NCBI RefSeq assembly: GCF_014203155.1
Contig: NZ_JACHIK010000005.1
Span: 124,001 to 188,000 of the forward strand
Length of the DNA stretch: 64,000 nt
Source of the DNA: Shinella fusca
GTDB taxonomy: Bacteria > Pseudomonadota > Alphaproteobacteria > Rhizobiales > Rhizobiaceae
Reading direction: 5' to 3'
Both the position numbers and the translations under genes were made by a program. Position 1 is the stretch's first letter. Every line of letters begins with the position of its first letter. Shown in pieces: positions 1 through 64,000 of the stretch. Under the pieces are notes generated by a model. The model saw only the letters and a list, made by a program, of their open reading frames with translations, was not told the origin of the DNA and did no database searches.

Positions 1-95
1 ATTGGACCTTTCAGGGCCTTCCGGTTACGCCAAGGCGCTTGAAAGCATATCGTTTTGGTGATTGGCTAAACACCAGTCATAAGGGGAGCAATAAA

Positions 96-1055
96 ATGAA
101 GACTGCATCATCGTTCAAGACGCTGCTTGCCGCCGCCGCATCCGTTCTGGCGGTCGGCGTCGCAACGGCTTCGGCCGCCGAGGCGGAAAGCTGTGGCAAG
201 GTCCGTTTCTCCGACGTCGGCTGGACGGACATCACCGCCACGACGGCGACCGCGACCACCATCCTCAAGAGCCTCGGCTATGAAACGGAAGTAACGGTCC
301 TGTCCGTTCCGGTCACCTATACCTCGCTCAAGAACAAGGACATCGACGTCTTCCTCGGCAACTGGATGCCGACCATGGAAGCCGACATCAAGCCCTTCCG
401 CGACGACGGCTCTGTCGAGACGGTGCGCGAGAACCTCGAAGGCGCGAAGTACACGCTGGCGACCAATGCCAAGGGCGCCGAGATCGGCATCAAGGACTTC
501 AAGGACATCGCCGCCCACAAGGCCGAGCTCGACGGCAAGATCTACGGCATCGAGCCGGGCAATGACGGCAACCGCCTGATCATCGACATGGTCTCCGGCA
601 ACAAGTTCGACCTTTCCGGCTTCGAGGTCGTCGAATCCTCCGAGCAGGGCATGCTGGCTGAAGTCGCCCGCTCCGAGCAGGAAAACGCGCCGATCGTCTT
701 CCTCGGCTGGGAACCCCACCCGATGAACGCCAACTTCAAGCTGACCTACCTTACGGGCGGCGACGACGTCTTCGGCCCGAACTTCGGCGGCGCCACCGTC
801 TACACCAACGTGCGCCAGGGCTACACCACCGAATGCCCGAACGTCGGCAAGTTCCTGCAGAACCTCAAGTTCACGCTGGAAATGGAAAACCAGATCATGG
901 GCAAGATCCTGAACGACGGGCAGGATCCGGAAACGGCAGCGGCCGGATGGCTGAAGGCCAACCCCGCCGCCATCGAGCCGTGGCTTGCGGGCGTGACCAC
1001 CAAGGACGGCAGCGGCGAGGCCCTTGCAGCGGCAAAGACCGCGCTCGGCCTCTAA
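96..1055 (+). CDS. choX: Choline-binding periplasmic protein ChoX
   Basis: Periplasmic substrate-binding component of a choline ABC transporter. The ATG at 96 follows an AAGGGGAG ribosome site and gives 319 aa with a Sec signal peptide ending near AASA (residue 28); the frame extends upstream to 39 but without a signal-like start. The ligand residues known for Sinorhizobium ChoX appear at identical numbers: W43, D45, W90, Y119, N156 and W205 (aromatic box plus carboxylate). C33 and C247 could form a disulfide. It is the first gene of choXWV; a stem-loop separates it from choW. Choline imported here would feed glycine betaine synthesis and catabolism. Very confident of family and substrate. 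Confidence 0.96.
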   Translation: MKTASSFKTLLAAAASVLAVGVATASAAEAESCGKVRFSDVGWTDITATTATATTILKSLGYETEVTVLSVPVTYTSLKNKDIDVFLGNWMPTMEADIKPFRDDGSVETVRENLEGAKYTLATNAKGAEIGIKDFKDIAAHKAELDGKIYGIEPGNDGNRLIIDMVSGNKFDLSGFEVVESSEQGMLAEVARSEQENAPIVFLGWEPHPMNANFKLTYLTGGDDVFGPNFGGATVYTNVRQGYTTECPNVGKFLQNLKFTLEMENQIMGKILNDGQDPETAAAGWLKANPAAIEPWLAGVTTKDGSGEALAAAKTALGL

Positions 1056-1067
1056 CGGGCAAGACCA

Positions 1068-1100
1068 GGGCGGGAAGGAAACTTTCCCGCCCTTCTTCTT
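1068..1100 (+). terminator. Stem-loop between choX and choW
   Basis: GGGCGGGAA (1068-1076) pairs with TTCCCGCCC (1084-1092) across a 7-nt loop, followed by a T/C-rich run. It lies directly after the choX stop and before choW, so it is probably a partial terminator or 3' stabilising structure that raises choX mRNA over the downstream genes. The effect is inferred; the pairing is seen. Confidence 0.7.
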
Positions 1101-1205
1101 CCCTCCGGATACTGCAATCCCAGCGAAAACGTTCGAGCGGTTTTGCACCCGGATTTTCGGAAGCGTGAAGGCGCATCCTCAACCTCCAGCCAAGGGTCTG
1201 CTGCC

Positions 1206-2078
1206 GTGGATTGGCTCACCGTCTCCAAAATTCCGATCGGTCCGATCGCCAAGGACGCCGTCAACTGGTTGACGACGAACGGCAAGGGACTGTTCGATTT
1301 CCTCAAGGTCGTGCTTCAGGCCGGCATCGATGCCCTCCTGTTCCTGCTGCAGGGGCCTTTCATCGAGAGCGCGGGCGGCAAGCTCGCCTTCGCGCTCTTC
1401 CTCATCGTGCTCCTGACGGCGGTAAGCTGGCGCTTCCACCGCTCCATCGGCGTTGCCGCCTTCACCTTCTTCGGCCTGCTGCTCATCGTGAACCAGGGCT
1501 ACTGGAAGGAGACGACGGAAACGCTCGCGCTCGTGCTGGCGGCGACCGGCGTCAGCATGGTCGTCGGCGTGCCGCTCGGCATCGCGGCCGCGCGCCGGCC
1601 GTGGTTCTACTCGATCCTGCGCCCCATCCTCGACCTGATGCAGACGATTCCCACCTTCGTCTACCTCATCCCGGCGCTCATCCTCTTCGGCCTCGGCATG
1701 GTGCCGGGCCTGATCGCGACCGTGATCTTCGCCATACCCGCGCCGATCCGCCTGACGCGCCTCGGCATCATCTCGACGCCCCCGTCGCTGGTCGAGGCCG
1801 CCCAGGCCTTCGGCGCGACGCCCGGCCAGGTGCTGCGCAAGGTGGAGCTGCCCTACGCCATGCCGCAGATCATGGCCGGCCTCACCCAGACGATCATGCT
1901 GTCGCTGTCGATGGTGGTCATCGCCGCGCTCGTCGGCGCCAAAGGGCTCGGCGTTCCGGTGGTGCGCGCGCTCAACACCGTCAACATCTCCATGGGCTTC
2001 GAGGCGGGGCTGTGCATCGTGATCCTCGCGATCATCCTCGACCGGCTCTTCCGCTCTTCCGATGAAGGAGACTCCTGA
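1206..2078 (+). CDS. choW: Choline ABC transporter permease ChoW
   Basis: Inner-membrane permease (about 290 aa) of the choline transporter, ProW/OpuAB family. Several hydrophobic helices are visible, and the EAA loop that docks on the ATPase is at VEAAQAFGATPGQVLRKVELP. Start is uncertain: GTG at 1206, preceded by AAGGG, gives the family-like N-terminus (M)DWLTVSKIPIGP; an upstream ATG at 1143 would add 21 unconserved-looking residues. The stop overlaps the choV start by one base (TGATG), indicating translational coupling. Confidence 0.93.
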   Translation: MDWLTVSKIPIGPIAKDAVNWLTTNGKGLFDFLKVVLQAGIDALLFLLQGPFIESAGGKLAFALFLIVLLTAVSWRFHRSIGVAAFTFFGLLLIVNQGYWKETTETLALVLAATGVSMVVGVPLGIAAARRPWFYSILRPILDLMQTIPTFVYLIPALILFGLGMVPGLIATVIFAIPAPIRLTRLGIISTPPSLVEAAQAFGATPGQVLRKVELPYAMPQIMAGLTQTIMLSLSMVVIAALVGAKGLGVPVVRALNTVNISMGFEAGLCIVILAIILDRLFRSSDEGDS

Positions 2079-3121
2079 TGACCGATACCGTCGTCTTCAA
2101 GAACGTCTCCATCATCTTCGGGGACAATCCGCAAAAGGCCCTCTCGATGGTGGACGCGGGCAAGACCCGCGACGAGATCGGCGCGGAAACCGGCCTCGTG
2201 CTCGGCGTGGCCGACGCCACGCTCTCCATCAACGAGGGCGAGATACTCGTGCTGATGGGCCTTTCGGGCTCCGGCAAGTCGACGCTGCTTCGCGCCGTCA
2301 ACGGGCTTGCCCCGGTGGTGCGCGGCGAGGTTGAGGTGAAGGCCGGCGCCGGCTCGGTCAATCCCTACACGGCGACGCCCAAGGCGCTGCGCGATTTCCG
2401 CATGCACACCGTCTCCATGGTGTTCCAGCAGTTCGCGCTCCTGCCCTGGCGCACCGTCGCCGACAATGTCGGCTTCGGCCTCGAGCTTGCCGGCGTGCCG
2501 GATGCCGAGCGAAAGGCGCGCGTCGGCGAACAGCTCGAGCTCGTCAACCTCTCCAAATGGGCGGACCGCAAGGTCAACGAGCTTTCGGGCGGCATGCAGC
2601 AGCGCGTCGGCCTTGCCCGCGCCTTTGCGACCGGCGCGCCGATCCTGCTCATGGACGAGCCCTTCTCCGCGCTCGACCCGCTGATCCGCACGCGCCTGCA
2701 GGACGAGCTCCTGGAGTTCCAGCGCCGGCTGAAGAAGACCATCATCTTCGTCAGCCACGACCTCGACGAGGCCTTCCGCATCGGCAACCGCATCGCCATC
2801 ATGGAGGGCGGGCGCATCATCCAGTGCGGCACGCCGCAGGAGATCGTGAAGAACCCGGCCAACCAGTATGTCGCGGATTTCGTGCAGAACATGAACCCGA
2901 TCAACATGCTGACCGCCGGGGACGTCATGCAGCACGGCGCCTCCGACGGCAGCGGCGGCGTGACGGCGACCGCCGCGCCGACGACCCCGCTCGTCGACGT
3001 CCTCGACGCCATGGCCCGCACGCCCGGCAATGTCGGCGTCGTCGACAACGGCACGGTGATCGGCACGATCAACGCGCAGGACATCGTCAACGGATTGACG
3101 CGGCACCGCCGGCGCGGCTGA
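2078..3121 (+). CDS. choV: Choline ABC transporter ATP-binding protein ChoV
   Basis: ATPase of the quaternary-amine transporter (347 aa, ProV/OpuAA family). Walker A GLSGSGKST is at residues 61-69, Q-loop in VFQQFALLPWRT, signature LSGGMQQR, Walker B ILLMDEPFSALD, and the H-loop in FVSHDLDEA. The N-terminal 45 residues are the extended form typical of betaine/choline ATPases. Residues 280-347 form a CBS-like tail, which in OpuA-type systems senses ionic strength; whether that holds here is unknown. Last gene of choXWV, followed by a terminator. Confidence 0.95.
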   Translation: MTDTVVFKNVSIIFGDNPQKALSMVDAGKTRDEIGAETGLVLGVADATLSINEGEILVLMGLSGSGKSTLLRAVNGLAPVVRGEVEVKAGAGSVNPYTATPKALRDFRMHTVSMVFQQFALLPWRTVADNVGFGLELAGVPDAERKARVGEQLELVNLSKWADRKVNELSGGMQQRVGLARAFATGAPILLMDEPFSALDPLIRTRLQDELLEFQRRLKKTIIFVSHDLDEAFRIGNRIAIMEGGRIIQCGTPQEIVKNPANQYVADFVQNMNPINMLTAGDVMQHGASDGSGGVTATAAPTTPLVDVLDAMARTPGNVGVVDNGTVIGTINAQDIVNGLTRHRRRG

Positions 3122-3147
3122 CATCGGCCGGCGATCGGATTAGATAG

Positions 3148-3179
3148 GGCGGCGCCTCCATGCGGGGCGCCGCCTTTTT
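3148..3179 (+). terminator. Rho-independent terminator of choXWV
   Basis: GGCGGCGCC and GGGCGCCGCC arms followed by TTTTT, 26 bases after the choV stop. A typical intrinsic terminator. Confidence 0.88.
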
Positions 3180-3202
3180 ATCGACATACGGAGCCAGACA
3201 TC

Positions 3203-3967
3203 ATGACCGAGAAGGACAAACCGAGCGTTCTGCGCGTAACGGACGACGAGGCCCGCCGCCTTGCGCGCACCCTCCTGCGCTCGGCGCGCAGTTGCCCTCT
3301 CGCCGTGTTCGAGCCGGAGACGGGCTTTCCCTTCGCCAGCCGCACCCTGACCGGCACCGATACCGACGGCACGCCCGTCATCCTCGTCTCGGCCCTTTCC
3401 TTCCACACGCAGGCGCTCAGGGCCGATCCCCGCGCCTCGCTGCTCGCCGGCGAGCCCGGCAAGGGCGATCCGCTCGCCCATCCGCGCCTCACCGTCATCT
3501 CGATTGCCGAGGAGGTGCCGCGCGAGAGCGAGGCGCGCGCCGCCCTTCGCGAGCGCTTCATCCGCCGCCACCCGAAGGCGAAGCTTTATGTCGATTTCCC
3601 CGATTTCACCTTCTTCCGCCTCGTGCCGCAGCGCGCCCTTCTCAACGGCGGCTTCGGCAAGGCCTTCGTGCTCACGGCCGAGGACCTGCTGATCCGCTCA
3701 CCCGCCCGCAGCGCCCTTGCCGAGATGGAAACCGGCGCCGTCGAACACATGAACAGCGACCATGCGGAGGCCGCCGGCATCTACGCCCGCCACTATTGCG
3801 GCGCGAAGGACGGCGAATGGACGATCGTGGGGCTGGACGCGGCCGGGGTCGACCTTGCCAGCGGCGACAGATTGAAGCGGCTCGAATTTTCCCGCGAACT
3901 CGAGGAGGCCGGGGAACTTCGCGCCGAGCTTGCACGTTTGCTCCGCGAAGCAAGAGCAGCAGGCTGA
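3203..3967 (+). CDS. HugZ-type haem utilisation protein (split-barrel plus DUF2470)
   Basis: Cytoplasmic 254-aa protein with an N-terminal pyridoxamine-5'-phosphate-oxidase-like split barrel (about residues 15-160) and a C-terminal DUF2470 domain beginning at the characteristic HMNSDHAEA segment (about residue 180). Family members such as HugZ/HutZ bind and degrade haem for iron release. No haem uptake genes lie beside it, so the role in iron use is inferred from the domain pair only. Start ATG at 3203 follows a short spacer after the choV terminator. It could alternatively be a flavin or F420-type oxidoreductase relative. Confidence 0.82.
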   Translation: MTEKDKPSVLRVTDDEARRLARTLLRSARSCPLAVFEPETGFPFASRTLTGTDTDGTPVILVSALSFHTQALRADPRASLLAGEPGKGDPLAHPRLTVISIAEEVPRESEARAALRERFIRRHPKAKLYVDFPDFTFFRLVPQRALLNGGFGKAFVLTAEDLLIRSPARSALAEMETGAVEHMNSDHAEAAGIYARHYCGAKDGEWTIVGLDAAGVDLASGDRLKRLEFSRELEEAGELRAELARLLREARAAG

Positions 3968-4046
3968 GCAACCGGCGTTTTCGCGAAGACATCCGCCAGG
4001 CGGCGCCTATCGTTCCCGTAAGGCACCTGTCGCCATGCGTGCACCT

Positions 4047-4083
4047 ACCCCCATTTCTTGCTCTTGATGGGGGTGGGTTTGTT
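4047..4083 (+). terminator. Hairpin with T-rich tail downstream of the HugZ-type gene
   Basis: ACCCCCAT (4047-4054) pairs perfectly with ATGGGGGT (4067-4074), followed by GGGTTTGTTT. It probably terminates the preceding gene, although it also lies in the promoter region of the NolR-like gene. Confidence 0.6.
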
Positions 4084-4094
4084 TATATGCTAAC
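4079..4094 (-). promoter_or_regulatory. Possible NolR-type operator
   Basis: Read on the minus strand this is GTTAG-N9-AA, one base off the published NolR consensus (A/T)TTAG-N9-A(T/A). It sits about 60 bp upstream of the NolR-like gene, which would fit autoregulation. Such a short motif occurs by chance often, so this is a weak call. Confidence 0.3.
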
Positions 4095-4151
4095 AAGCGG
4101 ATTCACATAAAAACACATGATTTGAAGCGGAAACGCCCCAAGGAGTTTCAG

Positions 4152-4490
4152 ATGGACAAGATTTCAGACGCAGAACACGCGCAGGCCGAGATTGCATCCG
4201 ATTTCCTTTCCGCCATGGCCAATCCCAAGCGCCTCCTCATCCTGAAAGTGCTGGTCGGCGGTGAAATCGCCGTCGGCGCGCTCGCGGGCCAGGTCGGCCT
4301 CAGCCAGTCGGCCCTTTCGCAGCACCTGTCGAAGCTGCGCGCGCAGAATCTCGTGACCACGCGCCGCGATGCCCAGACCATCTATTATTCGAGCAAGTCC
4401 GACGCCGTCCTGACCATTCTGGACGCGCTCGACCGCATCTACAAGACCCCCGGCAACGGCGCTTCGGAAAAGAAGCTCCGCATCGCCTGA
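4152..4490 (+). CDS. nolR: NolR-like ArsR-family transcriptional regulator
   Basis: A 112-aa winged-helix repressor. ATG at 4152 is chosen because AGGAG stands 7 bases upstream; an ATG further upstream lacks one. The core (residues about 12-90, including SAMANPKRLLIL, VGLSQSALSQHLSKLRAQ and RRDAQTIYYSS) matches what I remember of rhizobial NolR almost residue for residue. NolR represses nodulation, exopolysaccharide and growth-phase genes in Sinorhizobium. ArsR metal-binding cysteines are absent, so a metal sensor is unlikely. Orthology to symbiotic NolR is probable but non-nodulating relatives also carry it. Confidence 0.85.
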   Translation: MDKISDAEHAQAEIASDFLSAMANPKRLLILKVLVGGEIAVGALAGQVGLSQSALSQHLSKLRAQNLVTTRRDAQTIYYSSKSDAVLTILDALDRIYKTPGNGASEKKLRIA

Positions 4491-4514
4491 CGGACGGAAA
4501 TCTTCGCATTTCCC

Positions 4515-4543
4515 ACGCCCCGGACCAGCGTCCGGGGCGTTTT
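4515..4543 (+). terminator. Rho-independent terminator after the NolR-like gene
   Basis: Perfect 10-bp stem (ACGCCCCGGA / TCCGGGGCGT) with a 6-nt loop, followed by TTT, 25 bases past the stop codon. Confidence 0.88.
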
Positions 4544-4665
4544 GCTTTGGCGCGGTTCCCGCACGCCCGCGCGGCCCCTTATTCGCCTTGACGGCCCGGG
4601 CCGCCTTGATAATTTGACCGACAGGTAAAATTCCCGCCTTGCAGCCGAAACCCAGGAGAGACCGC

Positions 4666-5991
4666 ATGTCCAACCGCCTCAATACCCCCAACGATCTGCG
4701 CGCCTTCTGGATGCCGTTCACGGCCAACCGCCAGTTCAAGAAGGAGCCGCGCTTCTTCGTCGGCGCGAAGGACATGTACTACACGACCCATGACGGCCGG
4801 CAGGTGCTCGACGGCACGGCGGGCCTTTGGTGCGTCAATGCCGGCCATTGTCGCCCGAAGATCACCGAGGCGATCCGCGAGCAGGCGGGCGAACTCGACT
4901 ACGCGCCCGCCTTCCAGCTCGGCCATCCCAAGGCCTTCGAGCTTGCCAACCGCCTCGTCGACATCGCGCCCGAGGGCATGGACCACGTCCTCTACACCAA
5001 TTCCGGCTCGGAATCGGTCGAGACCGCGCTGAAGGTGGCGCTCGCCTATCACCGCGCCAAGGGCGACGGCGCGCGCTCGCGCCTCATCGGCCGCGAGCGC
5101 GGCTATCACGGCGTCAATTTCGGCGGCATCTCCGTCGGCGGCATCGTCTCCAACCGGAAGATGTTCGGCACGCTGCTGACCGGCGTCGACCACATGCCGC
5201 ACACGCATTTCCCGGACAGGAACGCGTTTACCCGCGGCGAGCCGGAGCACGGCGGCGACATCGCCAGCGAACTCCAGCGCATCATCACCCTGCACGACGC
5301 CTCGACCATCGCCGCCGTCATCGTCGAGCCGGTCGCCGGCTCCACGGGCGTCCTCATCCCGCCGAAGGGCTATCTCCAGAAGCTGCGCGAGATCTGCACG
5401 CAGCACGGCATCCTCCTCATCTTCGACGAGGTCATCACCGGCTTCGGCCGCCTCGGCACGCCGTTCGCCGCGCAGTATTTCGACGTCAAGCCGGACATCA
5501 TCACCACCGCCAAGGGCCTCACCAATGGCGTGATCCCGATGGGCGCGGTCTTCGTGACGTCGGAAATCCACGACGCCTTCATGAACGGCCCGGAACACAT
5601 GATCGAGTTCTTCCACGGCTATACCTATTCCGGCAACCCGATCGCCTCGGCCGCCGCCCTCGGCACGCTCGACACCTACAAGGAAGAAGGCCTTCTCACC
5701 CGCGCCGCCGAGCTTGCCCCCTACTGGGAGGACGCCCTGCATTCGCTGAAGGATTGCCCGAACGTCATCGACATCCGCAATGTCGGCCTGATCGGCGCCA
5801 TCGAGCTCGCCCCGATCGCCGGCGAGCCGACGAAACGCGCCTTCAACGCCTTCCTCAAGGCCTACGAAAAGGGCCTGCTGATCCGCACGACCGGCGACAT
5901 CATCGCCCTCTCCCCGCCGCTCATCATCGAGAAGCGCGAGATCGACGAACTGTTCGGCAAGCTGCGCGAGGTGCTGCAGAACAACATCTGA
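4666..5991 (+). CDS. Omega-amino acid:pyruvate aminotransferase (class III)
   Basis: PLP-dependent class III transaminase of 441 aa. ATG at 4666 follows CCAGGAGAG. The PLP lysine is in TTAKGLTNG, the aspartate that holds the pyridine nitrogen in IFDEVITGFGR, and the phosphate-binding region near NSGSESVETALK. The closest described relatives are beta-alanine/omega-amino acid:pyruvate aminotransferases that convert beta-alanine or related amines with pyruvate to semialdehydes and alanine. Monocistronic as far as visible, flanked upstream by a terminator and downstream by a RIME-like repeat. Exact substrate not decidable here. Confidence 0.9.
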   Translation: MSNRLNTPNDLRAFWMPFTANRQFKKEPRFFVGAKDMYYTTHDGRQVLDGTAGLWCVNAGHCRPKITEAIREQAGELDYAPAFQLGHPKAFELANRLVDIAPEGMDHVLYTNSGSESVETALKVALAYHRAKGDGARSRLIGRERGYHGVNFGGISVGGIVSNRKMFGTLLTGVDHMPHTHFPDRNAFTRGEPEHGGDIASELQRIITLHDASTIAAVIVEPVAGSTGVLIPPKGYLQKLREICTQHGILLIFDEVITGFGRLGTPFAAQYFDVKPDIITTAKGLTNGVIPMGAVFVTSEIHDAFMNGPEHMIEFFHGYTYSGNPIASAAALGTLDTYKEEGLLTRAAELAPYWEDALHSLKDCPNVIDIRNVGLIGAIELAPIAGEPTKRAFNAFLKAYEKGLLIRTTGDIIALSPPLIIEKREIDELFGKLREVLQNNI

Positions 5992-6071
5992 GGCGGATAC
6001 GGCGCCTGCCCCTTACCCCGCCCCCTCTCCCCGCAAGCGGGGCGAGGGGACGTGCCACACAGTCCCTTCCT

Positions 6072-6154
6072 CCGTCATGGTCGGGCTTGACCCGATCATC
6101 CACGCGGCACCCGCGGCGGTGGATCCTCGGCTCAAGGCCGAGGATGACGACGGT
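6072..6154. repeat. RIME-like double-palindrome repeat, copy 1
   Basis: Two palindromes about 25 bp apart: TCGGG-cttga-CCCGA (near 6080-6096) and ATCCTCGG...CCGAGGAT (near 6123-6146), bounded by CCGTCAT and ATGACGACGG. Same layout as the copies at 22.4 and 57.65 kb, resembling the rhizobial intergenic mosaic elements (RIME). Lies between convergently untranscribed spacer of the aminotransferase and the next gene. Confidence 0.8.
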
Positions 6155-6234
6155 GGTTGAGGCGATGCAATGCGGCTCTTGCAAGTCCGCCCCGTTCAGC
6201 GCAATTGTGCGGCCACCACGACGAGGGCCAACCG

Positions 6235-7104
6235 ATGCCGACCTCCACCCGCATTGAAAACCAGCACCTCTCCATCGAGGTCTCCTCTCTCGGCGCCGAG
6301 ATGCAGTCGGCAACGACGCGCGACGGGGCGAACTGGCTGTGGAACGGCAACGCCGCCTTCTGGACGGGGCGCTCGCCGGTGCTGTTCCCCATCGTCGGCA
6401 AGACGCCGGACGATACGCTCCTCGTCGACGGCAGGTCCTATTCCATGGCGCAGCACGGTTTCGCGCGCCGGCGGGAATTCACCCTCGAAGCGGCCTCGGC
6501 GACGACCTGCCGCTACCGGCTGGAAGCCTCGGCCGAAACGCGCGCCGTCTACCCCTTCGACTTCGGCCTTTCCGTCGAGCATAGCCTCGATGGCCCGGCC
6601 CTCACCATTGCGGCAACGGTGGAGAACGGCGGCGAGACGCCGATGCCCTTCGGCCTCGGCTTTCACCCGGCCTTTCTCTGGCCGCTGCCGGGCGGCGAAG
6701 GCAGGCCGCATGTCGTCACCCTCGACAACGGCGCGGAGCCGCTACGCCAGCCGCTGGAAAACGGCCTGCTCTCGCAGGTCCGCGATCCCTCTCCGTTCGA
6801 CAAAGGCCGTCTCCTCCTCGCACACGATCTCTTCGAGCATGACGCGCTCGTCTTCCCCGAAGGCGCGGGCGACGGCCTCACCTATGCCGCCGAGGGCGGG
6901 CCGGCCCTCCGTTTCCATTTCGAGGCCCTGCCGAACCTCGCGCTCTGGACGAAGCCCGGCGCGCCGTTCCTCTGCGTCGAGCCCTGGCAGGGCACCGCCG
7001 CCGAATATGGCGGCGCGCGCGAACTGAAGGACCGGCCCTACACGACGACGCTTCCGGCCGGCGAAAGCAGGCGCTTTGCCTTCACCGTCACCTTCCCGGC
7101 CTGA
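6235..7104 (+). CDS. Aldose 1-epimerase family protein
   Basis: A 289-aa galactose-mutarotase-fold protein of the LacX/YeaD-like branch. The conserved region [13 protein letters not shown] (around residue 140) carries the family histidine, and the C-terminal [13 protein letters not shown] segment holds the catalytic-type glutamate. It presumably interconverts alpha and beta anomers of a sugar or sugar phosphate. The start at 6235 is chosen because upstream sequence in the same frame reads into spacer DNA. It stands 62 bp before adenine deaminase with no functional link apparent. Confidence 0.83.
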
Positions 7105-7166
7105 ACATTCGCCTTTTCTCCCGCCGCAAGGCGGCTACAGTCGCGAAAAGGGAATCGGAGACTGCC

Positions 7167-8861
7167 ATGACCGACTTGGAACGCTTCATCGACCAGGGAA
7201 CCGGCCGCGAACCGGCCGATATCGTGCTGAAGGGCGGCCGGTTCTTCGACCTCGTGACGGGCGAGCTCGTCGCCTCGGACATTGCCATTTCCGGCGAGCG
7301 CATCGTCGGCACCTGCGGCGAATACCGGGGCCGCACGGAGATCGACATTTCCGGCCGCATCGTCGTGCCCGGCTTCATCGACACGCATCTCCACATCGAA
7401 TCCTCGCTGGTGACGCCGCACGAATTCGACCGCTGCGTGCTGCCCTACGGCGTGACGACGGTGATCTGCGATCCGCACGAGATCGCCAACGTGCTCGGCA
7501 CCGAAGGCATCCAGTTCTTCCTCGACAGCGCGCTGGAAACCATCATGGATATCCGCGTGCAGCTTTCGAGCTGCGTGCCGGCGACGCATCTGGAGACCTC
7601 AGGCGCGGACCTGCCGATCGAGCGGCTGCTGCCCTTCCGCGATCACCCGAAGGTCATCGGCCTTGCCGAATTCATGAATTTTCCGGGCGTCATCCACAAG
7701 GACCCCGTCTGTCTCGCCAAGCTGGAAGCCTTCCAGGGCGGCCATATCGACGGCCATGCGCCGCTGCTTTCCGGCAACGACCTCAACGGCTATCTTTCCG
7801 CCGGCATTCGCACCGAGCACGAATGCACCACCGCCGAGGAGGCACTGGAGAAGATCCGCAAGGGCATGCATATCCTCATCCGCGAGGGCTCCGTCTCCAA
7901 GGACTTGCATGCCCTGATGCCGATCCTCACCGAACGGCTCTCGCCCTTCCTGGCGCTCTGCACCGACGACCGCAACCCGCTCGACATCGCCGAGCAAGGC
8001 CACCTCGACTACATGATCCGCACCGCGATCAGCCACGGCCGCGCACCGCTCGCCGTCTACCGCGCCGCCTCCATCTCCGCGGCAAAGGCCTTCGGGCTTC
8101 GCGACCGCGGCCTCGTCGCCCCCGGCTGGCGCGCGGACCTCGTCGTCATCGACACGCTGGAGACCTGCAAGGCCGAGACGGTCTTCTCCGCCGGCCGCAA
8201 GGTGGACGACGCCCTCTTTGCCACCCGCAGGCCGGTGGAGCCCGTCGGCCTCGACAGCGTCAAGGCACGCCCCGTCGCCGCCGCCCATTTCGCCGTACCC
8301 GTCACGGACGGGGAAACGCCGGTGATCGGCGTCCTGCCGGGAAAGATCATCACCGAGCACCGCCGCTACCGCCTGCCGGCGAAGGGCAACCAGACGGCCC
8401 TCGACCTCGCGCAGGACATCATCAAGGTCGCCGTCATCGAGCGCCACGGCAAGAACGGCAACCACGCCAACGGCTTCGTGCAGGGCTTCGGGCTGAAGAA
8501 GGGCGCCATCGCCTCCACCGTCGGCCATGACAGCCACAATATCTGCGTCGTCGGCGTCAACGAGGACGACATGGCGACGGCGGCGAACCGCCTCGGCGAG
8601 ATCAAGGGCGGCTTCGTGGTGGTGGAAGACGGCAAGGTGAAGGGCGAGATCGCCCTGCCCGTCGCCGGCCTCATGAGCCTCGAGCCCTACGAGAGCGTGC
8701 GCGACACGCTCCACCACCTGCGCCACGCCGCCTTCGCCCTCGGCGCCACGCTCGAAGAACCCTTCCTCCAGCTCGCCTTCCTGCCGCTCCCCGTCATCCC
8801 CCACCTGAAGATTTCCGACAGGGGCATGGTGGACGTGGACCGGTTCGCGCTGATCGGGTGA
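7167..8861 (+). CDS. ade: Adenine deaminase
   Basis: Amidohydrolase of 564 aa converting adenine to hypoxanthine and ammonia in purine salvage/degradation. The metal-binding motif [10 protein letters not shown] is at about residues 70-79, followed by [12 protein letters not shown] and GHAPLLSG, and the C-terminal adenine-deaminase domain contains [16 protein letters not shown] and SVGHDSHN-type residues. Length agrees with family members (about 560-600). It lies far from the purine block at 27-30 kb but would supply the same route. Confidence 0.93.
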
Positions 8862-8889
8862 CGGATTAGGCTTTTCGCGCACGTCTCCT

Positions 8890-8910
8890 TTTCGTACAAT
8901 ACCTACGAAA
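8890..8910. promoter_or_regulatory. Inverted repeat in the toxin-antitoxin promoter
   Basis: TTTCGTA (8890-8896) and TACGAAA (8904-8910) are perfect inverted arms spaced by 7 bases, immediately before the antitoxin ribosome site. Position and symmetry suit an operator for autoregulation of the module by its antitoxin or complex. Confidence 0.55.
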
Positions 8911-8921
8911 GGACCATCGAC

Positions 8922-9122
8922 ATGACGAAACTCGAACAGATCGAAAAAAGCGTATCCGAGCTTAGCCCGGATGAGTTCGAACGCTTCTCCGCATGGTTCG
9001 AAGCCCTTCAGGCAGAGCGCTGGGATCGAGAAATGGCGGAGGACGTCGCCAACGGCACGTTGGATGAGCTTGCGGAGCTTGCCCTTTCACAGTTTCGCAG
9101 CCAACGGACGCGGTCGCTTTGA
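8922..9122 (+). CDS. Antitoxin of a small type II toxin-antitoxin module
   Basis: A 66-aa acidic, probably helical protein. The segment LSPDEFERFSAWFEALQAERWDREM followed by a NGTLDELAE stretch is typical of a common unnamed antitoxin family found with ParE/RelE-like toxins; it lacks an obvious ribbon-helix-helix. GAAAGGA precedes the ATG by 8 bases. Its stop overlaps the toxin start (TTGA, 9119-9122), the usual arrangement that ties toxin synthesis to antitoxin translation. Confidence 0.8.
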   Translation: MTKLEQIEKSVSELSPDEFERFSAWFEALQAERWDREMAEDVANGTLDELAELALSQFRSQRTRSL

Positions 9123-9388
9123 AGCATCATGCGACGGACGCGTTCTGGAAGTGCTATGGTGCACTGCCGCCGACCGTTCGCCAATTGGCAGACAAGAATT
9201 TCGGCCTGCTCAGGACAAATCCCGACCATCCGTCGTTGCAGCTTAAATCCGTTGGGCGCTTCTGGTCCGCCCGCGTCGGCCTTTCCTGGCGGGCACTTGC
9301 GGTCAAGGATCCAGAGAGCGAAACGCTCGTCTGGTTCTGGATCGGCTCACATGCCGAGTACGACCGGCTCGTAGGCCGCAAACGCTAA
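9119..9388 (+). CDS. ParE/RelE-like toxin
   Basis: An 89-aa basic protein of the ParE/RelE toxin superfamily, presumably an mRNA interferase or gyrase poison. Visible family features are PSLQLKSVGRFWSARVGLSWRALAV (central strands) and the C-terminal WFWIGSHAEYDRLV. Translation begins at a TTG embedded in the antitoxin stop. Its last four bases overlap the tail of the convergent alpha-glucosidase gene (9385-9388), so the module is wedged against that gene. Target unknown. Confidence 0.82.
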   Translation: MKHHATDAFWKCYGALPPTVRQLADKNFGLLRTNPDHPSLQLKSVGRFWSARVGLSWRALAVKDPESETLVWFWIGSHAEYDRLVGRKR

Positions 9389-11028
9389 ACCCGTACACAC
9401 GCCATATCCAGCCCGTCCAGCTCGATCGTCCCGTCCTTCAGCTTCGCGCCGAAGCCGGGGACCGAGAGCGGTTCGCCGAGCTTCAGCGATTTCGCCGGCA
9501 CGAATTCGGCCTTCTCGCGCGTCAGGTTGAAGACGAAGAGCAGCTTTTCACCGTCCTTCTCGCGGGTGAAGGCGAGGATATCCTGGTTGGAATGGACGAA
9601 GGACATGTCGCCGTCGTGAAGCGCCGCATGTTCCCTGCGGAAAGCGAGCGTCGTGCGATAGTGGTTGAGCACGGAGCCGGCAATCTTCTCCTGCGTGTCG
9701 ACGGCAAGGCGCGCATGCTCCTCCGGCACCGGCAGCCAGGGCTTGGCGCTGCTGAAGCCGGCATGGGCCTCGCCGCGCTGCCAGGGCATCGGCGTGCGGC
9801 ACCCGTCGCGGCCCTTGAAGGCCGGCCAGAAGCGGATGCCGTAGGGATCGCGCAGGTCCTCGAAGGCGAGGTCCGCCTCCGTCAGCCCCAGTTCCTCGCC
9901 CTGGTAGAGGCAGATCGAGCCGCGCAGCGTCGAAAGCAGCGTGACGGCGAGCTTGGCGACGCGCTCGCGCTCCTCCGGCGCCTTGATGAAGCGGCTGACA
10001 TGCCGGTTGACGTCATGGTTGGAGAACGCCCAGCAGACCCAGCCGTCCGTCACCGCGCGCTGGAAGCTCTGCACGCATTTGCGGATGTGGTCGGCGGTGA
10101 AGTCCGGCCCCAGCAGGTCGAACGTGTAGCACATGTTCAGCTTGTCGCCGCCGCTGGTATAGTCGGCGACCGTCTTCAGCGAGCGCGCCCCGTCGCCCAC
10201 CTCGCCCACGGTCATGCGCCCCTCGTATTCGTCGAGCAGCGCGCGGAAGCGCTTGAGGAAGGCAATGTTCTCCGGCTGCGTCTTGTCGTGGAGATGCGTC
10301 TGCATGCCGTAGGGATTGACGTCCGGCGCATCGAGGCCGATCTCGTCGGGATTGGGCTCGTGGGGCGGATTGTCCCTCAGCTTCCTGTCGCAGAAATAGA
10401 AGTTCACCGTGTCGAGGCGGAAGCCGTCGACGCCCCGGTCAAGCCAGAAGCGCACGGTCTTCAAGAGCGCATCCTGCACATCTGGATTGTGGAAGTTGAG
10501 GTCCGGTTGCGAGATCAGGAAGTTGTGCATGTAATATTGCTTGCGCACGCCGTCCCATTCCCAGCCAGGGCCGCCGAAGATCGACAGCCAGTTGTTGGGC
10601 GCCGTGCCGTCCCGCTTGGGATCGGCCCAGACGTACCAGTCGGCCTTGGGGTTGTCGCGGCTGGAGCGGCTCTCGACGAACCAGGGATGCTGGTCGGAGG
10701 TGTGCGAGATCACCTGGTCGATGATGATCTTGAGGCCGAGACGGTGGGCCTCCGCCAGCATCGCATCGAAATCGGCAAGCGTGCCGAACATCGGGTCGAC
10801 GTCGCAATAATCCGAGACGTCGTAGCCCATGTCCTCCATCGGCGACTTGAAGAAGGGCGAAAGCCAGATGGCGTCGACACCGAGCGAGGCGATGTGGCCC
10901 AACCTCTTCGTGATGCCGCGCAGGTCCCCCATGCCGTCGCCGGTCGTGTCCTGGAACGAGCGGGGATAGACCTGATAGATGACCGCGCCGCGCCACCAGT
11001 CGTCGGCATGCTTGCGGTGTTTGACCAT
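9385..11028 (-). CDS. aglA: Alpha-glucosidase (GH13), AglA-type
   Basis: Cytoplasmic GH13 hydrolase of 547 aa acting on alpha-glucosides such as sucrose, maltose or trehalose. The (beta/alpha)8 barrel begins at WWRGAVIYQVYPRSF; the nucleophile aspartate is in GFRLDTVNFY, the acid/base glutamate in MTVGEVGD, and the transition-state aspartate in AFSNHDVNR. Rhizobial AglA is normally in the aglEFGAK transport operon; here only this gene is present, next to a divergent KDG kinase. A trehalose-6-phosphate hydrolase is a less likely alternative. Confidence 0.88.
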   Translation of the reverse strand: MVKHRKHADDWWRGAVIYQVYPRSFQDTTGDGMGDLRGITKRLGHIASLGVDAIWLSPFFKSPMEDMGYDVSDYCDVDPMFGTLADFDAMLAEAHRLGLKIIIDQVISHTSDQHPWFVESRSSRDNPKADWYVWADPKRDGTAPNNWLSIFGGPGWEWDGVRKQYYMHNFLISQPDLNFHNPDVQDALLKTVRFWLDRGVDGFRLDTVNFYFCDRKLRDNPPHEPNPDEIGLDAPDVNPYGMQTHLHDKTQPENIAFLKRFRALLDEYEGRMTVGEVGDGARSLKTVADYTSGGDKLNMCYTFDLLGPDFTADHIRKCVQSFQRAVTDGWVCWAFSNHDVNRHVSRFIKAPEERERVAKLAVTLLSTLRGSICLYQGEELGLTEADLAFEDLRDPYGIRFWPAFKGRDGCRTPMPWQRGEAHAGFSSAKPWLPVPEEHARLAVDTQEKIAGSVLNHYRTTLAFRREHAALHDGDMSFVHSNQDILAFTREKDGEKLLFVFNLTREKAEFVPAKSLKLGEPLSVPGFGAKLKDGTIELDGLDMACVRV

Positions 11029-11231
11029 GCGCTCTCACTCCACGTCCCGTTGCTCGCCGGGAAGATGTAGCGCGCACCCCGCGGAGCGTAAACGGCAGGC
11101 GCCGGATTTTTCGGCAACGGACGAAACACCCGGCCTCCTCGACACCTCCGGAAAGCGCCGGCAACGGCTTGCCCCGCCAACTCTTTGACAGTATTTCCTC
11201 TTTCGGCGCACTTGGCCGGGAGGGAAACGAC

Positions 11232-12146
11232 ATGGCGGGACGGCTGCTTTCGATCGGCGAATGCATGGTGGAACTGATGCAGGCCGAAGGCGGCCTAATG
11301 CGCAAGGGTTTCGCCGGCGACACGTTCAACACCGCCTATTATGCCCGCCAGTACCTGCCGGGCGACTGGCACGTCGACTATTTCTCCGCCGTCGGCGCGG
11401 ACACGATCTCCGACGAGATGCTGGCCTTCATGGAAAGCCGCGGCATCGGCACCGGCCACGTCGCGCGCATCGAGGGCCGCTCGCCCGGCCTCTACATGAT
11501 CCACCTGAAGGACGGCGAGCGCAGCTTTTCCTACTGGCGCTCGACCTCCGCCGCAAAGCTGCTCGCCCGCGACGGCCACCGGCTGCGCGCCGCGATGGAA
11601 GCCTCCGACATCGTCGTCTTCTCCGGCATCACGCTGGCGATCCTTCCCGCCGGGGATGTCGAAACGCTGCTGGCCGAACTGCGCCGCGCGAAAGCCGCCG
11701 GCAAGCGCGTCGTCTTCGACCCGAACATCCGCCCGCGCCTGTGGGACGATGCCGAGCGGATGCGCGCAACGATCACCGAGGGCGCGCGCGCGGCAACGCT
11801 CGTCCTGCCGAGCCTCGATGACGAGACCACGCATTTCGGCGATGCGTCGATCGAGGAAACCATCGCGCGCTATCGCGGGCTTGGCGTGGAAGGGCTCGTC
11901 GTCAAGGACGGCAGCGAAGGCGCGACGCTCGTCTTCGGCGGCGAACGCAGCCACGTTCCCTCCGCGAAGGTCGAGACGATCGTCGACACGACCAGCGCCG
12001 GCGACAGCTTCAACGGCGCGTTCCTGGCGCGCCTTGCCATCGGCGCAAGCCCGGAGGAAGCCGCCCGCTTTGCGGCAGGCGTCGCCGCCGCCGTCATCCA
12101 GCACCACGGCGCGCTGGTGGCAAGGGACAAGCTGCCGGCCGCCTGA
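11232..12146 (+). CDS. kdgK: 2-keto-3-deoxygluconate kinase (PfkB family)
   Basis: Sugar kinase of 304 aa starting at the ATG preceded by GGGAGGGAAACGAC. Phosphorylates 2-dehydro-3-deoxygluconate in Entner-Doudoroff-type catabolism. The PfkB signature is at the C-terminus, DTTSAGDSFNGAF, with the catalytic aspartate in AGDS; the substrate-binding N-terminus reads GECMVELMQAEGG and GDTFNTAYYARQ, as in KdgK. Other PfkB sugar kinases remain possible. It ends 5 bases from the convergent der gene. Confidence 0.82.
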   Translation: MAGRLLSIGECMVELMQAEGGLMRKGFAGDTFNTAYYARQYLPGDWHVDYFSAVGADTISDEMLAFMESRGIGTGHVARIEGRSPGLYMIHLKDGERSFSYWRSTSAAKLLARDGHRLRAAMEASDIVVFSGITLAILPAGDVETLLAELRRAKAAGKRVVFDPNIRPRLWDDAERMRATITEGARAATLVLPSLDDETTHFGDASIEETIARYRGLGVEGLVVKDGSEGATLVFGGERSHVPSAKVETIVDTTSAGDSFNGAFLARLAIGASPEEAARFAAGVAAAVIQHHGALVARDKLPAA

Positions 12147-12151
12147 CGGCG

Positions 12152-13576
12152 TCAGCGCTTCTTCCTGGCCTTCGAGGCGAACGGGTTGTCCGCCGCGCGG
12201 AAATGGATGCGGATCGGTACGCCCGGCAGGTTGAAGTCGGTGCGCAGGCCGTTGGTGAGATAGCGGACATAGGATTCCGGCAGCGCATCGGGGCGCGTGC
12301 AGGAGATCATGAAGCCCGGCGGACGGGCCTTCACCTGCGTCATGTATTTCAGCTTCAGGCGGCGGCCGGAAACGGCCGGCGGCGGATGCTGCGTCTGCAC
12401 CGCATCGAGCCAGCGGTTGAGCTTGGCGGTGGAGATGCGGCGGTTCCAGGTGCGGTCCGTGTCGATGACGGCCTGCATCAGCTTGTCGAGGCCGCGGCCC
12501 GTCTGGCCGGAGACCGGCACGGCGCGGATGCCGCGCGCCTGCGGCAGGAGCCGGTCGGTCTTCTCGCGCAGCTCCGCGAGAACGGCCTGCGGATCGTCGA
12601 TGAGGTCCCACTTGTTGAAGGCGAGCACGGCGGCGCGGCCCTCGCGCAGCACGAGATCGACGATCTGCAGGTCCTGCTTTTCGAAGGGAATGGTGGAATC
12701 GAAGACGATCACCACCGTCTCGGCAAAGCGGATGGCGCGAAGGCCGTCGGCGACGGAGAGCTTTTCCAGCTTCTCCTGCACCTTGGCCTTGCGGCGCATG
12801 CCGGCCGTGTCGAACATCTTGATCGTGCGACCCTTCCAGTCCCATTCGACGGAAATGGAATCGCGCGTGATGCCGGCCTCGGGGCCGGTCAGCAGCCGGT
12901 CCTCGCCGAGGAAGCGGTTGATCAGCGTGGACTTGCCGGCATTCGGGCGGCCGACGATGGCGACGCGCAGCGGCTTCGTCTCGTCGTATTCCGGCTCGAA
13001 ATCCTCGTCCTCGGCTGCCGCTTCGGCACGCACGTCGACGTCGGTGACGGCCTCGTCCTCCTTCGGGGGAAAGGCGCGTTCCTCGCCGATCGCCGCGACG
13101 ATGGCGTCGCGCAGGTCGAGCATACCCTGGCCGTGCTCGGCGGAGATCGGCGTCGGCTCGCCGAGGCCGAGCGTGAAGCTGTCGTAGAAGCCGCCGTCGG
13201 AACCGCGCGCCTCGGACTTGTTGGCGACGAGCACGACGGGCTTGCCCTTCCTGCGCAGCATGTCCGCCAGCGCCGTATCGACGGGCGTCAGCCCCGTCTT
13301 GGCATCGACTACGAAGAGCGAAAGGTCCGCCTCCTCGATGGCCGCCTCCGTCTGGGCGCGCATGCGGCCTTCGAGCGTATCGGGCGCGGCCTCCTCGAGG
13401 CCGGCCGTATCGATGATGCGGAATTTCAGGTCGACGAGACGGGCATCGCCCGGCCGGCGGTCGCGCGTCACGCCCGGCGTGTCGTCGACGAGCGCGAGCT
13501 TCTTGCCCACAAGCCTGTTGAACAGGGTGGACTTGCCGACATTGGGGCGCCCGACAATGGCGACGGTGAAGCTCAT
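12152..13576 (-). CDS. der: Ribosome-associated GTPase Der (EngA)
   Basis: Double-GTPase ribosome assembly factor of 474 aa. The two G1 loops read GRPNVGKST (near residue 10) and GRPNAGKST (near residue 210); G3 and G4 elements DTAGLEE, NKSE, DTAGMRR and NKWD are all visible, and the KH-like C-terminal domain binds 50S precursors. The ATG at 13576 is the family start. It follows a TPR-like membrane protein, an arrangement like the E. coli yfgM-bamB-der region. Confidence 0.96.
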
Positions 13577-13598
13577 GGACGTGTTCCGTTCTGTCCGG

Positions 13599-14270
13599 TC
13601 AGGAGGACAGCTTGCCGCTTGCCGCAATCAGGTCAAGCAGCATCTGCGCGCGGTTGGCAAGGTTGCGCGGCGCTTCGCTGTCGTTGAGGATCGCCTCGAA
13701 CCATTCCTTGGCGCGCTTGTAATCCTCGTGCTTGTAGGCGGAGAGGCCGAGGACCTCGCGCGCCGAATGGCGCAGCGCATCCTGCGGCGTCGCAAGCTGC
13801 TCGGCCTCGGCCGAGACCTGCTCGTAGGTGCCGGTGTCGACGAGGAGATAGGCGGCGCGAAGGCGCGCGGCATCGCGCAGCGCCTGCGGCACGGAGGTGT
13901 CCTTGGCGATGGCGGAGAAGGCGGCGATGGCGCCGGGCACGTCGGTCTCGGCCGTCAGCGAGGCGGCGCGCATGCGGGCAAGCACCGGATAGGAGCCGAA
14001 GCCGTCCTTCTCCAGGTTGGTGAGCGCGGTCAGCGCCTCCTCATTCTTGCCTTCGCGCGCCAGCGTCAGGGCGGCGAGGAACTGGTCGCCGGAGGCCGAG
14101 GCCTCCCTGTCGCGCCAGTAATCGTAGCCGACCTTGCCGATGGTGCCGAGGACGACCAGCACGGCAGCGCCGATGAGGACGCGGCCGAAGCGCTTCCAGA
14201 TCAGGCGCATCTGATCGGAACGCAGTTCCTCGTTCACCTCGCGGATAAAGCTGTCGTCCTGATGTACCAT
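13599..14270 (-). CDS. YfgM-like TPR membrane protein
   Basis: A 223-aa protein with a cytoplasmic N-terminus of about 28 residues, one transmembrane helix ([22 protein letters not shown], roughly residues 31-52 region) and an extracytoplasmic helical TPR-like domain. This is the architecture of YfgM (TPR_21), an ancillary SecYEG/periplasmic chaperone partner in E. coli. The neighbour der 22 bases downstream supports the family call. BamB is not between them here. Confidence 0.82.
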
Positions 14271-14367
14271 TTCGCGCCCGAGCTAACGTTTGAAGTTAGC
14301 GCCTTCTACCCCATTTTGACGGCGTTGTAAGGGGGCAGGCACGAAAAGCCCCAGATGAGCGAAACGA

Positions 14368-14961
14368 TCAGGGCAGCGGCGCGACGCCGATGATCCATTC
14401 GTGCAGCTTGAAGACGATGGCGACATAGAGGACGAGGCCGACGACGATGGCGATCACGTCGTATTTCGCCGACACGAAGACCGGCAGCTTCGTCTCGCCG
14501 CTGGCGATGCGCCGCTTCAGCGTGATGCGCAGGATGATCGCCCAGGCAAGGATCGTCACGAAGAGTACGACGGAATAGCTCTCGCCGTTGGCAAGCAGGT
14601 GGGCAAGGGCCCAGATCTTGATGGCGACGAGGATGGGGAACTTCAGCTTCGTGCGGATATGGCCGGCCGGCAGGAAGCCCGCGACGAGACAGACCGAGGC
14701 GATGATCATCAGCGTCAGCGTGATATGCGCCATGAAGGCCGGCGGCGTGTAGACCATGAAGACGCCGTCGCCGCCGTTCGCGCGCGCATCGATAAAGCCG
14801 TAGACGATGAGGGCGAGGCTGAGGAGCGACACGATGCCGTGGAAGGCCATCCAGGCCGGCTTGCCGAGCGTCGCGATGGCGGCGTTGCGCAGGCCCGGCG
14901 CGACGGGGCGCAAAAGATGGGTGACGACGAAAAGAACGAGACCGATAATAAGCAGCGTCAT
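14368..14961 (-). CDS. NnrU family integral membrane protein
   Basis: A 197-aa polytopic membrane protein with about six hydrophobic helices. The N-terminus MTLLIIGLVLFVVTH and the HLLANGESYSVVLF segment are typical of NnrU, first noticed near nitric-oxide/nitrite reductase genes and related to isoprenoid-modifying membrane proteins. No denitrification genes are in this window, so its physiological link is open. Divergent from the polysaccharide deacetylase gene. Confidence 0.85.
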   Translation of the reverse strand: MTLLIIGLVLFVVTHLLRPVAPGLRNAAIATLGKPAWMAFHGIVSLLSLALIVYGFIDARANGGDGVFMVYTPPAFMAHITLTLMIIASVCLVAGFLPAGHIRTKLKFPILVAIKIWALAHLLANGESYSVVLFVTILAWAIILRITLKRRIASGETKLPVFVSAKYDVIAIVVGLVLYVAIVFKLHEWIIGVAPLP

Positions 14962-15081
14962 GGAAATGCCCCCGTTGGGAAAATTTTCGTGCGACTGGAA
15001 TATCCGACAATTCCAATCCGATCAAAGGATTGCCGCATTCGACACCGATGAGGGACCCTTTGCAAATTGTCGCGGGGTGCC

Positions 15082-16083
15082 ATGTCGTCGTCTTTTTCCT
15101 CCCGGATCGTCCTTTCCGTGCTCGCCGCAGCCCTTTCCGGTCCCGCTCTTGCCGAAGATGCGGCACCGAAGCGCAAGCAGCTCGTCGTCGTCTCCTTCGA
15201 CGGCGCGCACGACAATCTCCTGTGGGAAAAGAGCCGCGCCATGGCAAAGCGCACCGGCGCGCATTTCACCTATTTCCTCTCCTGCACCTTCCTTTTCCCG
15301 AAGGCCGAGCGCGCCACCTACCAGGCGCCGCATGAAAAGCGCGGCCGCTCCAATGTCGGCTTCGCACCGGACAGGGAGGACACGATCCAGCGCCTCGGCG
15401 AGATCTGGCTGGCAAAACTCGAGGGCCACGATATCGGCAGCCATGCCTGCGGCCATTTCGACGGCGGCAAGTGGACCGAGGCGGACTGGACGCAGGAACT
15501 GACCTTCTCCCGCAACGCGCTGGAAAACGGCTGGCGGAATGCCGGCGTCGGCGAACGGGAACCGGCGGACTGGCGCCGCTTCGTCAGGCAGGACGTCAAG
15601 GGTTTCCGCGCACCCTATCTTTCGGCGGGAAGCAGCCTCGTCAAGGCGCTGGAGAAGAACGGTTTTTCCTATGATGCCAGCCTCGTGACGAAGGGGCCGG
15701 CCATGCCCGTCGCAAGCGGCGACATCGCCCGCTTCGGCCTGCCGCTCATTCCCGAAGGCGCCACCGGACGCCCCGTCATCGCCATGGACTACAATCTCTA
15801 TGTCCGCCATTCCAAGGGCAAGGAGAACCCGGAAAAGAGCGCCGCCTTCGAGGAAAGCGCCCTTGCCGCCTACCGCAAGGCCTTTGCCGCGCAATATGAG
15901 GGGACACGCATTCCCCTCCAGCTCGGCTTCCACTTCGTCGAGATGAATGCCGGCGCCTACTGGCGCGCGCTCGACCGCTTCCTGACGGAGACCTGCGGGA
16001 AAACGGACGTCGCCTGTGTCAGCTATGCCGAGGCGGTGGACATCCTCGCAAAAGAGAAGAAGGCGGCCGGAGCCGCCCTCTGA
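15082..16083 (+). CDS. Secreted polysaccharide deacetylase (NodB-homology domain)
   Basis: A 333-aa exported protein with a clear signal peptide (VLSVLAAALSGPALA, cleavage near AEDAA). The ATG at 15082 is preferred over a TTG at 15067. NodB-type metal-binding elements are present: SFDGAHD for motif 1 (unusual, the second aspartate of the normal TFDDG is replaced), GSHACGHFDGG for the H-x3-H motif 2 and GFRAPYL for motif 3. It probably acts on envelope or exopolysaccharide; the substrate is not identifiable. Confidence 0.82.
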   Translation: MSSSFSSRIVLSVLAAALSGPALAEDAAPKRKQLVVVSFDGAHDNLLWEKSRAMAKRTGAHFTYFLSCTFLFPKAERATYQAPHEKRGRSNVGFAPDREDTIQRLGEIWLAKLEGHDIGSHACGHFDGGKWTEADWTQELTFSRNALENGWRNAGVGEREPADWRRFVRQDVKGFRAPYLSAGSSLVKALEKNGFSYDASLVTKGPAMPVASGDIARFGLPLIPEGATGRPVIAMDYNLYVRHSKGKENPEKSAAFEESALAAYRKAFAAQYEGTRIPLQLGFHFVEMNAGAYWRALDRFLTETCGKTDVACVSYAEAVDILAKEKKAAGAAL

Positions 16084-16086
16084 GGC

Positions 16087-17364
16087 TTATGGCTCGTTGG
16101 CCGCAAGCTCGCCCTCCTCCGCCGCCCTCTTGAGGTAACGCCGGTCGATCTCCGGCAGCGGCTCGTCCTCGATCGCCGCCTCGAAGGCTTTGAGGCGCTT
16201 GTGGATCGACAGGAGCTCGATGATCGTCGACCAGTAGTTCACGAGGTACTGGAAGGAATTGCTCACCTCGCCGAAGGCCGTGGCGATCTGCTGCCAGGTG
16301 CCCATGGTGATGCGGCCGGCCACGATGGTCGGGATGAGGATGAAGTTGAGGAAGATCGCGTCGAGCTGGCCGTAGGTGTAGCGCGCCACGTTGAAGTAGC
16401 AATAGTGCCAGTACATGCGGAAATAGTTGCGCCGCACGTTGGCGAAGAGCTCCCGCACGGTGACGGGATCGGCGCGGTCCGCATGGTCCTCGCCGTAGAC
16501 GAGCTCCTTACGATAGGCCGCCTCGACGCGCTGGTTGCGGAACTGCAGGCCCGGCAGCTTGATGCCGGCGAAGGCGAGCAGCGCCGTGCCGAACAGCGAC
16601 CAGGCGATGGCCAGCCAGAACAGCGCATGCGGGATGGCGCCGATCACCGGCAGGTCGCTGACATATTCCGACATGCGGAAGAGCAGCGGCAGGAAGACGA
16701 CCAGCGTCATCACGGAGTTGATGAGCGTGACGCCGAGGCCTTCGAGGATGTTGGCAAAGCGCATCGTGTCTTCCTGCACACGCTGCGAGGCACCCTCGAT
16801 ATGGCGCAGCTTCGACCACTTGGACATGTAGTAGTCGTTCATCGCCGTGCGCCAGCGGAAGACATAGTGGTTGGTGAAGAAGGCGGTGACGACGTTGAGC
16901 ACCACCCCGACGAGGCCGATCTCCAGGAAGCGGAGCTGGAGCGTATAGAGCTGCGCCGCCGTGACGTTGCCCTGCTTCGACAGCGCCGCCTGGAAGAGGT
17001 CGAAGAACGGGCCGCGCCAGTTGTTGAGCGCGACGGAGACCTGCACCGAGAAATAGGCGATGAAGATGATGAAGGCGGACCCCCAGATGGACCAGTTGGT
17101 CCAGGGATGGTTGCGCGCGATGGCTTTCCAGAAGAGGCCGAAGGCCAGAACGAAGACCGTGAAATAGAGGTAGAACCAGAGATTGTCCGGCGAGAAGAAG
17201 TAGGCAAGGCCGATCGGCGCCTTCTCGTCGGGGCCGAGCGGCGGAAGGCCGACGGCCGCCCCCATCTGCGGCCCCACGGTGTACCAGACGGCGATGCAGA
17301 TCACGGTCCAAAGGGCGCCGGAGGAAAAGAACAGCTTCGGCTGCGGGAAGAAGGAATGGAACAA
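16087..17364 (-). CDS. bacA: Peptide antibiotic transporter BacA/SbmA
   Basis: Inner-membrane SbmA/BacA-family transporter of 425 aa. Segments YVFRWRTAMNDYYMSKW, RHIEGASQRVQEDTMRFA and QRVEAAYRKELVYGED are nearly invariant in this family, which imports antimicrobial peptides by proton motive force. In rhizobia BacA also affects very-long-chain fatty acid lipid A modification and is needed for survival against host NCR peptides in legumes forming inverted-repeat-clade nodules. No ATPase domain is attached, distinguishing it from the related ABC BacA-like proteins. Family certain, in-planta role inferred. Confidence 0.93.
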   Translation of the reverse strand: MFHSFFPQPKLFFSSGALWTVICIAVWYTVGPQMGAAVGLPPLGPDEKAPIGLAYFFSPDNLWFYLYFTVFVLAFGLFWKAIARNHPWTNWSIWGSAFIIFIAYFSVQVSVALNNWRGPFFDLFQAALSKQGNVTAAQLYTLQLRFLEIGLVGVVLNVVTAFFTNHYVFRWRTAMNDYYMSKWSKLRHIEGASQRVQEDTMRFANILEGLGVTLINSVMTLVVFLPLLFRMSEYVSDLPVIGAIPHALFWLAIAWSLFGTALLAFAGIKLPGLQFRNQRVEAAYRKELVYGEDHADRADPVTVRELFANVRRNYFRMYWHYCYFNVARYTYGQLDAIFLNFILIPTIVAGRITMGTWQQIATAFGEVSNSFQYLVNYWSTIIELLSIHKRLKAFEAAIEDEPLPEIDRRYLKRAAEEGELAANEP

Positions 17365-17459
17365 GGCGCGAAACTCTCGTTTTCAAAGGGCGGCGATGCC
17401 GCCGGTTCGCGCAGAACCTAGATGAGTTTGCCTGAGCCAACAATTGCCCGGCGCCGGCA

Positions 17460-18650
17460 TTACCGAGATTTAATGGAGAGCGCGCCGCCGAGCGCGGCGA
17501 TGACGGCCGCAAGCAGGAGGATGCCGGCGGCGGCAAGGCTGGGCAGGACATAGCTGCCCGTGCGCGCGGCAAGGAAGCCCGCGCCGAGCGGCCCGAGAAT
17601 CTGCCCGACGCCGAACGCCGCCGTCATCAGCGCCAGCACCCGGCGCGGGCTTTCGCTGGCAAGCACCCGGCCGAGCTGGAGGCCGTAGGCCGTGACGACG
17701 ATGAAGGTGATGCCGAGCAGCGCGCCGCCGATGAGCGCGGAAGCGGGAAACGGCAGCGTGACGGTGATCGCCACCCCGACCATCTCGACGAGGATCGCCG
17801 CAAGATAGGCCGCCGCCACGCCATAGCGCCGCTCCGCCGGCTTCCAGGCAAGAAGCGAGACCGCCGCCGAAACGCCGGTGACGAGCCAGGTCAGCGATTC
17901 GAGCAGCGGGCTTTCCGCCCCTTCCCGCGCGATGGCGACGATGAAGGTGGCCGTGACGACATAGCCGATGCCGAAGAGCCCGTAGCTCACCGTCAGCGCC
18001 GCGAGCGGCCGCGTCCAGGCGATGGGCGGCTCGCGCAGGACCGAGGCCCCGACCGCCGGCCGCGGCAAAAGCACCATGACGGCGGCAAGGCCGATAGCCC
18101 CGAGCAGCGCGCCGAACAGCCAGTCGGCGCGCCATGGGGAAAGGCTGCCGAAATCGATGAAGGAGAGGAGATAGACCAGCAGCGCCGAGACCGCGATGCC
18201 GAAGCCGACACCGGCGAAATGCGCCATCTGCACGCGCGGATCGCGGTGCTGGAGGCCGACCGTCAGCACGATGCCGATGGTGAAGATCATGGCGAAGGCG
18301 CTGGCAAGCCCCGCGAGGAACCGCACGACGGAGAGCGCCGTGACATCGGAGAGCACGCCCATGGCCAAGAGCAGCAGCACCGTGGCGAAGAGCGCGCCGA
18401 GCGCAAGGCGCCGCTCATATCCCGCCGCCCACCCATAGGCCGCAAGCACCGCGCCGACGAGATAGCCGGCGAAATTCGCCGCCGCGATGACGCCGGCCGC
18501 AGCGGCATCGAGCCCCAGCCCCGCCATCATGCCCGGCAGGACCGGCGTATAGAAGAAGCGGCCGAGCCCCATGGCGACGGCCATGGCGAGCGCGCCGGCG
18601 ACGGCCGCCCGGACGGGCTCGCGCGAGAAGGCGGGGATGCGTTGCGTCAT
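17460..18650 (-). CDS. YbfB/YjiJ-family MFS transporter
   Basis: Twelve-helix major facilitator of 396 aa (start at 18650; an in-frame ATG at 18692 would add 14 residues and neither has a strong ribosome site). The N-terminal signature GLGRFFYTPVLPGM is diagnostic of the YbfB/YjiJ group, whose substrates are largely unknown. No neighbouring gene points to a substrate. Confidence 0.82.
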   Translation of the reverse strand: MTQRIPAFSREPVRAAVAGALAMAVAMGLGRFFYTPVLPGMMAGLGLDAAAAGVIAAANFAGYLVGAVLAAYGWAAGYERRLALGALFATVLLLLAMGVLSDVTALSVVRFLAGLASAFAMIFTIGIVLTVGLQHRDPRVQMAHFAGVGFGIAVSALLVYLLSFIDFGSLSPWRADWLFGALLGAIGLAAVMVLLPRPAVGASVLREPPIAWTRPLAALTVSYGLFGIGYVVTATFIVAIAREGAESPLLESLTWLVTGVSAAVSLLAWKPAERRYGVAAAYLAAILVEMVGVAITVTLPFPASALIGGALLGITFIVVTAYGLQLGRVLASESPRRVLALMTAAFGVGQILGPLGAGFLAARTGSYVLPSLAAAGILLLAAVIAALGGALSIKSR

Positions 18651-18726
18651 GCCGTGACTATTGCACCGCAGCATAAAGGCGACAAACGACATTTATTGAT
18701 CGGCGGATCAGCCGCGCTGAAGGCGG

Positions 18727-19479
18727 TCAGCCCGGAAGCGTCAGCACCAGCGGGCCGTTGCGGGTGGCGACGACCGTGTGTTCGAACTGCACCGTCGGCG
18801 CACTCGGGTCGCTGTAGAGCGTCCATTCGTCCCGCTCGCCGCCTTCCGCCCAGTTCGCGCCGAGCGACAGGAACGGCTCGACCGTGAAGACGAGGCCTTC
18901 CGTCATGCGGCGCTTTTCCTGCGGATCGGGCCAGGTGGCGATTTCCGAGGGCTCCTCGTGCAGCGAGCGGCCGACGCCGTGGCTGGCGAGGTTGGCGATC
19001 AGCGTATAGCGGTTCTTGCGGGCAAAGGCGCCGATGGCGTTGCCGACCTCGGCGAGCGGCTTGCCGGTCTTGACCTCCTTGAGGCCCACCCAGAGCGCGC
19101 GCTTGCCGTCGCGGCAGAGCCGCTCCACCGAAGGCGCCGCGCGCCCGACGGTGAAGGACGCGCCGGTATCGGCGAAATAGCCGTCGAGCTCGGCGGAGAC
19201 ATCGATGTTGACGAGGTCGCCGTCCTTGATCACCCGGTCGCCCGGAATGCCGTGCGCCACTTCCTCGTTGACGGAAATGCAGGTCGCACCCGGGAAATTG
19301 TAGCAGCTTTCCGGCGCCGAGCGGGCGCCCGCCGCCTCCAGCATGCGCCGGCCGATCAGGTCGAGCTCCGCCGTGGTCATGCCGGGCCGGATGGCGGTCG
19401 ACATGTGCTGCAGCACGTTGGCGCAGATGCGGCCGATGGCTTGCAGGCCGCGCAGGTCTTCGTCGTTCTCAAGGGTCAT
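18727..19479 (-). CDS. map: Methionine aminopeptidase, type I
   Basis: Removes the initiator methionine from nascent proteins. The 250-aa product starts at 19479 behind GAAAGAGAG. Metal ligands are visible in NIDVSAELDGYFADTGASF (two Asp), SHGVGRSLHE (His), FTVEPFLS (Glu) and VQFEHTVVAT (Glu). It lacks an N-terminal zinc-finger extension. Rhizobia often have two map genes; this one lies outside a ribosomal operon and may be the second copy. Confidence 0.92.
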   Translation of the reverse strand: MTLENDEDLRGLQAIGRICANVLQHMSTAIRPGMTTAELDLIGRRMLEAAGARSAPESCYNFPGATCISVNEEVAHGIPGDRVIKDGDLVNIDVSAELDGYFADTGASFTVGRAAPSVERLCRDGKRALWVGLKEVKTGKPLAEVGNAIGAFARKNRYTLIANLASHGVGRSLHEEPSEIATWPDPQEKRRMTEGLVFTVEPFLSLGANWAEGGERDEWTLYSDPSAPTVQFEHTVVATRNGPLVLTLPG

Positions 19480-19524
19480 CGCGTCTCTCTTTCGCCCGCC
19501 TCCTATCATGCCCGCGCGCCGCTG

Positions 19525-20571
19525 TCAGGCGCTTGCCGTCGCTTCGGCCAGCATCTCGCGCACCAGCGGCGCGACCTTCGTGCCGTAAAGCTCGATGCCG
19601 CGCAGGATCCTGTCGTGCGGCATCGGGCCGATGGCCATCTGCAGGAGGAAGCGGTCGTTGCGGAAAATCCTGTGGTGCGCGACGATCTTCTTCGCGACGG
19701 TTTCCGGATCGCCGAGAAAGAGATGGCCGTCCGGCCCGATCGACTGGTCGAACTGCGCCCGGCTCGTCGGCCCCCAGCCGCGCTCGCGGCCGATGCGGTT
19801 CATCACCTCGGCCTGCGGCCCGTAGAAGGCGTCCGCCGCCGCCTCGCCCGTATCGGCGATGAAGCCATGCACGTTGATGCTGGTCTTCAGCTTTTCCGCA
19901 TCCTGCCCGGCACGGCGCGCGGCCTCGCGGTAGAGGTCGAAGAGCGGCGCATAGCGCGCCGGCGTGCCGCCGATGATGGCAAGCGCCAGCGGCAGGCCGT
20001 AGGCCCCTGCCCGCGCCACCGATTGCGGCGTGCCGCCGACGGCGATCCAGATCGGCAGGCGGCCGTGCGCGGGGCGCGGATAGACGCCGAGCCCCGGCAG
20101 CGGCGCGCGCATCGTGCCGCTCCAGGACACCGTCTCGCTCTCGTTGATGGCGAGCAAGAGGTCCAGCTTCTCCTCGAAGAGCGTGTCGTAATCGTCGAGC
20201 GCATAGCCGAAGAGCGGGAAGGATTCGATGAAGGACCCGCGCCCCGCCATGATCTCCGCCCGGCCGCCGGACAGAAGATCGAGCGTCGAAAACTGCTGGA
20301 ACACCCGCACCGGATCGTCCGACGACAGCACCGTCACCGCGCTGGTGAGGCGGATGGTCTTCGTGCGCGCAGCCGCCGCCGCCAGCACCACGGCCGGCGC
20401 GGAGGCCGCATAGTCGGGCCGGTGATGCTCGCCGAGCCCGAAGACATCGAGCCCGACTTCATCGGCAAGCGTGATCTCCTCGATCAGCTCCTTGAGCCGG
20501 CGCTCCCCCTCCCTCCCCTTGTCGGCGGCAGCGGGATCGACATCGGCAAACGTATAGAGGCCAAGTTCCAT
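19525..20571 (-). CDS. LLM-class flavin-dependent oxidoreductase
   Basis: A 348-aa bacterial-luciferase-like (beta/alpha)8 monooxygenase. Family features are the N-terminal [22 protein letters not shown], and the flavin-phosphate region [18 protein letters not shown]. These enzymes use FMNH2 or F420; substrate is not predictable. It is 84 bp downstream of the ECF sigma gene and may be read through from it. Confidence 0.85.
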
Positions 20572-20655
20572 GGGAGGGTCCGGGGTCAGAGGTCGTTTGC
20601 CGAGAGATACGGCCTGCCGCGGCGCGTTGAAAGGGCCGGCGGCGAAACAGTGTGT

Positions 20656-21906
20656 TTACAGTCCCGCCGCCTCGCGCTGCATCTGGTCGATGTGCTGGCG
20701 GATATGGGCGGCTTCGGCGGAGGTGGTGGCGAGCGCGATGGCGCGGTCGAAGGCTTCGTGCGCCTCGCGGTAGCGGCCGAGCTGCTTGAGGAGCCCGCCG
20801 CGAAGGCCGTGGAAATAGAAATAGCCGGAGAGCTTGCCGGCGAGCGGCTCGATGAGCGCCAGCGCCGCCTCGGGTCCCTCGCGCTTGGCGACGGCGACGG
20901 CGCGGTTGAGGCGCACCACGGGCGAGGGCTGGATGCGTTCCAGCGTCTGGTAGAGAAGGTCGATCTCCACCCAGTCCGTCTCCGCGGCCGTCGCGGCGCG
21001 GGCATGGAGGGCGGCGATGGCGGCTTGGATCTGGAACGGCCCCGGCGCGCGGTGGCGCAGCGCCTTGTCGATCAGCACCAGCGCCTCGTCGATCATCGCG
21101 CGGTCCCAGAGCGAACGGTCCTGATCCTCCAGAAGCACGATCTGCCCCTCTGCGTCGAAGCGGGCGGCAAGGCGCGACTGCTGGAGGAGGAGCAGCGCCG
21201 TCAGCCCCATGATCTCCGGTTCGGCGGGAAAGAGTTTCAGGAGCAGCCGCGCAAGGCGGATCGCCTCCGCGCAGAAGGGCGTATCGGCCTTTTCCGGCAG
21301 GCCGGCCGAATAGCCCTCGTTGAAGACGAGGTAGATCATCGCCGAGACGAGGCCGAGCCGCTCGGCCCGCGCCGCCGCATCCGGCGTCTCGAAGGCGATG
21401 CCGGCCGCGCCGACCTTCGCCTTGGCGCGGGTGATGCGCTGCTCCATCGCCGCTTCCGAGACGAGGAAGGCCCGGGCGATCTGCTTTACCGAAAGGCCGG
21501 AAACGATGCGCAGCGCCAGCGCGATCTGCTGCGTCGCCGGCAGGTCCGGATGGCAGCAGACGAAGAGCAGGCGCAGGATGTCGTCGCGGTAGTGCGCGCC
21601 GTCCAGCCGTTCGGCAAGGTCGCTCTCCGTATCCTCGAGGTCCGATAGGACCTCTTCGGGCGGAAGCGGCTGGTTGCGGGCGCGTTTCCTCACCTGGTCG
21701 ATGCCGCTGTTGCGGCCGACGAAGATGAGCCAGGCGGCCGGATCGCGCGGCGGGCCCTTGTCGGGCCAGGTCTTCAGCGCACGAAGGCAGGCCTCCTGGA
21801 AGGCCTCCTCCGCCATGTCGAGGTCACGGAAATAGCGCAGCAGCGCCCCCATGGCCTGCGGCCGCGCCGATGTCAGCGCCAGGTCGATCCAGGCAAGGTC
21901 TCTCAT
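20656..21906 (-). CDS. ECF RNA polymerase sigma factor with C-terminal TPR-like extension (ECF42-type)
   Basis: A 416-aa sigma factor. Region 2 spans roughly residues 15-85 (LRYFRDLDMAEEAFQEACLRAL), region 4 about 115-170 (HPDLPATQQIALALRIVSGLSVKQIARAFLVSEAAMEQRITRAK), and the remaining 240 residues form a helical TPR-rich extension containing FNEGYSA. This architecture defines ECF42, which has no anti-sigma factor and uses the C-terminal extension for activity. The DGPF/YCII gene overlapping its start codon is the standard ECF42 partner and likely target. Confidence 0.88.
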   Translation of the reverse strand: MRDLAWIDLALTSARPQAMGALLRYFRDLDMAEEAFQEACLRALKTWPDKGPPRDPAAWLIFVGRNSGIDQVRKRARNQPLPPEEVLSDLEDTESDLAERLDGAHYRDDILRLLFVCCHPDLPATQQIALALRIVSGLSVKQIARAFLVSEAAMEQRITRAKAKVGAAGIAFETPDAAARAERLGLVSAMIYLVFNEGYSAGLPEKADTPFCAEAIRLARLLLKLFPAEPEIMGLTALLLLQQSRLAARFDAEGQIVLLEDQDRSLWDRAMIDEALVLIDKALRHRAPGPFQIQAAIAALHARAATAAETDWVEIDLLYQTLERIQPSPVVRLNRAVAVAKREGPEAALALIEPLAGKLSGYFYFHGLRGGLLKQLGRYREAHEAFDRAIALATTSAEAAHIRQHIDQMQREAAGL

Positions 21907-22277
21907 GTTATGGGCACCCCCGGATTGAAGAACTGCAACGGCCGGATCTCGTAGGTGCCGTTCGCCGGGTTGGCGGCGGAAAGCTCGCGGGCGAAGGCGA
22001 TCGCCTCGTCCAGCGTCTCGGCCTGAAGCACGAAGAAGCCGAGGAACTGTTCCTTGGTCTCGGCGAAGGGCCCGTCCATGACGATATTCTCCGTCGCGCC
22101 CTTGCGCACGGTGACGGCCGCCGTCGTCGGCATCAGCCGCGCGACCGGCCCCAGCTTGCCGGCCTCGGCATAGCGCTGGTTGACCGCCCCGAGATCGGCC
22201 ATGACCTTGTCGTCCATCTCCTTCGACCAGGCGCAGACTTCACTTTCGGCATCGTAACAGAGAACGGCATACAGCAT
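21903..22277 (-). CDS. DGPF/YCII-domain protein
   Basis: A 124-aa dimeric alpha-beta barrel protein. ATG at 22277 begins MLYAVLCYD, the usual start for the family; upstream residues in frame run into a repeat element. The signature MDGPFAETKEQFLGFF is centred near residue 75. The stop overlaps the sigma factor start (ATGA, 21903-21906), so the pair is co-translated. Biochemical role of DGPF proteins is unknown; they are typically multi-copy partners of ECF42. Confidence 0.87.
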   Translation of the reverse strand: MLYAVLCYDAESEVCAWSKEMDDKVMADLGAVNQRYAEAGKLGPVARLMPTTAAVTVRKGATENIVMDGPFAETKEQFLGFFVLQAETLDEAIAFARELSAANPANGTYEIRPLQFFNPGVPIT

Positions 22278-22392
22278 GGTAAACTCCCGTTGGTTGAAAG
22301 ACGTAGGAGTAGCGTCTTGGCCGACAGGGTGCACCGGAATATTTTTGATGGATGGGTGAGCACGCGTGCTGAAAGAAGTGCCCCTCCCAACA

Positions 22393-22493
22393 CCTCCGTC
22401 GTCATCCTCGGGCTTGACCCGAGGATCCATCGAAACGGCACGCGCAGAATATCGGGCTGGATCCTCGGGTCAAGCCCGAGGATGACGGAGGAG
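22393..22493. repeat. RIME-like double-palindrome repeat, copy 2
   Basis: Two palindromes, each with arms ATCCTCGGG / CCCGAGGAT around a 5-nt loop, lie head to head about 30 bp apart, with CCTCCGTC and GACGGAGG at the outer ends forming a further inverted pair. It occupies the spacer between the DGPF gene and glpK and may terminate or protect glpK mRNA. Confidence 0.85.
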
Positions 22494-22582
22494 GGTGTGG
22501 GAAGCGCCGAAGCCCCACCGCGGCACGGCTGCCGGATCGCGGCGCGGCGGCCGGATATCGCACCGTTCTTTAGGGCCGGCGG

Positions 22583-24079
<1,497 letters not shown>

Positions 24080-24271
24080 TTCCTCCCCAGCAAAGGGTCA
24101 CTCCCAGACCCTTCGGAATCTTCAATACGAGACTAAAACGAATGTCAAAGGAAAATAAAACGCAAATCGTGTCCCGCCTCCAGCGGGACTGTACCGCGCG
24201 GAAAACGCAATTGTCATCGCTCGAGTTTTCGGCGTAGGCTGCCGCAACGCAGCATATCGGGAGTGAAAGCC

Positions 24272-25045
24272 ATGAAGAGCGTCGTCGTCACCGGCTCCAC
24301 CAGCGGCATCGGCCTTGCCATCGCCACCGCCTTCGCCGAAAGCGGCGCCAATGTCGTCATCAACGGCTTCGGCGCTGCGGACGAGATCGAGGCGACGCGG
24401 GCGAGGCTCGACGGCCTCGGCAAGGGCAAGGTGATCTACCATCCCGCCGACATGACGAAGCCGCACGAGATTTCCGACCTCATCGAGACGGCGGTGGAGA
24501 CCTTCGACGGCGTCGACATCCTCGTCAACAATGCCGGCATCCAGCATGTCGAGAAGATCGAGGATTTCCCGGTCGAGAAATGGGACCAGATCATCGCGAT
24601 CAACCTTTCCAGTTCCTTCCACACCATCCGTAACGCCGTGCCGCACATGAAGCGCAAGGGCTGGGGCCGCATCATCAACGTCGCCTCCGCGCACGGCCTC
24701 GTCGCCTCGCCCTTCAAGGCCGCCTATGTCGCGGCCAAGCACGGCGTCATGGGCCTCACCAAGACCGTGGCGCTGGAAGTCGCCGAGAACGCCATCACCG
24801 TGAATGCCATCTGCCCCGGCTACGTGCTGACGCCGCTCGTCGAAAAGCAGATCCCCGACACCGCCAAGGCGCGCGGCATCAGCGAGGCCGAGGTGAAGAC
24901 CGACGTGATGCTGAAATTCCAGCCGACGAAGGAATTCGTCGGCACGGACGAGGTGGCGGCCATCGCCATGTTCCTCGCCTCGGACGCGGCGAAATCGATC
25001 AACGGCACCCATATTTCCGTCGACGGCGGCTGGACCGCCCAGTAG
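24272..25045 (+). CDS. bdhA: D-3-hydroxybutyrate dehydrogenase
   Basis: Short-chain dehydrogenase of 258 aa, the usual BdhA length, oxidising D-3-hydroxybutyrate to acetoacetate in polyhydroxybutyrate breakdown. The NAD site is TGSTSGIG near the N-terminus; NNAG, the catalytic Ser region NVASAHG and YVAAKHG (Tyr/Lys) follow; the C-terminus GTHISVDGGWTAQ is typical. The ATG at 24272 has CGGGAG 8 bases upstream; a GTG at 24263 is a poorer choice. xdhC follows after 6 bases. Confidence 0.92.
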   Translation: MKSVVVTGSTSGIGLAIATAFAESGANVVINGFGAADEIEATRARLDGLGKGKVIYHPADMTKPHEISDLIETAVETFDGVDILVNNAGIQHVEKIEDFPVEKWDQIIAINLSSSFHTIRNAVPHMKRKGWGRIINVASAHGLVASPFKAAYVAAKHGVMGLTKTVALEVAENAITVNAICPGYVLTPLVEKQIPDTAKARGISEAEVKTDVMLKFQPTKEFVGTDEVAAIAMFLASDAAKSINGTHISVDGGWTAQ

Positions 25046-25051
25046 GCCGCG

Positions 25052-25858
25052 ATGAACTTCCTGCAGGACAGCCTCGAAGGGTTCCTCGCCCGCGAACACC
25101 GCGTCGTCATCGTCGAGGTCGCCGCGGTGACGGGCTCGGCCCCCCGCGACGAGGGCGCGTTCATGCTGGTCGCGCCGACGGATATCCACGGCACGGTCGG
25201 CGGCGGCGCGCTGGAGCACGAAGCCATCGAGAACGCCCGCAAGATGCTGGGCGATGCCGGCGGTGAGGCGCGGCTTGCCATTCCGCTCAGCCCCGACAAC
25301 GGCGGCGAGGTGGAGCTTTCCTTCACCTTCGCCGACGAGGCGGCGCGCAAGGCGCTCACGGAACGTCTGGCCGAGGAAGAGCGGCAGAAGCCGCAGGTCT
25401 GGATCTTCGGCGCGGGCCATATCGGCCGGGCGCTCGCCGATGCGCTGACGCCGCTGCCGCTCAAGGTCTTCGTGGTCGAGGCGCGGGAAAGCGAACTCGA
25501 CCTGCTGACCTCGGAGGTGCATCACCGGCTGGAGACCCTGCCCGCCACGCTGGTCGCCGATATCCCGGCGGGCGCGGCCGTCGTCATCGTCACACACGAC
25601 CACGCCTTCGACTTCCGCATCGGGCGGGCGGCGCTGATGCGCACCGACCTTGCCTATGTCGGCATGATCGGCTCGGCGGCCAAGCGCGCCGCGTTCCTCA
25701 GGTATCTCGACGCGGAAGGCCCGGGCCGCGCGGCGGCCGACCGGCTGGTGCTGCCCATCGGGGGCACGGCGGCGGGCGACAAGCGGCCGGAGGTCATCGC
25801 CGCCATGACCGCCGCCGAACTCCTCCTCGCCTTCGCCGCCCGGCGGCAGAAGGGCTAG
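25052..25858 (+). CDS. xdhC: Xanthine dehydrogenase accessory protein XdhC
   Basis: Molybdenum-cofactor chaperone of 268 aa that sulfurates and inserts the cofactor into xanthine dehydrogenase. N-terminal VAAVTGSAPRDEGAFMLV and GTVGGGALEHEA are the XdhC/CoxI signature; the C-terminal Rossmann part contains IFGAGHIGRALADAL and YVGMIGSAAKRAAF. The catalytic subunits are not in the window. It is co-transcribed with bdhA by spacing, an association I recall for Sinorhizobium bdhA and xdh genes. Its last bases overlap a convergent small gene. Confidence 0.92.
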   Translation: MNFLQDSLEGFLAREHRVVIVEVAAVTGSAPRDEGAFMLVAPTDIHGTVGGGALEHEAIENARKMLGDAGGEARLAIPLSPDNGGEVELSFTFADEAARKALTERLAEEERQKPQVWIFGAGHIGRALADALTPLPLKVFVVEARESELDLLTSEVHHRLETLPATLVADIPAGAAVVIVTHDHAFDFRIGRAALMRTDLAYVGMIGSAAKRAAFLRYLDAEGPGRAAADRLVLPIGGTAAGDKRPEVIAAMTAAELLLAFAARRQKG

Positions 25859-26040
25859 CGCCGGCTGCGGCCATCCAGGAAGCCGAGGTCGCGCTTGAGA
25901 TGATCGGAAAGCGCCTGCGGATCGAGCGGCGGCAGCCGGCGCGTCCGGCGCCGCGTCAGAAACAGGAAGAGCTTGTGCCAGAAGCGCTCGCGGCGGGTTG
26001 CGGGCGCCTCGAATACGGCGTGTTCGGCGATGCAGGTCAT
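25855..26040 (-). CDS. Small basic hypothetical protein, possibly DUF1127-like
   Basis: A 61-aa basic protein, with an Arg-rich centre (LTRRRTRRLPPLDPQ) and a C-terminus DHLKRDLGFLDG that resembles the RDIGL-type tail of DUF1127 proteins. An AGG-containing ribosome site (CGAGGCTC) precedes the ATG. It overlaps the xdhC tail by four bases and is divergent from the LysR gene. Function unknown; DUF1127 proteins in Agrobacterium affect phosphate/carbon metabolism through RNA binding. Moderately confident it is a gene. Confidence 0.55.
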   Translation of the reverse strand: MTCIAEHAVFEAPATRRERFWHKLFLFLTRRRTRRLPPLDPQALSDHLKRDLGFLDGRSRR

Positions 26041-26146
26041 GACAGAGCCTCGAAAATCCTATCCATTGCTTGCACGATGCGCCGGAAAATGATGGAATTC
26101 CAATCGAACCTTCGTCTGCATCCATAAAAAGAACTTGGCCTTGAAG

Positions 26147-27034
26147 ATGTCGCGCAACCTCCCGCTCAATGCGCTCCGCGTCTTCGAGGCGGCGGCGCGG
26201 CACGGCAGTTTCACCCGCGCCGGCGACGAGCTGGGCATGACGCAGACGGCCGTCAGCTATCAGGTCAAGCTTCTGGAGGAGACGCTGGGCGAAACGCTGT
26301 TCCTGCGCCAGCCGCGGCAGGTCGTGCTCAGCGAGGCGGGCGAGCGCCTGCTGCCGAAGGTTGCCGAGGGGCTCGGCAAGCTCGCCGAGGCGATCGCGGA
26401 CCTGCGCGGGGCGAGCGAGCAGAAACTGCACATTCATTCGACGCCGACCTTCGCCCTGCAATGGCTGAGCCGCACCCTCGGCGATTTCCAGCTTCGCCAC
26501 CCCAATGTCGCCGTGCGGCTTTCCACCTCGCAGGACGTGATCGACTTCGCCAAGGACGAGGCGGATGTCGCGATCCGCTGGGGCAAGGGCGACTGGCCGG
26601 GCCTCGAATGCCACCGCGTCATGCGCATGAATTTCACGCCCATGCTGAGCCCGGCGCTCTCGGAAAGCATCGGCGGGGTGAAAGCGCCCGCCGACCTCCT
26701 CAAGCTGCCCATCGTCAGCGCGCGGGACATCTGGTGGCGCACATGGTTCTCCGCCGCGGGCATCGACGATCCCGACCTGGAGCGCTATCCGCCGAACGAG
26801 CTCGGCACGCAGACCATCGACGCGCAGATCGCCATCGCCAGCCAGGGCGTCGCCATCCTCAACCCCGGCCATTTCCGCGCGGAAGTCGCGGCCGGCCAGC
26901 TTTTCCAGCCCTTCGAACTCACCTGCAACGACGGCCGCGACTACTGGCTCGCCTATCCGCAGAGCCGCCGCGGCATCCCGAAAATCCGCGCCTTCCGCGA
27001 CTGGATCCTCACCGCGCTGCCGCAGGAGGCATGA
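26147..27034 (+). CDS. LysR-family regulator, GcvA-like
   Basis: A 295-aa regulator with an N-terminal winged helix-turn-helix (NALRVFEAAARHGSFTRAGDELGMTQTAVSYQVK, about residues 8-42) and a periplasmic-binding-like effector domain (about 92-290). The GcvA subfamily is suggested by the SRNLPLNALRVFEAAARH start. Start is uncertain: ATG at 26147, or TTG at 26135 or 26141. It lies between xdhC and guaD and could regulate purine catabolism; that is only positional inference. Confidence 0.85.
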   Translation: MSRNLPLNALRVFEAAARHGSFTRAGDELGMTQTAVSYQVKLLEETLGETLFLRQPRQVVLSEAGERLLPKVAEGLGKLAEAIADLRGASEQKLHIHSTPTFALQWLSRTLGDFQLRHPNVAVRLSTSQDVIDFAKDEADVAIRWGKGDWPGLECHRVMRMNFTPMLSPALSESIGGVKAPADLLKLPIVSARDIWWRTWFSAAGIDDPDLERYPPNELGTQTIDAQIAIASQGVAILNPGHFRAEVAAGQLFQPFELTCNDGRDYWLAYPQSRRGIPKIRAFRDWILTALPQEA

Positions 27035-27148
27035 GCGCGCGGCGACAAGAGGTTGCCCCGCCCGCCCGCGCGATCTATCTGCTGGTAAGGTGCTGTCCGC
27101 CGCTGAAGAGAGCCCACTCCAAACCCTCGCAGAAGGAAGCCGACCGTC

Positions 27149-28456
27149 ATGACCCAAACCCTTGTCCGAGGACGCCTGCTCTCCTTCCTGCGCCGCCCTG
27201 AAGCGATCGACGACACGGCGAGCTATCGCTACGAGGAGGACGGCGGCCTGCTGGTCGAGGACGGGATGATCGTGGATGCCGGCCCCTATGCGGCGGTGCG
27301 CGCCATGGCGGCCGCCGATGCGGAGGAGATCGACCACCGGCCGCATCTCATCCTGCCCGGCTTCATCGACACACATGCGCATTTCCCGCAGATGCAGGTG
27401 ATCGGCTCCTATGCCGCCAACCTCCTCGAATGGCTGAACACCTATACGTTCCCGGAGGAATGCCGCTTCGTCGAGAGCGCGCACGCCGCCCGCATCGCCC
27501 GCCATTTCTACGACGAGATGATCCGCCACGGCACGACGACCGCCGTCGCCTATTGTTCGGTGCACAAGGCTTCGGCCGACGCCTATTTTGCCGAAGCCCT
27601 CAAGCGCGGCATGCGCATGGTCGGCGGCAAGGTGATGATGGACCGCAACGCCCCGCAGGGCCTGCTGGACACGCCCGAGACGGGCTATGACGAGACGCGC
27701 GCGGTGATTGCCGAGTGGCACGGCAAGGGCCGCAACCACGTCGCCATCACCCCGCGCTTCGCCATCACCTCGACGCCCGCGCAGATGGAGATGACGGCCG
27801 CGCTCGCCCGCGAATTCCCGGACCTCCACATCCAGACGCACCTTTCCGAGAACCGCGACGAGATCCGCTTTACGAGCGAACTCTACCCGGAGGCCGTCGA
27901 CTATACGGATGTCTATGCGCGGTACGGCCTGCTCGGGCCGAAGAGCCTGTTCGGCCATTGCATCCACCTCTCCGAGCGCGAGGCGGACGCGATGAGCGAG
28001 GCGGGGGCGGTCGCGGTGCATTGCCCGACCTCCAACCTCTTCCTCGGCTCCGGCCTCTTCCCGCTCAAGAGCCTGTCGCGGCGGGAAAGGCCGGTGCGCG
28101 TCGCCGTCGCCACCGATGTCGGCGGCGGCACCAGCTATTCCATGCTGAAGACGATGGACGAGGCCTACAAGATCCAGCAATTGCTGGGCGAGCGGCTGAA
28201 CCCGTTCGAGAGCTTCTACCACATGACTCTCGGCAATGCCGAGGCGCTGTCGCTTTCGGACCGCATCGGCACGCTGGAGCCCGGCACCGACGCCGACTTC
28301 GTGGTGCTCGACGCGGGCGCGACGCCCGCCATGGCGCTGAAGATGGAGGTGACGCGCTCGCTCACGGACGAGCTCTTCCTGCTCCAGACGCTCGGCGACG
28401 ACCGCGCGGTGCGCGAGACCTATGTGGCCGGCAGGCCGATGAAGGCGGGGCTTTGA
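27149..28456 (+). CDS. guaD: Guanine deaminase
   Basis: Zinc amidohydrolase of 435 aa converting guanine to xanthine. Metal ligands are in PGFIDTHAHFPQ (near residue 70), THLSENRDEI (His), FGHCIHLSE (His) and VATDVGGG (Asp). The segment VHKASADAYF and length match GuaD rather than chlorohydrolases. RBS AGAAGGAAG precedes the ATG. It supplies xanthine to the xanthine dehydrogenase that xdhC matures and ends 9 bases from the convergent allA. Confidence 0.92.
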   Translation: MTQTLVRGRLLSFLRRPEAIDDTASYRYEEDGGLLVEDGMIVDAGPYAAVRAMAAADAEEIDHRPHLILPGFIDTHAHFPQMQVIGSYAANLLEWLNTYTFPEECRFVESAHAARIARHFYDEMIRHGTTTAVAYCSVHKASADAYFAEALKRGMRMVGGKVMMDRNAPQGLLDTPETGYDETRAVIAEWHGKGRNHVAITPRFAITSTPAQMEMTAALAREFPDLHIQTHLSENRDEIRFTSELYPEAVDYTDVYARYGLLGPKSLFGHCIHLSEREADAMSEAGAVAVHCPTSNLFLGSGLFPLKSLSRRERPVRVAVATDVGGGTSYSMLKTMDEAYKIQQLLGERLNPFESFYHMTLGNAEALSLSDRIGTLEPGTDADFVVLDAGATPAMALKMEVTRSLTDELFLLQTLGDDRAVRETYVAGRPMKAGL

Positions 28457-28465
28457 AAGCCCCGC

Positions 28466-28960
28466 TTACGGCGCCTCGATGACGAAGGGCGTCTCGTAGG
28501 AATATTCCACGAGGTTCACGCCCTTGCCGAGGCGGTCGACGACGAGGAAGTCGCTGACCGCGCCGACCGTCATCAGCGGATGGTGCCAGACGTTGCGGCG
28601 ATAGTTGACGCCCTGCCGCCCGCCGGCGCGGAAGACCTTCGGCCGTCCGGGCCTGCCGCCCTCGTCCTCGGCCACGACGACCAGCCACGGCCGGTTGTCG
28701 ATGGGCGAGAAGCTCTGGCTGCCGAAGGGATGGCGCTCCATCATGTCGACGGCATAGGGGAAGGTGCGCGGGCTGCCGCGGAAGATGTTGATGATGACGC
28801 GCGCGTCCTCGCCGGTGGCCTCGGCCTCGGCAAGCGCATGGTAGCGCTCCGTCGTGCCGCCGTTGATGTAACGCATGGCGGAAGGATCGGTCTCGATCAC
28901 CTCGCCGAACGGGGCGAAGGCGTCGCGGGTCAGGGGCTGGATCTTCAGTATTTCAGCCAT
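28466..28960 (-). CDS. allA: Ureidoglycolate lyase
   Basis: A 164-aa cupin-fold enzyme releasing urea and glyoxylate from ureidoglycolate, the last step of purine ring degradation in this block. Family segments are APFGEVIE, MERHPFGSQSFSPI, WLVVVAE and GVNYRRNVWHHPLM, where the two histidines are characteristic. Third gene of the puuE-uraD-allA set; the gap to uraD is 51 bp. Confidence 0.92.
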   Translation of the reverse strand: MAEILKIQPLTRDAFAPFGEVIETDPSAMRYINGGTTERYHALAEAEATGEDARVIINIFRGSPRTFPYAVDMMERHPFGSQSFSPIDNRPWLVVVAEDEGGRPGRPKVFRAGGRQGVNYRRNVWHHPLMTVGAVSDFLVVDRLGKGVNLVEYSYETPFVIEAP

Positions 28961-29011
28961 CGGACAGCCCTCCCGGGGAGAGGAAGGGCGGTCGTTGGTG
29001 TTCAGGCATTT

Positions 29012-29509
29012 TCAATCTCCGGGGAGCAGAGCATTCAATCTGAGGAGCGCGATGCGCTCCACCTGGTTCTTCGCCGTCTCGAACTCCACCTCGGCGCTGT
29101 TGCCGATGCGCGTTTCGAAGGCGGCGAGGATGTCGTCCTTGCCAAGGCCCTTCACCGCGATGATGAAGGGAAAGCCGAATTTCTCCGTATAGGAGGTGTT
29201 GAGCGCGGTAAAGCGGGCATGTTCGGCCGGCGTCAGGCGGTCGAGGCCGGCGCCGGCCTGTTCCTTGCGGCTGTCCTCCGTCAGTTCGCCGGCAACCGCC
29301 AGCTTCCCGGCAAGGTCCGGGTGCGCGCGCAGCACGCCGAGCTGCTCCGCATGGCTTGCCGCCCGGAAGGCATCGGCAAGCGCGGCATGCACGCCCGCGG
29401 CCGTCAGCGGCTCGGATACGGCGCCCGCATCGAGCGCCCGTTCGGCGATAAAGGGCGAATGCTCGAAGACGCCGCCGAAGCGGGCGAGGAAATCGCTGCG
29501 GTCGATCAT
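29012..29509 (-). CDS. uraD: OHCU decarboxylase
   Basis: A 165-aa all-helical enzyme converting 2-oxo-4-hydroxy-4-carboxy-5-ureidoimidazoline to S-allantoin after uricase and HIU hydrolase. Conserved SHAEQLGVLRAHPDLAGKLA (catalytic His in the HPDLAG region) and the C-terminal NTSYTEKFGFPFIIAVKG motif are seen. The ATG at 29509 lies within the puuE stop (ATGA overlap), which fixes the start and shows co-translation. Uricase and HIU hydrolase are outside the window. Confidence 0.92.
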   Translation of the reverse strand: MIDRSDFLARFGGVFEHSPFIAERALDAGAVSEPLTAAGVHAALADAFRAASHAEQLGVLRAHPDLAGKLAVAGELTEDSRKEQAGAGLDRLTPAEHARFTALNTSYTEKFGFPFIIAVKGLGKDDILAAFETRIGNSAEVEFETAKNQVERIALLRLNALLPGD

Positions 29510-30438
29510 GCGCCCTTCGCCTTCGACGGATGGTGGTTCTCGATCCAGTGGCGGGCGATGTCGATGCGGCGCGGGATCCACACCTTCTCATGGCCCAGTA
29601 CGTAGTCGACGAAGCGGGCGAGCGCGGCGGCGCGGCCCGGGCGGCCGACGAGGCGGCAATGCAGGCCGATGTTCATCATCTTCGGGCTGCCTTCCGCACC
29701 TTCCTGATAGAGCACGTCGAAGGCGTCCTTCAGGTAGTTGAAGAACTGGTCGCCGGCATTGAAGCCCTGCGGGGTGGCGAAACGCATGTCGTTCGTTTCG
29801 AGCGTATAGGGGATGATGAGGAAGGGCTCGCCGTCGAGGCCGGGAACCCAGTACGGCAGGTCGTCGGCATAGGAATCGGAGGAATAGACGAAGCCGCCCT
29901 CCTCCATGACGAGCCGCAGCGTGTTGTCCGAGGGCTTGCCCTGGTACATGCCGAGCGGGTGCGAGCCGGTCAGTTCCTTGTGCAGGCGCACCGCCTCGCG
30001 GATGTGCTCGCGCTCCTTTTCCTCCGAATAGTCCTTGTATTCCAGCCAGCGGTAGCCGTGGCTGGCGATTTCCCAGCCGGCTTCCTTCATCGCGGCGACG
30101 GCCTCGGGGTTGCGCGCCATGGCGAGCGTCACGCCGTAGACCGTCGTGGTGACGTTGCGACTGGTGAACAGCCGGTGCAGGCGCCAGAAGCCGGCGCGCG
30201 AGCCGTATTCGTAGATCGATTCCATGTTGAGGTTGCGCTGGCCGTGCCAGGGCTGCGCGCCGACGATTTCCGACAGCAGGCATTCGGAGGCCGCGTCCCC
30301 GTCGAGGATGCAGCTCTCGCCGCCCTCCTCGTAGTTCACCACGAACTGCACGGCGATGTTGGCATCGCCCGGCCAGCGGACTTTCGGGGGGGTGCGGCCG
30401 TAACCGATCAGGTCGCGCGGATAGGTCTTCTCGCTCAT
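29506..30438 (-). CDS. puuE: Allantoinase PuuE
   Basis: A 310-aa metal-independent-type allantoinase of the polysaccharide-deacetylase fold, hydrolysing allantoin to allantoate; unrelated to AllB. Start at 30438 follows TCGAGG. Family landmarks: YPRDLIGYGRTPP at the N-terminus, NYEEGGE, EIASHGYRWLEY, GMYQGKPSDNT and IGLHCRLVGRPGRA. First gene of puuE-uraD-allA on the minus strand. Confidence 0.93.
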   Translation of the reverse strand: MSEKTYPRDLIGYGRTPPKVRWPGDANIAVQFVVNYEEGGESCILDGDAASECLLSEIVGAQPWHGQRNLNMESIYEYGSRAGFWRLHRLFTSRNVTTTVYGVTLAMARNPEAVAAMKEAGWEIASHGYRWLEYKDYSEEKEREHIREAVRLHKELTGSHPLGMYQGKPSDNTLRLVMEEGGFVYSSDSYADDLPYWVPGLDGEPFLIIPYTLETNDMRFATPQGFNAGDQFFNYLKDAFDVLYQEGAEGSPKMMNIGLHCRLVGRPGRAAALARFVDYVLGHEKVWIPRRIDIARHWIENHHPSKAKGA

Positions 30439-30566
30439 TCGATCACCTCGAAAAGGGGGCGCAACCCGCGGCTTTTCCGGCCGGAAAGCCGTTGCGGAAC
30501 GCCATGCAGGGGAACCAATAGCCCCTCCCGCCGTTTCCTGTCCATTACAACCGAGGAGAAACACCT

Positions 30567-30941
30567 ATGGTCATGCAGGACGCAAACATTCGCGAAACCC
30601 AGGATCTCATCGCCAGCGACAAGGTCGAAGGCACCAGCGTCTACGGCGCGGATGGCAAGCATATCGGCTCGGTCGAACGGCTGATTCTCGACAAGCGCAG
30701 CGGCCGCGTCTCCTATGCCGTCCTCTCCTTCGGCGGCTTCCTCGGCCTCGGCCAAGACCACTATCCGCTGCCCTGGGCCAAGCTCAACTACGACGAAGGC
30801 CTCGGCGGCTATCGCGTCGACGTCACGAAGGAGCAGGTGGAAAACGCCCCGCATTACGAGAGCGATGCGGAATACGAGTGGAACCGCCGCAACGGCAAGG
30901 TCATCAGCGACTATTACGGCGTTCCGCCCTACTGGATGTGA
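30567..30941 (+). CDS. PRC-barrel domain protein
   Basis: A 124-aa soluble protein with one PRC barrel (about residues 12-85: ASDKVEGTSVYGADGKHIGSVERL type strands, SYAVLSFGGFLGLGQDHYPLPW). PRC barrels occur in photosynthetic reaction centre H subunits and RimM, and free-standing versions are common, often stress-induced, in Rhizobiales. The tail YEWNRRNGKVISDYYGVPPYW is typical of these. Function unknown. Divergent from puuE. Confidence 0.83.
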   Translation: MVMQDANIRETQDLIASDKVEGTSVYGADGKHIGSVERLILDKRSGRVSYAVLSFGGFLGLGQDHYPLPWAKLNYDEGLGGYRVDVTKEQVENAPHYESDAEYEWNRRNGKVISDYYGVPPYWM

Positions 30942-30948
30942 CCCGGTA

Positions 30949-32127
30949 TCAGAGCCGGCCCGCTTCCTCGAAATGGGCCGCGACGGTGAAGGAGGGCGGT
31001 ACGCCGGGCGTGCCGCCCTCGATTTCGTCCAGCACCGCGCGGGCGAGCGCATGGGCAAGGCCGAAGCTCACCTTGAACCCGCCCGTCATCAGGCTGACGG
31101 CCGGGTGATCGGGGTGGCGGCCCACCATCGGCTCGCGGCCGATGGCCTTGGGACGCAGGCCCGCCCAGCGCTCGACGACCGGCGCATCCGCCAGCACCGG
31201 CGCCATCTGCCGCGCCTTCTCAAGCAGGGTTTCGAGGAGATCGTCCGTGCCCACCGGATCGGCGAAGCTGTTCTCGCTCGTGCTGCCAACAGCGACGATG
31301 CCGTCCTCGTGCGGAACGATGTAGAGCCCGTCGGCGAAGATCACCGGCAGCGCCGGGTCGATCGCCGCCCGCAGCAGCGCCGCCTGCCCCTTCACCGCAG
31401 AACCGACCGGCTTTGCAAGCGGCGGGTTCAGCGGTGCAAGCAGCCCGAAGGTCTCGACGCCCGCCGCCAGCACGCAATGGCCGAAGGCTAACGTGCCGCC
31501 GTCGTCGAGACGCGCGAGACCGGCCGCCGGATCGAGGCCGGCAAGGCCGTTGCCCTCCTCGACTGTCGCATTCGGCAGGCGGTCGAGCGCGGCGCGGAGC
31601 GCGGCAAGCAATGCGCGCGGAGAAATCCGCGCGGAAAGATGGTCGTGGACGAGGCCACAGCCCATCGCGGCGGCATCGGGCCAGCCGGGGACGGGCGCGG
31701 CATCCAGCACCTCGAAGGCGAAGGCGCGATCCGGCGTCGCCCAGACGTCCAGAGCATCGCGGGCGTGGCCGAGCGCGATGTCGCGGTTATGCGGCTTCGG
31801 CAGCGGAATGAGGCGGCCGGAGCGGCGATAGCCGGCCGAAAGGCCCGTCCCGGCCTCCAGCGCGGCAACCTCCGCCTCCAGCGAGACGAGGGACTCGAAC
31901 TGGAAGGCCTTCTTGGCGTTCCAGCGGTCGGGAAGATGCGGCATCAGCGCGCCCAGCATGCCGCCGCTCGCGCCCGCGCCGATGGCCCTGCGCTCGACGA
32001 GCCGGACGGAAAGCCCCTTGCGGGCGGCGAAGAGCGCAGTCCACAGGCCCATGACGCCGCCGCCGGCGACGATGAGGTCCACGGCCGGTTGACCGGCCGG
32101 CTTACCGCGATTATCGGCTACTGCCAT
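30949..32127 (-). CDS. FAD-dependent oxidoreductase (DAO family), possible MnmC(o)-like partner
   Basis: A 392-aa D-amino-acid-oxidase-fold flavoprotein. The dinucleotide site DLIVAGGGVMGLWTALFAA follows 16 residues of leader; the C-terminal part has GLRPKAIGREPMVG and MTGGFKVSFGLA typical of DAO/ThiO/MnmC oxidase domains. It is head-to-head with mnmD, and in E. coli these two activities are fused as MnmC. That makes a tRNA cmnm5U34 oxidase role plausible; a glycine/sarcosine oxidase is the alternative. Its ATG shares the CATG at 32125-32128 with the mnmD ATG. Confidence 0.75.
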   Translation of the reverse strand: MAVADNRGKPAGQPAVDLIVAGGGVMGLWTALFAARKGLSVRLVERRAIGAGASGGMLGALMPHLPDRWNAKKAFQFESLVSLEAEVAALEAGTGLSAGYRRSGRLIPLPKPHNRDIALGHARDALDVWATPDRAFAFEVLDAAPVPGWPDAAAMGCGLVHDHLSARISPRALLAALRAALDRLPNATVEEGNGLAGLDPAAGLARLDDGGTLAFGHCVLAAGVETFGLLAPLNPPLAKPVGSAVKGQAALLRAAIDPALPVIFADGLYIVPHEDGIVAVGSTSENSFADPVGTDDLLETLLEKARQMAPVLADAPVVERWAGLRPKAIGREPMVGRHPDHPAVSLMTGGFKVSFGLAHALARAVLDEIEGGTPGVPPSFTVAAHFEEAGRL

Positions 32128-32848
32128 GGCTGACCACGATCCCGAAAACGAACGCCGGACCGAAACGGTCCTCGACTGGCACGAGGGCGATATGCCCTAT
32201 TCCCGCGCCTTTGACGATCACTTTTATTGTCGCAGCGACGGCCGGCTGGAATGCGGCCACGTCTTCCTTGCGGGCAACGGCCTGCCGCAGCGCTGGCAGC
32301 ATCCCGGGCCTTTCCGCATCGGCGAGCTCGGCTTCGGCACCGGCCTCAATTTCTGCGAGACCTGGCGGCAATGGCGCGAAAGCGCACCGGCGGGCGCCAG
32401 CCTCTCCTTCACCTCCTTCGAGCGTTTTCCGATGGCGCGGGGCGATATCGCCCGGGCGCTTTCCCACTGGCCGGAGATCGAGCGCGAGCGCGCCCTCCTC
32501 ACCGAAGAATGGCCGGATGCGCCGGAGGGCCGCGTGGAGATCGATCTTGAACCGGGCGTCCGCCTCACCGTCGTCATCGGCGCGGCGCTGGAAAGCCTCG
32601 GCCGGGAAAAGACGCCCTTCGACGCCTGGTATCTCGACGGCTTCGCGCCGTCGCGCAATCCGGACATGTGGTCGGCGGAGCTGATGGCGGAAGTCTTCCG
32701 CCTCACCGTTCCCGGCGGGCGGTTCGGCACCTATGCCGCGGCCGGCTTCGTGCGGCGCAACCTTGCGGGCGCGGGCTTTGCCGTGGAGCGGCGCCCCGGC
32801 TTTGCCGGAAAGCGCGAAATGCTGTGCGGGGAAAAGCCGGCCGCCTGA
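32126..32848 (+). CDS. mnmD: tRNA (mnm5s2U34) methyltransferase MnmD
   Basis: A 240-aa SAM-dependent methyltransferase equivalent to the N-terminal half of E. coli MnmC; it completes the mnm5 group at wobble uridine of certain tRNAs. Visible features: LDWHEGDMPYSRAFDDHFYC, the SAM motif RIGELGFGTGLNFCETW, and the catalytic DAWYLDGFAPSRNPDMW. Nothing resembling an oxidase domain follows, so it is the free-standing form. Start codon overlaps that of the divergent flavoprotein gene; no strong Shine-Dalgarno is seen for either. Confidence 0.9.
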   Translation: MADHDPENERRTETVLDWHEGDMPYSRAFDDHFYCRSDGRLECGHVFLAGNGLPQRWQHPGPFRIGELGFGTGLNFCETWRQWRESAPAGASLSFTSFERFPMARGDIARALSHWPEIERERALLTEEWPDAPEGRVEIDLEPGVRLTVVIGAALESLGREKTPFDAWYLDGFAPSRNPDMWSAELMAEVFRLTVPGGRFGTYAAAGFVRRNLAGAGFAVERRPGFAGKREMLCGEKPAA

Positions 32849-32852
32849 ACGC

Positions 32853-36503
<3,651 letters not shown>

Positions 36504-36717
36504 GCCTGGCGCTCCCGAAGCGGCAAGGAAGAAGGGTTTCGTACCACTCGGGGAGTATCACCAATCCTTGAACGGATGGTTAACCGATCGTTGCCAAAGG
36601 TCGGGGCAGCCGGCCCCGCCTTATCCACGAGGGCACTTCGCTGTCGCAAATGGCGGGGGCATCGCGGCCCGGGATATGCGACAAGGCGGAGAGGCAAACC
36701 GACCGGGGCTGCGCTGC

Positions 36718-38319
36718 ATGGGTGACGTGATCAAGCTCGAAAATCACCTCGAACAACCGGAGACGGCGGCAGGCGATCCGCCCGTCGAGCGGCGCCGGCG
36801 AAGCGGCGGACGCAGCGCCGAACGGACCCGCCGACCCCCCGCCGCCACGAAATACCTCAACCTCGTCAACACGACCGCGAAATCCGCCGTCCTCTCCGAG
36901 GATGCGCTGGAGGCCGTGCACGAGGCCTCGCTGACGATCCTCGAAGAGATCGGCATGGACATCATCCTGCCGGAGGCGCGCGAGCGCATGAAGGCGGCCG
37001 GCGCCGAGGTGACGCCGGGCACGGACCGCGTGCGCTTCGACCGCGGCCTCGTCATGGAGATGATGGCCTCTGTCCCCTCTTCCTTCACCATGCATGCCCG
37101 CAACCCGCTGCGGAACGTCGAGATCGGCGGCAACAACCTCGTCTTCGCGCAGGTTGCCTCCGCGCCCTTCGTGGCGGACCGCGAGGGCGGCCGGCGCGCC
37201 GGCAACCAGGAGGACTTCCGCAAGCTCGTCAAGCTCGCCCAGTCCTACGACATCATCCACACGACGGGCGGCTATCCCGTCGAGCCGGTCGACATCCACG
37301 CCTCCGTCCGCCATCTCGACTGCCTGTCGGACATGGTGAAGCTGACGGACAAGGTCTTCCACGTCTATTCGCTCGGCCGGCAGCGCAACCTCGACGGCAT
37401 CGAGATCGCCCGCATCGGCCGCGGCATCTCCATGGAGGAGATGGAGCGCGAACCCTCGCTCTTCACCATCATCAACACCTCCTCGCCGCTGCGCCTCGAC
37501 GGGCCGATGCTGCAGGGCATCATCGAGATGTCGTCGCGCAACCAGGTGGTCGTCGTCACGCCCTTCACGCTGGCCGGCGCCATGGCGCCGGTGACGATCG
37601 CCGGCGCGCTCGTGCAGCAGAACGCCGAGGCGCTCGCCGGCATCGCCTTCACGCAGATGGTCAGGAAAGGCGCGCCGGTCATGTATGGCGGCTTCACCTC
37701 GAACGTCGACATGAAGACGGGCGCGCCCGCCTTCGGCACGCCGGAATACATGAAGGCGGTGATCGCCGGCGGCCAGCTCGCCCGCAAGTACAACATCCCC
37801 TACCGCACCTCGAACACCAACGCCTCCAACACGCTGGACGCACAGGCCGCCTACGAATCGGCCTTCTCGCTCTGGGCGCTGACGCAGGGCGGCGGCAACT
37901 TCATCATGCACTCGGCCGGCTGGAGCGAGGGCGGGCTGACGGCCTCCTTCGAGAAATTCATCCTCGACGTCGACATGCTGCAGATGGTGGCGGAATACCT
38001 GACGCCGCTCGACGTCAGCGCGGATGCGCTCGGCCTCGATGCCGTGCGCGACGTCGGCCCGGGCGGGCATTTCTTCGGCACGCCGCACACGCTCGCCCGC
38101 TACGAGACGGCCTTCTATTCGCCGATCCTCTCCGACTGGCGCAATTTCGAGACATGGACAGAGGCTGGCCGGCCCACCACCTACGACCACGCCAACCGCA
38201 TCTTCAGGGAAAAGCTCGACGCCTACGAGAGGCCGCCGCTCGACCCGGCGATCGAGGACGAACTGGACGCGTTCGTCGCCCGGCGCAAGGAAGAGGGCGG
38301 CGTCCCGACCGACTTCTAG
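36718..38319 (+). CDS. MttB-family (non-pyrrolysine) methyltransferase
   Basis: A 533-aa member of the trimethylamine methyltransferase superfamily. The frame has no internal amber codon, so it is the non-pyrrolysine type, of which MtgB demethylates glycine betaine by passing methyl to a corrinoid protein. Core segments include LGRQRNLDGIEIARIGRG, NTSSPLRLDGPMLQGIIEM and GAPVMYGGFTSNVDMKTGAPAFGTPE. The start at 36718 (MGDVIKLENHL) is a choice among several; upstream codons look non-coding. No corrinoid protein gene adjoins it. A link to choline/betaine use is attractive but unproven. Confidence 0.82.
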   Translation: MGDVIKLENHLEQPETAAGDPPVERRRRSGGRSAERTRRPPAATKYLNLVNTTAKSAVLSEDALEAVHEASLTILEEIGMDIILPEARERMKAAGAEVTPGTDRVRFDRGLVMEMMASVPSSFTMHARNPLRNVEIGGNNLVFAQVASAPFVADREGGRRAGNQEDFRKLVKLAQSYDIIHTTGGYPVEPVDIHASVRHLDCLSDMVKLTDKVFHVYSLGRQRNLDGIEIARIGRGISMEEMEREPSLFTIINTSSPLRLDGPMLQGIIEMSSRNQVVVVTPFTLAGAMAPVTIAGALVQQNAEALAGIAFTQMVRKGAPVMYGGFTSNVDMKTGAPAFGTPEYMKAVIAGGQLARKYNIPYRTSNTNASNTLDAQAAYESAFSLWALTQGGGNFIMHSAGWSEGGLTASFEKFILDVDMLQMVAEYLTPLDVSADALGLDAVRDVGPGGHFFGTPHTLARYETAFYSPILSDWRNFETWTEAGRPTTYDHANRIFREKLDAYERPPLDPAIEDELDAFVARRKEEGGVPTDF

Positions 38320-38329
38320 AGCGTCTTGT

Positions 38330-38355
38330 CTGCGCCCGGACGGTTCCGGACGCAG
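38330..38355. terminator. Bidirectional hairpin between convergent genes
   Basis: CTGCGCCCGGA (38330-38340) pairs with TCCGGACGCAG (38345-38355) with one mismatch and a 4-nt loop, in the 42-bp gap between the MttB-family gene and the convergent attachment-type gene. No T run, so terminator function is only likely. Confidence 0.5.
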
Positions 38356-38361
38356 GATGCC

Positions 38362-38814
38362 CTAGGCGTCGAACATGATCGAGCGGACGGAGGAAATCAG
38401 CTTGTCCGTCGGCAGGTTGGAGAAGTTCTTGTCGATCTCGGCCGTCGTCAGCGTCCGGGTCTTTTCGGAGAGCTTGTTGCGCAGGTCGCCGAGCGTCTGC
38501 GGCGCGGCGCAGACGACGAGCCGGTCGAAGGCGCCCTCGGCGGCGTAGTCATCGAGGCGGCTGGCGACTTCCGCGGTGAACTTCTGCTGCTCCTCCCGCA
38601 CGGGATCGCTCGAATATTCCATGGCGGACCGGCCGGGACCGACGGAGGAATGACTGCGGCCGGGCTTGTCGGCCATGATGTCCTGCACCTTCTTCGGCTC
38701 CCAGCGAAAAACCTCCTGCTCCGGGCTCTGCTGGCCATCCTTCATCAGGTTCACCCCCTTGAGCAGGCGGGCCTGGTTGCCGTCGGCGGCGAGAATCCAA
38801 GTCGTAGCGGTCAT
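38362..38814 (-). CDS. Host-attachment-type protein (baeRF-like domain)
   Basis: A 150-aa protein of the family annotated as required for attachment to host cells, first linked to Agrobacterium. MTATTWILAADGNQARLL at the N-terminus and FDRLVVCAAPQTLGDLRNKLS in the C-terminal half are the family marks. The fold is related to archaeo-eukaryotic release factor (baeRF) domains, so a ribosome- or nucleotide-linked role is as likely as direct adhesion; there is no signal peptide. Residues 50-75 (HSSVGPGRSAMEYSSD) form a Ser/Gly linker. Confidence 0.82.
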   Translation of the reverse strand: MTATTWILAADGNQARLLKGVNLMKDGQQSPEQEVFRWEPKKVQDIMADKPGRSHSSVGPGRSAMEYSSDPVREEQQKFTAEVASRLDDYAAEGAFDRLVVCAAPQTLGDLRNKLSEKTRTLTTAEIDKNFSNLPTDKLISSVRSIMFDA

Positions 38815-39234
38815 TTTTCACTCCCGTAGCGAAGGTTCGTGGATAGCAGCGGAGCTGCCGTGACAGCATCCGACAGGATTGTGGCAGGATGCGTATCGGC
38901 CCAACGCGGCGGCCCAATTCATGTTCCCCGCCAGGCCCGCCGTTTCGCACCTGCGAAAGTAGCGCTTGACTTTTGGCCGCAAAACAACGACATGAGCGGC
39001 AAGCGTCGCCCTTCGGCCGCCGCGTGAGCGAGCCCAGCGATTTCCCTGAACCGGGATGCTAAGAAGGACAAGCGCAAGAGAACGATCCGCCTCCCATTTG
39101 CGGATGACTGCGCAGACGATAGCCAACCCAACCCACAAGTTCCCAATTCACGCGGGGTTCTTGACGCCAGACGAAACCGGAAGCGCATGGTGCGTTCCGG
39201 GCAATCGCGTTTGGCGCCCCGAAAGGTATTTGAC
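38815..39234. other. Intergenic region upstream of rhlE
   Basis: About 420 bp without a convincing gene. A 60-codon frame from the ATG at 39056 ends TGA at 39236-39238, overlapping the TTG start of rhlE, but it has no ribosome site or recognisable sequence. A CTTGAC hexamer at 38965 is a possible -35 box. A long untranslated leader, as seen for cold-responsive DEAD-box helicase genes, is possible. Confidence 0.4.
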
Positions 39235-40638
39235 TTGACCACTTTCCACGACCTCGGCCTCTCGAAGACCATCGTCGCCACCCTTTCCGCGCTCGGCTTC
39301 GAAAAAGCGACCCCGATCCAGGAAAAAGCCATTCCCCTCGTCCTCGAAGGCTCGGACCTGATCGGCCTTGCCCAGACCGGCACCGGCAAGACGGCCGCCT
39401 TCGGCCTGCCGATGATCGAGAAGCTTCTGGAAGAGGCCCGCCGCCCCGACCCGCGCAACATCCGCGCCCTCATCCTCGCCCCCACCCGCGAACTCGTGAA
39501 CCAGATCGCCGACAACCTGCGCGACTTCGTGAAAAAGACGCCGCTGCGCGTCGTCACCGTCGTCGGCGGCGCCTCCATCAACAAGCAGTCGGAAATGCTC
39601 AACCGCGGCACCGACATCCTCGTCGCCACCCCCGGACGTCTGCTCGACCTCGTCGCCCGCAAGGCCGTGACGCTGACGCAGGCCCGCTACCTCGTGCTCG
39701 ACGAGGCCGACCAGATGCTCGACCTCGGCTTCATTCACGACCTGCGCAAGATTTCCAAGATGGTGCCGAAGAACCGCCAGACGCTGCTCTTCTCGGCCAC
39801 CATGCCCAAGCTGATCTCCGAGCTTGCCGGCGAGTATCTGGTCAACCCGAAGAAGGTGGAAGTCACCCCGCCCGGCAAGGCCGCCGACAAGGTGGAACAG
39901 TATGTCCACCACGTTCCCGGCAAGGACCAGAAGGCGCAGATCCTGCGCAAGACGCTTTCGGAAAACCCGGACGGCCTGTCGCTCGTCTTCTCGCGCACCA
40001 AGCACGGCGCCGAGAAGCTGATGAAGCACCTCGACCATATCGGCTTCAAGGCCGCCTCGATCCACGGCAACAAGAGCCAGGGCCAGCGTGAGCGCGCCCT
40101 CAAGGCCTTCCGGGACGGCGAGATCCGCGTGCTCGTGGCCACCGACGTCGCCGCCCGCGGCATCGACATTCCCGGCGTCACCCACGTCTACAACTACGAC
40201 CTGCCGGAAGTGCCGGACGCCTATGTCCACCGCATCGGCCGCACGGCCCGCAACGGCCGCGACGGCATCGCTATCGCCTTCTGCACGCCGGACGAGGCGC
40301 ACCTCTTGCGCGACATCGAAAAGCTGATGGGCATCCAGATCACCGTCGCCAGCGGCGAGCCCCCGGCGGTCGTGACCGCCGGCCCCGGCGGCAAGTCGCG
40401 CAAGGGCCGTGGCGGCCAGCGCTCCGGCAACAGCCGCGCCGCACAGCGTCCGCAGCGCCAGCCCTTCGGCGACGGTGCACAGGCCGAAGCCGGCGGCGCC
40501 AAGCGCCCGGGCGGCCGCCCGCCGCAGAAGCAGGGCGAGCGCCAGAACCGCAACCACGGCGGCGGCAACGGCCAGGGCCGCCCGCAGCACCGCGGCAAGC
40601 CGCGCCGCGCGGAAGGCCAGCGCCGCGAACAGGCGTGA
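39235..40638 (+). CDS. rhlE: DEAD-box RNA helicase RhlE-like
   Basis: ATP-dependent RNA helicase of about 467 aa. Motifs in order: Q motif FEKATPIQEKAIP, motif I AQTGTGKT, Ia PTRELVNQI, Ib TPGRLLD, II DEAD, III SATMP, IV LVFSRTKHGAEKL, V TDVAARGIDIPG, VI HRIGRTARNG. The last 95 residues are a disordered Arg/Gly/Gln-rich RNA-binding tail. TTG at 39235 behind GAAAGG is preferred because it gives LTTFHDLGLS, the family start; ATG at 39187 is the alternative. Roles are ribosome assembly and mRNA turnover, especially in the cold. Confidence 0.92.
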   Translation: MTTFHDLGLSKTIVATLSALGFEKATPIQEKAIPLVLEGSDLIGLAQTGTGKTAAFGLPMIEKLLEEARRPDPRNIRALILAPTRELVNQIADNLRDFVKKTPLRVVTVVGGASINKQSEMLNRGTDILVATPGRLLDLVARKAVTLTQARYLVLDEADQMLDLGFIHDLRKISKMVPKNRQTLLFSATMPKLISELAGEYLVNPKKVEVTPPGKAADKVEQYVHHVPGKDQKAQILRKTLSENPDGLSLVFSRTKHGAEKLMKHLDHIGFKAASIHGNKSQGQRERALKAFRDGEIRVLVATDVAARGIDIPGVTHVYNYDLPEVPDAYVHRIGRTARNGRDGIAIAFCTPDEAHLLRDIEKLMGIQITVASGEPPAVVTAGPGGKSRKGRGGQRSGNSRAAQRPQRQPFGDGAQAEAGGAKRPGGRPPQKQGERQNRNHGGGNGQGRPQHRGKPRRAEGQRREQA

Positions 40639-40660
40639 GCCGACGCATCATGGATAAAGA

Positions 40661-40687
40661 AACGGCGGGCTTCGGCCCGCCGTTTTC
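40661..40687 (+). terminator. Rho-independent terminator of rhlE
   Basis: AACGGCGGGC-TTCG-GCCCGCCGTT, a perfect 10-bp stem with a stable UUCG tetraloop followed by T-rich sequence, 22 bases after the rhlE stop. Confidence 0.92.
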
Positions 40688-40714
40688 GTTTGTGCCACAC
40701 CCACCGAGCGCCAA

Positions 40715-41599
40715 CTACTCCGCCGGCGCGACGTCCTTGCGGTTGGTGAGGTACACCCCGGCCACCACGATCGCCGTGCCGAGGATCATCGGCACCGTCA
40801 GTTCCTCGCCGAAGATGGCGGCGGCCTGCAGGGCGGCGATGGGCGGGACGAGGTAGATGAGCGAGGCGGCGCGCGAGACCTGCCCGCGGCGGATGAGGTA
40901 GAGCAGCAGCAGGATCGCCCCCATCGATATGCCGAGCACCGACCAGGCGAGCAGCGCAAGGAAGGCAAGGCCGAAATCGACATGCAGGCTTTCCAGCCCC
41001 AGCGCGAAGGGGAAGGTGACGGCGAGCGCGCCGATATATTGCAGGGTGGCGATGGCGCGGATATCGCCCTTCTGCAGGTGCTGCTTCTGGTAGATCGTGC
41101 CGTAGGTCACGGCGGCCATGCCCAGCATGTTGACGACGATGGCGGAGGCCGGCATCTCCGCCGCCTCCGCGCCGAAGAACTTCGGCAGCACGGCGAGCAG
41201 CACCCCGAGGAAGCCGAGCCCGAGCCCGAGTTTCTGCCGCAGGCTCAGCCGCTCGCCGATGACGAAGGGTGCGGCAAGCGCCGTCATCAGCGGCTGGAGC
41301 GCGGCGATGATGGAGGAGAGCGCCGCCGGCACGCCCTCGCCGATCGCCCACCAGACCGCGCCGAGATAGAGCCCGTGCAGGAAGGCGCCGGAGACGAGCG
41401 CATGGAGCACGGTGCGCCCGTCGCGCGGCCAGGAAACGCCGGAGGCGAGACACAATCCTCCAAAGAGCACCGCCGCCGTGAAATAGCGGATGGAAAGGAA
41501 GGTCAGCGGCTCGGAGACGATGGCGCCGAACTTGGCGACGACCCAGCCGGTCGACCAGAGCAGGACGAAGATGGCCGGGGCCAGGCGATCGAGGGTCAT
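40715..41599 (-). CDS. EamA/DMT-family transporter
   Basis: A 294-aa membrane protein with ten predicted helices in two EamA repeats (about 5-135 and 150-285). Start at 41599 (MTLDRLAPAIFVLLWSTGWVVAK) follows GGAAG. Typical DMT landmarks are FLSIRYFTAAVLF and the C-terminal PPIAALQAAAIFGE. Probably an exporter of amino acids or related metabolites; substrate not decidable. It converges on the rhlE terminator. Confidence 0.87.
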   Translation of the reverse strand: MTLDRLAPAIFVLLWSTGWVVAKFGAIVSEPLTFLSIRYFTAAVLFGGLCLASGVSWPRDGRTVLHALVSGAFLHGLYLGAVWWAIGEGVPAALSSIIAALQPLMTALAAPFVIGERLSLRQKLGLGLGFLGVLLAVLPKFFGAEAAEMPASAIVVNMLGMAAVTYGTIYQKQHLQKGDIRAIATLQYIGALAVTFPFALGLESLHVDFGLAFLALLAWSVLGISMGAILLLLYLIRRGQVSRAASLIYLVPPIAALQAAAIFGEELTVPMILGTAIVVAGVYLTNRKDVAPAE

Positions 41600-41845
41600 G
41601 GAGCTTCCGGAGGAGGACAATCGGTGCGGGAGCGATAGGCGGAGCGGCCGCAGGGGTCAAAGGAATTTCCTTGATGCTTAGGTTCAAGGAAAAGCGGTCC
41701 GATGCCTTTTCAGGCATATGCCCACGGACGCGGCAGCCCGCTGCAAAAGCCCGCGCCAACGCCTCCAAAGCGGTGTGAAATTTATTGAACGCTCATGGAG
41801 CATGGTTCTTGCATTGCCCGAGGCGTTGTACTCAAATGACGAAAA

Positions 41846-43270
41846 ATGGGGAACACGCCTTTGGCATTTGACGAAATGATGAATGCGGGCTCCGGTCCGC
41901 GGCAACCCTACCAGACCTATCACGAGTGGTACGAAACACAGGATCGGGCGCGCCTGATCGCCAAATCGAGGGACGCCGAGAACCTCTTTCGAAAAACCGG
42001 CATCACCTTCGCGGTCTACGGACACGCCGACAGCGCCGAAAAACTCATCCCCTTCGACATCATCCCCCGCATCATTTCCGGCCGAGAATGGCGCAAGCTC
42101 GCCCAGGGTATCGAGCAGCGGGTCATCGCCCTCAACGCCTTCCTCGACGACATCTACCACAAGCAGGAGATCATCAAGGCCGGCCGCATCCCGCGCGAGC
42201 TGATCGAGCGCAACGAAGCCTTCCTGCCGCAGATGATCGGCTTCAAGCCGCCGGGCGGCGTCTATACCCACATCGTCGGCACCGACATCGTGCGCACGGG
42301 CGAGGACCAGTTCTACGTGCTGGAGGACAATGCCCGCACGCCTTCCGGCGTCAGCTACATGCTGGAGAACCGGGAAACCATGATGCAGATGTTCCCGGAG
42401 CTGTTCCATATCAACAAGGTGCGCCCGGTCGAGGACTATCCGAAGCTGCTGCGCCAGAGCCTCGCCTCGCTCGCCCCGCCCGGCTGTTCGGGCAAGCCGC
42501 GCGTCGCGGTGCTGACGCCCGGCATCTTCAACTCCGCCTATTACGAGCACGCCTTCCTCGCCGACATGATGGGCGTGGAGCTGGTGGAGGGCTCGGACCT
42601 TCGCGTCGTCGACGGCCGGGTGAAGATGCGCACGACCCGCGGCTACGAGGCGATCGACGTGCTCTACCGCCGCGTCGACGACGACTTCCTCGACCCCCTC
42701 ACCTTCCGGCCGGATTCGGCGCTCGGCATTCCCGGCATCATGGACGTCTACCGCGCCGGCAACATCACCATCGCCAACGCCCCCGGCACCGGCATTTCCG
42801 ACGACAAGGCGATCTATTCCTACATGCCGGAGATCGTCGAGTTCTACACGGGCCGCAAGGCCATGCTCGAGAACGTGCCGACCTGGCGCTGCTCGGAGGA
42901 GGACAGCCTGAAATACGTGCTGGAGCACCTCGAGGAGCTCGTGGTGAAGGAGGTGCACGGCTCGGGCGGCTACGGCATGCTCGTCGGCCCCACCGCCACG
43001 AAGAAGGAGCGCGCCGCCTTCGCGGAAAAGCTGAAGAGCCGGCCCGGCAACTACATCGCCCAGCCGACCCTTTCCCTTTCCACGGTGCCGATCCTCGTCA
43101 ACAAGGGCATCGCGCCCCGCCATGTCGACCTTCGGCCCTATGTGCTCGTTTCCGACAAGGTGCAGATCATTCCCGGCGGGCTGACCCGCGTGGCGCTGAA
43201 GGAAGGCTCGCTGGTGGTCAACTCCAGCCAGGGCGGCGGCACGAAGGACACCTGGGTTCTGGAGGACTGA
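41846..43270 (+). CDS. Circularly permuted ATP-grasp type 2 amidoligase
   Basis: A 474-aa protein (DUF404/DUF407 family). Features: YQTYHEWYETQD at the N-terminus, FDIIPRIISGREW, IVGTDIVRTGEDQFYVLEDNARTPSGVSYM with the permuted ATP-grasp acidic residues, and VVKEVHGSGGYGMLVGP. Predicted to form amide or peptide bonds. ATG at 41846 is given; TTG at 41861 with GGGGA 8 bases upstream (LAFDEMMNAG) may be the true start. First gene of a three-gene operon with an alpha-E protein (4-bp gap) and a transglutaminase. Natural product unknown. Confidence 0.88.
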   Translation: MGNTPLAFDEMMNAGSGPRQPYQTYHEWYETQDRARLIAKSRDAENLFRKTGITFAVYGHADSAEKLIPFDIIPRIISGREWRKLAQGIEQRVIALNAFLDDIYHKQEIIKAGRIPRELIERNEAFLPQMIGFKPPGGVYTHIVGTDIVRTGEDQFYVLEDNARTPSGVSYMLENRETMMQMFPELFHINKVRPVEDYPKLLRQSLASLAPPGCSGKPRVAVLTPGIFNSAYYEHAFLADMMGVELVEGSDLRVVDGRVKMRTTRGYEAIDVLYRRVDDDFLDPLTFRPDSALGIPGIMDVYRAGNITIANAPGTGISDDKAIYSYMPEIVEFYTGRKAMLENVPTWRCSEEDSLKYVLEHLEELVVKEVHGSGGYGMLVGPTATKKERAAFAEKLKSRPGNYIAQPTLSLSTVPILVNKGIAPRHVDLRPYVLVSDKVQIIPGGLTRVALKEGSLVVNSSQGGGTKDTWVLED

Positions 43271-43274
43271 GCCG

Positions 43275-44216
43275 ATGCTGGGACGGACTGCGAACGGCCT
43301 CTACTGGATGTTCCGCTATATCGAGCGCGGCGAGAACATCGCCCGCCTCATCGACGCGGGCCTGCGCATGGCGCTGACGCGCTCCGGCTCCTCCGACGAG
43401 GACTGGGACGGCGTGCTGCAAAGCGCCGGCGTGCGCGAGGATTTCGACGCCGTGCACGGCACGCTGACCGGCGCCGATGCCATCGACTACCTGCTGCGCG
43501 ACCGGGCCAACCCGTCGAGCGTCATGTCCTGCATCGAGGCGGCGCGCAACAATGCCCGCATGGTGCGCACGGCGCTGACGCGCGAGACCTGGGAGGCGAC
43601 CAACGAGTGCTGGATCGAGCTGAAGAACACGCTCGCCAAGCGCGTGCGCGCCGCCGACATGCCGGAGGCGATCGGCATGATCAAGCGCTGCACCGGCCTC
43701 ATCCGCGGCGCCTTCCACGGCACGATGCTGCGCGACGACGTCTACAATTTCTCGCGCATCGGCACCTTCATCGAGCAGGCGGACAACACCGCCCGCATCC
43801 TCGACGTGAAATACTACGTGCTGCTGCCGGCCATCGCCAAGGTCGGCTCCTCGCTCGACAACATGCAATGGGAATCGATCCTGCGCTCGGTCTCGGCGCA
43901 CCGCTCCTATAGCTGGGTCTATGACGGGGACTATTCGTCGGCCAACATCGCCGACTACCTCATCCTCAACGACCGGATGCCGCGCTCGCTCGCCTACAGC
44001 TACGACAAGATCGTCAGCAACCTCGGCTACCTCGCCAAGGCCTATGGCGAGAAGCACGCCGCGCACGAGACGGCGGCGGCAACGCTTGCGGCGCTGAGGA
44101 GCCGCAGCATCAACGACATCATGGACCAGGGGCTCCACGAGTTCATCGAGGAGTTCATCGTCCACAACAACCGCCTCGGGGAAGAAGTCTCCGAAGGCTA
44201 CCGTTTCTATCGGTAG
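43275..44216 (+). CDS. Alpha-E domain protein (DUF403)
   Basis: A 313-aa all-helical protein. MLGRTANGLYWMFRYIERGENIARLID at the N-terminus is the alpha-E signature, with further conserved helices at NPSSVMSCIEAARNNARMVR and SRIGTFIEQADNTARILDVKYY. Comparative genomics placed it with ATP-grasp amidoligases and transglutaminase-like peptidases in a predicted peptide-modifying system; no enzymatic activity is established. Middle gene of that operon here. Confidence 0.88.
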   Translation: MLGRTANGLYWMFRYIERGENIARLIDAGLRMALTRSGSSDEDWDGVLQSAGVREDFDAVHGTLTGADAIDYLLRDRANPSSVMSCIEAARNNARMVRTALTRETWEATNECWIELKNTLAKRVRAADMPEAIGMIKRCTGLIRGAFHGTMLRDDVYNFSRIGTFIEQADNTARILDVKYYVLLPAIAKVGSSLDNMQWESILRSVSAHRSYSWVYDGDYSSANIADYLILNDRMPRSLAYSYDKIVSNLGYLAKAYGEKHAAHETAAATLAALRSRSINDIMDQGLHEFIEEFIVHNNRLGEEVSEGYRFYR

Positions 44217-44230
44217 ACCGGAGCCAAGCC

Positions 44231-45052
44231 ATGCGACTGAAGATCAGCCATGTGACGGAATACCACTATGACGACCCGGTGCAGTATTCCCTGCAGCGGC
44301 TTCGCCTGACGCCGAAGAGCCAGCCGGGCCAGACCGTGCGCAACTGGAAGACCACCGTCCAGGGCGCCCATGTGGAGGCCGGCTATACCGACCATTTCGG
44401 CAACCATGTCGACCTCGTCAGCACGAATGCCGAGCAGGTGTCGATCCGCATCGTCGCGGAGGGCGAGGTGGAGACGGAGGACCGGGCCGGCGTCTACGGC
44501 CCGCATCAGGGCTTCGTGCCGCTCTGGCTCTACCTGCGCGAGACGCCGCTCACCAAGCCCGGCAAGCTGGTGCGCGAGCTCGCCAAGGCGACGAACGGCG
44601 ACAACGAGCTTGCCCGCATGCATGCGCTGATGGGCATGCTGCACGAGACCGTGGCCTACAGGCCCGGCGAGACGGCATCCGACACGCCCGCCGAACAGGC
44701 ACTGGAGAAGAAGCAGGGCGTCTGCCAGGACCACGCCCATATCCTCATTTCTGCCGCCCGCCATCTCGGCATCCCGGCGCGCTACGTCTCGGGCTACCTG
44801 CTGATGGACGACCCGGAGCAGACGGCAAGCCATGCCTGGGCGGAGGTGCACCTTCAGGGCCTCGGCTGGGTCGGTTTCGATGCGGCCAACAAGATCTGCC
44901 CGGACGAACGCTATATCCGCCTCTCCACCGGCCTCGACTACAAGGACGCCGCACCCGTTTCCGGCATGGTGATGGGCAAGGCGGCCGAGACGATGAACGT
45001 TTCCATCAAGGTCGAGGCGGCCGGGCAGAGCCAGTCGCAAAGCCAGAGCTGA
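44231..45052 (+). CDS. Transglutaminase-like cysteine peptidase
   Basis: A 273-aa protein with an N-terminal beta-strand domain (MRLKISHVTEYHYDDPVQYSLQRLRLTP) and a transglutaminase core. Catalytic triad candidates: Cys in KKQGVCQDHAHI (about residue 163), His in SHAWAEVHL and Asp in GFDAANK. No signal peptide. It ends in an AGQSQSQSQS tail, an odd dipeptide repeat. Predicted to cleave or transfer amide bonds made by the ATP-grasp partner; third gene of the operon. Confidence 0.88.
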   Translation: MRLKISHVTEYHYDDPVQYSLQRLRLTPKSQPGQTVRNWKTTVQGAHVEAGYTDHFGNHVDLVSTNAEQVSIRIVAEGEVETEDRAGVYGPHQGFVPLWLYLRETPLTKPGKLVRELAKATNGDNELARMHALMGMLHETVAYRPGETASDTPAEQALEKKQGVCQDHAHILISAARHLGIPARYVSGYLLMDDPEQTASHAWAEVHLQGLGWVGFDAANKICPDERYIRLSTGLDYKDAAPVSGMVMGKAAETMNVSIKVEAAGQSQSQSQS

Positions 45053-45053
45053 C

Positions 45054-45078
45054 GGCGGCAGCCCTCCGTGCTGCCGCC
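45054..45078. terminator. Hairpin between convergent genes
   Basis: GGCGGCAG (45054-45061) and CTGCCGCC (45071-45078) pair perfectly across 9 bases, in the 36-bp gap between the transglutaminase gene and the convergent repeat-protein gene. No T run. Confidence 0.5.
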
Positions 45079-45088
45079 ATCAGCCCGT

Positions 45089-45721
45089 TCACCGCGAAGC
45101 CGTCTCCAGCAGGCGGCAGAGCTTCACCAGCGCCGCATCGTAGCCGCCGCCGGAAACCCCGCGGCAGCGCTTGATCAGTTGCAGGCGCTCGGCCTGCGGC
45201 ATCTGCGAGAACTGGCGCAGGATATCGCGGTTGCGTTCATTGCCGCCGGGAGCGGCGGCATCGTCACCGCCGCCGAGGCCGAGGCCGATATCGGCGTCGA
45301 GCAGGCTGCCCTGCCCGACATTGGCATCGACACCGGCGCGAAGGCCGTTACGCCCGCCGACATTGGCGTTGACGTCCGCATCGACCAGGCCGCGCGATCC
45401 GCCGACATTCGCCTTGACGTCCGCGTTCACACCGTTGCCGCCGCCGATCGAGGCGGTCGTGCCGGAATCGACCAGCCCGCGCGAGCCGCCGATGCTGGTG
45501 CTCGACTTCGCGTTGACACCGTTCGATCCGCCGACACTGGCGCCGACATCGGCACCCGCAACGCTCTTGCCGCCGACGGACGCGCCGACATCGGCCTTGA
45601 CGCCGCCGACGCTGACGCCGAGATCCAGCGCATCTGCCTGAAAAGGCACGACGAGAACCGCCGCAACCAGCATCGATGCCGGGAGACTGGAGATCGAGAC
45701 TTCGCGTTTCTTCCTGAACAT
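45089..45721 (-). CDS. Secreted Gly-rich repeat protein of unknown function
   Basis: A 210-aa protein behind a strong AGGAGGG ribosome site. Residues 1-31 look like a signal peptide (SMLVAAVLVVPFQADA). Residues about 32-160 consist of roughly nine tandem units of 14-15 residues with consensus DVxAxVGGSxGVNA or DVxAxVGGSRGLVDA, the two variants partly alternating; hydrophobic-x-Ala/Ser-x-hydrophobic-Gly-Gly spacing suggests a stacked beta structure. The last 50 residues are a helical, charged domain with two cysteines (RCRG, KLCR). No known family recognised beyond similar Rhizobiaceae hypotheticals. Envelope or extracellular structural role is a guess. Confidence 0.8.
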   Translation of the reverse strand: MFRKKREVSISSLPASMLVAAVLVVPFQADALDLGVSVGGVKADVGASVGGKSVAGADVGASVGGSNGVNAKSSTSIGGSRGLVDSGTTASIGGGNGVNADVKANVGGSRGLVDADVNANVGGRNGLRAGVDANVGQGSLLDADIGLGLGGGDDAAAPGGNERNRDILRQFSQMPQAERLQLIKRCRGVSGGGYDAALVKLCRLLETASR

Positions 45722-45886
45722 GGAACCCTCCTTTCAACGACCGGCCCGGGATGGGATCGGTATCTGGGGTTGAAAGAAGAAGGTTTGCGGCCGGTTCCTT
45801 GCACGCGGCGGTAGCCGCTCGACAGGGCAAAGGAAACGTTGCCACCGGCACCGGAACGCGGCCATCCGTGCCGGAACGAAACAGAG

Positions 45887-45912
45887 CGGGCGCGGCCTTG
45901 AAACCGCGCCCG
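45887..45912 (-). terminator. Hairpin downstream of the chvE-araC operon
   Basis: GGGCGCGG (45888-45895) and CCGCGCCC (45904-45911) form an 8-bp GC stem just past the arabinonate dehydratase stop. The T tail on the minus strand is poor, so termination strength is uncertain. Confidence 0.5.
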
Positions 45913-45918
45913 GAAAGG

Positions 45919-47658
45919 TCAGTGGCTGTCCTTGCCGACGGCGCTGCCGCGGCAGCCCTTGAGGAAGTCGAGGTCGGCGCCGGTATCGGCCCCCTGCACA
46001 TGCTGCTGGTGCAGCCAGGCATAGCCCGATTCCGGCAGCTCGTGGTTCGGCTTCCATTCGGCGAGCCGGCGCGCCAGCTCTTCCTCGGAAATATCGAGAT
46101 GCAGGCGGCGGTTCGGCACGTCCAGCTCGATCATGTCGCCGGACTTGACGACCGCGAGCGGGCCGCCGACGGCCGCTTCCGGCGAGGTGTGCAGCACGAC
46201 GGTGCCGTAGGCCGTGCCGGACATGCGGGCATCCGAGATGCGCACCATGTCGGTGATGCCCTTTTTGAGCACCTTCGGCGGCAGGCCCATGTTGCCGACC
46301 TCGGCCATGCCCGGATAGCCCTTCGGGCCACAGTTCTTCATGACCATGACGCAGGTCTCGTCGATGTCGAGATTGTCGTCGTTGATCCTGGCCTTGTAGT
46401 CGTCGATGTCCTCGAAGACGACCGCGCGGCCGCGATGCGTCAGGAGATGCGGCGAGGCCGCCGAGGGCTTCAGCACCGCGCCCTTGGGGGCGAGGTTGCC
46501 GCGCAGCACGACGATGCCGCCGGACTGCGTCAGCGCCTTCTCGGCGGGCAGGATCACGTCCTCGTTCCAGTTGACGACGTCCTTGACCTCGTCCCAGATC
46601 GCTTCGCCCGAAACCGTCAGCGCATCCTTGTGCAGGAGGCCCGCTTCGCCGAGGCGCTTCAGCACCACCGGCAGGCCGCCGGCATAGAAGAACTCTTCCA
46701 TCAGGTACTTGCCGGACGGCATCAGGTTGACGATGGTCGGCACGTCACGTCCGCAGCGGTCCCAGTCGTCCAGCGAAAGGTCGATGCCGACACGGCCGGC
46801 GATCGCCAGCAGGTGGATCACCGCATTGGTCGAGCCGCCGATGGCCGCATTGGTGCGGATGGCGTTCTCGAAGGCTTCCTTCGTGAGGATGTCGGAGGGC
46901 TTCAGGTCGTCCTTGACCATCTGCACGATGCGGCGGCCGGTGATCTGCGCCATCACCTTGCGGCGCGAATCGACCGCCGGGATCGCGGCATTGCCGGAAA
47001 GCGCCATGCCGAGGGCCTCGGCCATCGAGGCCATGGTCGACGCGGTGCCCATGGTGTTGCATGTGCCCGACGAGCGGCTCATCGAGGCTTCCGCCTCGAG
47101 GAATTCGGCCTGCGTCATCTCGCCAGCCTTCACCATCTCGGAGAACTTCCACAGGTGCGTGCCGGAGCCGACGCGCTCGCCGCGGAAATAGCCGTTCAGC
47201 ATCGGACCGCCGGTGACGACGATGGAGGGCAGGTCGACCGAGGCGGCCGCCATCAGCAGCGACGGCGTGGTCTTGTCACAGCCGACCATCAGCACGCAGC
47301 CGTCCATCGGCTGGCCGCGGATCGTCTCCTCCACCGCGAGCGCGGCGAGGTTGCGGTACATCATCGCCGTGGGGCGGAAGGTGTTTTCGGAGGCCGAGAA
47401 CACGGGCACTTCCATCGGGAAGCCGCCGGCCTCCCAGATGCCGGCCTTCACCTTTTCGGCGAGCTCGCGCAGGTGGCCGTTGCACGGCGTCATGTCCGAC
47501 CAGGTGTTGAGGATGCCGATGACCGGGCGGCCGTCGAACAGGTCGTGCGGATAGCCCTGGTTCTTCATCCAGCCACGGTGGTAGATCACGTCGCGGCTGG
47601 TTCCGCCGTACCATTCCTGCGAGCGCAGCCTGCGCGGCCATTCAGCTTTCTTCTTCAT
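45919..47658 (-). CDS. araC: L-arabinonate dehydratase (IlvD/Edd family)
   Basis: Fe-S enzyme of 579 aa, the exact length of the structurally characterised Rhizobium leguminosarum L-arabinonate dehydratase, which it matches closely as I recall it. Cluster and metal ligands are in NTWSDMTPCNGHL, LMVGCDKTTPS and SRSSGTCNTMGTAS; the catalytic Ser region is RISDARMSGTAYGTV. It dehydrates L-arabinonate (also D-fuconate, L-galactonate) to the 2-keto-3-deoxy acid. Last gene of the chvE operon; start behind GGAAGAG. The name araC here is the pathway name, unrelated to the E. coli regulator. Confidence 0.92.
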   Translation of the reverse strand: MKKKAEWPRRLRSQEWYGGTSRDVIYHRGWMKNQGYPHDLFDGRPVIGILNTWSDMTPCNGHLRELAEKVKAGIWEAGGFPMEVPVFSASENTFRPTAMMYRNLAALAVEETIRGQPMDGCVLMVGCDKTTPSLLMAAASVDLPSIVVTGGPMLNGYFRGERVGSGTHLWKFSEMVKAGEMTQAEFLEAEASMSRSSGTCNTMGTASTMASMAEALGMALSGNAAIPAVDSRRKVMAQITGRRIVQMVKDDLKPSDILTKEAFENAIRTNAAIGGSTNAVIHLLAIAGRVGIDLSLDDWDRCGRDVPTIVNLMPSGKYLMEEFFYAGGLPVVLKRLGEAGLLHKDALTVSGEAIWDEVKDVVNWNEDVILPAEKALTQSGGIVVLRGNLAPKGAVLKPSAASPHLLTHRGRAVVFEDIDDYKARINDDNLDIDETCVMVMKNCGPKGYPGMAEVGNMGLPPKVLKKGITDMVRISDARMSGTAYGTVVLHTSPEAAVGGPLAVVKSGDMIELDVPNRRLHLDISEEELARRLAEWKPNHELPESGYAWLHQQHVQGADTGADLDFLKGCRGSAVGKDSH

Positions 47659-47707
47659 CTCTTCCAGTCCTCGAAGGGACCGCCCGGAAAACCCGGACGG
47701 CTTTGTC

Positions 47708-49141
47708 TCACGCCAGCGTGTAGGCGGTCTTGACGGTCGTATAGAATTCGTTGGCGTACTTGCCCTGCTCGCGCGAGCCGAAGGACGAGCCCTTGCGGCC
47801 GCCGAAGGGAACGTGGAAATCGACGCCCGCCGTCGGCAGGTTCACCATGACCATGCCGGCCTCCGCATTGCGCTTGAAGTGCGTGGCGTGCTTGAGGCTC
47901 GTGGTGGCGATGCCGGAGGAAAGGCCGAAGGGCGTGTCGTTGGCGACGGCAAGCGCCTCCTCGTAGTCCTTGACGCGGATGACCGCGGCGACCGGCCCGA
48001 AGATCTCCTCGCGGGAAATCCGCATGTCGTTCGTCGCCTCGGTGAAGAGCGCGGGCGAAAGATAGAAGCCGGGCGTCTCGCACTTCAGCAATTCGCCGCC
48101 GAAGGCGAGCTTCGCACCTTCCTTTTGACCGATCTCGATATAGTCGGTGTCCTGTTTGAGCTGGCTCTCGTCGACCACCGGGCCGATATGCGTGCCGGCC
48201 TTCAGCGCGTCGTCAACGACGATACTCTTCAGCCGCTCGCCGACGGCCGCGACGAAGCGGTCGTGGATGCCTTCCGTGACGATGACGCGCGAGGAGGCCG
48301 TGCAGCGCTGGCCGGTGGAGAAGAAGGCCGAGTTGACGGCCGCTTCCACGGCGACATTGAGGTCCGCGTCGTCGAGCACGACGAAGGGGTTCTTGCCGCC
48401 CATTTCGAGCTGGTACTTGCGGTTATGCTCGACCGAGGCGACGGCGACGCGCTTGCCCGTGCCGGTGGAGCCGGTGAAGGTGATGGCGTTGACGTCGGGG
48501 CTGTCCAGCATGGTCTGGCCGACCACCGAGCCCTTGCCCATGACGAGGTTGAGCACGCCCTTCGGCAGGCCGGCGCGATGGAGGATGTCGACGATGGCCC
48601 AGGAGCAGCCGGGCACCAATTCGGCCGGCTTGAAGACGACCGTGTTGCCATAGCAGAGCGCCGGGGCGATCTTCCAGGCGGGAATGGCGATGGGGAAATT
48701 CCAGGGCGTGATGATGCCGACGACGCCAACGGCCTCGCGGGTGATCTCGACGCCGATGTTCGGCCGCACGGAGGGCAGCGTCTCGCCGGCAAGGCGCAGG
48801 GTCTCGCCCGCGAAGAAATCGAAGATCTGGCCGGCGCGCACCGTCTCGCCGATGCCTTCGGCCAGCGTCTTGCCCTCTTCGCGCGAGAGCAGGCGGCCGA
48901 GTTCGTCCTTGCGGGCGAGAATCTCGTCGGCGGTCTTCCGCAGGATCGCGTGGCGCTCCAGGATGCCCGAGCGCGACCAGGCCGGGAACGCGGCCTTCGC
49001 GGCGGCGATCGCCGCCTTCGTATCCTCGACGGAGGCGCGGGCATACTCGCCGATCACGTCGTTGGTGTTCGACGGGTTGATGTTCTTCACACCGTCCGCG
49101 CCGACCCATTCGCCGGCAATCAGGTTCTGGTGGATGGTCAT
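47708..49141 (-). CDS. araE: Alpha-ketoglutarate semialdehyde dehydrogenase
   Basis: Aldehyde dehydrogenase of 477 aa oxidising 2,5-dioxopentanoate to alpha-ketoglutarate, the last step of non-phosphorylative pentose oxidation. NAD-binding FTGSTGTGKRVA, the general-base Glu in LEMGGKNPF, and the nucleophile Cys in FFSTGQRCTASSR are present. Position between the FAH-family gene and arabinonate dehydratase supports this substrate over other ALDH substrates. The pathway name araE is used; it is not the E. coli permease. Confidence 0.88.
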   Translation of the reverse strand: MTIHQNLIAGEWVGADGVKNINPSNTNDVIGEYARASVEDTKAAIAAAKAAFPAWSRSGILERHAILRKTADEILARKDELGRLLSREEGKTLAEGIGETVRAGQIFDFFAGETLRLAGETLPSVRPNIGVEITREAVGVVGIITPWNFPIAIPAWKIAPALCYGNTVVFKPAELVPGCSWAIVDILHRAGLPKGVLNLVMGKGSVVGQTMLDSPDVNAITFTGSTGTGKRVAVASVEHNRKYQLEMGGKNPFVVLDDADLNVAVEAAVNSAFFSTGQRCTASSRVIVTEGIHDRFVAAVGERLKSIVVDDALKAGTHIGPVVDESQLKQDTDYIEIGQKEGAKLAFGGELLKCETPGFYLSPALFTEATNDMRISREEIFGPVAAVIRVKDYEEALAVANDTPFGLSSGIATTSLKHATHFKRNAEAGMVMVNLPTAGVDFHVPFGGRKGSSFGSREQGKYANEFYTTVKTAYTLA

Positions 49142-49197
49142 GGCGCAAGGCCTCCTGTCATTCCCTCGGCGACCCGCCGGGCGGGCCGCCGCATCGG

Positions 49198-50193
49198 TTA
49201 CAATTGGCGGATTTCGATCGTCTCTTCCTTGGCAATTGCCAAAGGATTGCGCAGCGGCAGGCCGAAACCGTCCGCGCCGATCTCGAACACATCGCCCTCT
49301 TCCGTGCGGATGCCGTCGCCGAAGGACAGCGTGGCCGTGCCGAACATGTGGACATGCACGTCGCCCGGCACACGGAATAGACCGTACTTGAAATGATGGT
49401 ACTCAAGGTTGGCGAAGGTATGGGACATGTTCGCCTCGCCTGAGACGAAGGGCTTTTCCCAAAGCACCTTGCCGCCGCGCACGATGCGCGAGAAGCCGCG
49501 GATATCGTCCGGCGGGCTGCCCACGCGGATTTCCGGGCCGAAGCTCGCCTGGCGCAGCTTGGAATGGGCGAGGTAGAGATAGTTGATGCGCTCCGTGACG
49601 TGGTCGGAGAATTCGTTCGACACGGCAAAACCGATGCGGAAGGGCGAGCCGTCGGTGGCGATCACGTAGATGCCGGCCATTTCCGGCTCCTCGCCGCCGT
49701 CGAGCGCGAAGGAGGGCGACGTCAGCGCGGCGCCGGGCGCGACGGCCGCAACGCCGTTGCCCTTGTAGAACCATTCCGGCTGGACGCCCGTCTCGCCGGC
49801 CTTCGGCTTGCCGTTCTCAAGGCCCATGCGGAACATCTTCATGGAATCCGTCAGCGTCTCCTCAGTCGCTTCCGACGTCTTCTTGTGCATGGAATCGCGC
49901 GTGGCGGCGGAGCCGAGATGGGTAAGGCCCGTGCCCGTCAGGTGCAGGTGCGCGGCATCGGGATGGGTGATCGGCGACAGGAAACGGCCGGCGGCATAGG
50001 CCGCTTCCAGATCGACCTCCTCGCCAAGCCCCTTCTCCTCGATGACGGCCTTCAGCGGGCGGCCGCTATCGGCCGCTTCCATGGCGAGCGCATAGACGCT
50101 GCCGGCGCCCTTGACGGCGCGGGCCTTGCCGCCCTCCTCGCGCACCGCGACGGTGATCGAGCCATCGGCATTTGCTACCTGCGAAATCAGCAT
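49198..50193 (-). CDS. gguC: GguC/AraD1 family, fumarylacetoacetate hydrolase fold
   Basis: A 331-aa FAH-superfamily protein starting at 50193 behind AGGAAGGA. Conserved LTGTGLTHLGSAATRDSMH and metal-binding residues around PEWFYKGNG, GGEEPEMAGIYV and GFAVSNEFSDH are visible. In Agrobacterium this is gguC, third gene after chvE-gguAB. Sulfolobus 2-keto-3-deoxy-arabinonate dehydratase is also an FAH protein, and the flanking arabinonate genes make a 2-keto-3-deoxypentonate dehydratase role likely here. No AraD of the DHDPS type is in the window. Confidence 0.85.
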   Translation of the reverse strand: MLISQVANADGSITVAVREEGGKARAVKGAGSVYALAMEAADSGRPLKAVIEEKGLGEEVDLEAAYAAGRFLSPITHPDAAHLHLTGTGLTHLGSAATRDSMHKKTSEATEETLTDSMKMFRMGLENGKPKAGETGVQPEWFYKGNGVAAVAPGAALTSPSFALDGGEEPEMAGIYVIATDGSPFRIGFAVSNEFSDHVTERINYLYLAHSKLRQASFGPEIRVGSPPDDIRGFSRIVRGGKVLWEKPFVSGEANMSHTFANLEYHHFKYGLFRVPGDVHVHMFGTATLSFGDGIRTEEGDVFEIGADGFGLPLRNPLAIAKEETIEIRQL

Positions 50194-50319
50194 TTCCGTA
50201 TCCTTCCTGAAGCCTTTTCGGCCAAAGCTCCGCACTTGCGGCAGACAGGCGTCACCGCACTGGCCGCGCCGGCGGCCGGTCAAGCACTCTTGCAATCCTT
50301 GCGGCTGGCCGGTTTCCGG

Positions 50320-51528
50320 TCAGCCTTTGTTCTTGTTGTAGACGTCGAAGAACACGGCGGCGAGCAGCACCAGGCCCTTGATGAGCTGCTGGTAATCGAT
50401 GCCGATGCCCATGATCGACATGCCGTTGTTCATGACGCCCATGATGAAGGCGCCGATGACCGCGCCGGTGATCTTGCCGACGCCGCCCGAGGCCGATGCG
50501 CCGCCGATGAAGCAGGCCGCGATGACGTCGAGCTCGGAGCCGACACCGGCCTTCGGCGTCGCCGAATTGAGGCGTGCGGCGATGATCATGCCGGCGAGCG
50601 CGGCGAGCGCCCCCATGTTGACGAAGGTGTAGAAGGTCAGCCGCTCGGTGTTGATGCCCGAGAGCTTGGCCGCCTTCTCGTTGCCGCCCATGGCGTAGAT
50701 GCGCCGGCCGATCGTCGTGCGCGTCGTCACGAAGGTGTAGAGCGCGATGAGGACGCCCATGATGACGAGCACGTTCGGCAGGCCGCGATAGGTCGAGAGC
50801 TGGAAGCCGAGGAAGATCGCCACCACGCCGGTGACCGCCATCTGGATGACGAAGAAGGTGAAGGGCTCGTTCTCCGTCTCGTGCAGCACGTTCATGCGCC
50901 GCTCGCGCAGGCCCGCATAGATGGCGTAGCCGACGAGCAGCAGCACCGCGATGAGCGCGACATAGTTCTTGATGAGGCTCGTTGCCGGGTCGGTCAGCGA
51001 CAGGAAATCCGGCACGAAGCCCGTGGAGAGGATCTGGAATTCCTTCGGGAACGGGCCGACCGGCCGGCCGCCGAGCGCCACATAGGTCATGCCGCGGAAG
51101 ACGAGCATGCCGGCGAGCGTGACGATGAAGGACGGGATCTTCTGGTAGGCGACCCAGTAGCCCTGCGCCGCCCCCATGGCTGCGCCGATGAGGATGGACA
51201 GCGGCACGACGATAATCGCCGGCATGTTCCACTTCACCAGCATGATCGCCGATATGCCGCCGATGAAGGCGACGATGGAGCCGACCGACAGGTCGATATG
51301 CCCCGCCACGATGATCAGCAGCATGCCTAGCGCCATGATGACGATGAACGAGTTCTGCAGCACCAGGTTGGTGATGTTGACCGGGCGGAAGAGCACGCCG
51401 TTGGTGACGACCTGGAAGAAGACCATGATGACGACGAGCGCCACGAGCAGGCCGTATTCACGGATGTTCTTGCGAAGGTAGTCGCCCACCGAATGCTGGG
51501 TCGTCTTGGTCGCGGTATCGGTGGCCAT
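50320..51528 (-). CDS. gguB: Sugar ABC transporter permease GguB
   Basis: RbsC/MglC-type permease of 402 aa with about ten helices. The start at 51528 overlaps the gguA stop (TAATG). The permease signatures [17 protein letters not shown] and VGSELDVIAACFIGGASASGGVG are visible, and the stretch YAMGGNEKAAKLSGIN is the cytoplasmic loop typical of the family. Works with ChvE and GguA to import arabinose, galactose, glucose or xylose. Confidence 0.92.
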   Translation of the reverse strand: MATDTATKTTQHSVGDYLRKNIREYGLLVALVVIMVFFQVVTNGVLFRPVNITNLVLQNSFIVIMALGMLLIIVAGHIDLSVGSIVAFIGGISAIMLVKWNMPAIIVVPLSILIGAAMGAAQGYWVAYQKIPSFIVTLAGMLVFRGMTYVALGGRPVGPFPKEFQILSTGFVPDFLSLTDPATSLIKNYVALIAVLLLVGYAIYAGLRERRMNVLHETENEPFTFFVIQMAVTGVVAIFLGFQLSTYRGLPNVLVIMGVLIALYTFVTTRTTIGRRIYAMGGNEKAAKLSGINTERLTFYTFVNMGALAALAGMIIAARLNSATPKAGVGSELDVIAACFIGGASASGGVGKITGAVIGAFIMGVMNNGMSIMGIGIDYQQLIKGLVLLAAVFFDVYNKNKG

Positions 51529-53063
51529 TAGTGTTTCTCCCCGGAGCGCATGATGGCGCGCATGATGGATTCCTGGCTTGCTTCCGCCTTGGAGAGCTCG
51601 GCCACGATGCGTCCTTCGTTCATGACATAGATGCGATCGCAGGTCCCGAGCAGTTCCGGCATCTCCGACGAGATCATCAGGATGCCCTTGCCCTCGGCGG
51701 CAAGCTGGTTGATGATGGAATAGATTTCGAACTTGGCGCCGACATCGATGCCGCGCGTGGGTTCGTCGAGGATCAGCACCTCGGGATTGGTGAACAGCCA
51801 CTTCGACAGCACGACCTTCTGCTGGTTGCCGCCGGAAAGGTTGACGGCTTCCTGGTAGATCGAGTGCGAGCGGATGCGAAGCTGCGAGCGGTAGCCGGAG
51901 GCGACCTTGGCCTCCTGGTGGCTGTCGATGACCGTCGCCCTGGAAACGCCCTTGAGGTTGGCGAGCGTCGTGTTGTGCATGATGTTGTCGATCAGCACGA
52001 GGCCGAGCTGCTTGCGGTCCTCGGTCACGTAGGCAAAGCCCGCCTCGACGGCCTTGGGGATCGTCGAGACGTCCACCGGCTTGCCGCGCATGAAGACCTC
52101 GCCGGTGATCTTGTGTCCCCAGCTCTTGCCGAAGAGGCTCATCGCCGTCTCGGTGCGGCCCGCGCCCATGAGGCCGGCGATGCCGACGACCTCGCCGGCG
52201 CGCACCGTGAAGCTCACGTCATGCAGGAACTGCCGGTCGCGGTGCTGCTGGTGGAAGACGTTCCAGTTCTTCACCTCCAGCAGCGTCTCGCCGATCTTCG
52301 GCTCGCGCGGGGGGTAGCGGTCCTCCATCTCGCGGCCGACCATGCCCTTGATGATGCGGTCCTCGGAGATGTCCTCGTTGTGACAGTCGAGCGTCTCGAC
52401 CGTGCCGCCGTCGCGCAGGATGGTGATCTGGTCGGCGACCTTTTTGATCTCGTTCAGCTTGTGCGAGATGATGATGGAGGTCATGCCCTGCGAGCGGAAC
52501 TCCATGAGCAGCTTCAGCAGCGCGTCGGAGTCCTTCTCGTTGAGCGAGGCGGTCGGCTCGTCGAGGATGAGCAGGCGCACCTTCTTGGAAAGCGCCTTGG
52601 CGATCTCCACGAGCTGCTGCTTGCCCACGCCGATATCGGTGATCAGCGTGCCCGGCGGCTCCTTGAGGCCGACCTTGTCGAGCAGCTCCTGCGTGCGGCG
52701 GAAGGTCTTCTTCCAGTCGATGACACCGTTCGACGCCACCTCGTTGCCGAGGAAGATGTTCTCGGCGATCGACAGCAGCGGCACGAGCGCCAGTTCCTGG
52801 TGGATGATGATGATGCCCAGATGCTCGCTGTCGGAGATCGTGGAGAAACGACGGACTTCGCCGTCGAAATGGATTTCGCCCTCATAGGAGCCGGCCGGAT
52901 AGACGCCGCTCAACACTTTCATGAGGGTGGATTTGCCGGCGCCGTTTTCGCCGACAAGGGCGTGGATCTCGCCTTCGCGGACCTTCAGGTTGACGTTGTC
53001 GAGCGCCTTTACGCCCGGGAACGTCTTCGTGATGCCACGCATTTCGAGAAGGGTCTTGCTCAT
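51528..53063 (-). CDS. gguA: Sugar ABC transporter ATP-binding protein GguA
   Basis: Double-cassette ATPase of 511 aa (RbsA/MglA type). First cassette: Walker [10 protein letters not shown], signature near [18 protein letters not shown], Walker [12 protein letters not shown]. Second: degenerate Walker [10 protein letters not shown], signature [14 protein letters not shown], Walker [13 protein letters not shown]. Powers ChvE-dependent sugar uptake. A stem-loop separates it from chvE upstream. Confidence 0.93.
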
Positions 53064-53131
53064 ATACAGTTTCCAGCGGCCATCCCCTGCCTCGTGACAG
53101 GGAAAGCGAGCCTATTCGCTCTGCGATCCGG

Positions 53132-53165
53132 ATAAAAGAGGGTTCGCGCATAAAGCGCGAACCCC
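53132..53165 (-). terminator. Stem-loop between chvE and gguA
   Basis: GGGTTCGCGC (53140-53149) and GCGCGAACCC (53155-53164) form a perfect 10-bp stem with a 5-nt loop; read on the minus strand it is followed by TCTTTTAT. It sits right after the chvE stop and could be a partial terminator that keeps ChvE in excess. Confidence 0.75.
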
Positions 53166-53181
53166 GGAGAAGGAAGAACGA

Positions 53182-54255
53182 TCAGTTCTTCAGCTGGTCG
53201 GCCGTGTAGTAGCCGGAGTCCTCGACGAGGATCTTCTCGGCGTTCGACTTGTCGACGGCGACGGGCTTCAGCAGGTAGGACGGAACGACCTTGACGCCGT
53301 TGTCGTAGGTCTTGGTGTCGTTCACTTCCGGCTCCTTGCCTTCCATGATCGCGTTGACCATGCCGACCGTGACCTTGGCCAGTTCGCGCGTGTCCTTGAA
53401 GACCGTCGAATACTGTTCGTCGGCGAGGATCGACTTGACGGACGGCAGTTCGGCGTCCTGGCCGGTCACGACGGCGATCGGCTGGTCGGCCGAGCCGTAG
53501 CCGACGCCCTTGAGGGCCGACAGGATGCCGATGGACAGGCCGTCATAGGGCGAAAGAACGCCATCGACGCGGCCGTCGGTGTAGGTCGAGGACAGGAGGT
53601 TTTCCATGCGGGCCTGAGCGACCGCACCGTCCCAACGCAGCGTGCCGACGGTTTCCATGCCCGTCTGGCCCGACTTGATGACGATGTCGCCCTTGTCGAT
53701 CAGCGGCTGGAGAACCGACATGGCGCCGTCGTAGAAGAAGAAGGCGTTGTTGTCGTCCGGCGAACCGCCGAAGAGTTCGACGTTCCACGGCTTGGTGTTC
53801 GGGAACTTGGCCTTCAGGCCGTCGACGAGGCTGGTGGCCTGGAGGACGCCGACCTGGAAGTTGTCGAAGGTGGCGTAGTAGTCGACATTGCCCGAATCGC
53901 GGATCAGGCGGTCATAGGCGATGACCTTCACGCCGGCGTCGGCAGCCTTCTGCAGGATGTCGGAGAGCGTCGTGCCGTCGATGGCGCCGATGACGAGAAC
54001 CTTGGCGCCCTTGGTGACCATGTTCTCGATCTGGGCGAGCTGGTTCGGGATATCGTCGTCGGCGAACTGCAGGTCCGGGGTGTAGCCGGCTTCCTTGAAC
54101 AGCTTTTCCATCGTCTCGCCGTCCGAAATCCAGCGGGTCGAGGTCTTGGTGGGCATGGAGATGCCGACCATGCCCTTGTCCTGGGCAAACGACGGCGCCA
54201 CGAACGACGCGACGCTGATGGCGGCAGCGGCGAGAAGCGAAGTGATCATTTTCAT
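53182..54255 (-). CDS. chvE: Multiple-sugar periplasmic binding protein ChvE
   Basis: A 357-aa exported protein, signal peptide ending near SFAQDKG. It matches Agrobacterium ChvE along its length as I recall it: [99 protein letters not shown]. ChvE delivers aldoses to GguAB and, in Agrobacterium, also presents them to VirA to enhance virulence induction and chemotaxis. Start behind GGAGAG; divergent from gbpR. Confidence 0.95.
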
Positions 54256-54452
54256 TGAAAGGTCTCTCCCTTGTGCGCACTGGCCGGACCCGGCCAGGCT
54301 TTGATCTGTGCGCGGGCGGGGTCGCCTTCAGACGACGGCCTGGACTGGTCGGGCAAAGGCCCGCCGGCCCCCACTCCCAAGGACCCCAGCGCACATTCGC
54401 GAAACCTCTCCTGAATTGCCATAACTGTCAAATGCAATAAGCTTCTAATGCG

Positions 54453-54468
54453 ATATCAAAATTGATAT
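54453..54468. promoter_or_regulatory. Candidate GbpR operator
   Basis: ATATCAA-AA-TTGATAT, a perfect 7-2-7 dyad, 41 bases before the gbpR start in the 254-bp divergent chvE/gbpR spacer. LysR regulators commonly bind such a dyad to repress themselves and activate the divergent gene. Assignment to GbpR is by position only. Confidence 0.5.
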
Positions 54469-54509
54469 ACGACAACGGAAATATAATATTTTTACCGAAC
54501 GGAGTAACG

Positions 54510-55517
54510 ATGCGTTTGAACGAAGACGCCGACGAACAGCTCTTTCCCGGCGAGGGCGGCAGCGACCTGCAGGGCATCGGCCTGCTGCGCTCCGGCCTGA
54601 AACTCAGCCACCTGCGCATGATCGTGGCCATCGAGGAACACAAGCAGGTGAGCGCGGCGGCCGACGCGCTCAACATCTCCCAGCCCGCCGCTTCGCGCAT
54701 GCTGACGGAAATGGAAACGATCCTCAAGGCGCAATTGTGCGAGCGCGTCTCGCGCGGCGTGGCGCTCACCGCCTTCGGGCGCGCCTTCGCGCGGCGCGCA
54801 CGCACCATCCTCCTGGAATTGCGCGAGGTCGACCGCGAGCTCTCGGCGCTGAAGTCGGGCACCGGCGGCTCGGTCTTCCTCGGCGCGGTGACGGCGCCCG
54901 CCATCAGCCTTGCCGTGCCGGCGATCCAGCAGGTCAGCGCCGCCTATCCCGGCATCGAGGTGAACGTGCGCGTGGAGACGAGCAACGTGCTCGCCCGCGA
55001 GCTCCTCGCCGCCCGGCAGGACTTCATCATCGCCCGCGTGCCGGACGACCTCAATCCGCGCCTCTTCAACGTCACCGAGATCGGCATCGAGAAGGCCTGC
55101 CTCATCGTGCGCAAGGGCCATCCGCTGGCGGAAAAACCCATCGTCGGCCTTGCCGACCTGCCGCATTTCGACTGGGTGTTCCAGCCGGCCGGCACGTTGC
55201 TCCGGCGGCGCATCGAGGAGCTGTTCATCGCCGGCGGCGTGCCGCTGCCCGCCACGGTCGTCAACACCTCGTCGATCCTTCTCACCACCGCCATCGTCTG
55301 CGGCTCGAACGCCATCGCGCCCGTCGCGCGCGACATGGCCGTCTTCATCGCCGATGTCGGCGCGCAGGCCGGCGAGATTTCCATCCTCAACACGGATTTC
55401 GAGATCGACATCAAGCCCTACAGCCTTATCTCCGTAAAGGGCCGGGCGCTCCCCCCGAGCGCCAAACTGCTCTATGATCTGATCCTTCAACGCAGCCGGA
55501 TGCTTTCGCCGGATTGA
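54510..55517 (+). CDS. gbpR: LysR-family regulator GbpR of the chvE operon
   Basis: A 335-aa LysR regulator. ATG at 54510 has GGAG 6 bases upstream. The helix-turn-helix spans about residues 36-70 (MIVAIEEHKQVSAAADALNISQPAASRMLTEM) after an unusually long 30-residue leader; the effector domain follows from about 105. Divergent orientation to chvE is the same as in Agrobacterium, where GbpR activates chvE in response to arabinose, galactose and related sugars. Confidence 0.9.
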   Translation: MRLNEDADEQLFPGEGGSDLQGIGLLRSGLKLSHLRMIVAIEEHKQVSAAADALNISQPAASRMLTEMETILKAQLCERVSRGVALTAFGRAFARRARTILLELREVDRELSALKSGTGGSVFLGAVTAPAISLAVPAIQQVSAAYPGIEVNVRVETSNVLARELLAARQDFIIARVPDDLNPRLFNVTEIGIEKACLIVRKGHPLAEKPIVGLADLPHFDWVFQPAGTLLRRRIEELFIAGGVPLPATVVNTSSILLTTAIVCGSNAIAPVARDMAVFIADVGAQAGEISILNTDFEIDIKPYSLISVKGRALPPSAKLLYDLILQRSRMLSPD

Positions 55518-55530
55518 GGAGAGACCATCC

Positions 55531-56007
55531 ATGTTCGGCATGACCGTTTTCGAATCGGTGCTGGAGCGGCTGAAGGCCGAGGCGCGCGAAGCGGCGGAAG
55601 ATCTTCCGGCGGACGACGAAGACATCGCCATGGAGGTCCGCGGCCTTCCCGCCGGCTTTGCCGGGCTGGGCATGGGCAAGACCTTCGTTTCCGCCCCGCA
55701 GGCCGCCGCCGCCTATCTCGACCTCTACGAGGAACCGGCACCGCCGCCCGAAGAGCCGCCACCGGCGCCGCCGCACCTCCTGCGCACCGCGCCGGAGGAA
55801 GTGGCGGAAGACCTTGCGCTGACGGGCCGGGAGAGCGTGGAGGACCTGCTTGCCCGCCGCCGCGCCTTCGCGCGCGACAACCACCCCGACCGCGCACCGG
55901 CGGACCTTCGCACCAACGCGACGCTGCGCATGAAGATCGCCAACATGCTGATCGACGAGACGATCCGGCGGATCGAGGTGGAGCGCAGCCTCGGCCTGAG
56001 GGGTTAG
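55531..56007 (+). CDS. J-domain-like protein of unknown function
   Basis: A 158-aa protein. Residues about 60-85 are a Pro/Glu-rich linker (EEPAPPPEEPPPAPP), and about 100-150 resemble helices II-III of a DnaJ domain with the HPD tripeptide (RRAFARDNHPDRAP, then NATLRMKIANMLIDE). Helix I and a client-binding region are not apparent. It may be a DnaK co-chaperone fragment or a decoy. Lies 13 bp after gbpR, so probably co-transcribed; its tail overlaps a convergent small gene. Confidence 0.75.
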   Translation: MFGMTVFESVLERLKAEAREAAEDLPADDEDIAMEVRGLPAGFAGLGMGKTFVSAPQAAAAYLDLYEEPAPPPEEPPPAPPHLLRTAPEEVAEDLALTGRESVEDLLARRRAFARDNHPDRAPADLRTNATLRMKIANMLIDETIRRIEVERSLGLRG

Positions 56008-56228
56008 CCTTCCGTTCCGCCGCCCTCTTCCGGGGATTTCGGCGGCGAGGGCTTGAAGAAGAGGATGAGGTTGGCGAAGGCATAGGCCGTGACGGCGAGG
56101 AAGATCATGCCCCAGGCCTGCTGGCCGTTGTAGAACTCCACGCCCGTCCAGGCGGCGCAGGCGGCGACCAGCAGCACCCGCCGCCAGAGCGGGCGGTAGA
56201 ACGGATGGTCGGGATCGATGAACTTCAT
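56004..56228 (-). CDS. Small two-helix membrane protein
   Basis: A 74-aa protein with two hydrophobic helices (VLLVAACAAWTGVEF and AWGMIFLAVTAYAFANLILFF) and an N-terminus DPDHPFYRPLWRR resembling DUF3329-type proteins. An AGGAGACCTCC ribosome-site region precedes the ATG. Overlaps the J-domain-like gene by 4 bases at the 3' ends. Function unknown. Confidence 0.68.
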   Translation of the reverse strand: MKFIDPDHPFYRPLWRRVLLVAACAAWTGVEFYNGQQAWGMIFLAVTAYAFANLILFFKPSPPKSPEEGGGTEG

Positions 56229-56339
56229 GGAGGTCTCCTGTCGCCTTGCGCGCCTACATAGGCGGTTTTTCTTCCGGGGGAAACCGCCCTTGCGTGTCCC
56301 GCCCGGCGCCCCGCAGGCTTGACGCCTCCGGCAAGAAAT

Positions 56340-56353
56340 GGAACACTTGTTCC
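56340..56353. promoter_or_regulatory. IolR-type operator upstream of idhA
   Basis: GGAACACTTGTTCC fits exactly the GGAA-N6-TTCC palindrome reported for the RpiR-type repressor IolR of Sinorhizobium meliloti inositol genes. It is 152 bp upstream of idhA, itself a known IolR target type. Confidence 0.7.
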
Positions 56354-56504
56354 AAAGATTACCGATTACGGCTCATCCATTCCGTTTTGGATGGAATCGC
56401 ATAGAGAAACACCCGCGGCAAGCCGCGGCGCTTTTGCGGGACGCGAGCGAATCGCCCCGCCCCTTTCCGCCGCGAAGGCTTGCGGCATAGCAGAGAGAAT
56501 GAAG

Positions 56505-57497
56505 ATGACTGTGAGATTTGGCCTCCTCGGCGCAGGGCGCATCGGCAAGGTCCATGCCAAGGCCGTGTCCGGCAATGCCGATGCCGTGCTCGTCGCCGTC
56601 GCGGATGCGTTTCCCGCCGCCGCCGAGGCCATCGCCGGGCAATACGGCTGCGAGGTCCGCACCATCGAGGCGATCGAAGCCGCAGGCGACATCGACGCCG
56701 TCGTGATCTGCACGCCGACCGACACCCATGCCGACCTCATCGAGCGCTTCTCGCGCGCCGGCAAGGCGATCTTCTGCGAAAAGCCGATCGACCTCGACGT
56801 CGGGCGCGTCAGGGCCTGCATGAAGGTTGTGGAGGAGACCAACGGCAAGCTGATGGTCGGCTTCAACCGCCGCTTCGACCCGCATTTCATGGCCGTGCGC
56901 AAGGCCATCGACGAGGGCCGCATCGGCGAGGTCGAGATGGTGACCATCACATCGCGCGATCCCGGCGCCCCGCCGGTCGACTACATCAAGCGCTCGGGCG
57001 GCATCTTCCGCGACATGACGATCCACGACTTCGACATGGCCCGCTTCCTGCTGGGCGAGGAGATCGCCTCCGTCTTCGCGACCGCCGCCGTGCTGGTCGA
57101 TCCGGAGATCGGCAAGGCCGGCGACTATGACAGCGTCTCCGTCATCCTCCAGACGAAATCCGGCAGGCAGGCGGTCATCTCCAATTCCCGCCGCGCCACC
57201 TACGGCTACGACCAGCGCATCGAGGTGCACGGCTCGAAGGGCATGGTCTCGGCCGAGAACCAGCGCCCGGTCTCCATCGAGGTCGCCAACGGCGAGGGCT
57301 ATACCCGTCCGCCGCTGCACGACTTCTTCATGACCCGCTACACGGAAGCCTATGCCAACGAGATCGCCGCCTTCATCGCTGCCATCGAGAAGGGCGCGAC
57401 GATCTCCCCCTCCGGCGCCGACGGCCTCGCCGCCCTCGCACTCGCCGACGCGGCCGTGAAGTCCGTGGAAGAAAAGCGCCAGATCCCCGTCGCCTGA
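56505..57497 (+). CDS. idhA: Myo-inositol 2-dehydrogenase
   Basis: NAD-dependent Gfo/Idh/MocA enzyme of 330 aa, the length of Sinorhizobium IdhA, oxidising myo-inositol to 2-keto-myo-inositol. Rossmann motif LLGAGRIGKVHA, catalytic Lys in FCEKPID, and the DYIKRSGGIFRDMTIHDFDMARF region with the catalytic Asp/His are seen. Start at 56505 (MTVRFGLLG) has GAGAGA 8 bases upstream; ATG 56499 is equally readable. Required in rhizobia for inositol and rhizopine use and competitiveness. Confidence 0.93.
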   Translation: MTVRFGLLGAGRIGKVHAKAVSGNADAVLVAVADAFPAAAEAIAGQYGCEVRTIEAIEAAGDIDAVVICTPTDTHADLIERFSRAGKAIFCEKPIDLDVGRVRACMKVVEETNGKLMVGFNRRFDPHFMAVRKAIDEGRIGEVEMVTITSRDPGAPPVDYIKRSGGIFRDMTIHDFDMARFLLGEEIASVFATAAVLVDPEIGKAGDYDSVSVILQTKSGRQAVISNSRRATYGYDQRIEVHGSKGMVSAENQRPVSIEVANGEGYTRPPLHDFFMTRYTEAYANEIAAFIAAIEKGATISPSGADGLAALALADAAVKSVEEKRQIPVA

Positions 57498-57522
57498 CGG
57501 CCCCTCCTCCCAAGGCAACTGG

Positions 57523-57550
57523 CCGGGCGAGAAATCGCCCGGTCTTTTTT
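57523..57550 (+). terminator. Rho-independent terminator of idhA
   Basis: CCGGGCGA-GAAA-TCGCCCGG followed by TCTTTTTT; perfect 8-bp stem with a GNRA-like tetraloop, 26 bases after the stop. Confidence 0.93.
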
Positions 57551-57645
57551 GTGGAGGGTGTGTTGCCGGTTCACTTGTGCAGGAGCCTCTATTGCCCCTG
57601 CCCCCCGCCTCTGCCCTTGTCCCTGCCTCCGCCCCCGCCCCACTC

Positions 57646-57740
57646 TCCATCGTCATCCTCGGGCTTGACCCGAGGATCCACACCTCGCCCGCAGCGGGTG
57701 CCGCATGGATGCTCGGGTCAAGCCCGAGCATGACGGAGGA
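57646..57740. repeat. RIME-like double-palindrome repeat, copy 3
   Basis: Left palindrome identical in arms to copy 2 (ATCCTCGGG / CCCGAGGAT); right palindrome uses ATGCTCGGG / CCCGAGCAT, a base change compensated on the other arm. Bounded by CATCGTCAT and ATGACGGAGG. Confidence 0.85.
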
Positions 57741-57823
57741 GAGGTTCAGGGTAGAGGAGAGGTTCAGGGTAGAGGAGAGGTTCGGGATGGAGGAGAGGTT
57801 CTGGGTGGAGGAAAGGTCGGGCT
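57736..57823. repeat. 18-bp tandem repeat (minisatellite)
   Basis: Nearly five head-to-tail copies of GAGGAGAGGTTCAGGGTA; the first two are identical and later ones carry a few changes (CGGGATG, CTGGGTG). It abuts the RIME-like repeat and is not inside a gene. Confidence 0.85.
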
Positions 57824-57926
57824 ACATTCAATGCTTGAACTCGGGCCCTAAGCGATGCTTGAGCCAACCTTTGCGGTACCTGAGCCAGCCTTTGCGATGC
57901 CCAACCAGCCTTCGCAGCCTCCCCCC

Positions 57927-59147
57927 TCAATCCCCCACAGCTTTCGCCGCGATGATATCGTGGTCCATCTCCGCCAGCGCGCGGTCGAGATGGCCTTCCA
58001 GTACCAGCGTCGCCTCCTCCGGCACGACGGAGATCGGCGGGGCGCCGAAGAGGCGGATCTGCTGCGATTGTGCCAATCCCTCCTCGATCCCGCGCTGGAT
58101 GAGGTCGTAATAGCGCGTGCCGGGCCCGGTGATGGCGATCGGCATGTTGTCGTAGAGGCTCACCATGCGCGAAAGCCCCTGCCCCAGCGCAAGGCCGGCC
58201 TGGCGGAAGGCGTATTCCGACATGCGGTGGCCCTGCCGCGCGCGCAGCGCGATCTTGTCCATCTCGGCGAGCGGCACGAATTTCGCGGGGATCGTATCGG
58301 GCGGCACCTCGAAGGCGGTGCGCAGGATGCCGTAGAAGCCGGCCGAGGCCTCGATGCAGCCTTGCGAGCCGCAGCGACACAATTTGCCGTCCGACGAATT
58401 CAGCATGTGCCCGAAATTCGGCGCCGTCACCGTCAGCTCGCCGGACCGCTCGCGCCGCGCGATGCCGAGCCCGATGCTGTGGCCGAGCGAGAGCGCGGCG
58501 ACGGCCTGCAGGTTCTCCGCCCCCGCCTTTTCCATGCGCAGCGCCATGGCATGGGCGACGAGCAGGGTTTCGTTGCTGATGAGGATCTTCGCGCGCCAGC
58601 GCGGCGAAAGCAGCGCGGCGAAATCCACCTGCCGCTCCCCAAAGACCGGCGACCAGACGAGGAGGGCGTGCGCGGGATCGACGAGGCCCTTGCTGCTGAT
58701 CGACACGACCAGCACCCGCTCCCGCGCGATCTGCGAGCGCTCCGCCAGCCTGTCGAGCGCGGCGACGAAGGCGTCGGCAAAGGGCTGCGTCGAGGAATCC
58801 GCATGGTTGCGCGCCTCCTCGAAACGGTCGATCAGCGTGCCGCCGTAGTCGGCCAGCGAATATTGCACGGCATCGGAGGAGATGCGCACGGTGACGAGGT
58901 AGCCGGCATCGCGCCGCTGGCCGAAGATGACGCGCGGCCGGCCCCGCGAGGCGGACGCCTGCTGCTCGCGCCGCTCCAGCACTTCCGCCTTTTCCAGCTC
59001 CGCCGTGATGGCCGAGACCGTAGCCGAGGCAAGGCCCGTGTGGTGGGAAATATCCGTATGGGCAAGCGGCCCGTGCCGGCGCAGCGAGGCGAGGACCAGC
59101 GCACTGTTCTGCTGACGCACAAGCTCCGTGCTCGACTTCACCAGCAT
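57927..59147 (-). CDS. ROK-family transcriptional repressor, XylR-type
   Basis: A 406-aa ROK regulator starting at 59147 behind GGAAACGGG. Winged helix-turn-helix at about residues 14-75 (SALVLASLRRHGPLAHTDISHHTGLASATVSAIT), then a sugar-kinase-like domain with the ROK zinc motif CRCGSQGCIEA around residue 270; ATP-binding kinase motifs are weak, as expected for a regulator. Divergent from the xylose-type ABC operon, with a perfect palindrome between them, so it most likely represses that operon until the sugar is present. Confidence 0.88.
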   Translation of the reverse strand: MLVKSSTELVRQQNSALVLASLRRHGPLAHTDISHHTGLASATVSAITAELEKAEVLERREQQASASRGRPRVIFGQRRDAGYLVTVRISSDAVQYSLADYGGTLIDRFEEARNHADSSTQPFADAFVAALDRLAERSQIARERVLVVSISSKGLVDPAHALLVWSPVFGERQVDFAALLSPRWRAKILISNETLLVAHAMALRMEKAGAENLQAVAALSLGHSIGLGIARRERSGELTVTAPNFGHMLNSSDGKLCRCGSQGCIEASAGFYGILRTAFEVPPDTIPAKFVPLAEMDKIALRARQGHRMSEYAFRQAGLALGQGLSRMVSLYDNMPIAITGPGTRYYDLIQRGIEEGLAQSQQIRLFGAPPISVVPEEATLVLEGHLDRALAEMDHDIIAAKAVGD

Positions 59148-59236
59148 CGCCCGTTTCCGCCCGCTTTCACTTGCTGCAACACATGCCCCTCCCAAAGCAT
59201 CTGTCACGCCGCCGTTCAAGACCCGTCAAAGGCTTG

Positions 59237-59266
59237 TTGACAGCCTTCGAAAGTTCTGACATCTAT
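59237..59266 (+). promoter_or_regulatory. Likely promoter of the xylose-type ABC operon
   Basis: TTGACA at 59237-59242 and ATCTAT at 59261-59266, spacing 18, abut the palindrome at 59266-59286 so that repressor binding would cover the transcription start. Confidence 0.5.
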
Positions 59267-59286
59267 TTTCTCGACTGTCGAGAAAA
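59266..59286. promoter_or_regulatory. Perfect palindrome, likely ROK repressor operator
   Basis: Arms TTTTCTCGAC and GTCGAGAAAA around a single T. Located in the 246-bp divergent spacer, just downstream of a good -35/-10 pair. Confidence 0.72.
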
Positions 59287-59393
59287 AAGTCCCGGCATCA
59301 CCGGGAGGGGCATCTGGACAGTATTATCGTGATCGGTCGTTGATTGGGCGGGAGGTTCGCCCGGACGGCCGGTATTCACTTGGGAGGATAATT

Positions 59394-60437
59394 ATGAAAT
59401 CCGTTCTGAAGCTGATGGCAGGGGCTGCCATCATCGTTTCCATGCATTCGGCCGTCGCGCACGCCAAGGACCTGGTGGTCGGCGTCTCCTGGTCCAACTT
59501 CCAGGAAGAGCGCTGGAAAACCGACGAAGCCGCCATCAAGGCTGCGCTCGAGGCCTCCGGCGACAAGTACATTTCGGCTGACGCCCAGTCCTCCGCCGCA
59601 AAGCAGCTGACCGACATCGAATCCCTGATCTCGCAGGGCGCCAACGCCCTCATCGTTCTCGCCCAGGATTCCGAAGCCATCGGCCCGGCCATCGAAAAGG
59701 CCGCGGCTGAAGGCATCCCGGTCGTCGGCTACGACCGCCTGATCGAGAACCCGGCCGCCTTCTACATCACCTTCGACAACAAGGAAGTCGGCCGCATGCA
59801 GGCCCGCGAAGTCTTCAAGGTGAAGCCGGAAGGCAACTATGTCTTCATCAAGGGCTCGTCTTCCGACCCGAACGCCGACTTCCTCTTCGCAGGCCAGCAG
59901 GAAGTGCTGAAGGAAGCCATCGACGCCGGCAAGATCAAGAATGTCGGCGAAGCCTACACCGATGGCTGGAAGCCGGAAAACGCCCAGAAGAACATGGAAC
60001 AGTTCCTGACGGCGAACGACAACAAGGTCGACGCGGTCGTCGCATCGAACGACGGCACGGCCGGCGGTGCGATCGCAGCGCTTGCCGCACAGGGCCTTGC
60101 CGGCTCCGTTCCGGTCTCCGGCCAGGACGCCGACCACGCCGCGCTCAACCGCGTCGCGCTCGGCACGCAGACTGTCTCGGTCTGGAAGGACTCGCGTGAA
60201 CTCGGCAAGCGCGCCGCCGAAATCGCGGCCGAACTTGCCGGCGGCAAGACCATGGACGACATCGAAGGCGTGACGACCTTCAACGGCGGCCCGAAGGGCG
60301 TCGAGATGAAATCGGTCTTCCTCGCACCGCTGCCGATCACCAAGGACAACCTGAACGTCGTCATCGACGCCGGCTGGATCTCCAAGGAAACGGCTTGCCA
60401 GGGCGTCAAGGCCGGCACGCTCGCAGCCTGCGACTGA
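59394..60437 (+). CDS. xylF: Xylose-type periplasmic sugar-binding protein
   Basis: A 347-aa exported protein (signal peptide [24 protein letters not shown]). Starts behind GGGAGGA. It resembles E. coli XylF along its length: [107 protein letters not shown]-xylose is the best guess; fructose or related sugars cannot be excluded. First gene of a three-gene transporter operon. Confidence 0.87.
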
Positions 60438-60470
60438 ACCGGACCACCGGACTGACCTGACCATTGCCGG

Positions 60471-60497
60471 GCGCCGCAACGTGAAACGTTGCGGCGC
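60471..60497 (+). terminator. Stem-loop between xylF and xylH
   Basis: GCGCCGCAACGT (60471-60482) and ACGTTGCGGCGC (60486-60497) form a perfect 12-bp stem with a 3-nt loop; no long T run follows, so it is more likely an mRNA 3'-end stabiliser or partial terminator than a full stop. Confidence 0.75.
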
Positions 60498-60610
60498 TTG
60501 CGCAAGATGGGCAGCGGGCGGAGGATGAGGCGGCGACACATCCTCGAGCGGGCCCCGTCCCGAAAACGCCCGGACGACACGTTCAACAGAAGTGGGGGAA
60601 CGGCAAAGCC

Positions 60611-61924
60611 ATGGCCGACATCACGAATACCGCAGCTGCCAATCGCGCGCGCTTGGCCAGCGAAAATCCGGTGAAGCGCTTCTTCCGCGCCACCGAAATC
60701 GACACCCGCCTGCTCGGCATGGTCGGCGCCATGCTGATCATCTGGATCGGCTTCGACATCCTGTCGGGCGGCCTGTTCCTGACGCCGCGCAACCTCTGGA
60801 ACCTTTCCGTCCAGACCGCCTCCGTCGCCGTGATGGCGACCGGCATGGTGCTCGTCATCGTCACGCGCAACATCGACCTGTCCGTCGGCTCCATCCTCGG
60901 CGTCGTCGGCATGACCATGGGCGTGCTGCAAGCCGAACTGCTACCCCAGTTGCTCGGCTTCGAGCATCCGGCCATCTGGATCATCACGCTCGCCGCCGGC
61001 CTCCTGCTCGGCGCGGCCATCGGCGCATTGCAGGGCTTCATCGTCGCCTTCCTCAACGTGCCGTCCTTCATCGTCACGCTCGGCGGCCTTCTCGTCTGGC
61101 GCGGCGCCACCTGGTTCGTCACCAGCGGCCGCACGGTCGCTCCCATGGACGCGACCTTCCGCCTGATGGGCGGCGGCACCAACGGCTCCATCGGCGCGAC
61201 CGCCAGCTGGATCGTCGGGGCGCTGGCCTGCATCGCCATCGTCGCGACGATCGCCAATTCGCGCAAGCAGCGCAAGCGCTTCGGCTTCCCGTTGCGTCCC
61301 ATGTGGGCCGAATATTTCCTCGTCGCCGTCGGCTGTGCCGTGGTGCTCGGCGCCGTCACCGTCGTCAATTCCTATCCCTGGCCGGTCGCCATCGCCCGCA
61401 AGTTCGCCGACGCCAACGGCATCGCCTGGCCCGAAGGCGGCCTCTTCATCCCGCACGGCATCGCCATCCCCGTACTGATCGCCATCGTCGTCGGCATCGT
61501 CATGACCTTCATCTCGACGCGCCTGCGCTTCGGCCGCTACGTCTTCGCGCTCGGCGGCAACCCGGAGGCGGCCGAGCTTGCCGGCATCAAGACCCGCTGG
61601 GTGACGGTGAAGATCTTCGCGCTGATGGGCGTGCTGTGCGCCGTCGCCGCCGCCATCTCCACCGCCCGCCTCAATGCCGCGACCAACGCGCAGGGCGAGC
61701 TCGACGAGCTCTACACGATTGCCGCGGCCGTGATCGGCGGCACGTCGCTCGCCGGCGGCATGGGCACAATCGCTGGCGCCATGCTCGGCGCCCTCGTCAT
61801 GCAATCGCTGCAATCGGGCATGGTGCTGGTCGGCATCGACACGCCGTTCCAGCGCATCGTCGTCGGTGTGGTCCTCGTCGTCGCCGTCTGGCTCGACACG
61901 ATCTACCGCGCCCGCGCCAAGTAA
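60611..61924 (+). CDS. xylH: Xylose-type ABC transporter permease
   Basis: A 437-aa polytopic permease, longer than RbsC-type permeases and in the XylH size class. Signatures [51 protein letters not shown] and [19 protein letters not shown] are present. A loop of about 60 residues around 220-280 with basic residues ([11 protein letters not shown]) is the XylH insertion. RBS GTGGGGG is somewhat distant. Confidence 0.88.
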
Positions 61925-61938
61925 GAGGAGCCCACCCA

Positions 61939-62724
61939 ATGACGGACACCCGTACGCCCCTCGTGGAGATGAAGAACATCTCCATCTCCTTCGGCGGCAT
62001 CCATGCCGTGGACAATGCCTCGGTCGATCTCTATCCCGGCGAGGTCGTGGCTTTGCTCGGCCATAACGGCGCCGGCAAGTCGACGCTGATCAAGGTCCTC
62101 TCCGGCGCCTACAAGCGCGACAGCGGCGAGATCCTGATCAACGGCGAGCCCGCCGAGATCACCAATCCGCGCGACGCCAAGAAATACGGCATCGAGACGA
62201 TCTACCAGACGCTCGCCGTCGCCGACAACGTGGACGCGGCCGCCAACCTCTATCTCGGCCGCGAGCTGCGCACCCCCTGGGGCACGCTCGACGACGTGGC
62301 GATGGAGGCCAAGACCCGCGAGGTCATGGGCCGCCTCAACCCGAACTTCCAGCGCTTCAAGGAGCCGGTGAAAGCGCTTTCCGGCGGCCAGCGCCAATCG
62401 GTGGCGATCGCGCGCGCGATCCTCTTCGACGCCCGCATCCTCATCATGGACGAGCCGACGGCCGCGCTCGGGCCCCAGGAGACGGCGCAGGTCGGCGAAT
62501 TGATCAAGCAGCTCAAGAAGGAAGGCATCGGCATCTTCCTCATCAGCCACGACATCCACGACGTCTTCGACCTCGCCGACCGCGTCTCGGTGATGAAGAA
62601 CGGCCAGGTCGTCGGCCACGCCCGCACCGAGGACGTGACGAAGGACGAGGTGCTCGGCATGATCATCCTCGGCAAGGTCCCGGAAAAGGCCATCCCCGGC
62701 CCCGGCGCCATGCAGACCGCCTGA
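61939..62724 (+). CDS. xylG: Sugar ABC transporter ATP-binding protein, single cassette
   Basis: A 261-aa ATPase: Walker [10 protein letters not shown], signature [14 protein letters not shown], Walker [13 protein letters not shown]-loop LISHDIHDV. It has one nucleotide-binding domain where E. coli XylG has two, so it should act as a homodimer; FrcA of rhizobia is similar in this respect. RBS AGAGGAG lies upstream. Last gene of the operon. Confidence 0.88.
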
Positions 62725-62731
62725 CCCAAGA

Positions 62732-62762
62732 AAAAGCCGCCGGCCCACCCCGGCGGCTTTTC
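62732..62762 (+). terminator. Rho-independent terminator of the xylFHG operon
   Basis: AAAAGCCGCCGG and CCGGCGGCTTTT arms around a 6-nt loop, just after the stop codon; works in both directions by sequence. Confidence 0.93.
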
Positions 62763-62859
62763 CCTTGAAAGAGATAGCCTTCCCGCAATTTCCCGATTGA
62801 AGCCCGCCCCCACCTGGGCTAAGAACCCCTCATCGGACAGACGAGTCATCGTCAGGCAA

Positions 62860-62936
62860 GCACCCGTAGCTCAGCTGGATAGAGTGTTGGATTCCGATTC
62901 CAAAGGTCGTAGGTTCGAATCCTACCGGGTGCGCCA
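62860..62936 (+). tRNA. tRNA-Arg (anticodon CCG)
   Basis: A 77-nt gene with encoded CCA. Acceptor arms GCACCCG / CGGGTGC, D arm GCTC...GAGT, anticodon stem TTGGA / TCCAA with loop TTCCGAT (anticodon CCG, reading CGG), T arm GTAGG-TTCGAAT-CCTAC. All stems pair. An integrase gene lies 203 bp downstream, and the 3' half of this tRNA is the probable attachment site. Confidence 0.96.
62892..62936 (+). mobile_element. Probable attL within the tRNA-Arg 3' end (element boundary)
   Basis: The sequence from the anticodon loop to the CCA end is the usual crossover for tyrosine recombinases that integrate into tRNA genes. Base composition drops right after it and a recombinase follows. The second copy (attR) would be outside the window, so exact limits cannot be set. 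Confidence 0.6.
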
Positions 62937-62999
62937 TTGAACTAATTGATTTCATTGACGTATCAGCTTTCGCTTGCCCTCGTGTGCAACGGAAATATG

Positions 63000-63021
63000 T
63001 TAGCTCAGTCTTAGCTCAGCA
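63000..63021. repeat. Paired 11-bp direct repeats, pair 1
   Basis: TTAGCTCAGTC directly followed by TTAGCTCAGCA between the tRNA and the integrase gene. Arm-type recombinase binding sites have this form. Confidence 0.5.
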
Positions 63022-63083
63022 GCGCATGCCGTTCGGAATTTCTCAATGATTTCAATGTAGCGTCCCGGGGCTCGGACACGGAG

Positions 63084-63105
63084 TTAGCGCAGTTTCAGCG
63101 CAGCG
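63084..63105. repeat. Paired 11-bp direct repeats, pair 2
   Basis: TTAGCGCAGTT directly followed by TCAGCGCAGCG, a variant of the pair at 63000-63021 with the same 11-bp period, 84 bp further on. Confidence 0.45.
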
Positions 63106-63139
63106 CTCCGACGAAAGTAACTCCGTTGGAGCCTAGGTT

Positions 63140-64000
63140 ATGTTGCAGCGTACCGAATCGCCGAATACCCCTTTCACGCTTTTCCAGCGCGAAGGCACCC
63201 GCAATTGGTCCATGCGCTATTCGCTCGGCGGCAGGCAGATCAAGAAGTCGCTCGGCATCGCTGACTATGATTCTGCTCTCCAGCGCGCGAACGAGATTTA
63301 TCACGAGCAAAAATATCGGCATAAGCAGGGCCTATCACTGGTCCCGCACGCCTTCCATGATGTCGCCGAAGAATTCATAGAAAAGGTCTGCGCGGAAGCT
63401 GAGCGAGGTGAGCGCAGCCATTATCACCCGACATTCTGGCCGCCGATAATCCGGCGCTTTCCTGTTGCATACTTCGGGGACAAGGCCATCGACCTCATCA
63501 CGACCGCCGACGCCGAACGCTATCTGGAATGGCGCAAAACCTATTGGACGACTGGGCCGGGATCGAAAATCGAGAAAATCCGTTGCGAGCGGGAAGATGG
63601 CCGCGTCTTCTCCCGCGCTGCCCCGCGCAAGGTCGCTGCACTGACGACCATGAAGGGCGAGATGGTCATTCTCCGCGAGCTTTTCCGTCAGGCTTCACGA
63701 TGGGGCTATTGCAAGCCTTTGGAGTTACCAACCGTCGAAGCGAGAAAAAAGCCAGACAATCGCCGTCCGGGCTTCAAACCAGAAGAATACGAAAAGCTGA
63801 TTGCCAAGAGCATTGAGCGCATTAATGAACACCACACAAATCTGAAAGTCATCAAGGCCAAGGATGGCCGTGTTTGGACACAGAAAGCCGTTACGGAAGG
63901 CATCCGAGCTGACCGCGTCCGATTGCACGCTTACATCGAGCTCTTGGCAAATTCCGGCCTGCGCCCCACCGAGGCTAAGAACCTGACCTGGGGCGATATT
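63140..64000 (+). CDS. Phage-type tyrosine recombinase (integrase), truncated by the window edge
   Basis: Open from ATG 63140 to the last base (287 codons, no stop). The N-terminus FTLFQREGTRNWSMRYSLGG is an arm-binding-like domain; residues about 80-190 form the SAM-like core-binding domain; the catalytic domain begins near 215 and the window ends just after box I, ANSGLRPTEAKNLTWGDI, which carries the first catalytic Arg. The remaining Arg/His/Tyr residues lie beyond the edge. Codon use is visibly less GC-biased than all other genes here, indicating transfer. It probably catalyses integration at the adjacent tRNA-Arg. Confidence 0.88.
   Translation, partial: MLQRTESPNTPFTLFQREGTRNWSMRYSLGGRQIKKSLGIADYDSALQRANEIYHEQKYRHKQGLSLVPHAFHDVAEEFIEKVCAEAERGERSHYHPTFWPPIIRRFPVAYFGDKAIDLITTADAERYLEWRKTYWTTGPGSKIEKIRCEREDGRVFSRAAPRKVAALTTMKGEMVILRELFRQASRWGYCKPLELPTVEARKKPDNRRPGFKPEEYEKLIAKSIERINEHHTNLKVIKAKDGRVWTQKAVTEGIRADRVRLHAYIELLANSGLRPTEAKNLTWGDI

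Follow-up and report, generated by a model that had tools for sequence, protein, structure and literature searches.

An element of 22,650 bp at the tRNA-Arg(CCG) gene of Shinella fusca, from a family with a conserved backbone and varying defence cargo

Introduction

Does the tRNA-Arg(CCG) gene near the right edge of a 64,000-nucleotide stretch of the Shinella fusca genome mark one end of an integrated element, and what would such an element carry? The stretch, which we call the window, covers C5:124001-188000 of the 4.85-Mb draft genome. A first-pass annotation, made from the letters of the window, had placed the left boundary of an integrated element at this gene, in an arrangement described as typical of genomic islands, ICEs and prophages. 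Islands that target tRNA genes combine a tyrosine integrase beside the tRNA, repeats of the tRNA 3' end, a regenerated tRNA gene, foreign composition and mosaic cargo.

We are highly confident that an integrative genomic element, 22,650 bp long, occupies tRNA-Arg(CCG), is presumably mobilised by its integrase and carries exchangeable defence cargo. It has an integrase at the left end, repeats of the tRNA 3' end and paired repeats at both ends, foreign composition and a backbone shared with relatives, and native sequence resumes directly after the attR of one relative.

Results

The target tRNA gene and the integrase

The only tRNA that ARAGORN calls in the window is a complete tRNA-Arg(CCG) gene. 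A tyrosine recombinase gene follows on the same strand at 203 bp, just as the first-pass annotation had read it, with ARAGORN, the open reading frame and Pfam in agreement. The features of the window are:

62860..62936, + strand: tRNA-Arg(CCG), complete gene, the integration target (ARAGORN)
62891..62946, + strand: attL core, direct repeat of attR (C5:209541-209596), 91% over 56 bp
63001..63019, + strand: putative integrase arm site 1, TAGCTCAG-TCT-TAGCTCAG, exact
63085..63103, + strand: putative integrase arm site 2, TAGCGCAG-TTT-CAGCGCAG, one mismatch
63140..64000, + strand: integrase (tyrosine recombinase), first 287 of 484 codons, continuing to C5:188594

Classification of the full recombinase had been suggested as a check. 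The complete gene (C5:187140-188594) encodes a tyrosine recombinase of 484 amino acids by its matches to Pfam Phage_integrase (E = 6.9e-10) and the PHROGs integrase family (E = 2.6e-25). Residues R275, R387 and Y419, which we take to be catalytic positions, are unchanged across 13 aligned members, Shinella fusca included. The lower GC and different codon use noted for the part inside the window hold for the whole gene: its GC is 0.555 compared with 0.660 for window positions 1-62936, none of 308 native windows of 1,455 bp is as low, and its codon adaptation to native genes (0.428) falls below all 40 native open reading frames tested (minimum 0.468), which were chosen by length and by GC at each codon position. 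On plasmids the integrase has distant matches only (6 plasmids, <60% identity).

Element ends, tRNA alleles and putative arm sites

The first-pass annotation had predicted that the 3' end of the tRNA (about 62892-62936) would recur downstream. It does: positions 62891-62936, the most strongly conserved part of the attL core, running from the anticodon loop onwards, are found again at C5:209541-209586 with 44 of 46 bases identical and 2 mismatches. This attR closes an element of 22,650 bp (C5:186891-209541, core to core); its GC is 0.535 compared with 0.660 for native DNA.

The two tRNA differences between attL and attR pair with each other in the T-stem and so constitute a compensatory change. 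The Shinella fusca tRNA has T-stem form c (GTAGG/CCTAC) and the attR has form a (GCAGG/CCTGC). Among 19 genus relatives, form b (CACAGG/CCTGT) occurs in 14, form a in four and form c in one. Form c was seen only at tRNAs that precede a family integrase (Shinella fusca, G017, G066), and none of the 16 genus relatives lacking a family integrase at the site has it. The attR cores of other members have form b in all 10 cases read, and the tRNA and attR forms differ in five of the nine members with both ends read, as expected if the tRNA 3' half brought by the element displaces the resident one. The last tRNA bases are also altered in three members (G062, G064, G069). The Shinella fusca attR has neither form b nor the form of its own tRNA, and its first 54 bp are 100% identical to the left end of the G012 island.

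Aligned element ends show paired direct repeats of the form TAGCNCAG-N3-TAGCNCAG. The window contains two such pairs and 100 shuffles contain none (mean 0.00); the right-end pair lies at L006:6473, with a match in 1 of 200 shuffles. With ≤2 mismatches allowed, each of the 12 members with a left core read has left pairs +109 to +112 and +193 to +196 from that core, and a right pair occurs at -67 from the right core in nine of 11 right ends scanned, the exceptions being G066 and G068. A few more matches lie at other positions, including some near -212 and two, in G070, that are distant from any core. The fixed geometry of these pairs resembles that of integrase arm sites, and we infer that the integrase binds them. 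Beyond the attR of the G061 island lies another left arm (positions 27834-27944, L144) whose arm site at +111 is exact, so tandem members probably exist.

The site in relatives and the DNA beyond attR

Of 20 genus relatives, 18 keep the upstream transporter gene and the tRNA together; G016 has them on two separate contigs, and the match in G006 is limited to the tRNA end. A full-length integrase relative is present at this tRNA in three of the 20 (G012, G013, G017), so the recombinase is not a fixed neighbour of the gene, as its reading as part of an inserted element had implied. In seven of 19 relatives searched within 20 kb of the tRNA (6.5 kb for G006), a conserved downstream block begins between about 0.4 kb (G009) and 17 kb past it.

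A comparison with empty sites, also proposed earlier, agrees with an insertion. G009 has a near-empty site, and in G065 the 232 bp after attR align position for position (1-232 to 1-232, 92.7%) with the DNA directly after the tRNA in G011; as this match starts at the first base, attB is fixed for the G065 member. The comparison yields no unoccupied copy of the Shinella fusca junction itself. When the flanks of 11 attR sites were compared with 16 relatives, G065 alone gave a long match, G069 and G012 gave short ones (29 bp and 26 bp), and eight gave none, Shinella fusca among them.

We rejected the idea that conserved chromosome starts at the Shinella fusca attR, because the flank shared with relatives resumes at about C5:233461, 23.9 kb further on. 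The intervening DNA falls outside the element as bounded here:

C5:209597-233460 (L006:6597 to L122:10460): accessory stretch of 23.9 kb between attR and the conserved flank

Its GC is 0.633, and it encodes LeuA, an AraC regulator, an RTX-type/DUF5801 protein of 3,097 amino acids, a GH6 enzyme, BcsB and BcsN. That the DNA past attR differs from the conserved flank of the relatives weighs against our main reading. The RTX gene contains 98- and 114-bp repeats (L006:14584-14969), and its region includes 92 N, probably an assembly gap.

Two other relatives have distinct arrangements at this tRNA. In G019 (L116), left-arm sequence of the family follows tRNA-Arg with no integrase and then gives way to other DNA, probably the scar of a lost element. 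In G001, a different insert of 14.4 kb (L105, 133-14577) has phage-tail-like genes, as judged by eye, and a relative of the tyrosine recombinase at its far end.

A family with a conserved backbone and three slots

Fourteen integrase relatives were confirmed when 84,980 species genomes were scanned by pattern, and the genomes of 60 relatives gave more. We compared 13 members (Shinella fusca, G012, G013, G017, G061, G062, G064-G069 and G071). The layout is mostly fixed: integrase, slot A, DUF6641, DUF2958, slot B, short recombinase, slot C, attR. The tRNA-Arg(CCG) gene lies upstream in 12 of the 13, the G071 contig having none, and DUF6641 and DUF2958 are each present in 12, the G062 contig ending before both. 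The short recombinase, a protein of 189 amino acids inside the element that consists of the catalytic domain only, is found in 11 members; in a check of 11 integrase-bearing genomes at E ≤ 1e-20, it was absent from those of G062 and G064. The G065 element is in three pieces of unsure order, with a flagellin gene adjoining DUF2958. Because both the integrase and the short recombinase occur twice in its genome (also seen as G138), the G065 contigs may combine two elements. An Aurantimonas relative that is more distant occupies tRNA-Met, and integrases of about 50% identity sit at tRNA-Phe(GAA), some with DUF6641.

Among 297 genomes of the bacterial family, which include Shinella fusca and at least four genomes considered above (G012, G013, G065 as G138, G070 as G308), 13 have the integrase (E ≤ 1e-60), 12 the short recombinase and 11 both, leaving two and one with either alone (Fisher p = 2.8e-17, a value that ignores shared ancestry). 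The two integrase-only matches cover just residues 1-238 and 1-321, and two of the 13 integrases are just 38% identical. Narrow searches of open-access PMC returned no description of this element family.

Slot A

Nine of the 13 members have a flagellin in slot A, with conserved ends and a variable middle. The Shinella fusca copy has 570 amino acids (C5:188872-190584, using the start found in relatives). In a tree of 37 rows, from which five of 36 search matches were left out, seven island flagellins and three off-island ones make up a 10-row group that is separate from the flagellar-cluster genes (bootstrap 92, SH-aLRT 97). Five rows are short or remote and have long branches (G012_C1_1119659, G061_C5_76272, OWN_C11_61786, G067_C26_454496, G017_C1_4101434). 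Because the off-island flagellins of G066 fall inside the group, the island label requires two changes on the tree, not one. Phage records gave one weak match, to a fecal phage. The slot A flagellin probably changes the cell surface.

Flagellins of the island type outside the tRNA-Arg islands occur in G017 (L177, C1:4101434) and G066 (L173 and L194), and one of them adjoins a gene for a 215-amino-acid partner that is also seen in slot A. Slot A of seven other members holds a related protein of 542-563 amino acids, which Pfam identifies as a serine recombinase in the single case tested; it is not seen in the Shinella fusca element.

Slot B

Slot B of Shinella fusca encodes a 461-amino-acid protein, DUF6626, a 169-amino-acid protein, an NMT1-like binding protein, a TGT-like protein and an 880-amino-acid protein with a C-terminal glycosyltransferase. 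Four members (G012, G065, G067, G069) have an AAA-ATPase gene and companions instead. Aligned with the resident tRNA TGT, the TGT-like protein shows the landmarks DSGGF, a second Asp and the Asp of an FD motif; D87, S88, G89, G90, F91, D124 and D279, which we take to be the TGT catalytic residues, are invariant in a six-way alignment that includes the resident enzyme. Profile comparison places it far from TGT: the hhalign probability is 8.8% (E = 0.0038), and the Pfam TGT model matches one relative at E = 0.042.

The TGT family occurs in five of the 297 genomes, and all five also have the short recombinase and an integrase relative. A glycosyltransferase relative lies beside the TGT gene in five members (Shinella fusca, G061, G064, G066, G071) and at two of four other TGT loci within a 1.5-kb flank; G068 has only a 511-amino-acid part there and G017 none. 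Among 50,697 phage records, 13 from named phages have relatives of the TGT-like protein. One is the Sinorhizobium jumbo phage Phosso (34%), where the gene directly precedes a primase and a helicase; 11 are Pseudomonas records of the PA5oct kind (33%), where genes for DNA polymerase and a QueE-like protein lie no more than about 6 kb away; the last is a Vibrio phage. Phosso is also the sole phage match of the G071 glycosyltransferase in this collection (45%; 39% for the Shinella fusca glycosyltransferase). Its two relatives lie at separate places, and their presence in one phage supports a shared pathway. A TGT-like protein that shares 49% identity with the PA5oct one is encoded on a viral metagenome contig (L157:8001-9566), which also has DNA polymerase and SpeD-like genes recognised by eye.

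DpdA enzymes insert 7-deazaguanine into phage DNA (Hutinet et al. 2019, PMC6884629); the main text of that paper has no word starting "glycos", and the passages of PMC11945000 consulted do not mention PA5oct. Searches of open-access PMC gave no paper joining DpdA, glycosyltransferase, 7-deazaguanine and DNA modification. The TGT/glycosyltransferase module probably carries out a nucleic-acid modification, possibly an undescribed one, and the pair may make a sugar-bearing 7-deazaguanine in DNA. A fuller and quite tentative version, which we hold to be doubtful on balance, is that slot B is responsible for a hypermodification not described before: its enzyme, a diverged form of DpdA, would place 7-deazaguanine in DNA (less likely in tRNA) and the linked GT-A-like glycosyltransferase would add a sugar, with Phosso carrying both against restriction and the elements marking their own or the host's DNA beside exchangeable restriction systems. 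No preQ0 gene was recognised in the element.

The glycosyltransferase model, built on two sequences (G071, G064), has low confidence (pLDDT 46.9); the Foldseek matches listed for it, of which one reaches E ≤ 0.001, belong mainly to GT-A enzymes and to IspD, which looks related, and weakly suggest a GT-A-like fold. PDB searches with profiles of the TGT-like protein, the 461-amino-acid protein, the glycosyltransferase and the 511- and 580-amino-acid partners gave no credible match. A comparison of these two partners gave no support for a relationship (hhalign probability 0.85%), and neither has a phage match. The 461-amino-acid protein shows HLH and YCLK motifs, HUH-like by eye in the alignment; it has no match in Pfam, PDB or the plasmids, and its structure model (pLDDT 29.7) was discarded as unusable.

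Slot C

Slot C of Shinella fusca encodes an ABC permease, a 356-amino-acid protein, a RelA/SpoT-like protein, Vsr, a C5-methylase, McrC and McrB. The first-pass annotation had supposed that the cargo could hold symbiosis, defence or metabolic genes, and McrBC, Vsr and the C5-methylase bear out the defence part of that guess. PADLOC matches occur in slot C of nine of the 12 members in which this slot is seen, Shinella fusca included. The scan of relatives covered 30 slot C proteins, with G066 outside it, and 12 of the 30 had no match at E ≤ 1e-5. The relatives' slot C contents, by PADLOC where not stated otherwise, are:

G061: Type I methylase and specificity genes
G069: Type I R-M
G068: LmuA and LmuB (Lamassu)
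G071: short Argonaute with SIR2 partner; Type IIG enzyme
G062: Type IIG
G067: methylases and PDC-S21
G013: C5-methylase
G017: weak restriction-type match; Vsr and methylase by similarity

PADLOC gave no match in G012 (one protein scanned) or G065 (three scanned). Methylase models match broadly, so some of the matches represent methylases and not complete systems.

DUF6119 proteins recur in slot C (L149:8990-10861 in G069, L119:5317-6960 in G013, and a relative in G012); they have no PADLOC match and make a candidate defence gene. The G065 slot C (L150, L151) is a run of large proteins of up to 1,127 amino acids with almost no Pfam matches; none of the three scanned matches a defence model.

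Discussion

Of the three classes named at the outset, the genomic island stands. The Pfam matches of 17 element proteins include no relaxase, conjugation or phage structural gene, and PHROGs, searched with 10 element proteins, returned the integrase and families of unknown function only, so that neither an ICE nor a complete prophage is supported. We rejected the ICE reading on the lack of relaxase and type IV secretion genes among the Pfam matches, and the prophage reading on the lack of capsid, tail and terminase genes in both searches. In favour of a defective or satellite prophage, the integrase lies at a tRNA, the small genes of the backbone have no assigned function, the TGT and glycosyltransferase do have jumbo phage relatives, and the insert in G001 shows phage-tail-like genes at this same tRNA. 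We nevertheless judge such an origin very improbable: the PHROGs result goes no further than the integrase and families of unknown function, lysis genes are missing from the Pfam matches along with the structural ones, and a pattern-based scan of IMG/VR confirmed no integrase relative. It is also unlikely, in our view, that the flagellin, the transporter pieces and the TGT module are chance captures with no function for the element. The ABC substrate-binding and permease genes do resemble stray metabolic cargo and four of the 13 members lack the flagellin, but the island flagellins form a group of their own, and all five of the 297 genomes with the TGT family also have the short recombinase and an integrase relative.

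The history of the Shinella fusca site is a closer matter. Form a at its attR implies either some previous event or another native allele, and the allele together with the match to G012 makes an earlier integration at this site likely but not proven. A composite origin, which we put just short of an even chance, would go further: an older family element with allele a would have arrived first, a newer one with allele c would have inserted between the tRNA and the older element, and the 23.9-kb stretch would be a remnant or replacement of the latter. The allele and the identity of the first 54 bp of attR to the left end of the G012 island fit such a succession, as does the second left arm after attR in G061. 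No backbone gene, however, was recognised in the 23.9 kb by tblastn (past C5:223001 only) or by Pfam in seven chosen open reading frames, and allele a also occurs at the tRNAs of G002, G007 and G020 with no family integrase following, so a might simply be the lineage's own allele.

For the integrative element as bounded here, the integrase would recombine the attP of a circular form with the tRNA gene. The crossover would probably lie within the anticodon loop, where the repeat begins and where TTGGA and TCCAA flank TTCCGAT. The tRNA 3' half that the element carries would keep the gene functional and give it the T-stem allele of the element. The success of the element would come from exchangeable defence, slot C varying between members and holding mostly restriction and other defence genes. 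The short recombinase, conserved between slots B and C, might act in cargo exchange or in the control of excision, which is a guess.

The element is of an ordinary kind, a tRNA-integrated island with well-defined ends; its slot plan, travelling flagellin and TGT/glycosyltransferase pair are unusual. The first-pass annotation had anticipated neither the flagellin nor the TGT/glycosyltransferase module, the backbone of the family or the distance of the conserved flank from attR. It belongs to a mobile-element family with defined ends, putative arm sites and slots that spans several genera, and related integrases sit at three tRNA types (Arg, Phe, Met). The slot plan offers a simple search for new anti-phage systems, namely to read the DNA from the short recombinase to attR, which encodes several proteins that match no defence model. 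The TGT/glycosyltransferase pair, both with relatives in a Sinorhizobium jumbo phage, predicts a sugar-bearing 7-deazaguanine, and an island-borne flagellin lineage points to a possible connection of filament variation with phage or plant recognition.

Compared with known systems, the Shinella fusca element agrees with tRNA-targeting islands in its integrase beside the tRNA, its 3'-end repeats, intact tRNA, foreign composition and mosaic cargo, and differs from such islands in general by the backbone pair DUF6641-DUF2958, the internal recombinase of 189 amino acids and the conserved three-slot plan. The slot B enzyme shares with DpdA and DpdA2 the TGT-like catalytic landmarks, judged against the resident tRNA TGT, but is statistically remote from TGT and is paired with a glycosyltransferase. 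Gamma-mobile-trio (GMT) islands are mobile and combine conserved backbone genes with exchangeable defence cargo. The family described here is built on the same principle, and the NCBIfam GmtY model matches its short recombinase alone, weakly (E = 2.4e-6, 27 bits compared with a 340-bit cut-off); unlike GMT islands, it is alphaproteobacterial and targeted to tRNA genes.
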